Positions 1 to 33,255 of a stretch of 33,255 bases of DNA are shown here, piece after piece. Origin of the DNA: a virus; IMG/VR virus record IMGVR_UViG_3300025141_000411, positions 1 to 33,255 of that record; one strand, given 5' to 3'. Made by a program: the position numbers and the translations under genes. Under the pieces are notes generated by a model. That model was given only the letters and a program-made list of their open reading frames with translations. It was not told the origin of the DNA and did no database searches. The stretch's first letter is position 1; every line of letters starts with the position of its first letter.

Positions 1-1
1 C

Positions 2-355
2 GGACTATACACATCAGTTCAAGACTCATTCTTCTCAGGCTCTATCTCTGGCTCTTGTGGGGGCTTTAGAAATAGGCTAAAGAACATACAGTTCAATAAT
101 ACTACAGAATTGAACTCAACAATTTACTTCTGCAGAGCTAATCACAATGAATTTAATTATAGTTCCAACCCAACCTACCTAGATAGTAGTAAACTTAGGG
201 TTAAGAATACCTCATTAGACAATCCGGTATCTTATATTACCAGCGTTGGTTTATATTCGGCAGACAATGAGTTGTTAGCAGTCGCTAAGTTGTCAGAGCC
301 TCTCAAGAAAACACCAGAAACGGAGTTAACCCTTAGAGTTCGGCTAGATTATTAG
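2..355 (+). CDS. C-terminal part of a phage virion-type protein (5' end outside window)
   Basis: The frame is open from base 2, with no start codon that must be the true one, to the TAG stop, so this is the 3' end of a gene that begins upstream. A TTG at 110 could be read as a start but has no ribosome site and lies inside continuous coding sequence. The last 70 or so residues resemble the end of the next gene: both have a SSNPT(Y/F) motif, a YI(T/S)(S/K)(V/I)G(L/I)Y segment, then LLAVAKL or LIAVTKL, PLKKT, and a basic-hydrophobic LDY or LDF terminus. The two are therefore tandem paralogues at their C-termini. Proteins of this type are seen among tail or baseplate structural genes of marine T4-like phages; that assignment is from memory and the exact role is not known. 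Confidence 0.7.
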   Translation, partial: GLYTSVQDSFFSGSISGSCGGFRNRLKNIQFNNTTELNSTIYFCRANHNEFNYSSNPTYLDSSKLRVKNTSLDNPVSYITSVGLYSADNELLAVAKLSEPLKKTPETELTLRVRLDY

Positions 356-382
356 TTTTTATAAGGGTTAGAGGATACTATT

Positions 383-1552
383 GTGCCCTTATATAAGTTT
401 AAGTCCAACGACATTATCTATAATAGAATAAAGACGACTCCGAAAGTCGACTTTAAGATATATGCCAGCAAGATATACTATAAGAATGCAGACCAATCTG
501 TAGTCAACAACGATACACCTTCCGGCCATATCAATCTTCACGAGATTAATGTAAATAGAGGAGGGTCAAATCTTGTTTACCCCTTCTTGCCGAAAGGTTC
601 AGACTTGTCTTCCTTCAAGACAACAGGTGCTACTTCCTTTTATAATTCCTCATACGGAGACGACATAAAGGGCTCTTATCCTTTAACAGCTTCCATCTCC
701 AGAGAAGTACACACGACAGGTTCGACAAGAAACAAGATAGATGCTTTACAGAATGTGTTAAATTTTTACAAACCCATCAGTGAGCACTATGGATACGAGA
801 GTAACTATGGGAATAAAGCTCACCAAGCTTTAAATTTAATCAGCATACCTTCTATATTCTATGGCAACTCTATAAGAAAAGGTTCTGCAAGTTTAAAATT
901 CTATGTAACCGGAACTCTCATAGGAGAGCTTCACGATAAGAATAAAAACGGAGAGCTAGTTCAAGTTGGGCCTACTGGTAGTGTCGAGTCGGGTTCGGTA
1001 GCCGGCGTAGTTCTATATAACGAAGGCTTCATAATATTAACTGGTAGCTGGGATCTTACAGATGGTGCCCATACTATTAACTACAACAACGATGGCTCTC
1101 CAGTAGCCTCCTCATGGCTTCAGTACGCTGTCGGCGCGAACGATGGCATACCAGAAGAAGAGTCAGTCCCTGCAGGCACTGCTGCGCGCGCCTCTGCAAG
1201 CTATGACTTAACCTTCGAGGGATTAAATTATGTGCCGACAATCACCATGTTTGCCCATGCTCCAAAGGGAATGCTAAATAATTCTAGTAATCCCACCTTC
1301 GTACAGTCGGGTTCGTATGTAACATCGACTAGCTCTTTAAACTCATATGTAGAGAATGATCAGGTTCCCATTAAGAATATTGTATCCAGCTCATATACAG
1401 GATATGACGAAAGCTTTGAAAGAGAAACGTATATTTCTAAAATTGGTATTTATGATGAGGATAAAAATCTTATTGCCGTAACAAAATTGGCAACTCCTCT
1501 TAAAAAAACTAACAAAAGAGAGTATACTTTTAAGATGAAGCTGGATTTTTAA
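383..1552 (+). CDS. Phage virion-type structural protein, paralogous C-terminus to the preceding gene
   Basis: 389 aa starting at GTG 383, with a TAGAGG ribosome site 8-9 bases upstream; no better ATG start is seen. The protein is rich in Ser, Thr, Asn and Tyr and predicted to be mostly beta, with no signal peptide or membrane segment, as is common for tail or baseplate proteins. The segment FYGNSIRKGSASLKF and the following glycine-rich stretch look like a structural shell domain. The C-terminal 100 residues contain NSSNPTF, YISKIGIY, LIAVTKL and PLKKT, matching the end of the gene to the left. Its stop codon directly abuts the ATG of the resolvase gene. I do not recognise a named T4 homologue; virion structural protein is the safest call. 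Confidence 0.7.
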   Translation: MPLYKFKSNDIIYNRIKTTPKVDFKIYASKIYYKNADQSVVNNDTPSGHINLHEINVNRGGSNLVYPFLPKGSDLSSFKTTGATSFYNSSYGDDIKGSYPLTASISREVHTTGSTRNKIDALQNVLNFYKPISEHYGYESNYGNKAHQALNLISIPSIFYGNSIRKGSASLKFYVTGTLIGELHDKNKNGELVQVGPTGSVESGSVAGVVLYNEGFIILTGSWDLTDGAHTINYNNDGSPVASSWLQYAVGANDGIPEEESVPAGTAARASASYDLTFEGLNYVPTITMFAHAPKGMLNNSSNPTFVQSGSYVTSTSSLNSYVENDQVPIKNIVSSSYTGYDESFERETYISKIGIYDEDKNLIAVTKLATPLKKTNKREYTFKMKLDF

Positions 1553-2071
1553 ATGATACTTGGATTAGATGTTAGTACTAGCATAACCGGGGCAACTATT
1601 CTAGACAAAGGCAACATTGTTCTTTGTGAGGCCTGGGATACTAGAAAACTTAAAACTATGTTTGAGAAAGCAGAGTTTATAAAAGAGAAATTAGAAGCTT
1701 TGCCCGTTGGCGTTGAAGAAATTTTTATAGAAGAGCCGTTTACGTTCTTTAAATCAGGTGGCTCTTCTGCTAAAACCATGGCAAAGCTACAATCGTTTAA
1801 TGGCGTTGTATCATGGATGTGCTATGATATATATGGCATAGTCCCAAGTTACTTAACTGCAGGACAAGCGCGCAAGCATTGTGGCATAACTGTTCCTCGC
1901 GGCACAAAAGCTAAAGAAAAAGTTTTAGAACATTTGTTGACAAACGAAGAAGAATTTGATATTCTTTATACAAGACATGGAAATCCCAAAGCCGGCGAGT
2001 ACGACCGAGCAGATTCTTTGGTGATGGCCAAGGCAGGTTCTATAGTTTGTTGTCAGAAAGAAAAAAGCTAA
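1553..2071 (+). CDS. RuvC-like Holliday junction resolvase
   Basis: 172 aa with a ribonuclease H-like fold pattern typical of RuvC-family resolvases. It begins MILGLDVSTS (catalytic Asp6 on the first strand followed by the DxSxS/T turn), continues with EEIFIEEP (Glu60 or Glu61 on the fourth strand), and ends with YDRADSLVMAKAG (Asp151 and Asp154), which corresponds to the DxxDA motif in the last helix. The family cuts four-way DNA junctions with two metal ions. For a phage this would resolve recombination intermediates and debranch DNA before packaging, the job done in T4 by the unrelated endonuclease VII. The ATG follows the previous stop codon with no gap and only a weak ribosome site, suggesting translational coupling. 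The 3' end overlaps the primase start. Confidence 0.8.
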   Translation: MILGLDVSTSITGATILDKGNIVLCEAWDTRKLKTMFEKAEFIKEKLEALPVGVEEIFIEEPFTFFKSGGSSAKTMAKLQSFNGVVSWMCYDIYGIVPSYLTAGQARKHCGITVPRGTKAKEKVLEHLLTNEEEFDILYTRHGNPKAGEYDRADSLVMAKAGSIVCCQKEKS

Positions 2072-2988
2072 ACATACTCGTTGACATTCTAGGCAATAAC
2101 TATAAGTCTGGCAATGAGCTTTTATTCTTCTGTCCAAAATGCGACCACCACAAGCGAAAGCTATCTGTTAATATCGATAAAGACGCTTTTAAGTGTTGGA
2201 TCTGTGATTATCACGGTAGGTCTATACGCCGCTTAGTCAGAAGGTACGGCAGCTTTAACCAAAGAAGCGAGTGGGATGAACTCACTGGCAGAGTAGATCT
2301 AGATTTATTTGGAGAAGACCTTTTTGAAGATGAACCAGAAAGAGAAGAACAGAAAATTAAATTACCAGAGGCGTTTATATCCTTAACTAGTGCCTCACTA
2401 CCAGTGCATGCGCGCCCTGCAATAAAATATCTCAGAAGCAGGGGTGTAACAAACAAAGATATTACAAGATGGAAAATAGGCTATTGCCCTACCGGCGAGT
2501 ATGCCGGCCGCATAGTTATCCCGTCATTCGGCACCTCCGGATACTGTAATTACTTTGTGTCAAGAACCTACTCTAGCGAGTGGCCCAAGTATAAGAATCC
2601 TCAAGTAAGCAGAGATATAGTTTTCAACCATCTTTATGTAGATTGGGATAGTGATTTAATATTGGTTGAAGGTGCCTTCGATGCTATTGTGTCAGGAGTT
2701 AATTCTGTTCCCCTTTTGGGCTCTTCGATTAGAGAGAACGCAGAACTATTTCAGGAAATAGTAAAAAATGACACTCCTGTTTATATAGCTTTAGACCCCG
2801 ACGCTGAAAAAAAATCAATGTATCTGGTCAATAGATTACTAGAGTATGGTATAGAAGTCCACAAGATTAATATTTCTCCGTATGCTGATGTAGCGGAGAT
2901 GACAAAAGAAATTTTCAATGAAAGAAAAAAAGAAGCTGAACTAATGAATACAGACAACTATTTACTTAGAGCGATTAACTCTATTTAG
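2047..2988 (+). CDS. DNA primase, T4 gp61-like (CHC2 zinc finger plus TOPRIM)
   Basis: 313 aa. The N-terminal zinc-binding domain has Cys29, Cys32, His34/35, Cys50 and Cys53 in CPKCDHH...FKCWICDYHG. The TOPRIM domain shows LILVEGAFDA (Glu208) and YIALDPDAEKK (Asp250, Asp252), the metal-binding acids of primases; a further acidic element, DVAEM, follows near residue 281. Length and domain order match T4 gp61, which makes RNA primers for lagging-strand synthesis with the gp41 helicase. The start must be TTG at 2047 or the next codon, TTG 2050: no ATG or GTG occurs before the zinc finger, and an AAGGCAGG sequence lies about 9 bases upstream. It overlaps the resolvase gene by 25 bases, so the two are probably translated together. 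Confidence 0.85.
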   Translation: MLSERKKLNILVDILGNNYKSGNELLFFCPKCDHHKRKLSVNIDKDAFKCWICDYHGRSIRRLVRRYGSFNQRSEWDELTGRVDLDLFGEDLFEDEPEREEQKIKLPEAFISLTSASLPVHARPAIKYLRSRGVTNKDITRWKIGYCPTGEYAGRIVIPSFGTSGYCNYFVSRTYSSEWPKYKNPQVSRDIVFNHLYVDWDSDLILVEGAFDAIVSGVNSVPLLGSSIRENAELFQEIVKNDTPVYIALDPDAEKKSMYLVNRLLEYGIEVHKINISPYADVAEMTKEIFNERKKEAELMNTDNYLLRAINSI

Positions 2989-3017
2989 GAGAGTTTTTTA
3001 AAACAGGGGAAAACAAA

Positions 3018-3137
3018 ATGAATACACTAAAACTAACATTACACAGACTAATAAATGCATTTAATCTAAAGCATTGCTGCTGCTGCTGTGGCTGCTGCGC
3101 ATGCGAACATTGTAACGGGAGCTGCAACACGTTATGA
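3018..3137 (+). CDS. Cysteine-rich 39-aa protein
   Basis: ATG 3018 is preceded by AGGGG at about 9 bases, and the stop TGA (3135-3137) overlaps the next gene's ATG (3134) as ATGA, the coupling typical of real phage genes. The product has a short amphipathic basic N-terminus (MNTLKLTLHRLINAFNLK) and then ten cysteines within residues 20-36: HCCCCCGCCACEHCNGSC. No signal peptide or lipobox pattern is clear. Such a cluster could bind zinc or another metal, form disulfides, or be acylated at a membrane; none of these can be decided here. The TGC-TGC-TGC-TGC run is partly a triplet repeat, which may have arisen by slippage. I do not recognise the family. Confidence 0.6.
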   Translation: MNTLKLTLHRLINAFNLKHCCCCCGCCACEHCNGSCNTL

Positions 3138-3484
3138 ACATTACAGGAAAAAGACTTAATAAAATTATTAAAGAGGAATTAGATATTTTCCTTAATCAAG
3201 AGGGTGTCGAATCCTCAGATATTACAAACTTAAGAGAGCCGGTGCCCAGCGACCCCGATGCCCTAGCTAACAATATTAAAATCGCTTCCCGGGTCTTAGA
3301 GGATCTTGTCGGCGGAGAATTAGCTGAACTTGCTGGCGTAACTAAGAAACTAGCCGAAGCGGCCCAAGCTCTCAGAGAAGTTCTCGACGAGCTATCAGTT
3401 AAGAATCCGAATCACTTAGGCGACCACGAAGTAGAAGTTCCAACGCCACAACCAGCCGCCCCAGGAACTACAATTATTCCTTGA
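3134..3484 (+). CDS. Small protein with IIKEE-type N-terminal peptide
   Basis: 116 aa, start ATG 3134 coupled by ATGA to the Cys-rich ORF. It begins MNITGKRLNKIIKEELDIFL, which closely resembles the N-termini of the proteins encoded at 22657 and 22924 near the prohead protease. The middle (residues 45-85) is helical and rich in Ala, Glu and Leu, and the C-terminus is a proline-rich tail (PTPQPAAPGTT). No enzyme motif is visible. The N-terminal element fits the (I/L)-x-E cleavage pattern of T4-type prohead proteases, so the protein could be an internal head protein, but this is inference. It sits between primase and SbcCD genes. Confidence 0.7.
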   Translation: MNITGKRLNKIIKEELDIFLNQEGVESSDITNLREPVPSDPDALANNIKIASRVLEDLVGGELAELAGVTKKLAEAAQALREVLDELSVKNPNHLGDHEVEVPTPQPAAPGTTIIP

Positions 3485-3509
3485 CATAGCCATATTGCTA
3501 TGGTAGACT
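3481..3509 (+). promoter_or_regulatory. Candidate sigma70-type promoter with an internal palindrome
   Basis: A perfect TTGACA (3481-3486) is followed after exactly 17 bases by TAGACT (3504-3509, four of six matches to TATAAT). Between the two boxes lies an inverted repeat, CATAGC (3485-3490) and GCTATG (3497-3502), separated by six bases, which could be an operator or a small hairpin. It lies about 30 bases upstream of the SbcCD start and overlaps the stop of the preceding gene. It could drive early or middle expression of the nuclease. The evidence is sequence match only. Confidence 0.35.
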
Positions 3510-3539
3510 GGTTATCTAGGATTGAGTACAGGGACAAGT

Positions 3540-6500
3540 ATGCGTTTTGCACACCTTGCTGACACTCATATCCGGAATCTCAAGTATCACAGAGAATACC
3601 GGGTAGTTTTTAGTCAGCTTTATGACCTCCTTCGAGAGAAGAAGGTCGATTATATTATACATTGCGGAGATATCGCACACACAAAGACACAGATCTCACC
3701 TGAGTTCGTTAAAATGTGTTCTGATTTTTTCAAAAATCTAGCAGATATTGCTCCGACTTACATTATACCGGGTAACCATGACGGTAATTTACGTAACAGC
3801 AGCCGTATGGACGCTCTAACGCCCATTGTCGAGGCTTTGGAGCACGAGCACCTATATCTACTTAAGAACTCGGGAGAAGAGCGTTTAGGGCGCATGGGGA
3901 GGAATGATATAGAGGAGTCTAATTTTGTATTGAACGTACTATCGGTCTTCGATCGCGACAATTGGATTAAACCTACAGACGATTCTTCCGTGAATATCGC
4001 CCTTTATCATGGCGCAATCTCCAATTCCAAGACTGACCTAGGTTGGATCATGGAACACGGAGAAGATGAACTATCTATCTTCCAAGATTTTGATTATGCT
4101 TTCTTGGGAGACATTCATAAGACTAATCAGGTGCTTGATCACGATGGCAAGGTAAGATACCCAGGCTCGACAGTTCAGCAGAACCATGGCGAGACTAACG
4201 ATAAGGGTTTCTTACTCTGGGATATTGAAGACAAGGATAATTATGAATGTGAGCATATCTCAATTTCAAATCCTTCGCCTTTCATAACTATTGAGCTAAC
4301 TCCAAAGGGCCGTATGCCCAAGAAAACAGTCGTTCCTGCAGGCGCACGCGTCAGGCTGATAACCAATACCAATTTGCCCCTAGACGCCATTAGAAAGGCT
4401 ATAGAGGTGGCAAATACGAGGTTTAAACCAGAGTCCATTACCTTCTTGAACAAAGCAAACGACAGATCTTCTGTAGAAGATATAGCAGGTTCCCTGGAAG
4501 AAGGAGATTTGAGAGACATAAACGTACAGGAAGAGTTAATTTCTGAATATCTCAAAGATCACGAAGTCGCAGACGAAACTCTAGATCTCATATACAAGAT
4601 GAACAGGAAGTATAACAATATTGTTGAGCAAGAAGAAGAGGTGTCTAGAAATATTAACTGGAATTTGAAAAAACTTAAGTGGTCTAACTTATTCAACTAC
4701 GGAGAGGACAATGAGATTGATTTTGAGAATGTAAATGGAATCATCGGTATTCTAGGCAAGAATTACTCAGGAAAATCCAGTATTGTTGACAGCCTGCTGT
4801 ACACTCTTTATAACTCAACATCGAAAAACAGCAGGAAGAACCTTAATGTAATTAACCAGAACAGGGAAAGTTGTGAAGGGGAAGTACAAATCTCAGTTGG
4901 CCACAACACTTATGTTATGAGAAGGAACTCAGAGAAGTATACTAAGAAGCTGAAGGGTGAGGTGACGCTAGAAGCCAAGACAGATTTAGATTTTCTGAAA
5001 ATAGATACTTTGACAGGGGAACAAAAATCTCTCAATGGTTTAAGTCGCGCAGACACCGACAAGAATATTCGTAAAATATTCGGAACACTTGACGACTTTT
5101 TGTTGACATCGATGGCTAGCCAACTTAACTCTCTTTCTTTTATAGGCGAAGGTTCAACAAAGAGGAAAGAGATACTTGCTAAGTTTCTTGATTTAGAGAT
5201 CTTTGAGAGAAAGTTCAAGTTAGCAAAAGAGCAAGGCTCAGATCTTAGAGCAGCTAATAGAAGATTCCAAGATGTTGATTTTAAACAGGAAATTGCCGAA
5301 ACAAGAAAAGAGTTAGCTCTCGAAGAAATTCTTTCTGATAGAAAGAAGAATCAATGTGCAGAATTTCAGACTGAAATAGAGTCGAAGACAGAATCTCTGA
5401 ACGAATTAATCAATGCTATCGATTCTATACCTACGGAAATTATTGATATTAAACAGGTTTTAGAAGAAATTCAAAAAACTGAAGAAATGTCCACAAAAAT
5501 TAAAGACGATAATAATTATTTAGTCAAAAATATCCGAGAGGAAAAAGAATTACTAGAAAAAATCAATAATTTTCTAAACCAATTTAATTTCGAAGATTTA
5601 CAGTCCAAAATAGACTCAAATTATGAAAATGAGAAACAATTAGAAGATTTTGAGAAAGAGTATGAAAAGCTAGAGATTCAACTTAAGAACTATAACCAGA
5701 AGATTGCCTCTCTAGAAGAGGTTCCCTGCGGCCCAGAGTTCTCCCACTGCAAATTTATCAAAGATGCGTATTCAGCGAAAGATAAGAGCACCGAAGCACA
5801 GGTAGCACTAGATAATCTATCTATAAATAAAAGTGGACTGATAAAAAAAATATCTGACACAAATTCCAATAAGCTTGTCGAGCATATGGAGAAATATGAA
5901 CAAGTTCTAGAGAGAAAAAATACAGTCGACCGGGGTATATCTGGTATGGAGCTTTCTCTACAAAAGAACAAGACAAAGCTAGTAAAAATAAAAACAGAAC
6001 TTGCGTCTGTTAAAGAGAAAAAACTAGAATATCAACAAAACAAAGATGTTATTGACAATTTAGAGAATCTTTTGACCCACAGAGGTAAGCTGCAAAATTC
6101 TCTTGATGAACTGAGAACTAAACATGAAAGCTGCCAGAACGAATTGATGGATTTATATAAATCTCACGGTTCTTTGGAAGAGAAGATTAACACTTTAGTG
6201 GAATCAGAAGAGGAATACATTATTCTTCAAGAAGAATACTCTTCAGTAGACTTATATACCAAATGTATGCACAGCAACGGTATATCTTATGATATTATCA
6301 AGAAGAAGCTTCCTGTGATTAATAAAGAAATAGCAAAAGTTCTGGCTAATATTGTTGAATTTGAAGTCTTCTTTGAGGACGATGGAAGAAAGCTAGACAT
6401 TCTGATTAAGCATCCCAGGCACGAGGCTCGACCAATTGAGCTAGGCTCCGGAGCGGAGAAGACTATTGCTTCGATGGCCATTCGCTTGGCTCTGTTAAAC

Positions 6501-6719
6501 GTATCTAATCTTCCCAAGGGCGATACATTTATATTAGACGAGCCTGGAACCGCACTAGACGAAGAAAATATGGAAGGGTTCATAAGAATCTTAGATATGA
6601 TCAAATCTCAGTTTAAAACTGTTATACTAATTTCTCACTTAGACTCGCTAAAAGATTGTGTGGACCAGCAAATTATTATCGACAAGGATAGTTATGGCTA
6701 CGCTAGCGTAAAATACTAG
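3540..6719 (+). CDS. SbcD-SbcC (Mre11-Rad50) fusion, T4 gp47 and gp46 in one polypeptide
   Basis: 1059 aa from ATG 3540, with AGGGA about 5 bases upstream; an in-frame TTG at 3522 is less likely. Residues 1-250 form a metallophosphoesterase with ADTH (Asp8, His10), CGDIAH (Asp44, His47), GNHD (79-81), YHG (His157) and GDIH (191-193). Residue 390 onward is a Rad50/SbcC ATPase half: Walker A GKNYSGKSS at about 406-414, a long coiled coil with a Cys pair C730/C737 at its tip, a second coiled coil, signature LGSGAEKT, Walker B FILDEP (997-1002) and the H-loop SH. The complex trims DNA ends for recombination and replication; in T4 it is made from separate genes 47 and 46. The Cys pair is CX6C rather than the usual CXXC zinc hook. 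Stop and AGGAGG of the next gene overlap. Confidence 0.92.
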   Translation: MRFAHLADTHIRNLKYHREYRVVFSQLYDLLREKKVDYIIHCGDIAHTKTQISPEFVKMCSDFFKNLADIAPTYIIPGNHDGNLRNSSRMDALTPIVEALEHEHLYLLKNSGEERLGRMGRNDIEESNFVLNVLSVFDRDNWIKPTDDSSVNIALYHGAISNSKTDLGWIMEHGEDELSIFQDFDYAFLGDIHKTNQVLDHDGKVRYPGSTVQQNHGETNDKGFLLWDIEDKDNYECEHISISNPSPFITIELTPKGRMPKKTVVPAGARVRLITNTNLPLDAIRKAIEVANTRFKPESITFLNKANDRSSVEDIAGSLEEGDLRDINVQEELISEYLKDHEVADETLDLIYKMNRKYNNIVEQEEEVSRNINWNLKKLKWSNLFNYGEDNEIDFENVNGIIGILGKNYSGKSSIVDSLLYTLYNSTSKNSRKNLNVINQNRESCEGEVQISVGHNTYVMRRNSEKYTKKLKGEVTLEAKTDLDFLKIDTLTGEQKSLNGLSRADTDKNIRKIFGTLDDFLLTSMASQLNSLSFIGEGSTKRKEILAKFLDLEIFERKFKLAKEQGSDLRAANRRFQDVDFKQEIAETRKELALEEILSDRKKNQCAEFQTEIESKTESLNELINAIDSIPTEIIDIKQVLEEIQKTEEMSTKIKDDNNYLVKNIREEKELLEKINNFLNQFNFEDLQSKIDSNYENEKQLEDFEKEYEKLEIQLKNYNQKIASLEEVPCGPEFSHCKFIKDAYSAKDKSTEAQVALDNLSINKSGLIKKISDTNSNKLVEHMEKYEQVLERKNTVDRGISGMELSLQKNKTKLVKIKTELASVKEKKLEYQQNKDVIDNLENLLTHRGKLQNSLDELRTKHESCQNELMDLYKSHGSLEEKINTLVESEEEYIILQEEYSSVDLYTKCMHSNGISYDIIKKKLPVINKEIAKVLANIVEFEVFFEDDGRKLDILIKHPRHEARPIELGSGAEKTIASMAIRLALLNVSNLPKGDTFILDEPGTALDEENMEGFIRILDMIKSQFKTVILISHLDSLKDCVDQQIIIDKDSYGYASVKY

Positions 6720-6730
6720 GAGGAAATAAA

Positions 6731-7318
6731 ATGAAAATATGGTTTGTTAAAAAGTTTTATAAAGCTGCTTATCTCTGGTGGTCATACTGGAGTAAAGTCT
6801 ACAGATTGCTCTATCACAGCAAGTATCGCAAAGTCGAGCTACAAAATAACATGTCTCTGGGCGAGGTAGAGGATGGCTTAGGCAGACTACGATGGGCCCC
6901 TGACACTTGGAAAGAATTGTGGGACGCTTGTGGCTCACCCCAAAGAGTCCAACACGAATTGGATGAAATGTCAGCAGGGAAGCCATGGCCACACTCCCAG
7001 ATGGATTGTGATGACTTTGCAATTTGGGCTGCCAATACTATTAAATCTTCATTTTATCCTCGCATTTTTACATTTTCTTGGATTGACGAAGACGGTCATT
7101 TACGCGGTCATGCGATGTGTTTGTTAAGGCAGAAGGACGGTAGAATTTTTCATACAGGCAATTGGAAAACTTCTCAGCCATACAATAATCTTTTAGAGGC
7201 TTGTGAACATATAATGGTCCGACGAACAGCAAAAGAAGCAATTTGTTGGGGACTTTTTGATAAGGATCTCAAATTGTTAACCTCTGGCCCCGGACTTCCA
7301 TCCGAAAAAATTAGCTGA
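6731..7318 (+). CDS. Transglutaminase-like cysteine peptidase
   Basis: 195 aa from ATG 6731 with a strong AGGAGG site that overlaps the end of the SbcCD gene. A papain/transglutaminase-type catalytic set is visible: Cys93 in QMDCDDFAIW, His127 in LRGHAMCLL, and Asn144 in HTGNW. This matches the bacterial transglutaminase-like cysteine proteinase pattern (DCDDFA ... GHA ... G/N/D). The N-terminus (residues 1-35) is basic and aromatic with several Trp and Tyr and could associate with membrane, though it lacks a clean signal peptide. The substrate is unknown; possibilities are peptidoglycan or protein processing during lysis or host takeover. Genes for a holin-like protein and spanin-like proteins follow, which weakly favours a lysis role. 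Confidence 0.65.
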   Translation: MKIWFVKKFYKAAYLWWSYWSKVYRLLYHSKYRKVELQNNMSLGEVEDGLGRLRWAPDTWKELWDACGSPQRVQHELDEMSAGKPWPHSQMDCDDFAIWAANTIKSSFYPRIFTFSWIDEDGHLRGHAMCLLRQKDGRIFHTGNWKTSQPYNNLLEACEHIMVRRTAKEAICWGLFDKDLKLLTSGPGLPSEKIS

Positions 7319-7322
7319 TCTT

Positions 7323-7350
7323 CCTCCTCAAATCTACTTATAGTAGGAGG
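7323..7350 (+). promoter_or_regulatory. Possible ribosome-site-sequestering hairpin
   Basis: CCTCCT (7323-7328) is complementary to AGGAGG (7345-7350), the ribosome site of the holin-like gene at 7359. A competing inner hairpin CTACT (7334-7338) and AGTAG (7342-7346) is also possible. The long-range pairing would hide the ribosome site. Structure prediction was not possible here. Confidence 0.35.
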
Positions 7351-7358
7351 TAAATCTT

Positions 7359-7556
7359 ATGAGCGACAAAACAAAGGCAGTCTTAGATAATTTATTGTCT
7401 AAGCTAACTAGTAGAAAACTAATGGTGTGGATGACCGCGACTGGTCTAGCATTGTTTGGGGCTCTTGACTCATCCGACTGGGTTGCTGTAGCTTTGGTCT
7501 ATATTGGTTCCGAAGCAGCGGTGGACTTTGCTTCTGTGTGGAGACACGGAGGATGA
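7359..7556 (+). CDS. Small membrane protein, holin-like
   Basis: 65 aa from ATG 7359, preceded by TAGGAGG with 8-base spacing. The N-terminal 18 residues are polar and helical (SDKTKAVLDNLLSKLTSRK), then one hydrophobic segment runs from about residue 21 to 36 (LMVWMTATGLALFGAL) and a second from about 40 to 50 (DWVAVALVYIGSEAA). Short two-hairpin membrane proteins with an SRK..(V/L) entry and a YIG..A exit are common among putative phage holins. The next gene, which overlaps it by four bases, resembles an inner-membrane spanin, which supports a lysis role. A simple membrane protein of other function cannot be excluded. Confidence 0.55.
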   Translation: MSDKTKAVLDNLLSKLTSRKLMVWMTATGLALFGALDSSDWVAVALVYIGSEAAVDFASVWRHGG

Positions 7557-7969
7557 GTTGGGTGGCGACTAAGATTTTCTTAAAGAAGGCATGGTCTTTC
7601 ACTAAGAATTACTGGTATATACCGGTAATCTTAGTTGCCATTCTTATTACTTTTTTTACTACAAAAACAAATAATGAGAAGTTATTGGGCATATTAAAGA
7701 GAGCCGCCGAAAATCACAAAAAAGAAATTGATATCATAAATAACCTTCATGAAGAAGAAATTATAAAAAGAGATCAATTAATAAAAGAACACGCAGAGAC
7801 TCTTGAAATTTTAGAACAAGAGTATCATTTAAAACTTAGCGAATTAGACAAAAACAAAAAGAAAGAAGTGGATAATATTATTAAGAAATTTGATGGAGAT
7901 ACAGAATCTTTAGCAAAAGAATTAAGTAAAAAGTTTGGAGTGACTTATGTACCAAAAGATGAAAACTAA
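7553..7969 (+). CDS. Membrane-anchored coiled-coil protein, i-spanin (Rz)-like
   Basis: 138 aa from ATG 7553, which overlaps the previous stop as ATGA. A GTG at 7538 would add five residues but lacks a ribosome site. A transmembrane segment lies at about residues 21-40 (YWYIPVILVAILITFF) after a basic N-terminus, followed by an almost unbroken charged coiled coil from about 45 to 115 (EKLLGILKR...EVDNIIKKF). This N-in, one-pass, coiled-coil layout is that of Rz-type inner-membrane spanins, which fuse inner and outer membranes in the last step of Gram-negative lysis. There is no sequence motif specific to the family, so the call rests on architecture and position. Its 3' end overlaps the next gene by 23 bases, as Rz and Rz1 genes often do. 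Confidence 0.5.
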   Translation: MSWVATKIFLKKAWSFTKNYWYIPVILVAILITFFTTKTNNEKLLGILKRAAENHKKEIDIINNLHEEEIIKRDQLIKEHAETLEILEQEYHLKLSELDKNKKKEVDNIIKKFDGDTESLAKELSKKFGVTYVPKDEN

Positions 7970-8411
7970 ATTACTAGCTTTATTTTTAAGCGCGCTAATG
8001 GCCATGGCGCCATCGGCGGCATTTGCTCAAGAGGAAGGCAGAATTACTAACTTGGAACAGGGAGACGAGGCACCATATAAGGGAGTCTTGTTAGACACAA
8101 ATTCAGCAGCTAGATTATTAGCTGAAGAGGAGTACAAACAAATTGAATGCAGTCTCAAAATTGATTATGAAATACAGAAAATTAAGGCACAGCATGCTCT
8201 GGAAATGGGAAATGTTCAGAGCGCATTTGATTCACTTAAGGAACAGAATAGTTCAATTCTTTCTATAAAAGATTCAGAAATAGGAAGGCTTCAAGTATTA
8301 GCCCTAAAGAATCCTAACGATAATGCCAACTGGTGGTTCACCGGTGGTGTGGTCGCTGGTATTGTCACATCTATAGCTATTTTTTATGCTGCGGTGGAAA
8401 CATCAAAATAA
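7947..8411 (+). CDS. Exported protein with C-terminal membrane segment, possible spanin partner
   Basis: 154 aa. ATG 7947 has TTGGAG six bases upstream; a second ATG at 7959 would start exactly at the signal peptide (MKTKLLALFLSALMAMAPSA). The cleavage site is of signal peptidase I type (AFA before QEE); no lipobox Cys is present. The mature part has a GVLLDTNSAARLLAEEEY segment, one Cys (IECSLK), a helical coiled-coil middle and a C-terminal hydrophobic helix (WWFTGGVVAGIVTSIAIFYAA). Similar proteins recur in marine phages as far as I recall, without assigned function. Overlap with the i-spanin-like gene suggests a partner, but the lack of a lipoprotein signal and the C-terminal anchor differ from a classical Rz1. 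Confidence 0.6.
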   Translation: MYQKMKTKLLALFLSALMAMAPSAAFAQEEGRITNLEQGDEAPYKGVLLDTNSAARLLAEEEYKQIECSLKIDYEIQKIKAQHALEMGNVQSAFDSLKEQNSSILSIKDSEIGRLQVLALKNPNDNANWWFTGGVVAGIVTSIAIFYAAVETSK

Positions 8412-8425
8412 AGGGGGTATAGAAT

Positions 8426-11400
8426 GTGGCAAAATCGACTAAAGGATCTATTGGAAGCTATAGCAGAGGTAAGTTAGAGAAGATCATTGATGATCGTGTA
8501 GACACTTCTGCCGCGGGCAGCGCGTTTACAACAATAGCAGTATCGGGACAATCTAATGTAGTTTCAGATGGTGCTACTGACACCTTAACACTAGTAGCTG
8601 GATCCAATATGACTATCACCACCAGTGCGGCTGGTGATTCGATTACTTTCGCTTCTTCAGGTGGAGGCGGCGGAGGTGATACAGCCATAACCGGCACGCT
8701 AGACGTAACTGGTGCGTCTTCTTTACAGGGCTCTCTAGAAGTTATTGGCGAAACTACACTAGATGGCGATATAAACCTAGGTAACGCTACAGGCGATACT
8801 ATTACAGCCACTGGCCGTTTTGATTCGGACCTCGTTCCATCTTCCGACAGCACCCGGGACTTAGGCACGTCTGCTTTGCAATGGGCAGAGGCACACATTG
8901 ACCACGGCTACATTGACGCTATTACTGCAACTGGCACTTCGACTCTAACTACTGTTGATATCAACGGTGGTAACATCGACGGGACCGTCATCGGCGCAAA
9001 CAGCGCTGCAGCCGGCACGTTCGCGGCTATCGCAGGCACAACAGGCACTTTCAGTAGTAATGTTGCTGTCACTGGTACATTAAACGTAACTGGAGATGTC
9101 ACATTGAATGGTGACTTAATTCCAGATAGCACGTCCAATGGCGCAGCTACAAAAGACTTGGGATCTAGTGCGAACCAATGGAAAGATCTCTACATCGATG
9201 GTACGGCTCACCTGGATGAAGTCGATATCGACGCAGGTGCCATCGATGGAGCCGTCATCGGCGCAAACAGCGCTGCAGCCGGCACATTTACTGCTATTGC
9301 AGGAACAAGCGCAGCCGTTTCTGGCACGCTTGACGTAACAGGTGCGACATCTTTACAAGGCGCCGTCGAAGTCGTAGGCGCAGCAGATCTGGCAAGTACT
9401 TTAATAGTCGCCGGCGCAACAACATTAAATGGCAAGTTCACCGGCTCTAATGGTTTCGACTTGCAAGACGGAGGTTCATCCCTCATAAAAGGTGATGACA
9501 CCAATGGAATTGTATTTGGAAGTAACTGGACCGCCGCAAGTAAAACTTGTGCCAACCTTGGCACGGTAACAACTGCTGATATCGATGGTGGCTCGATTGA
9601 CGGAACCGTCATCGGTGCTAACAGTGCCGCTGCCGGCACATTCGCGGCTATCGCAGGCACAACAGGCACTTTCAGTAGTAATGTTGCTGTTACCGGCACT
9701 CTAAACGTAACAGGGGATTCTACGTTTAATGGATCTCTAATCCCAGACAGCACGGAAAATGGTGCAGCTACAAAAGATTTGGGCTCCAGTGCCAATCAGT
9801 GGAAAGATTTATATATCGATGGTACGGCTCATTTAGATGCAGTTGATATCGATGGTGGTAATATAGACGGTACCGCCATCGGAGCCAACAGCGCCGCTGC
9901 CGGCACGTTCACTGCTATCGTAGGAACCAGCGCTGCAGTATCTGGTACGCTTGATGTGACTGGCAATACTTCTTTACAGGGAACACTAGAAGTTGTCGGA
10001 GATACGACATTAAATGGAGCAGTAAACCTAGGAAATGCAGCCTCGGACATTACAACTGTTGTAGGCAAACTAACAGCCTCCAACGGACTCTCAGTAACGG
10101 GAGATGTAGGATTTGACAACGCGTCATTTACAGGCGACGTGACTTTAGGGAATGCAGTAACTGACGTAACAACTGTCACTGGGCAACTTACCGCTTCTAA
10201 TGGAATTGTCACCACAGCGGCCACTGTTACAGACGGGCTAACAGTTTCTGCCGGTACAACAGCAGTGCAAGCTTTGACAGCCACAACTATATCAGGCTCC
10301 AGTACACTGCAGGTCGGCGGGACTGCTGACTTTGACGGCAATGTTACTATGGATAACGACCTTGCTGTGGCCGGCACAACAACTGTAGTGGCTATCACCG
10401 CATCAAACGGTGCTACTATAACAGGAAGCTTGAGAGTAAAAGATGAAGCAGAATTTGCTAGTGAATTATCAGGCACGATAATCAGAGCTACTGCAATATA
10501 TCTTAATGACGACGCAATAACTGCTGGCGTGAATACAGGTGGAGATAATACTTGGACAGGCACCAATATATTCTCTAGTAAGCTGACCGCATCAAATGGC
10601 ATGATGATAACAAATCATTTGTTAGCTGATAACGGAACTGTCACTATTTCAGGACAACTTACTGCATCCAGCGGTGCAACAATTACAGGTAGCGCACGCT
10701 TTGCAAGCGAAGTAGAGATGGCGGATACGCTAGATGTCACGGGAAATACTACGATAGCCGGAACATTATCAGCAGGAGTAACAAATGTAACTACGCTTAC
10801 TGCATCTAACGGAATAGCAATCACTGGAAGCCTCAGAGTAAATGACGAAGCAGAGTTCGCAGGCCCCGTCGATATAAACTCAGGATATATAGATGGAGTG
10901 TATCTTGGAACGAGCACTGCCATTCCTCAGTTAACTGCTAGCAGCCTTCTTGTTGACGGAGATTTTCAAGTTAATGCATCTGCAAAGATAAGTTCGCTAG
11001 CACAAGATCTTAATGTCAACGGCTACAATGTAACAAATGTAAGCCAGCTTGATGTTGACGGCAACTTTGATTTTGATGGAGACCTAGACGCAGATGTCGA
11101 TAACTGGAATGTTACTGCAACAACTTCTTGGTCTACAACTCTCAATGGAAGTATGACGGATCCCCAAGCCTACTTTAAAGATGGCGACGGAACAACTGTT
11201 TTGGCTGTTAACCCCCTGCCAAATCCCGGGGCAAGAGGATTAAATCTCTATGCTGCCACTAAAGCATATTTCGGCATTAACGGTATGAACCAAAGCGGCT
11301 CTATCGGTTGCGAAGACGATAAAACACAACTTATTATTAGTGGGACAAACGGTATTGATGTTTCAGGAAGCACAAACTTCGCAGACAGCGTGTTTATTTC

Positions 11401-12154
11401 TGGCACCTTAGATATTAGTGAGTTTGACAATCAACCAGATACTCCGGACGCAGATAAAATAAAAGTATTTGCGAGAACAGGATCTTTATTTATTATAAAT
11501 GATCTGGGAGAAACAACAAAGATTGGTTCTGGTACTGGAGGCGGAGGCGGAGGCTCTACATCTCCGGGCGGTTCTGACACACAGATACAGTTTAATGATG
11601 GTGGCTCGTTCGCTGGAGATTCAGGTCTAACATATAACAAAACGACAGATACCTTATCAGTAACTAATCTTACTTCTTCAAATGGAATATCTGTTTCTGG
11701 CAGCTTTAAAGTAAACGATCGCGTTGAGATTGGCGGATATCTAGGAGTGGGAGTCTCGGAAGAGGAAGTTACTCATGGAATCACTTTGCCTAATAGCAGC
11801 GGAGTTGACGGTTCAGCAAAAGCAAATGCCTTCATAACCTACTCTTCAATAAGATATAAGTCGGATGTTAAAGAAATTCAGGATCCTTTAGGCAAAATTG
11901 CACAGCTAAGAGGCGTAACTTATAATTGGAAGGATTCAGGCAAGTCTGATGTTGGACTAATTGCTGAAGAAGTGAGCAAGGTAATGCCTGAAATTGTATC
12001 TTTCGAGCCTAACGGTAAAGACGCCTTTGGCATAGATTATTCTAAGCTAACTTCACTACTTTTGGCATCGGTCAAAGCACAACAAAGTATGATCGAGACC
12101 CAAAACAAGAAGATAGAAGAGCTAGAAAATAAGCTTAAAAAAATTATAGATTAA
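8426..12154 (+). CDS. Long repeat-rich tail fibre protein with S74 chaperone domain (fibre 1)
   Basis: 1242 aa from GTG 8426, preceded by GGGGG; an ATG at 8424 is out of frame. The N-terminal 70 residues lead to a glycine run (SSGGGGGG), then the protein is built of short beta repeats: GTLDVTG, TTLNG, ASNG(I/A)..TGSL and IDG(T/A)VIGANSAAAGTF. Such repeats form trimeric beta shafts in phage fibres. A second glycine-rich hinge (GTGGGGGGSTSPGG) precedes the tip. The end is a Peptidase S74 intramolecular chaperone starting near FITYSSIRYKSDV, with the Ser1140/Lys1145 pair spaced as in self-cleaving members; the usual Ser-Asp is Ser-Ser here. A final coiled coil (IETQNKKIEELENKL) fits trimer assembly. 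Cleavage would release about 103 residues. Role: host receptor binding, inferred. Confidence 0.85.
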   Translation: MAKSTKGSIGSYSRGKLEKIIDDRVDTSAAGSAFTTIAVSGQSNVVSDGATDTLTLVAGSNMTITTSAAGDSITFASSGGGGGGDTAITGTLDVTGASSLQGSLEVIGETTLDGDINLGNATGDTITATGRFDSDLVPSSDSTRDLGTSALQWAEAHIDHGYIDAITATGTSTLTTVDINGGNIDGTVIGANSAAAGTFAAIAGTTGTFSSNVAVTGTLNVTGDVTLNGDLIPDSTSNGAATKDLGSSANQWKDLYIDGTAHLDEVDIDAGAIDGAVIGANSAAAGTFTAIAGTSAAVSGTLDVTGATSLQGAVEVVGAADLASTLIVAGATTLNGKFTGSNGFDLQDGGSSLIKGDDTNGIVFGSNWTAASKTCANLGTVTTADIDGGSIDGTVIGANSAAAGTFAAIAGTTGTFSSNVAVTGTLNVTGDSTFNGSLIPDSTENGAATKDLGSSANQWKDLYIDGTAHLDAVDIDGGNIDGTAIGANSAAAGTFTAIVGTSAAVSGTLDVTGNTSLQGTLEVVGDTTLNGAVNLGNAASDITTVVGKLTASNGLSVTGDVGFDNASFTGDVTLGNAVTDVTTVTGQLTASNGIVTTAATVTDGLTVSAGTTAVQALTATTISGSSTLQVGGTADFDGNVTMDNDLAVAGTTTVVAITASNGATITGSLRVKDEAEFASELSGTIIRATAIYLNDDAITAGVNTGGDNTWTGTNIFSSKLTASNGMMITNHLLADNGTVTISGQLTASSGATITGSARFASEVEMADTLDVTGNTTIAGTLSAGVTNVTTLTASNGIAITGSLRVNDEAEFAGPVDINSGYIDGVYLGTSTAIPQLTASSLLVDGDFQVNASAKISSLAQDLNVNGYNVTNVSQLDVDGNFDFDGDLDADVDNWNVTATTSWSTTLNGSMTDPQAYFKDGDGTTVLAVNPLPNPGARGLNLYAATKAYFGINGMNQSGSIGCEDDKTQLIISGTNGIDVSGSTNFADSVFISGTLDISEFDNQPDTPDADKIKVFARTGSLFIINDLGETTKIGSGTGGGGGGSTSPGGSDTQIQFNDGGSFAGDSGLTYNKTTDTLSVTNLTSSNGISVSGSFKVNDRVEIGGYLGVGVSEEEVTHGITLPNSSGVDGSAKANAFITYSSIRYKSDVKEIQDPLGKIAQLRGVTYNWKDSGKSDVGLIAEEVSKVMPEIVSFEPNGKDAFGIDYSKLTSLLLASVKAQQSMIETQNKKIEELENKLKKIID
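9020..9690 (+). repeat. 50-bp exact direct repeats inside fibre 1
   Basis: Positions 9020-9069 and 9641-9690 are identical over 50 bases and 621 bases apart, in the same reading frame. They encode the FAAIAGTTGTFSSNVAV unit. Flanking sequence is similar but diverged at third positions, so the two modules were copied or recently converted. Further related units lie around 8976, 9240, 9598 and 9860. Confidence 0.9.
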
Positions 12155-12243
12155 TCCCTTATGATATCAGTAGTTTATAGCTAATACACTCTTTAATCAA
12201 AGATTCCTGGGTAGAAAACTGATCCATTTTACTAGTTAAGATA

Positions 12244-12263
12244 TGCGACGAATTCTCGTCGTA
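12244..12263 (+). promoter_or_regulatory. Hairpin in the leader of fibre 2
   Basis: CGACGA (12246-12251) pairs with TCGTCG (12256-12261) around a four-base loop, with extra G-T and T-A pairs outside. No run of T follows, so it is not a classical terminator. The surrounding sequence, from TTTTACTAGTTAAG (12227-12240) through the hairpin to GTAAATT and GGGGGA before the start codon, aligns with the leader of fibre 3 (14643-14700). The intergenic region 12155-12297 holds nothing else I can recognise. Confidence 0.5.
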
Positions 12264-12297
12264 AATTCAATAAAACATATATAGGGGGAAATTATAT

Positions 12298-14532
12298 ATG
12301 GCTATTAAACTAAATGGAGATACTCTCCAATATGACGATCTCGGAGGCAATGTAAGTACTATCGCAACATTATCAAATGATGCATTTGCAATGGCTTCGG
12401 GCTCACAACTTGAGGTTGCTAACCTGCACGTAGGTGGCAATCTTACTGTTCTCGGCACCCAAGCTCTGGGTGACGCTGAAGCTGACTCGTTAACTGTTAC
12501 GGGTGATGCTTCTTTTGCCAATGGTGTTACGGCATCTATTGGTATTACGATCTTAGATGATCAAAAACTTAGCTTTGGCACAGGACTCGACGCTACGTTC
12601 GAGTATGATGAGGACGGAAACGATGTTCTTCTCTACGACGGCGCAGATATGCGTTTTGGTGACGACATTAAACTCGGCTTCGGTGCCGCCGGCGATGTTA
12701 CAATTGAGTATGACGAAAATGGAGACGACGTTCTCCAGATTGCCGGTGGGAATGTACGCATTGGTCACGGAGCAGCTACACAGCTTCAGTTCCGCGATTC
12801 TGCTGTACACATTAGCTCTGATGCTGATGGTTACTTAAACGCTCAAGCTGACACTGGTGTTAACTTAAACATCGGTGGCACTGACGTCTGCTTGGTAACA
12901 TCTGCTGGACTTAACGTTGTTGGTACGCTTACTGGCGACACTAGTCTAACAATTGATGCTATAACTCTTACAGATACTGAGCTAGGCTATCTTGATGGTC
13001 TAACATTAGGTACTGCTGCTGCTTCCAAGGTAATGACTTGGGACGCGTCCAGCGATTGGACCGCTGCAGGCGGCACATGTGCTAACCTTGGTACTGTAAC
13101 TACTGTTGACATCAACGGTGGTAACATCGATGGAACCATCATCGGCGCCGCAAGCGTTGCTGCTGGCTCTTTCGCTGCTCTCGTAGGTACAACAGGTACT
13201 TTCAGTAGCAATGTCGCCGTCACTGGTACATTAAACGTAACTGGAGATGTCACACTGAACGGCGCTCTAATCCCAGACAGCATGGCCGATGGCGTAGCTA
13301 CAAAAGACTTGGGCTCCAGTGCTAACCAGTGGAAAGATCTCTACGTTGATGGTGTAGCTTACTTGGATGAAGTCGACATTGACGCAGGCGCAATCGACGG
13401 TACCACCATCGGCGCGAACGCAGCGCGAGCAGGTACATTTACCGACTTGACTGTATCTGGCAAGCTTTCGGGCTCCAACGGCTTCAGAGTTTCTGACAAC
13501 GGTGCCATGGCTGTCATGAGTCTCAATGATACTGACGGTTTTGATCTTACGGTTACTTCTGCAACCATTTCATCTAATATGGCTGTGACTGGTACTCTAA
13601 ACGTAACCGGCAACTTTGTGTGTGACTCGGACATCCTTCCGGATGAAGACGGCGCAGGCGACTTAGGCTCAAGCTCACTACAGTGGGCCGAAGCTCATAT
13701 TGATACTGGTCACATTGACACAGTAACAGCAGTTAACGTTGATGGTATTCTCGGTGCTAACTCCGCCGCTGCTGCAACGGTCACAACGCTCTCCGCCACC
13801 GGAGACGTTGATCTTGGTGACGCAACATCCGACACCATTACAGCCACTGGCCGTTTTGACTCGGATCTCGTTCCGTCAACTGACTCTGCTCGTGACTTAG
13901 GCACAAGCGCACTACAGTGGGCAGATGCTCACATTGACCACGGTTACATTGATGCAATCACTGCAACCGGTACTTCGACTCTAACTACTGTTGACATCAA
14001 CGGTGGTAACATCGATGGAACCATCATCGGCGCCGCAAGCGTTGCTGCTGGCTCTTTCGCTGCTGTAATCGGTACGACTATTTCTGGCTCAACAAGCGTT
14101 AGCGCGCCAACGTACACCACAAACGGTGGTGGAGTATTCGTCGTCGACGCCGACGCGGACTACCTCACTTTCAACACTGATACGGCTACATTCGCTAACG
14201 ACATTAATGTAAAAGCTCTGAGCTTCATCACCTACTCGGATGCAACCCTCAAGCAAGATATCAAACCACTTGATAGCGCGCTCGACAAGGTTATGTCAAT
14301 GAGAGGAGTTTCTTACGAGTTTAAGAATCAAACTACCGCTGATGGTGCAACCCATCGCGAGGTCGGATTCCTAGCTCAGGAAATGAAGCAAACTGTACCA
14401 GAAGTTGTCTATGGCTCAGGCGATGGCAATCTCGGTATTGACTACGCGAAACTCACTTCGGTTCTAGTTGAGGCTGTAAAGTCCCAGCAAGGCCAGATTG
14501 AAGAGCTTCGTGCTGCTTTGCTCAAAAAATAA
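12298..14532 (+). CDS. Repeat-rich tail fibre protein with S74 chaperone domain (fibre 2)
   Basis: 744 aa from ATG 12298 with GGGGGA upstream. It shares units with fibre 1 (DINGGNIDGTIIGAASVAAGSF, DLGSSANQWKDLY, FSSNVAVTGTLNVTGD) and with fibre 3 (DNGAMAVM..NDTDGFDLT.TSATISSN). Its own region at residues 80-175 has calcium-site-like acidic repeats (EYDEDGNDVL, EYDENGDDVL). The C-terminal S74 domain begins at SFITYSDATLKQDIKPL, with Ser647, Asp648 and Lys652 in the canonical SDxxLK motif, followed by MSMRGVSYEFK, GFLAQEM and GIDYAKLTSVLVEAV, and a short coiled coil. Self-cleavage at Ser647 would release about 98 residues. It is probably an alternative or co-assembled receptor-binding fibre. 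Confidence 0.85.
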   Translation: MAIKLNGDTLQYDDLGGNVSTIATLSNDAFAMASGSQLEVANLHVGGNLTVLGTQALGDAEADSLTVTGDASFANGVTASIGITILDDQKLSFGTGLDATFEYDEDGNDVLLYDGADMRFGDDIKLGFGAAGDVTIEYDENGDDVLQIAGGNVRIGHGAATQLQFRDSAVHISSDADGYLNAQADTGVNLNIGGTDVCLVTSAGLNVVGTLTGDTSLTIDAITLTDTELGYLDGLTLGTAAASKVMTWDASSDWTAAGGTCANLGTVTTVDINGGNIDGTIIGAASVAAGSFAALVGTTGTFSSNVAVTGTLNVTGDVTLNGALIPDSMADGVATKDLGSSANQWKDLYVDGVAYLDEVDIDAGAIDGTTIGANAARAGTFTDLTVSGKLSGSNGFRVSDNGAMAVMSLNDTDGFDLTVTSATISSNMAVTGTLNVTGNFVCDSDILPDEDGAGDLGSSSLQWAEAHIDTGHIDTVTAVNVDGILGANSAAAATVTTLSATGDVDLGDATSDTITATGRFDSDLVPSTDSARDLGTSALQWADAHIDHGYIDAITATGTSTLTTVDINGGNIDGTIIGAASVAAGSFAAVIGTTISGSTSVSAPTYTTNGGGVFVVDADADYLTFNTDTATFANDINVKALSFITYSDATLKQDIKPLDSALDKVMSMRGVSYEFKNQTTADGATHREVGFLAQEMKQTVPEVVYGSGDGNLGIDYAKLTSVLVEAVKSQQGQIEELRAALLKK
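13097..14064 (+). repeat. 83-bp exact direct repeats inside fibre 2
   Basis: Positions 13097-13179 and 13982-14064 are identical over 83 bases and 885 bases apart, both in frame and encoding TTVDINGGNIDGTIIGAASV and what follows. Related but diverged copies occur in fibre 1 near 8945. Identity at silent positions implies recent duplication or gene conversion. Confidence 0.9.
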
Positions 14533-14607
14533 GTAACTTCGGTTACTGCTTCGGTTAATTTCGGTTAGTCGGACACTGCCCGCCCAGGTTTTCGGATCTG
14601 GGCGGGC
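14532..14607 (+). terminator. Two hairpins after fibre 2, probable terminator or processing region
   Basis: The first hairpin, AGTAAC (14532-14537) and GTTACT (14542-14547), closes a TTCG tetraloop and overlaps the stop codon. The second is a perfect 10-bp GC stem, GCCCGCCCAG (14578-14587) and CTGGGCGGGC (14598-14607), with a 10-base loop. Between them TTCGGTTA occurs three times (14538, 14550, 14560). No T-run follows the strong stem, so it may protect the 3' end of the mRNA or stop polymerase by other means. Confidence 0.6.
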
Positions 14608-14642
14608 TCTGCCAATAGAAAATTTGTACAAAACGGATCCGC

Positions 14643-14700
14643 TTTACTATATAAGGTATATGACGGATATCCCGTTGTAAATTTATTAAGCATGGGGGAA
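14643..14700 (+). promoter_or_regulatory. Leader of fibre 3: AT-rich element and hairpin
   Basis: TTTACTATATAAGG (14643-14656) contains TATAAGGT (14650-14657), also found upstream of the tail sheath gene (29916-29923). A small hairpin ACGG...CCGT follows near 14665-14677, then GTAAATT and the GGGGG ribosome site. The order of elements matches the leader of fibre 2, while the hairpin stem differs in sequence. The TATAA element may be a late promoter; T4 late promoters read TATAAATA, so the match is only partial. Confidence 0.35.
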
Positions 14701-14708
14701 AAATACAC

Positions 14709-15668
14709 ATGGCTATTAAGATTACGGGGGATACGCTGCAAGCCGATTCAACCACAGTTGCGACACTCTCGACAACTTCTTTTTCACTAGCTGGTACCGC
14801 GGCTCTGACAGCTTCGTCAGGTCTTTGCGTTACTGGCTCTCTTCGCGTACTAGCGACAGGTACTGATACCGGAGGGTCGGAAGAAATTGAACTTTCTGGA
14901 GACACTAGCATCTCCGGCTCACTCAATGTTACAGGAAACTTAGCCCTTCCTAACATTTCAGAGGTAGGTTCTGACACTGATCAGTTTTTATGTACGGATA
15001 GCGGCATTATCAAATATGTTGACGGAAGCAATTTAGCTACCTATATTGGGGCTGTCTCAACTAGCGCCAATAATACTTTTACAGGAAATAATACTTTCTC
15101 CGCAAAGCTATCTGCCTCTAACGGTATTAGTGTTACTGACGGTGCCATGGCAGTCATGACGATCAATGATACTGACGGCTTTGATCTTACGGCTACTTCT
15201 GCAACCATTTCATCTAATACTGCTCTAACTGGTACGCTCAATGTAACTAGCACTACAGAGCTTCAAGGAACTCTTGCCGTAGTCGGAGCAGCTAGTTTTG
15301 ACACTCATGTCACTCTAGCCTCTACCGGAGATTGCACTGCGCGCAGTTTCATTACTTATTCGGATGCAACACTAAAGACTGATGTTAAGCCACTCAACAG
15401 TGCGCTTGATAAAGTTATGTCAATGAGAGGCGTATCCTATGAGTTTAAAAATCAGACCAATAAAGATGGTGCAACTTCACGCGAAATCGGGTTCCTGGCT
15501 CAAGAGATGAATAAGTCAGTTCCAGAAGTTGTTTATGGTGCCGGTAATGGAAACTTGGGCATTGACTATGCAAAATTAACTTCTGTCTTAGTCGAAGCAA
15601 TTAAAGACCAGCAATCTCAGATCCAAATCCTGCGCGATGACCTTCAGACTGCTTTGTCAAAAAAATAA
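14709..15668 (+). CDS. Short tail fibre protein with S74 chaperone domain (fibre 3)
   Basis: 319 aa from ATG 14709 with GGGGG upstream. The N-terminus MAIKITGDTLQADSTTVATLSTTSF matches that of fibre 2 (MAIKLNGDTLQYDD...TIATLS), and a middle stretch (DGAMAVMTINDTDGFDLTATSATISSN) is nearly the same as in fibre 2. The C-terminal S74 domain has Ser218, Asp219 and Lys223 in SDATLK, then MSMRGVSYEFKNQTNKDG, GFLAQEMNKSVPEVVYG and GIDYAKLTSVLVEAI, about 85 percent like fibre 2 by eye. Self-cleavage would leave a mature fibre of about 217 residues. It looks like a shortened duplicate of fibre 2 that shares its attachment end and chaperone. Confidence 0.85.
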   Translation: MAIKITGDTLQADSTTVATLSTTSFSLAGTAALTASSGLCVTGSLRVLATGTDTGGSEEIELSGDTSISGSLNVTGNLALPNISEVGSDTDQFLCTDSGIIKYVDGSNLATYIGAVSTSANNTFTGNNTFSAKLSASNGISVTDGAMAVMTINDTDGFDLTATSATISSNTALTGTLNVTSTTELQGTLAVVGAASFDTHVTLASTGDCTARSFITYSDATLKTDVKPLNSALDKVMSMRGVSYEFKNQTNKDGATSREIGFLAQEMNKSVPEVVYGAGNGNLGIDYAKLTSVLVEAIKDQQSQIQILRDDLQTALSKK

Positions 15669-15724
15669 CTAATTGCTCATAGCGCTTTTTAGAGTTTTTT
15701 ATTAAACTATTAGTCTATATATGT

Positions 15725-15732
15725 TATAAACT
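15725..15732 (+). promoter_or_regulatory. Possible late-promoter-like element before the packaging block
   Basis: TATAAACT lies about 16 bases before the GTG of the next gene and matches six of eight positions of the T4 late promoter TATAAATA. The 79-base gap 15669-15747 is AT-rich, with T-runs at 15690-15706 and TATATATG just upstream, and contains no clear terminator stem. Confidence 0.25.
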
Positions 15733-15747
15733 TAGAGAGGTTTATTC

Positions 15748-16122
15748 GTGCCAAAAGACTTAGATTATATAGCGAGGCTGGAAAGGGCCATATCTAGAAA
15801 ATATGGCCCAGAAGCAATTCTTAACCCAATGACAAATTGGTCCGAGGATAAAGAAAAACATTATATCGAACAACTAAAGAGCCTGGATAAAAAAGAAACA
15901 TATTCAGAAAAGGTTGAAATCGATGGTGTTTTGGTACCTAAAAAACTAATTAATAGAGAAACAAAAAGAGTTTGCCCAGTTTGCAAAATTTATTCTTTCA
16001 AGATTGAGGACGATATGTACATGGCTAAATATGAATGTTGCACTGATTGTTATATACAGTATGTCGAGGATCGAGAAGAAAGATGGGAACAAGGTTGGCG
16101 ACCCGAAATAGGAGATAATTAA
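15748..16122 (+). CDS. Uncharacterised zinc-ribbon-type protein upstream of terminase
   Basis: 124 aa from GTG 15748 with AGAGAGG eight bases upstream. The N-terminal half is helical and charged (LDYIARLERAISRKYGPEAILNP). The C-terminal half has CPVC (residues 72-75) and CCTDC (around 94-98), a likely four-Cys zinc ribbon, followed by an acidic-basic tail (EDREERWEQGWRPE). The TAA stop touches the ATG of the next gene, so it belongs to the terminase operon. Genes in this position are conserved in related marine phages as far as I recall, with no known function. A DNA-binding packaging accessory is possible but unproved. Confidence 0.7.
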   Translation: MPKDLDYIARLERAISRKYGPEAILNPMTNWSEDKEKHYIEQLKSLDKKETYSEKVEIDGVLVPKKLINRETKRVCPVCKIYSFKIEDDMYMAKYECCTDCYIQYVEDREERWEQGWRPEIGDN

Positions 16123-16665
16123 ATGTCACAAACAACTTTAGAAGTAGTTAGAGGTCTAGCGCAGGCCGCAGCTGATAGTTTTGACGGCGCACTAGATGAA
16201 AACGGCGAGCGTATAGATATAGGACTTAAAAGAGACGAAGGCCATCCAGTCTTAGATTCTAGGACAATGGATGGATTTAAAGTAAAGTTTGCGGGAAACC
16301 AACTTTGTGTAACTTATCAAAGTGACATTAAATTAAAAGATGTACACGGCGGCAAATTTGAAAAAGAGATTGAGTCGACGCTATCCACTATTATTAAACA
16401 CCTTAAAAAACAATACAAGAAGATTACGGGAAATTCTGTATCTCTGACTCCCGATGGTGATGCCGAAGTAAGAGTTCAGCAAACTTCCAAAGTTAGGGTG
16501 TTTGTTAACGCATATAAAAAGTATAATATTGGCGGACTAGACACACTAACTGATCAAGAGAAGCCTAATAAAGAAAGGCTCGATGCGAAATTTCAAAGCT
16601 TTCTCGATGCAGGAGGCTGGGGCAACAAGCCGGAGAATAAAAACCAGAAAGCCCCAAAGAGTTAA
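16123..16665 (+). CDS. Uncharacterised protein next to the large terminase gene
   Basis: 180 aa from ATG 16123, with TAGGAG upstream and no gap from the previous gene. It starts MSQTTLEVVRGLAQAAADSFDGA, has a mixed alpha/beta middle (GFKVKFAGNQLCVTYQSDIKL; STLSTIIKHLKKQYKKI; EVRVQQTSKVRVFVNAYKKYNIGG) and a polar Lys/Asn/Pro tail. It lies four bases before TerL, the position of the small terminase in many phages, but it shows no helix-turn-helix or coiled coil typical of T4 gp16, so I do not assign that role. It is probably a conserved packaging or head-assembly gene. Confidence 0.7.
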   Translation: MSQTTLEVVRGLAQAAADSFDGALDENGERIDIGLKRDEGHPVLDSRTMDGFKVKFAGNQLCVTYQSDIKLKDVHGGKFEKEIESTLSTIIKHLKKQYKKITGNSVSLTPDGDAEVRVQQTSKVRVFVNAYKKYNIGGLDTLTDQEKPNKERLDAKFQSFLDAGGWGNKPENKNQKAPKS

Positions 16666-16669
16666 ATAA

Positions 16670-18250
16670 GTGGCTTACCAGCTTTCCAAAGACGAAGTAG
16701 TAAAAGAGATACTTAAAGCAGGAAAAGACCCGGCTTATTTTATCAACAACTTCGCTAAGATTTCTCACCCGTTGAAGGGCCTGATCCCTTTTACTATGTA
16801 TGACTACCAGCAGGTCATGGTCCATGACTTTAATGATCATCGTTTTAACGTTATCTTGAAGGCACGACAGCTTGGTATCTCTACCGTAACAGCGGCGTAT
16901 ATCGCTTGGTTAATGCTTTTTCATAAAAACAAGAATGTTCTTGTCGTCGCGACAAAGTTTAAGACTGCAGGCAACTTAGTTAAGAAAGTAAAGGCGATTA
17001 TAAAAAACTTGCCGGGTTGGATGAGAATATCAGCTATTACAACAGACAACAGAACATCGTTCGAATTGGCGAATGGCTCACAAATTCAACCATCATCGAC
17101 TAGTGGTGACGCAGGCCGTTCAGAAGCCCTGTCTCTGTTGGTTATCGACGAGGCCGCGCACGTTGAGAACCTAGAGGAACTGTGGGCCGGCCTTTATCCT
17201 ACGCTGTCTACAGGTGGCCGGTGCATTGCCCTGTCAACTCCAAATGGCGTTGGCAACTGGTTCCATAAAACATGTGCAGAAGCTCAAGATGGCTTAAACA
17301 AGTTCTTTATGACAACCTTGCCTTGGGACGCTCATCCGGATCGCGATCAAGCTTGGTTCGAAGAAGAAACCAAGAATATGTCGAGAAGAGAGATCGCACA
17401 AGAGCTTGAATGCAACTTTAATATGTCTGGTGAAACGGTATTTCATCCTGATGATCTAGCAGTTATTGAGGCGAACTTAAAAGAGCCAAAGTACAAAACA
17501 GGATTTGATAGAAACTTTTGGATTTGGGAAGAATTCCAGCCAGAGTTTACATATCTTATTTCTGCAGACGTCGCGCGCGGAGATGGCAAGGATCACTCTG
17601 CATTCCATATATATAAAATTGAAACAATGGAGATCGTCGGAGAATATAGGGGTAAGCCCACGCCAGATATATTTGCCAATTTACTAAATGAAACAGGTAA
17701 AGAATATGGTGACTGCATGCTAGCAGTCGAGAATAATTCAGTTGGCTGGACAGTCTTGACTAAATTACAAGAATTATTATATCCAAATATATACTATTCA
17801 TATAAGTCTTCACATGATTACGTAGATCCAATAACGGCAGAATACAAAAGCAATACAGTTGCAGGCTTTACAATGTCCAGAACAACCAGACCACTGGTTA
17901 TTGCGAAAATGGAAGAATTCATTAGAAATAAACTAGTTAAAATATATTCAAGAAGAGTATATAATGAAATGAAAACTTTTGTTTGGCACAATGGGCGACC
18001 CGAGGCGATGAAGAGTTTCAACGATGACTTGATTACATCTTTTGCAATTGGTTGCTGGGTCAAAGATACAGCATTTACGATAAACCAAAGAGAATTGGAC
18101 TATAAAAAAGCTTTCTTAGACTCTATGATACATTCTAGTAAAACAATTAATACAAAAATTCCTGGCCAAATTGGCTACGATGCAAAACAAAGACAAAGAA
18201 AAGAAGAAATGGAAAAGTACCAAGATTTTGCTTGGCTCTTAAAAGGTTAA
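16670..18250 (+). CDS. Terminase large subunit, T4 gp17-like
   Basis: 526 aa from GTG 16670. The ATPase part has a Walker A-like loop KARQLGIST (64-72), Walker B LLVIDEAAH (156-164) with catalytic Glu161, and the coupling motif LSTPNG (189-193). The nuclease part has ISADVARGDGKD, with Asp300 and Asp308 as likely metal ligands, and FNDDLITSFAIG near residue 447 as the third acidic site. The protein cuts concatemeric DNA and pumps it into the prohead through the portal. The loop lacks the Lys of T4's SRQLGKTT; Ile70 takes its place. The length (T4: 610 aa) reflects shorter termini. Portal gene follows after three bases. Confidence 0.95.
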   Translation: MAYQLSKDEVVKEILKAGKDPAYFINNFAKISHPLKGLIPFTMYDYQQVMVHDFNDHRFNVILKARQLGISTVTAAYIAWLMLFHKNKNVLVVATKFKTAGNLVKKVKAIIKNLPGWMRISAITTDNRTSFELANGSQIQPSSTSGDAGRSEALSLLVIDEAAHVENLEELWAGLYPTLSTGGRCIALSTPNGVGNWFHKTCAEAQDGLNKFFMTTLPWDAHPDRDQAWFEEETKNMSRREIAQELECNFNMSGETVFHPDDLAVIEANLKEPKYKTGFDRNFWIWEEFQPEFTYLISADVARGDGKDHSAFHIYKIETMEIVGEYRGKPTPDIFANLLNETGKEYGDCMLAVENNSVGWTVLTKLQELLYPNIYYSYKSSHDYVDPITAEYKSNTVAGFTMSRTTRPLVIAKMEEFIRNKLVKIYSRRVYNEMKTFVWHNGRPEAMKSFNDDLITSFAIGCWVKDTAFTINQRELDYKKAFLDSMIHSSKTINTKIPGQIGYDAKQRQRKEEMEKYQDFAWLLKG

Positions 18251-18253
18251 AAA

Positions 18254-20245
18254 ATGGCGGATAGTAAAGACAGAAACCCCAGAAATCCAGAAAGTACATT
18301 ATTCAGAAAGCTAACAAGACTGCTATCTGGCCCTATTGTTAACTATAGAAGGCAGGCCCCTCGCCAAAACAAGAGAAGGCAACTGGATGCATATCGATTT
18401 AAGTCCGCTAGCGGGCAGTCGTTCAAGAGAGGAGAGTACAATCCCTACGATTCTATGAACGCCAATTATATGGCAAATCAGAATCGCGCTGAACGTTATG
18501 TTGACTTCGATCAGATGGAATACACTCCAGAGATCGCCTCTGCTTTGGATATTTACGCAGACGAGATGACAACTTCCAGCAACTTGCAACCTCTTTTGAA
18601 GATAAGGTGCCCCAACGAAGAAATCAAATCAGTATTAGATACGCTATACCACAACATATTAAATGTAGAGTTTAATCTTTTTGGTTGGTCTCGCACAATG
18701 TGTAAGTTTGGTGACTTTTTCCTATATTTAGACATCGACGACGAGCAGGGCATCAAACATGCTATGGGTTTACCACAGCATGAGGTAGAAAGGTTAGAGG
18801 GCGAAGATAAAACTAACCCCAACTATGTCCAGTTCCAGTGGAACTCCGGCGGCATCACCTTCGAGAATTGGCAGATCGCACATTTTCGTGTTTTAGGTCA
18901 AGATAAGTATGCTCCCTATGGAACTTCTATTCTAGAGCCCGCCAGAAGAATTTGGCGCCAGCTAACTTTGATGGAAGACGCGATCATGGCATACAGAATT
19001 GTACGTTCTCCGGAGAGAAGAGTATTTTATATCGACGTTGGTAACATCAACCCACAAGATATTGAACAATACATGCAGAAAGTCATGACTCAGATGAAGC
19101 GCAATCAGATCGTGAATGAAGAGACCGGCCGCGTGGACTTAAGATACAATCCTATGAGTGTTGAGGAGGATTATTATATTCCCGTCAGAGGTGACAGCAA
19201 GTCTACAGTGGAAACTTTGTCGGGAGGACAGTACACCGGTGACATTGATGATGTAAAGTACCTTAGAGATAAGCTGTTTAGTGCTCTTAAGATCCCTGCA
19301 TCATATTTGTCCAGAGCAGAAGGTTCGGAAGAAGACAAAACAACACTTGCTCAAAAAGATATCAGATTCGCAAGAACAATTCAGAGATTGCAAAGAGCAG
19401 TTGTAGCAGAATTGGAGAAGATAGGTGTAATCCACTTATTTACTTTAGGATATAGGGGAAATGATCTCGTATCATTCAAACTAACATTGAACAACCCGTC
19501 GAAGCTAGCCGAAATGCAAGAGTTAGAGCACTGGCGCACCAAGTTCGATGTTGCTTCTGCAGCAACGGAAGGATATTTCAGCAAAAGATGGGTTTCAGAT
19601 CACCTATTCAACCTGACCGAGGAAGAATTCTTACGTTCACAGAGGGAAATCTTCTACGATCGTAAATTCGAGGCCAACTTAGAGAAGGCAGTTGAAGAGA
19701 TTACGGCAGCCGGCGAAGAGGGAGCCGAGGACGCTCTCGGAGGCGGCGGTATGGGGGGCATGGATGAAATGGGCGCCCTAGGCGGACCCGAAGAAGAGCT
19801 TGGAGGCGAGGAGCTTGGAGGCGAGGAGCTTGGAGGCGAGGAGCTTGGAGGCGAGGAAGAAGCTGGAGGAGACGACAGTATGCTTTTGGCATCTCCGGCA
19901 AAGCGTGATGATTCCAACGACTCTATGAAAGCTGTAGACAAAAAGTTAGGTACAACTACGACTAGCAAGTCTCATAGCGGCAAAGATCCTAGCAAGTGGT
20001 ACATGCCTACGACAAATGATTCAAGAAGAGACGGCGCGCGGCGCAGGAGCTATAATAGCCACTGGTCTAAGGAGAGCGCTTCGTCCTCCGAGAGAAATAT
20101 ATGGAAATCGCCAGGATTAAAAAGTTTATCGCGGGGAATTTATGAGAATCTAGAACCTAGTTATAGAGATGACGAGGAACAAGAAGTTTTGAGATTGAAT
20201 TTTGAAGTTAAAAAACTAATTAAAGATATGGAGTCCAAAGAATAA
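18254..20245 (+). CDS. Portal protein, T4 gp20-like
   Basis: 663 aa from ATG 18254. The core resembles gp20: YTPEIASALDIYADEMTT near residue 95, FGDFFLYLDID, IAHFRVLG, YGTSILEPARRIWRQLTLMEDAIMAYRIVRSPERRVFYIDVGN, and EDYYIPVRGDSKSTVETLSGG, then YLRDKLFSALKIPASYLSRAEG. It forms the dodecameric ring at one vertex, starts head assembly and is the DNA channel. Compared with T4 gp20 (524 aa) it has a C-terminal extension of about 150 residues, with a Gly/Met stretch, tandem EELGG repeats and a basic Ser/Arg tail. The stop overlaps the next ATG as TAATG. Confidence 0.95.
   Translation: MADSKDRNPRNPESTLFRKLTRLLSGPIVNYRRQAPRQNKRRQLDAYRFKSASGQSFKRGEYNPYDSMNANYMANQNRAERYVDFDQMEYTPEIASALDIYADEMTTSSNLQPLLKIRCPNEEIKSVLDTLYHNILNVEFNLFGWSRTMCKFGDFFLYLDIDDEQGIKHAMGLPQHEVERLEGEDKTNPNYVQFQWNSGGITFENWQIAHFRVLGQDKYAPYGTSILEPARRIWRQLTLMEDAIMAYRIVRSPERRVFYIDVGNINPQDIEQYMQKVMTQMKRNQIVNEETGRVDLRYNPMSVEEDYYIPVRGDSKSTVETLSGGQYTGDIDDVKYLRDKLFSALKIPASYLSRAEGSEEDKTTLAQKDIRFARTIQRLQRAVVAELEKIGVIHLFTLGYRGNDLVSFKLTLNNPSKLAEMQELEHWRTKFDVASAATEGYFSKRWVSDHLFNLTEEEFLRSQREIFYDRKFEANLEKAVEEITAAGEEGAEDALGGGGMGGMDEMGALGGPEEELGGEELGGEELGGEELGGEEEAGGDDSMLLASPAKRDDSNDSMKAVDKKLGTTTTSKSHSGKDPSKWYMPTTNDSRRDGARRRSYNSHWSKESASSSERNIWKSPGLKSLSRGIYENLEPSYRDDEEQEVLRLNFEVKKLIKDMESKE
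19796..19855 (+). repeat. 15-bp tandem repeat, four copies, in the portal gene
   Basis: GAGCTTGGAGGCGAG is repeated four times without change at 19796, 19811, 19826 and 19841. Each unit keeps frame and encodes ELGGE. Perfect identity suggests recent slippage, so the copy number may vary between related phages. Confidence 0.95.
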
Positions 20246-21078
20246 TGAAGCTCAAGCATAATAAGAAGAGAAACACGGCTTTTCTTTTTGAAACTCTTAG
20301 CCGCGAATTAACGAAGGCGATTGTGAATAGAGATCTTCAGAATAAAAAGAAAATTCTTGCAATTATTAAAGAACATTTTGGCAAGGATAAAGAAATAGCT
20401 AAAGAGCTAGAATTATATAAAAGTATAATTGAAAGTAAAAATCTAGACACTTATTCTGCAGAGAAAATTATCTTTGAGTCCAAGAAACAATATGACAAGT
20501 TAGACAAAAATAGAATATTTAGCGAACAAAGCAATCTTATTAATAAAATAAACAAAGAGTTGTCGGGAGAAACATTCGCAAACTTTGTACCAAATTATAA
20601 AAACTTAGCCTCGCTGTATCAGATTTTCAACACAGAAATGAGCCCTAAAAAGAAGGTATTACTTGAGGGCGAGATTATAAACTATATGTCAGCCCAAAAA
20701 CCTCTTCGAGAGAACGCCAAGCAAATACCTTCAGACAAATTAGTATTAAAAGCATTTATTGGTAACTTCAATGATGTTTATTCCAAGACTCTCTGCGAAG
20801 AACAGCAAGAGCTATTAAACAAGTACATTACTTCTTTTGTTGATAACGGCCTTGAGCTTAAACTATTTTTGAATGAGGAGATCGGCCGATTAAAGCAAGT
20901 AATCGGAGGCTCTTTAAAATCCGAAGGCATGAACAGAGGCGAACCAGTATTTGAAAAGACAACGAAAGTGCTAAAAGCAATCGACGGCTTTAGAGAAAAA
21001 GATATTGATTCAAATATGATCGAGAAAATACTTAAAATTCAAAACCTAGCTAGCGAGTTAACAAACAATGGCAATTAA
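20245..21078 (+). CDS. Uncharacterised helical protein downstream of portal
   Basis: 277 aa from ATG 20245, which shares its A with the portal stop (TAATG). It begins with a basic MKLKHNKKRNTAFLFETLSRELTKAIV segment and is helical and charged throughout, with ASLYQIFNTEMSPKKKVLLEGEIINYM and KLVLKAFIGNFNDVYSKTLCEEQQELLNKYI as the more hydrophobic parts. No enzyme or membrane motif is present. In T4 the matching position between portal and protease holds the prohead core proteins gp67 and gp68, which are much smaller. A head-assembly role is likely from context only. Confidence 0.7.
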   Translation: MKLKHNKKRNTAFLFETLSRELTKAIVNRDLQNKKKILAIIKEHFGKDKEIAKELELYKSIIESKNLDTYSAEKIIFESKKQYDKLDKNRIFSEQSNLINKINKELSGETFANFVPNYKNLASLYQIFNTEMSPKKKVLLEGEIINYMSAQKPLRENAKQIPSDKLVLKAFIGNFNDVYSKTLCEEQQELLNKYITSFVDNGLELKLFLNEEIGRLKQVIGGSLKSEGMNRGEPVFEKTTKVLKAIDGFREKDIDSNMIEKILKIQNLASELTNNGN

Positions 21079-21634
21079 AATTACTGTTTCCGAGCCCGGA
21101 CAAGAAAAGATAAGAGTTACGGTTCAAGAAGAAGAGAAACTAGAAACAAAAATTTCATTGGACCTCAAGGCTCGCAGAACTCTAGACGGTAATGTTTTAA
21201 TCTTTGATCACAACGATATTGATATTGTTCTTATGCCAGAGAAAAGAAAAGTGGTGGCTTTTGCTAAAAAGATCTTAGGAGATCATGTGTACGAGGCCCA
21301 AGATAGATTATTTAGATACCTATTTAGAAAGGGTGTAATCGAATATGATTCAGTCCAGGGCGGAAATGTTTATTCTTCTATGGAAGCGAAGATTGCTGAG
21401 AGCAAAGACTACAATGAATCTCAAATTGCTTTATTTACGATTGGCAAGTTTATTGAAACAGAGAAGCCTTACATCGCATTCGAGAAAGCATTCGAGAAAG
21501 CCGAAGAAGAAAGATTGGCTGATCCCGGCCCAGAAGATTCTACGGAATTTGATGCGGAGCGGCATGCAGCACAGAAGGGCTCAATCCGACCCGGCAACAA
21601 GCCTTACGGCATCGCGAATATTTATAGAATTTAG
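21068..21634 (+). CDS. Uncharacterised head-module protein
   Basis: 188 aa from ATG 21068, overlapping the previous gene by 11 bases. The first 60 residues are beta-rich and polar (KITVSEPGQEKIRVTVQEEE, LDLKARRTLDGNVLIFDHNDIDIVLMPEKRKVVAF), then helical with GDHVYEAQDRLFRYLFRKGVIEYDSVQGGNVYSSMEA. The last 40 residues are acidic and disordered and end in NKPYGIANIYRI. I do not recognise the family. Conserved position and coupling with neighbours argue for a structural or assembly role. Confidence 0.7.
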   Translation: MAIKITVSEPGQEKIRVTVQEEEKLETKISLDLKARRTLDGNVLIFDHNDIDIVLMPEKRKVVAFAKKILGDHVYEAQDRLFRYLFRKGVIEYDSVQGGNVYSSMEAKIAESKDYNESQIALFTIGKFIETEKPYIAFEKAFEKAEEERLADPGPEDSTEFDAERHAAQKGSIRPGNKPYGIANIYRI

Positions 21635-21643
21635 AAGGCTAAA

Positions 21644-21988
21644 GTGGAACTACTATATTTTATTTTGTGTGCATATGGTCTCACACAGATATTAGTTTAC
21701 GGAAAAATATTTAATAAAATTCGCCCAACGAAAGGCAATTTAGGAGAGCTTTTATCCTGTCCTATGTGTACTGGCTTTTGGGTTGGTGTTTTTCTTTTTG
21801 GAATTAATGGTTTAACTGAACTATTTAGTTTTGAATATAATTTAATAAATTCATTCCTTTTGGGATGTCTAAGCTCCGGAACATCTTACATTATGAATAT
21901 GATTTTCGGAGATTGTGGAATAAAAATAGAGAGGATACAAAATGAGAAAGCGAAACCTTCCGGAAGTCCGACGCTGTTGCAAGGGTAG
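21644..21988 (+). CDS. Small membrane protein with CPMC motif
   Basis: 114 aa from GTG 21644, with AGAAGG five bases upstream. A first membrane segment covers residues 2-18 (ELLYFILCAYGLTQILV), a second follows the motif LLSCPMCTGFWVGVFLFGI (near 36-54), and a third near 68-88 (INSFLLGCLSSGTSYIMNMIFG). The CPMCTGFW signature resembles a DUF1360-like family of small phage and bacterial membrane proteins of unknown function. It is odd to find it inside the head module; the last 16 codons overlap a second small ORF in another frame. Confidence 0.7.
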   Translation: MELLYFILCAYGLTQILVYGKIFNKIRPTKGNLGELLSCPMCTGFWVGVFLFGINGLTELFSFEYNLINSFLLGCLSSGTSYIMNMIFGDCGIKIERIQNEKAKPSGSPTLLQG

Positions 21989-21992
21989 CTAG
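21942..21992 (+). CDS. Putative 16-codon leader peptide in frame with the prohead protease
   Basis: ATG 21942 has an excellent ribosome site, AGAGAGGA, with seven-base spacing. The reading frame gives MRKRNLPEVRRCCKGS and ends at TAG 21990-21992. The next four codons (CTC GCG CAG GTA) continue in the same frame to ATG 22005 of the protease. The protease's own start has only AGG two bases away. The peptide may drive coupled translation of the protease, or the amber codon may sometimes be read through. The peptide itself may also be an artefact of overlap with the membrane protein gene. Confidence 0.4.
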   Translation: MRKRNLPEVRRCCKGS

Positions 21993-22004
21993 CTCGCGCA
22001 GGTA

Positions 22005-22655
22005 ATGCCTGCTTTTATTATTATGTCAAAAAAACTTTTACAAGAATATTTTCAATTATGTCCTGACGGTATTTGTGATTTAACTGTACTGACAGAGGAT
22101 GAGAAGAAGAGAGTTGACGATGGTTCTGTTTATCTTGTAGGCGTATGCCAGAAGGCCGGCACCAAAAATGGTAATGGAAGAATCTATCGTAAAGAAACTT
22201 TGCAAAGAGAAATCGAGACTTATCAAAAAGCCGTAAAAGAAAGACGATCACTAGGAGAATTAGATCATCCTGACGATTCTGTCATCAACTTAAAGAACGC
22301 TTCACACTTAGTGGATAGAATGTGGTGGGACGGCGATAATGTTATGGGAAAGATTGAAGTTTTAGATACTCCTTCTGGTAAAGTATTAAAAGCATTGCTG
22401 AAGTCTGGTGTTAAACTAGGAATCTCGTCCAGAGGAATGGGATCAGTAAAAGAGTCAAACGGCATAACAATGGTAGAAGACGATTTCCAACTCATTTGTT
22501 TCGATATTGTTTCAGAGCCGTCGACCCCGGGAGCCTACTTGGATCCGGAAGGCTCTAGCCGAAGCAGAGTTACAGTTGGTCTTGCAGAGAACCAGCAAGC
22601 TACAACAAAATCACAAAAAGTCAATAATATACTAGATGACATTCTCGGAGATTAA
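22005..22655 (+). CDS. Prohead core protease, T4 gp21-like
   Basis: 216 aa from ATG 22005; a second ATG at 22023 (MSKKLLQEYF) is a possible start. Motifs match T4 gp21: VYLVGVCQKAGTKNGNGRIYRKETL, SLGELDHPDD with the catalytic His (T4 GELNHP), MWWDGDNVMGKIEVLDTPSGK, and KLGISSRGMGSV with the catalytic Ser (T4 GVSSRGLGS). The enzyme is a serine protease that matures the prohead by cleaving scaffold, internal proteins and capsid precursor after (I/L)-x-E. The start lies in a small hairpin, GCAGG...CCTGC (21998-22012), followed by TTTTATTATT. Small genes with I-x-E N-termini follow directly. Confidence 0.9.
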   Translation: MPAFIIMSKKLLQEYFQLCPDGICDLTVLTEDEKKRVDDGSVYLVGVCQKAGTKNGNGRIYRKETLQREIETYQKAVKERRSLGELDHPDDSVINLKNASHLVDRMWWDGDNVMGKIEVLDTPSGKVLKALLKSGVKLGISSRGMGSVKESNGITMVEDDFQLICFDIVSEPSTPGAYLDPEGSSRSRVTVGLAENQQATTKSQKVNNILDDILGD

Positions 22656-22656
22656 A

Positions 22657-22887
22657 ATGAAATTAAATAAATCACATTTGCAGAAAATTATTAAAGAAGA
22701 ATTGCAGAAGATGTCAGAGAACATGAGTGATGATATGTATAATCGAAGCGACGATCTAGATGAGAAACTAAAAGATGCAGTAGCAATCGCGCTTGAAGCC
22801 GGCCTTCCAGTCGAGCACATTGAAAAGAGAATGGCCGCAGCCCTTGAGAGAGTAGTAGCCGGTGGCTGGAACATGCAGAGGCCATAA
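22657..22887 (+). CDS. Small prohead-module protein with IIKEE N-terminus
   Basis: 76 aa from ATG 22657, one base after the protease stop, with CGGAG upstream. It begins MKLNKSHLQKIIKEELQKMS; the rest is an acidic helix (SDDMYNRSDDLDEKLKDAVAIALEAGLP) ending WNMQRP. The N-terminal pattern is shared with the genes at 3134 and 22924 and places a protease-type I-x-E site near residue 14. By analogy with T4 it may be a small prohead core or internal protein. A longer reading from 22636 is less likely because it lacks a ribosome site. Confidence 0.65.
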   Translation: MKLNKSHLQKIIKEELQKMSENMSDDMYNRSDDLDEKLKDAVAIALEAGLPVEHIEKRMAAALERVVAGGWNMQRP

Positions 22888-22923
22888 AATATTTAGCTAG
22901 ATAATAGCGAGAGGAACTTTACA

Positions 22924-23109
22924 ATGAAAATTACAAGACAGCAGTTAGCACAAATTATTAACGAGGAGCGGCAGAAGCTTGCAGATGTTGCAACACTGGT
23001 TAAGGGTGCAATCCAGAAAAAGCGCTACAGCGAAAACAACAAGCTCACCCTAACCGATCTACAGCAAATCGTACAAGAAGAAATAGTTAAATTAAATGAA
23101 GAAAAGTGA
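22924..23109 (+). CDS. Small prohead-module protein with duplicated IIxEE peptide
   Basis: 61 aa from ATG 22924 with GAGAGG nine bases upstream. It begins MKITRQQLAQIINEERQKLA. A second copy of the same pattern lies at residues 40-57 (KLTLTDLQQIVQEEIVKL), so the protein is essentially two such peptides joined by a short basic linker. No other domain is visible. It overlaps the next gene by 14 bases. A scaffold, core or internal head role is suggested by its place between protease and scaffold and by the possible cleavage sites after IINE and IVQE. Confidence 0.65.
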   Translation: MKITRQQLAQIINEERQKLADVATLVKGAIQKKRYSENNKLTLTDLQQIVQEEIVKLNEEK

Positions 23110-23515
23110 ACTAAAAAAAGTACTTAAGCCGCTAATCAAAGAATGCATCAAAGAATGCATTTTTGAAGATGGCGTATTATCTGGAATTATCACAGAAGTT
23201 GTATCTGGTCTAGAGACTAGAAGAGTTGTAACGGAAGGTGTAACAATTCAAGCAAAGACAGATGACCGCGAAGCTAAAGAAAAGCAGCGCCAAGCGGAAC
23301 AAGAGTACGAGAAGCAGAGACAAGAAAGAATCAAGAGATTAAACGAATCTGCTAAAGTAGGCGGAGTTAATGTTTTCGAGGGCATTAAAAAAGATGCTGT
23401 AATTCCAGAAAGCAGCACTCAGGGCCCGCTCACTGGTGTTAGATCCGGAGATTCCGGTGTAGATATTAGTGGTATTCTAAATATTGCTAATGGCAAGTGG
23501 AAACAACTAATATAA
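23096..23515 (+). CDS. Uncharacterised coiled-coil protein of the head module
   Basis: 139 aa from ATG 23096, overlapping the previous gene. It begins MKKSELKKVLKPLIKECIKEC; the two IKEC units are a perfect 12-bp tandem repeat (23135-23146 and 23147-23158). A charged coiled coil covers about residues 60-90 (DDREAKEKQRQAEQEYEKQRQERIKRL), followed by a Ser/Gly-rich tail ending GILNIANGKWKQLI. The N-terminus is a distant variant of the IIxEE peptide. Function is unknown; a core or scaffold-associated role fits its place. Confidence 0.65.
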   Translation: MKKSELKKVLKPLIKECIKECIFEDGVLSGIITEVVSGLETRRVVTEGVTIQAKTDDREAKEKQRQAEQEYEKQRQERIKRLNESAKVGGVNVFEGIKKDAVIPESSTQGPLTGVRSGDSGVDISGILNIANGKWKQLI

Positions 23516-23525
23516 AGGCACTATA

Positions 23526-23759
23526 ATGGGAAGACCAGTACATGTTGAAGTTTCTTTAGATGAAGTCGGTGGGAATCCAAGCAGACTAATTAAGAAATTT
23601 ATTAAAAAAGTTAAAAAATCTAAGATACTAGATATTGTTAGAGAAAAAAGATACTACGAAAAACCTTCCGCAAAGCGCCGCAGGGATCGCATGAACAAAC
23701 GCAGAAACGCACAGAAATTTGAACGAGACCGCCAAAAAAGATTGGACATCAAGTACTAG
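23526..23759 (+). CDS. rpsU: Ribosomal protein bS21 homologue
   Basis: 77 aa, very basic, from ATG 23526 with AAAGG upstream. The family core is clear: LIKKFIKKVKKSKILDIVREKRYYEKPSAKRRRD (residues 21-54), matching the bS21 pattern of a helix, then RR(E/K)xYYEKPxxxRRR, then a basic tail. E. coli bS21 is 71 aa and helps mRNA binding on the 30S subunit. Viral bS21 genes are known in pelagiphages and other aquatic phages, where they are thought to enter host ribosomes and favour phage mRNA. Its place among late head genes is notable. The N-terminal MGRPVHVEVSLDEVGGNP is slightly longer than usual. Confidence 0.85.
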   Translation: MGRPVHVEVSLDEVGGNPSRLIKKFIKKVKKSKILDIVREKRYYEKPSAKRRRDRMNKRRNAQKFERDRQKRLDIKY

Positions 23760-23769
23760 GAGATAAATA

Positions 23770-24174
23770 ATGGCAGAATATTACAAATATGAAGTAGGAA
23801 TTGGGCATGCCCCTTCATACCAAGTTAGTGGTCACCCGTATCTAACCGGTTCGGCAACAGCTTTAACGGGAATTCAGGAAAAGGTAGTGTTTCCCAAGGT
23901 TGCAAAGTCCGTAACAGTACAAAATACAGGCGGCAACGATATGTTAGTTCATTTTACGGATGGTAACGAAGGTGAGACCATGAACGGAATCCACTATATT
24001 ACTTTGCCGGCCCTTGCTGCTGGCAGAGATTTGAGCCGAATGACGTTTAATGTAAAGTGTACAGAGATATATGTAACCCCCCAAGGCAACACTTCTTATG
24101 AAGTTTATGCAGAGTTGACGGGGATTAATACTGACATGATGTATAACCTCACTGGTTCCGGATTAACGGATTAG
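23770..24174 (+). CDS. Putative virion protein, possibly capsid decoration
   Basis: 134 aa from ATG 23770 with AGGAGA upstream. The sequence is beta-rich without membrane or enzyme motifs: YYKYEVGIGHAPSYQVSGHPYLTGS, KVAKSVTVQNTGGNDMLVHFTDG, HYITLPALAAGRDLSRMTFNVKCTEIYVTPQGN. The phrase VGIGHAPSYQVSG and a single compact sandwich-like domain resemble small structural proteins of marine phages, as I recall. It sits between bS21 and the scaffold, so a head component is likely, but I cannot name a T4 counterpart. Confidence 0.65.
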   Translation: MAEYYKYEVGIGHAPSYQVSGHPYLTGSATALTGIQEKVVFPKVAKSVTVQNTGGNDMLVHFTDGNEGETMNGIHYITLPALAAGRDLSRMTFNVKCTEIYVTPQGNTSYEVYAELTGINTDMMYNLTGSGLTD

Positions 24175-24188
24175 TGGGTGTAAAAAAG

Positions 24189-24236
24189 GAATTTACTAAA
24201 TAATATAACTACTTATTTATGATATATAGAATTTAC
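24189..24236 (+). promoter_or_regulatory. Inverted repeat upstream of the scaffold gene
   Basis: TAAATAA (24197-24203) and TTATTTA (24213-24219) form a perfect 7-bp inverted repeat with a 9-base loop, flanked by two copies of GAATTTAC (24189-24196 and 24229-24236). The 76-base gap 24175-24250 is AT-rich and is a plausible site for a late promoter of the scaffold-capsid block. Confidence 0.35.
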
Positions 24237-24250
24237 CGAGGAGGAGATCT

Positions 24251-25228
24251 ATGTCTTCTATGTTAGAACAAGCTGTTATTGACGCCGAAGCATTGCGTGA
24301 AGTAGCTATTAAAAATGCGGAAGCCGCAGTGATTGAAAAATATTCACAAGAGATTAAAGGCGCGATTGAACAGCTCCTAGAGCAAGACGAAATGATAGAT
24401 CCTATTATAGACGACATGCCGCTCGCCGCTACAGAAGGCGAACCGGCATGCCCTTGCCCGGATGAAGATACTGTTTATAGAATTGATTTTCCTGAGCTAG
24501 CCAAACAGGCCGAGGTCGAAGCAGGCGCCGAAGAATCTCACGAAGATGCCGCACTCGATGTTGTTGGCGAGCCAGGGGAAGAAGAAGATATCCCTATGGG
24601 CTTAGAAGAGGGCCAGGATAATATCGAACTAAATCTAGAAGATCTAGACCTCGAAGGCCTCTTGGAAGACCTAACCGTGGAGACGCAGCCTACTAAGAGT
24701 GGCTGGGCCGGCACTCCAGCTTCTGCTGTAGCGGAGCAGGAAGAGCAAGCTTTGGCCATGGCCGAAGACGACTCGGTAAAGGAAGAGCAGGAAGCTCTAA
24801 GGCAAGCAGCCTCTAAACTAGAAGAAGGTAACAAGAAGCTAAAGAAGAAGCTACATGTTCAAAACAAGAAAGTTGAAAAACTAGAAGAAACTGTAGACAA
24901 GCTTGTTACTACTTTAAACGAAACAAATATATCGAACGCAAAATTACTATACACAAACAAGGCTTTGACTAGCGACTCCTTGAATGAGCGGCAAAAAAAT
25001 AAAATTGCCGAAGCACTGTCAAAAGCTGAAACTGTTGAAGAGGCAAAAGTAATGTACGAAGCACTTCAAGGCGCAGTGGGCAGCCCTTCTAAAAAGCAGC
25101 CAACAGAATCACTGAGTGAAGCTGTAAATAAGACTTCTTCAACGTTGTTACTTTCCAGAAATAAAACTGGAGAGGATAAAGCTGGTCAGAAACCTGATCG
25201 GTGGAAAATTTTAGCAGGAATTAAATAA
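24251..25228 (+). CDS. Prohead scaffold (core) protein, T4 gp22-like
   Basis: 325 aa from ATG 24251 with GAGGAGG upstream. It is very acidic in the first 185 residues and then has a coiled coil (KEEQEALRQAASKLEEGNKKLKKKLHVQNKKVEKLEETVDKL). The conserved end of gp22-type scaffolds is visible as NAKLLYTNKALTSDSLNERQKNKIAEALSKAETVEEAKVMYEAL. It lies directly upstream of the major capsid gene, as gene 22 does in T4. It builds the inner core on which the capsid assembles and is later degraded by the protease. A CPC motif near residue 68 (ACPCPDED) is unusual. Ends with DRWKILAGIK. Confidence 0.85.
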   Translation: MSSMLEQAVIDAEALREVAIKNAEAAVIEKYSQEIKGAIEQLLEQDEMIDPIIDDMPLAATEGEPACPCPDEDTVYRIDFPELAKQAEVEAGAEESHEDAALDVVGEPGEEEDIPMGLEEGQDNIELNLEDLDLEGLLEDLTVETQPTKSGWAGTPASAVAEQEEQALAMAEDDSVKEEQEALRQAASKLEEGNKKLKKKLHVQNKKVEKLEETVDKLVTTLNETNISNAKLLYTNKALTSDSLNERQKNKIAEALSKAETVEEAKVMYEALQGAVGSPSKKQPTESLSEAVNKTSSTLLLSRNKTGEDKAGQKPDRWKILAGIK

Positions 25229-25278
25229 ACTGCGAATAAAACAAAGTTGAAAAAAATTTATTATGGAGGATTTTTAAA

Positions 25279-27123
25279 ATGTCTGTATTAGACAAACTTA
25301 CTGAAGGTATCGTTCATCGTGACGTTCAGAAGGAAGGCGCTGCTCTACTTGATAAGTGGGAGAGAACTGGACTTCTTGAGGGTTTAGATAACGATAACAA
25401 GAAAAATGGCATGGCCCGCCTTTTAGAGAATCAGGCCGCGCAGCTTCTTAAGGAAGCTTCATCTATGGCTGCTGGCGACGTCGAGGGCTTCGCTTCTGTA
25501 GCTTTCCCGATTGTCCGTCGTGTATTCGGTGGCCTTATCGCGAATGACCTTGTGTCGGTTCAGCCAATGAGCTTACCGTCTGGTCTCATCTTCTTCATGG
25601 ACTTCCAGTTCAATGGAGCCCGCCTAGGCGACGCTGCTAACGATTCACTGTATGGTGGTGGAGTTGTTGGTTCGGCGCTAACCGGTGGTGTTAGCCTCAC
25701 TGGTGATAATGCCGAGAAGAGCTTCTACGCTCTTAACAACGGTCACTCTTCACCAACAGGCTCGGCCACTTTCGCACTTACTATAATCGCTTCTGGCGTT
25801 GTTGGTAATGGCGAGAATGACGACGTAGCAGCTTCTGTTACAGCCGCAACCATTGGTAATAGCACCGTGGCAACAAGCTTGAGCAAGCTTGTCCGCTTTG
25901 ATGCTGACGTCTCAGGCTCTGGTGTTGTCGTTTGCGCTGTAACCGGTGCAAATAACCTTGACGATGGTACTGGTCGTGTAGACTTGCTTAACCGCAACAA
26001 CCTAATTGCCCTAAGCCCGTCGACTTCTGCCGGCGCCGCTGATGGAGCTAGCTCGGTTTCTCTTGATACCGACAAGGGTCGTATGGTTCGCCGTCTAACC
26101 GCTATGGTTGGTGGTGAGGAGGGCAACTCAGACGCTGCAGTCAACGCTTTGACTACAACTGCTGCTAGCACTTCTTATGTTCTCGTCTTCGAGTGTACAG
26201 GTTCATCCGGTACCGCAGAGGATGTCGAGGATCTTAAGACTCACCTAACGTCCAAGCGTCTCACCGTTAGCTTCCCTCTGGAAGATAACTTCGATGCCTC
26301 GAACGCTCTAGGTTCCGTAATCGGTGCTACACCGTGGGGACTTGAGGGTGAAGAGAGCATTCCCGAGATCGACATCAAGGTTGACAGTATCGCCGTCACA
26401 GCGATCACTAAGAAGCTCAAGGCTAAGTGGACGCCAGAGCTTGGTCAGGACCTCAATGCTTATCACAACCTCGACGCCGAGGTTGAGCTAACGAGCATTC
26501 TTTCGGAGCAAATTGCTCTAGAGATTGATCGCGAGATCCTTAATGACCTAGTTCGTGGAGCCGCTGGTGAGACCTATCACTGGTCACGCCGCCCGGGCCG
26601 ATTCTTGAATCGTGACACTGGTGATGCGCTAACTGTAGGTGCAGCAATTGCTGGTCCAGACTTCACGGGTAACGTATCCGAGTGGTACGAGACTCTTGCA
26701 GAGACCATCAACGACGTGTCAGCGAATATCCACAGAAAGACTCTTCGTGGCGGAGCTAACTTCGTAGTAGTTTCCCCGGAGGTCGCGAACATTCTTGAGT
26801 TCACTGCTGGATTCCGCGCAAGCGTTACTGCTGACCAGGACAGCGGCACCGTAGGTGCTGTTAAGGTTGGTAGCCTTAGCAAGAAGTGGGATGTCTATGT
26901 TGACCCCTACTTCCCGCGCAACGTGGTATTAGTAGGCCGTAAGGGTGGTAGCTTCCTCGAAAGTGGCTACGTATACGCTCCTTATGTCCCGCTACAGGTC
27001 ACACCCACCATCTTTGGTACGGAAGACTTCGTACCACGTAAGGGCGTCATGACGCGCTATGCGAAGAAGATGGTTCGACCTGATATGTATGGCTTAGTTA
27101 TTGTACAAGATCTTCTTGGATAA
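25279..27123 (+). CDS. Major capsid protein precursor, T4 gp23-like
   Basis: 614 aa from ATG 25279 with GGAGG ten bases upstream. Family hallmarks: FPIVRRVFGGLIANDLVSVQPMSLPSGLIFFMDFQF near residues 76-111, then KKLKAKWTPELGQDLNAYHNLDAEVELTSILSEQIALEIDREIL, YVYAPYVPLQVTPTIFG and MTRYAKKMVRPDMYGL at the end. LLKE59 before Ala60 fits the maturation site used by the prohead protease (T4 cuts after residue 65). Compared with T4 gp23 (521 aa) there is a Gly/Ala/Ser/Thr-rich insertion between about residues 112 and 330, likely a surface domain. Third positions are more C-rich than in neighbouring genes, as expected for a highly expressed gene. A terminator follows. Confidence 0.95.
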   Translation: MSVLDKLTEGIVHRDVQKEGAALLDKWERTGLLEGLDNDNKKNGMARLLENQAAQLLKEASSMAAGDVEGFASVAFPIVRRVFGGLIANDLVSVQPMSLPSGLIFFMDFQFNGARLGDAANDSLYGGGVVGSALTGGVSLTGDNAEKSFYALNNGHSSPTGSATFALTIIASGVVGNGENDDVAASVTAATIGNSTVATSLSKLVRFDADVSGSGVVVCAVTGANNLDDGTGRVDLLNRNNLIALSPSTSAGAADGASSVSLDTDKGRMVRRLTAMVGGEEGNSDAAVNALTTTAASTSYVLVFECTGSSGTAEDVEDLKTHLTSKRLTVSFPLEDNFDASNALGSVIGATPWGLEGEESIPEIDIKVDSIAVTAITKKLKAKWTPELGQDLNAYHNLDAEVELTSILSEQIALEIDREILNDLVRGAAGETYHWSRRPGRFLNRDTGDALTVGAAIAGPDFTGNVSEWYETLAETINDVSANIHRKTLRGGANFVVVSPEVANILEFTAGFRASVTADQDSGTVGAVKVGSLSKKWDVYVDPYFPRNVVLVGRKGGSFLESGYVYAPYVPLQVTPTIFGTEDFVPRKGVMTRYAKKMVRPDMYGLVIVQDLLG

Positions 27124-27147
27124 TATCTGATTAACCATAATCAATTA

Positions 27148-27182
27148 GAAGCCCCGCTCTAGAAATAGAGTGGGGTTTTCTA
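27148..27182 (+). terminator. Rho-independent terminator after the major capsid gene
   Basis: A 10-bp stem, CCCCGCTCTA (27152-27161) and TAGAGTGGGG (27166-27175), with one G-T pair closes a GAAA tetraloop, and TTTTCTATT follows. AGAA before the stem can pair with the TTTTCT after it, so the structure may work on both strands. It is the clearest terminator in the window and would let the capsid mRNA end separately from the neck and tail genes. Confidence 0.92.
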
Positions 27183-27220
27183 TTATTTGAAACTAATTAC
27201 GATTTAGGAGGATATTGTGA

Positions 27221-28501
27221 ATGGCATCACCCACTTTAACACCATCAAGCGAAGTCAGCAGCATAAGATTGCCTATAACCGGGACTCTTACGGAAGCTCA
27301 AGACTCAACAAATTATCCTCTCGGCCTATACGCTGACGATTCAAGCGATTTCTATGATGAAAACTTTGTGTCCGGCGCCCTAGACCAAGTATCTTTTACT
27401 TATAAAATGCTGGGTGGTGATGTTTTAGATGTTGAGCTAACAGAAGGTAATATATTCACGGCTTACGAATCCGCTGTATTAGAATATTCCTACTTAGTAA
27501 ACATACATCAGGGAAAGAATTCTCTGCCAAGTATACTTGGGCACACAACAGGAACATTCGATCACGACGGCTCTTTAAAGACCGGTGACTTATCATCTAG
27601 CTTAGATGGTGAGCATGTGGGATTAAAATATCCTAAATTTGATTACTCTAATGCAAGAAGAGTGTCCTTCCGTTCCTCCCACGAAGCAGGTTTAAATGGT
27701 TTAGAACCAGAATACTCTGCTTCTATAAACACAGTAGAGCAACAGCAAGATTATGATCTCCAGCAGTTGATTGCTAGTAGCTCCAACTATACTGGCCTAA
27801 TAAATAACAAGCGAATTGTAATTAAGAAAGTTTATTATAAGACACCTCATGCCATGTGGAGATTCTATGGATATTATGGTGGATTAAATACTGTCGGCAA
27901 CATGTCGACCTATGGAATGTACGCAGACGATTCAACGTTTGAGGTGATTCCCCCATGGCAAAACAAAGCTCAGGCCATGGCATATGAAGACGCAATTTAT
28001 ACTAGAAACTCACACTATTCTTTTGAGCTAAGAAACAATAAGTTAAGAATTTTTCCCGAACCTAACTCCGGCTCTCCAGATCAAATTTGGGTCAAGTTCA
28101 CTATTCCAGAAGAACCTTGGGATGAGAGTGACGATGATAGAAGTTCAAGAACTAAGGGAATTAACAACCTAAACACTGCACCGTTTGCTAATATTCCATT
28201 CGAGAATATTAATAGTATAGGAAAGCAGTGGATCCGAAGATTCTCTTTGGCAGTAGCAAAAGAGATGCTAGGACAAATTAGAGGAAAATTTGCTACCATA
28301 CCGATCCCCGGGGATTCAGTTACATTAAATGCTTCAGATTTGCTTAGTCAAGCTAAGGAGGAGCAAGAGAAGTTAAGAGAGGAACTGAAGACTGTGCTGG
28401 ACGAGTTAACATATAATAAGCTAGCTCAAACAGAATCAGAGATGGTCGAAGCTTCCAAAAAGACTCTTACAAGTATACCCCATGGCGTATATGTCGGGTA
28501 G
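27221..28501 (+). CDS. Neck protein, T4 gp13-like
   Basis: 426 aa from ATG 27221, preceded by AGGAGG. The C-terminal half has the features I associate with gp13: an IGKQWIRRFSLAVAKEMLGQIRGKFATIPIPGDSVTLNASDLL stretch, then a coiled coil (QAKEEQEKLREELKTVLDELT) and a final PHGVYVG. The N-terminal 330 residues contain beta-rich and Tyr-rich parts (PHAMWRFYGYYGGL) larger than in T4 gp13 (309 aa). gp13 and gp14 close the filled head and join it to the tail. The call rests on motif memory and on the order that follows: gp14-like, gp15-like, sheath, tube. Confidence 0.6.
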   Translation: MASPTLTPSSEVSSIRLPITGTLTEAQDSTNYPLGLYADDSSDFYDENFVSGALDQVSFTYKMLGGDVLDVELTEGNIFTAYESAVLEYSYLVNIHQGKNSLPSILGHTTGTFDHDGSLKTGDLSSSLDGEHVGLKYPKFDYSNARRVSFRSSHEAGLNGLEPEYSASINTVEQQQDYDLQQLIASSSNYTGLINNKRIVIKKVYYKTPHAMWRFYGYYGGLNTVGNMSTYGMYADDSTFEVIPPWQNKAQAMAYEDAIYTRNSHYSFELRNNKLRIFPEPNSGSPDQIWVKFTIPEEPWDESDDDRSSRTKGINNLNTAPFANIPFENINSIGKQWIRRFSLAVAKEMLGQIRGKFATIPIPGDSVTLNASDLLSQAKEEQEKLREELKTVLDELTYNKLAQTESEMVEASKKTLTSIPHGVYVG

Positions 28502-28511
28502 GGGGCTATAG

Positions 28512-29003
28512 ATGTCAGAGAAAGATAAATGGTCCAAACCAAGCTCCCCTCCGCCTCCTTTATTTTTAGGAGAGAAAGAAAGAGATCTTGTTAAGCAAGT
28601 TAACGATGAGCTTATAGAAAGAGTTATAGGCCAACAAGTTGTTTATTATCCCATAGATACTAAAACAACAGATTTCCACGATCTATACGGCGAGGCAATT
28701 AATAAAAACTTTCTCCCACCTGTAAGAGTATACGCTTTAATTGAGTGGGATGGATTAAAGACATCAACGGATCATTACGGAATTGATAAAGTAAACGAAA
28801 TTAATATTCACTTCCATCGTCGCAGGCTAACAGAAGATCAAGATCTTTTTGTCCGCGAAGGAGATTTTATAATGTATGGAAAGTTTTATTATGAAATTGT
28901 TTCTCTCAATGAAACGAAACAACTGTTTGGACAAATCGATCACAAGTTTGAAATTTCAGCGAAAGGAATAAGGTCAAGAGAGGGTTTATTCGATGCCTCG
29001 TAA
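28512..29003 (+). CDS. Head-to-tail connector, possibly gp14-like neck protein
   Basis: 163 aa from ATG 28512, with GGGGG upstream. It has a proline-rich start (SKPSSPPPPLFLGEKERDLVKQ), then VYYPIDTKTTDFHDLYGEAINKNFLPPVRVYALIEWDG and a beta-rich end (LFVREGDFIMYGKFYYEIVSLNETKQLFGQIDHKF). The DLYGEA...F.PP pattern occurs in neck or tail-completion proteins of T4-like phages, and the protein sits between the gp13-like and gp15-like genes. It is shorter than T4 gp14 (256 aa), so the exact match is uncertain. It overlaps the next gene by 11 bases. Confidence 0.5.
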   Translation: MSEKDKWSKPSSPPPPLFLGEKERDLVKQVNDELIERVIGQQVVYYPIDTKTTDFHDLYGEAINKNFLPPVRVYALIEWDGLKTSTDHYGIDKVNEINIHFHRRRLTEDQDLFVREGDFIMYGKFYYEIVSLNETKQLFGQIDHKFEISAKGIRSREGLFDAS

Positions 29004-29886
29004 CGATAGAGACTATTCTTACACAGATGTGGATGATCCTTCGATAATCAATGAAGAGATTTTTATGCCGTCTACGTTAGAAACAATTGATTATGCTGTG
29101 TACAACTGGCTAAACGATGACCTGAATATATTTGCGACTACGAACAAAGGATGGAAAAAAATTCCAATTGTTTGGGCTTCTCCGGAGAGAGCAAAGTTTC
29201 GCGACGACAAAGAGGTTAGAGATTCTACGGGAGCACTTATTTTTCCTGTAGTGTCAGTCGAGAGGGGAGCAATATCGAAAGAGCTTTCAAAGAGAACTAA
29301 AGTATACGCCCCAATTCAGAGAATGAAAGATATACAGGGCGGACAATTGGTTATATCCAGAGTGATCAATCAGGAAAAAACATCTAATTTCGCAACAGCC
29401 GACGCTTACAAAACAAAAAGAGCGGACGGTGACCCGGACAGGAATAGACCTCGTAATAATAAAAAAGTTGTGTATCAAACTAAATCAATTCCGATACCAA
29501 CATATTTAGAGATCAATTATAGTATCACCGTACAAACAGAGTACCAACAACAAATGAATGAAGCACTATCTTCTTTCATGGCTCACGAACGACCAGGCCC
29601 AGATAACTATTTTATGGTTCAACACGATGGATACAAGTATGAGGCGTTCATGGACACTTCATACGAGATGAACAATAATATTTCTAATTTAGAAGAAGAA
29701 GAAAGAAGATATCAAACAAAAATTAACATAAGAGTGATAGGATATATATTCTCACCAGATGAAAATGGCAACCGGCCAAGAATCACTACCAGAGAAAACG
29801 CCGTTGAGTTTAAAATATCTCGCGAGAGAGTTTTATTGGACGAGAAGCCAGAACATATTGGCAAAGACGGCTTTTATAAAGGATAA
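28993..29886 (+). CDS. Tail completion and sheath stabiliser protein, T4 gp15-like
   Basis: 297 aa from ATG 28993. Recognisable stretches are TLETIDYAVYNWLNDDLNIFATTNKGWKKIPIVWASPERAKF, ALIFPVVSVERGAISK, and YLEINYSITVQTEYQQQMNEALSSF, then FMVQHDGYKYEAFMDTSYEMNNNISNLEEEERRYQTKINIRVIGYIF. These agree with gp15-type tail terminators, which cap the tube and sheath and bind the neck (T4 gp15 is 272 aa). Placement immediately before the sheath gene agrees. No unusual features other than a polar Arg/Asp/Asn insertion near residue 140. Confidence 0.65.
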   Translation: MPRNDRDYSYTDVDDPSIINEEIFMPSTLETIDYAVYNWLNDDLNIFATTNKGWKKIPIVWASPERAKFRDDKEVRDSTGALIFPVVSVERGAISKELSKRTKVYAPIQRMKDIQGGQLVISRVINQEKTSNFATADAYKTKRADGDPDRNRPRNNKKVVYQTKSIPIPTYLEINYSITVQTEYQQQMNEALSSFMAHERPGPDNYFMVQHDGYKYEAFMDTSYEMNNNISNLEEEERRYQTKINIRVIGYIFSPDENGNRPRITTRENAVEFKISRERVLLDEKPEHIGKDGFYKG

Positions 29887-29923
29887 ATAGGATTTTCGCG
29901 AGAGCAATTACTATTTATAAGGT
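29882..29923 (+). promoter_or_regulatory. Inverted repeat and TATAA element upstream of the sheath gene
   Basis: ATAAATAG (29883-29890), which overlaps the preceding stop codon, and CTATTTAT (29911-29918) form a perfect 8-bp inverted repeat with a 20-base loop. GATAAATA (29882-29889) matches the T4 late promoter TATAAATA at seven of eight positions, and TATAAGGT (29916-29923) is shared with the leader of fibre 3. A late promoter for the sheath and tube genes is plausible here. Confidence 0.4.
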
Positions 29924-29927
29924 GAGT

Positions 29928-29972
29928 ATGTTTTATACATTAACTTTCGAAATTGGAAGGAGCAACAAATAA
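29928..29972 (+). CDS. Possible 14-codon leader ORF before the sheath gene
   Basis: ATG 29928 has AAGGTGAG just upstream and the frame MFYTLTFEIGRSNK ends in a TAA that overlaps the sheath ATG as TAATG. The sheath has its own GGAAGGAG ribosome site inside this ORF. The leader may couple translation of the sheath, or be a chance reading frame. Confidence 0.25.
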   Translation: MFYTLTFEIGRSNK

Positions 29973-32824
29973 TGTCAGTAGATAAGTACAAGTTCGTATC
30001 GCCTGGAGTTTTTATCAAAGAAGTTGATAAGTCACAACTCCCCGCTATAGCCCAGCAGACAGGACCCGTAATCATCGGTAGAACCGAGAAGGGACCAGCA
30101 TTTAGACCAACTATGGTTTCGTCATATGACGAATTCGTCAAGGTCTTCGGTGAGCCAATCGCCGGCGGCGGCAGCAGTGATGCCTGGAGAGAGGGAAATT
30201 ATAGCTCTCCCACATACGCACCATTCGCAGCTAAAGCTTACTTAAGAAACAATGGGCCAGTTACGGTCGTCAGGCTCCTCGGCGTTGCCGACAGTGACGC
30301 TGACGGTACAACCGCAGCACTCGGAGGCGCTGGCTGGACGGTGCCTTCTTTGGGTGACGGACCCTCCGATGGCGGTGCTTACGGACTCTTCATGGTTAAC
30401 TCGTCTTCTCTCGGAGATAACGATGATACACCGATCGGAGTCACGGGAACGCTCGCCGCAATTTGGTACTTACAGAATGGCACTATCGCTCTATCTGGCA
30501 ACACCAGGGGCGACGCCACTACAGCAACCGCTTCTAATGCTTCGCTTCTTGAATCCACAGCTAAACATGAATTCAAGGTCGCCATCGCTGACTCCGGCGA
30601 CTCCAATGCCAAAACATACGCATTCAATTTCGATCCCAATTCAGATAAGTATATTCGACGAGTGTTCAACACTAATCCGGTCGCGACAAACACGACTACT
30701 ACAAACACTGCCAAGCAGGAAAGCTACTGGTTAGGTGAGACTTTTGAGTACGCAGTAAACGATACATGCACGGGCTCTTTGCAGCACGGCTTGATACTAG
30801 GTCTTAAAAATGGCACCAACCAGGGTGGCGATTTCGTAGGAATTGACGCAAGACCTTCAGAGTCGGGCTACTTCATCGCTCAAAACTTGGTACATGCCAG
30901 CGGCTCCGGATTCGAAGCCGATTCACAGCCCGAGCTTTTCAAGGTTGTTTCCTTGGATACCAACGGCGACTGGAATCAAAGAAATATCAAGATTTCAATT
31001 AGAGATCTTAAGGCTCCGAAAGACAAGGACGTTAGCCCGTATGGCACGTTCACCCTTGAGGTAAGAAAGATCAACGATACAGATTCCAAGAGGCAAGTGC
31101 TAGAGACTTACGGTCCTCTAGACTTGAATCCTAATTCTCCAAACTACGTTGCAAAAGTAATCGGAGATCGCTACATTAGTTGGAATTCTACAGAGCGTAG
31201 ATACAAAGAGTATAACGATTACCCGAACAACTCTCAGTATATCCGCGTTGAAATGTCGGAGAACGTTAAGAATAGTTTGGTAGACAAAGAGTCTCTACCG
31301 TTTGGAGTAAAGGGCCCACTTAGGTTTAAGTCCTTCACAGTGTCGGGTTCTACAAACGCGGACAACCTTAACGCAACCAGCAGTTTCGTTTCTGCAGACG
31401 GAATCTGCAACTTGCACGACGGTACAAGCATCAGCACCATACATATTGGCGCAGAGCATACCGATATCAAGTTCCAGTTCCCGGGAGTTGCTCTGAGAAC
31501 AAAGAGCGATGTACCAGAAGCTTACGCTGATCACAAGAAAGCTTACTTCGGTGTAGAGTTGAGGCAGAGCGGAAGCTCGACTCGATTCGATAAGAGTAAT
31601 GTTGATTTGCTCCGCGCAAAGCCGGGCGCAATCAGCAGCTTCGATGCTAGCACTACCACTGAGCACATGTGGGCATTCACTCTTGACGACCTTATCCTAC
31701 AGCAGGATAACAACGACAAGCATGCCGAATATGTCTCTGGTTCGTGTTCAAACTCCGAGTCCATCACTGCTATCAGTGGCGGGTACCAAGCTGTACTAGA
31801 CGGAGGGTTCACCAAGTTCACAACTGTGCTACACGGCGGACATGATGGCCTCGATGTTACAGAAGCCGACCCGTTCAGAAACACACTTCTACAGGGTAAG
31901 ACAAAGCTTAACAACTATGCATACGCATCTGTTATGCGCGCCCTAGATGTTATTTCGGAGCCTGATGAGCTAGAGTTCAACTTGGCTACAATGCCTGGCA
32001 TTACAAACGAAAGCTTAACTCAAGAGTTGGCTGATCTTTGTGAGGACCGCGGAGACGCACTTGCTATCATCGACCCGAAGGGAGGCTATGAGCCGATCCA
32101 CGAGGGGGCGCCTGGAACATATCCCAAGATTGGTTCTGTTAGCGACACCGTTTCTAACATGAAGGCACGCGACTTGAATTCAAGCTATGCATGCCTGTAC
32201 TATCCATGGGTACAAGTTAAGGCCGCGACCGGCCAGCTAATTTGGGTACCGCCATCTGTAGTTGCTCTTGGAACTATGGGCTCCAGCGAATCCCGCTCGG
32301 AAGTTTGGTTTGCTCCGGCAGGCTTTAACCGCGGAGGGCTCTCAGAGGGCTCGGCTGGTATCAACGTTATCTCGGCACGAGAGAAGCTTTCGGCTGACGA
32401 TCGTGATGACCTCTACGAGAACAGAGTTAACCCGATTGCATCATTCCCGTCAGAAGGAATTGTAATCTTCGGCCAGAAGACTGCTCAAATCCAAGCTTCA
32501 GCCCTGGATAGAATTAATGTGAGAAGACTGTTAATTCACCTCAAGAAAGAGATCTCCAGAATTTCCAATAGAATCTTGTTCGACCAGAACGTTCCAGCAA
32601 CTTGGAATAGATTCCTGGGGAGAGTGGAGCCACTTCTTGCTAGCGTAAAATCTAGATTCGGATTAGAGGATTACAAAGTGATACTCGACGAGACCACAAC
32701 AACGCCGGATCTGCGAGACAGAAACATAATGTACGCAAAAATTATGCTCAAGCCAGCTAAGGCTATCGAGTTCATTGCGCTTGACTTTACAATTATGAGA
32801 AGCGGTGCTTCTTTTGATGATTAA
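29972..32824 (+). CDS. Tail sheath protein, T4 gp18-like
   Basis: 950 aa from ATG 29972 with GGAAGGAG nine bases upstream. The N-terminus is typical: YKFVSPGVFIKEVDKSQLPAIAQQTGPVIIGRTEKGPAF, then VKVFGEP and APFAAKAYLRNNGPVTVVRLLG. The C-terminal sheath core is also clear: YACLYYPWVQVKAATGQLIWVPPSVVALG, FAPAGFNRGGL, REKLSADDRDDLYENRVNPIASFPSEGIVIFGQKT and ALDRINVRRLLIHLKKEISRISNRILFDQN, ending with IEFIALDFTIMRSGASFDD. It contracts to drive the tube through the host envelope. It is about 290 residues longer than T4 gp18 (659 aa); the extra part lies between about residues 110 and 600 and is Asn/Ser/Thr/Asp-rich. Confidence 0.95.
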   Translation: MSVDKYKFVSPGVFIKEVDKSQLPAIAQQTGPVIIGRTEKGPAFRPTMVSSYDEFVKVFGEPIAGGGSSDAWREGNYSSPTYAPFAAKAYLRNNGPVTVVRLLGVADSDADGTTAALGGAGWTVPSLGDGPSDGGAYGLFMVNSSSLGDNDDTPIGVTGTLAAIWYLQNGTIALSGNTRGDATTATASNASLLESTAKHEFKVAIADSGDSNAKTYAFNFDPNSDKYIRRVFNTNPVATNTTTTNTAKQESYWLGETFEYAVNDTCTGSLQHGLILGLKNGTNQGGDFVGIDARPSESGYFIAQNLVHASGSGFEADSQPELFKVVSLDTNGDWNQRNIKISIRDLKAPKDKDVSPYGTFTLEVRKINDTDSKRQVLETYGPLDLNPNSPNYVAKVIGDRYISWNSTERRYKEYNDYPNNSQYIRVEMSENVKNSLVDKESLPFGVKGPLRFKSFTVSGSTNADNLNATSSFVSADGICNLHDGTSISTIHIGAEHTDIKFQFPGVALRTKSDVPEAYADHKKAYFGVELRQSGSSTRFDKSNVDLLRAKPGAISSFDASTTTEHMWAFTLDDLILQQDNNDKHAEYVSGSCSNSESITAISGGYQAVLDGGFTKFTTVLHGGHDGLDVTEADPFRNTLLQGKTKLNNYAYASVMRALDVISEPDELEFNLATMPGITNESLTQELADLCEDRGDALAIIDPKGGYEPIHEGAPGTYPKIGSVSDTVSNMKARDLNSSYACLYYPWVQVKAATGQLIWVPPSVVALGTMGSSESRSEVWFAPAGFNRGGLSEGSAGINVISAREKLSADDRDDLYENRVNPIASFPSEGIVIFGQKTAQIQASALDRINVRRLLIHLKKEISRISNRILFDQNVPATWNRFLGRVEPLLASVKSRFGLEDYKVILDETTTTPDLRDRNIMYAKIMLKPAKAIEFIALDFTIMRSGASFDD

Positions 32825-32868
32825 AAAAAATATAACACTAGTTATTAACACTATGGGAGACCTATAAA

Positions 32869-33255
32869 ATGGGAAGTTTTTGGAATGATATTTTAGTAGA
32901 GCCTAAAAGGAAGTTTAGATGGCTCTTTAGAGCAGAGGGTTTGGGCAGCGACGCCGAGTGGGTCGCCAAGAGTGTTAAGAAGCCTTCGTGGAATGTAAGT
33001 GAGCATCCTCACAAATTCATCAACCACACTTTCCATTACCCAGGTAGAGTAGAGTGGCAGCCTATTGAGGCTACCCTTGTCGACGTGGCCCAGCCGCAAG
33101 ACGCTAGTGCTAATCTTTTAGGCGCCCTCCGTGCCGCAGGCTACAACTTCCCAACAACTCTTCGAGAAGGATCTCAGACTATCACTAAGGCCGGCGCAGT
33201 CGCCGCCCTTGGCAAAGTAACAATTACTCAGATTGGCCAAGACAGTGATGATATC
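32869..33255 (+). CDS. Tail tube protein, T4 gp19-like (3' end outside window)
   Basis: ATG 32869 is preceded by GGGAGA; the frame stays open for 129 codons to the window edge. The start MGSFWNDILVEPKRKFRWLF and the segment FINHTFHYPGRVEWQPIEATLVDVAQPQDASANLLGALRAAGY match gp19-type tail tube proteins, which polymerise into the inner tube under the sheath. T4 gp19 has 163 aa, so about three quarters of the gene is present. The 44-base gap before it holds two TAACACTA copies and an ATAAC/GTTAT pair but no clear terminator, so it is probably co-transcribed with the sheath gene. Confidence 0.9.
   Translation, partial: MGSFWNDILVEPKRKFRWLFRAEGLGSDAEWVAKSVKKPSWNVSEHPHKFINHTFHYPGRVEWQPIEATLVDVAQPQDASANLLGALRAAGYNFPTTLREGSQTITKAGAVAALGKVTITQIGQDSDDI

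Follow-up and report, generated by a model that had tools for sequence, protein, structure and literature searches.

An N-terminal peptide on diverse small proteins of uncultured marine T4-superfamily phages is most likely a prohead-targeting propeptide

Background

Three small proteins encoded in a 33,255-nt fragment of an uncultured T4-superfamily phage (an IMG/VR record; this whole stretch is hereafter the window) begin with a common peptide pattern. What does this peptide do for its carriers, and does it direct them into the prohead, as an earlier note on this DNA had proposed? In bacteriophage T4, the internal proteins IPI, IPII and IPIII carry capsid targeting sequences (CTS) (PMC9026906, PMC3012670), and the gp21 protease cleaves after (L/I)-x-E (PMC9026906). 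Our literature search found no description of the present tag peptide or of tags in marine phages.

The window possesses terminase and T4-type portal genes. Its head gene cluster, on the + strand, comprises a gp21-type prohead protease (Peptidase_S77; 22005..22655; Pfam PF03420, E=9.9e-32; PHROG head maturation protease, E=1e-60), which is the predicted tag-processing enzyme, a probable scaffold/core protein at the gp22 position between gp21 and gp23 (24251..25228; weak PHROG minor-head match), and the gp23 major capsid protein (25279..27123; Pfam PF07068, E=2.7e-73). A protease site is predicted in gp23 at L57-K-E59 before A60 (codons 25447-25455). The motif LL(K/R)E followed by A, S, T or Q is conserved in about 45 related gp23 proteins, and is placed like the T4 LTE65-A66 cut. 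A homologue of ribosomal protein bS21 (23526-23759) is found within the cluster, an arrangement also seen in Microcystis phage Mel-JY01 (L370). Elsewhere in the window, three tail-fibre-like proteins (8426-12154, 12298-14532 and 14709-15668) have related C-terminal ends (SDATLK-D-KPL...GFLAQEM), which look like an intramolecular chaperone domain.

Results

The tagged proteins of the window, all on the + strand, are a 76-aa protein encoded by the first gene after gp21 (22657..22887; tag MKLNKSHLQKIIKEEL at 22657-22704), a 61-aa protein (22924..23109; N-terminal tag MKITRQQLAQIINEER at 22924-22968) and a 116-aa protein encoded between the primase and gp46/47 genes (3134..3484; tag MNITGKRLNKIIKEEL at 3134-3181). 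The N-terminal pattern common to them, recognised in the earlier note, is far above chance. The second copy that the note had seen in the 61-aa protein is also real: it lies near the C-terminus (NKLTLTDLQQIVQEEIVKLNEEK, residues 39-61, positions 23038-23106) and ends in LNE-EK, an LNE ending seen in the window on this C-terminal copy only. Tag copies at both ends recur in L005, L116 and L241 (the last in contig G022), L005 and L241 being longer than the 61-aa protein. The 116-aa protein had been regarded as a member encoded elsewhere, in agreement with which four tagged genes occupy the primase-gp46/47 slot of the related contig G017/L614. The relative L002, with a protease 97% identical to that of the window, has in the slot of the 76-aa protein a gene with the same tag and a different body.

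The tag is N-terminal, with the consensus MKITKxQLKQIIKEEL, and is widespread. A degenerate DNA pattern for M-K-I-T-x3-L-x2-I-I-x-E-E matched at least 120 stretches in IMG/VR viral contigs, against none for a scrambled pattern and one for another MKIT-type control. Since a single match provides no base rate, a second control pattern (MAEKLKD) was used instead. Only 16 stretches were found in 257 Gb of GTDB bacterial and archaeal genomes, and three of the 12 genomes behind them encode an S77 protease. In 80 loci chosen by protease similarity alone, together with the window, all 63 N-terminal matches were on the + (coding) strand. Positions left free in the pattern are conserved as well (K2 87%, K5 73%, Q7 54%, K or R at position 9 79%). 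The codons of the tag vary freely, so that selection acts on the protein and not on the DNA. Each of six near-complete genomes has 3-10 tagged genes, every one of them on the strand of the head genes; in 18/72 loci a tagged gene comes first after gp21, and tandem runs of tagged genes occur in L046, G013 and G017. About 600 non-redundant tagged proteins were gathered in total.

The tag pattern had one match (in LR756508) among T4, KVP40, P-SSM2, Cr30, immuto, HTVC008M, Mel-JY01 and LR756508. A tblastn search of 50,697 phage records with the 61-aa protein or a 22-aa consensus returned nothing useful except one 484-kb metagenomic phage, the short query and the low-complexity filter being limiting. 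About nine tag matches each were found in NHDW01000006 (L207/L213/L215) and PBIO01000025 (L209/L211), which are binned as bacterial genomes (Methylococcaceae, Halobacteriovorax). These contigs are probably misbinned phages, because those assemblies encode an S77 protease.

The protein at 23096..23515 (+ strand), previously proposed to bear a weaker variant of the tag, falls outside the family. Its orthologues form a separate family (34 sequences aligned, 31-71% identical to the window protein) with a conserved N-terminus of their own, MKKxELKKILKPLIKECIKEVxFEEGVLS. In most of the 72 related loci compared, an orthologue directly follows gp21 or lies close to that position; in the window two tagged genes intervene. 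The alignment and the conserved position near gp21 rule out a tag variant, and we describe it as a conserved gp21-neighbouring protein, helical according to a low-confidence model.

Given the specificity of gp21, we looked for (I/L)xE around the tag. Within offsets 13-26 of the motif start, (I/L)xE was present in 185 of 318 non-redundant proteins, against 84 under row or residue shuffling and 94±6 under column shuffling. When followed by A, G or S it was present in 79, against 18-23 by shuffling. An independent set of 296 proteins gave nearly the same picture, with 178 sites against 88 expected (z 14.7) and 71 against 21 for those followed by A, G or S. Thus, in both sets 58-60% of the proteins exhibit the site after the tag, about twice the expectation. 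V/M/F-xE and (I/L)xD exhibited no excess at this place in the independent set, and among untagged proteins of six of these genomes (I/L)xE was found in 17.6%. The glutamate of the site peaks at offsets 18-19, corresponding to protein residues 20-22. The earlier note had pointed to the I-x-E of the peptide itself. Its link to (I/L)xE holds, whereas the core is probably not the main site: in most members the likely cut is about 7-8 residues after the I-x-E-E core. The site directly after the leader is a property of the family as a whole. About 40% of tagged proteins have no (I/L)xE at the expected downstream place, including the three of the window, whose N-terminal tags offer only the core IKE/INE. 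As judged from sequence, such proteins may be processed at the core (IKE-E/INE-E) or escape cleavage.

A tagged protein enclosed in the prohead together with an active protease would be expected to have no further sites in its body. From residue 31 on, the observed/expected ratio was 0.92 for (I/L)xE, 1.34 for the mirror motif E-x-(I/L) and 1.36 for (I/L)xD; neither the mirror nor the aspartate control is avoided. The (I/L)xE-to-mirror ratio was 0.68 (0.60-0.78) in tagged bodies, replicated at 0.76 (0.66-0.87) on the independent set, versus 1.09 (1.02-1.17) in untagged proteins. As a positive control, (I/L)xE was counted in T4 IPI, IPII and IPIII: each has a single one, where the CTS ends. We regard the depletion of protease sites from the putative mature part, seen in two independent sets, as the strongest single argument for the targeting reading, because it does not involve the tag at all.

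The enrichment of the tag in genomes with a gp21-type protease, the check suggested in the earlier note, was also observed: 30 of 50 tagged contigs encode S77, against 2 of 43 controls (p about 1e-8), a comparison in which phylogeny is a confounder, the tags being a feature of the T4 superfamily. Restriction to contigs of 15-100 kb gave 19/36 and 0/38, and all nine tagged contigs of at least 140 kb encode S77, as does the window. Tagged contigs lacking gp21 could be held to disprove the link. We reject this, because 19 of the 20 also lack gp23, which makes fragmentation the likelier cause; in the exception gp23 is cut by the contig end. One tagged contig of 125 kb (G019, L602-L608) encodes a divergent portal of T4 type, but gp21 and gp23 were both undetected in it; these head genes may be located elsewhere or have diverged strongly. 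We take the association with gp21 as supporting evidence only.

With the tag removed, the first 307 of the roughly 600 tagged proteins fell into about 260 single-linkage families; the leader is thus common to otherwise unrelated proteins. Tagged proteins are small and mildly acidic, and most of the cargo has no known function by Pfam and PHROG comparison. Few of the 121 longer bodies compared have a match to a family, and the matches include AAA_33 and GNAT domains.

A second N-terminal leader, with the consensus MKLLxENWRKFLNE, emerged from homologues of tagged bodies that lack the tag. It had 73 strict matches, against 4-12 for control motifs and one in control loci. Many unrelated proteins carry it (L087, L125, L205, L228, L238, L266, L437 and L582 among others), including NUDIX, guanylate-kinase-like and ADP-ribosyltransferase-like proteins. 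In 29 pairs of homologous bodies, one has the KIT...IIKEE tag and the other the ENWRxFLxE leader. For instance, leaders are exchanged between L194 and L590, whose AAA/kinase-like bodies are 52% identical over 229 residues, and between L586 and L582, whose Fe-S-like bodies are 64% identical over 137 residues. Since homologous bodies carry either leader, the two are exchangeable. They have the same position, but the second is shorter, tryptophan-based and without the IIKEE core. Site avoidance in second-leader bodies is weak (0.91, CI 0.79-1.04). Matches to this leader were only scattered in the named or annotated records (T4, KVP40, P-SSM2, Cr30, immuto, HTVC008M, Mel-JY01, LR756508 and DSL-LC01). 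The Fe-S-like cargo, for which the structure model is of poor quality, has a relative in the unrelated phage DSL-LC01, encoded directly upstream of capsid maturation protease genes. The end of the gp23 propeptide of the window (LLENQAAQLLKE, residues 48-60) resembles the second leader (LLENWRKYLNE), and the two may use a common docking surface on the core.

Discussion

These analyses suggest that the tag is most likely a prohead-targeting propeptide, similar in function to the T4 CTS but with another sequence. The proposal that such tags mark a set of internal proteins gains support, at the level of sequence, from the modularity of the tag, the (I/L)xE after it, the avoidance of that site in the bodies, the exchange of leaders, the association with gp21 and the LL(K/R)E conserved in gp23 where T4 gp23 is cut. 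Against it weigh the roughly 40% of tagged proteins without the downstream site, the phylogenetic confounding of the gp21 association, the difference in sequence from the T4 CTS, the yield of at most one tag match in the named or annotated phage records searched, and the shortage of cargo with a known function. We consider it probable that the tag is a modular capsid-targeting propeptide which docks on the scaffold core and is cut by gp21 after (I/L)xE, the body being released inside the head. A probably helical leader of 20-22 residues (MKITKxQLKQIIKEELxxxLxE) would attach its protein to the scaffold core while the prohead assembles. Cleavage by the serine protease gp21 would follow the (I/L)xE, usually at residues 20-22, shortly past the core motif, and would release the body inside the head. 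The released body may then leave the head together with the DNA at ejection.

Tagged proteins might instead be prohead core proteins like T4 gp67 and gp68, recruited and then chopped, with the tag marking scaffold. They are indeed small, mildly acidic and often encoded beside gp21 (the 18/72 loci above), and in T4 gp67, whose gene immediately precedes those of gp68 and gp21, the stretch IDLIKEEKIAIARNFLIE-G is similar to the tail of the tag. However, T4 gp22 has 16 (I/L)xE sites and gp68 has five in 141 residues, whereas tagged bodies avoid the site. Part of the cargo also looks enzymatic, with AAA_33 and GNAT domains behind the tag and NUDIX or guanylate-kinase-like proteins behind the second leader. 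We thus regard a core-protein role as unlikely.

Nor do we see much prospect for a docking helix with another destination, such as the membrane, RNA polymerase or the tail, the (I/L)xE excess then being a by-product of an amphipathic helix. The consensus does appear helical and amphipathic, and some tagged genes are distant from the head genes. Yet column shuffles, which preserve positional composition, leave the excess unexplained, V/M/F-xE and (I/L)xD are not in excess, and the bodies avoid (I/L)xE but not its mirror. It seems very improbable that the tagged proteins are fast-diverging paralogues of one family with an N-terminus conserved by happenstance. The tandem genes of L046, G013 and G017 suggest local duplication, but about 260 unrelated body families, different Pfam folds and the presence of the same bodies with the other leader or with none argue against a single origin.

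A broader version of the targeting hypothesis, for which we see about an even chance, is that two exchangeable head-loading codes load hundreds of proteins into the virions of uncultured marine T4-superfamily phages, a changing effector set that enters the host with the DNA. The cargo would then include kinase-like, acetyltransferase, NUDIX, ADP-ribosyltransferase-like and Fe-S-like proteins. T4 internal proteins are known from few examples, one of which inhibits a restriction enzyme of the host. With a recognisable tag, it could be predicted from sequence which uncharacterised small genes of abundant marine phages travel in the virion, and hundreds of hypothetical proteins would become candidates for delivered effectors or for anti-defence proteins. 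The tag also predicts new N-termini after LxE in virion proteins.

Comparison with known systems

Several arrangements of T4 recall the present one. T4 gp67 and gp68 are, like the tagged proteins, small and encoded beside gp21; they are cut by gp21, and gp67 has an LIKEE...LIE stretch. T4 core proteins are cut into several fragments, whereas tagged bodies avoid sites. The double-ended tags of the 61-aa protein, L005, L116 and L241 recall T4 Alt, both ends of which undergo processing (PMC9026906), a likeness of arrangement for which we claim no sequence relation. The second leader resembles the T4 CTS in being N-terminal and in its (W)xx(F/Y)LxE end, which corresponds to YQEFIAE of T4.

The closest likeness is that between the tag and the T4 CTS. 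Both are N-terminal on otherwise unrelated small proteins, with a gp21 (I/L)xE site, site-free bodies and hypervariable cargo. In contrast to the CTS, which is about 10 residues long (MKTYQEFIAE), the tag takes 20-22 residues to the site, about twice as long, and exhibits no sequence kinship to it; unlike the CTS, it occurs on hundreds of protein families in uncultured phages. The sequences being different, we regard the tag as CTS-like in its working rather than as a homologous member of the CTS family.
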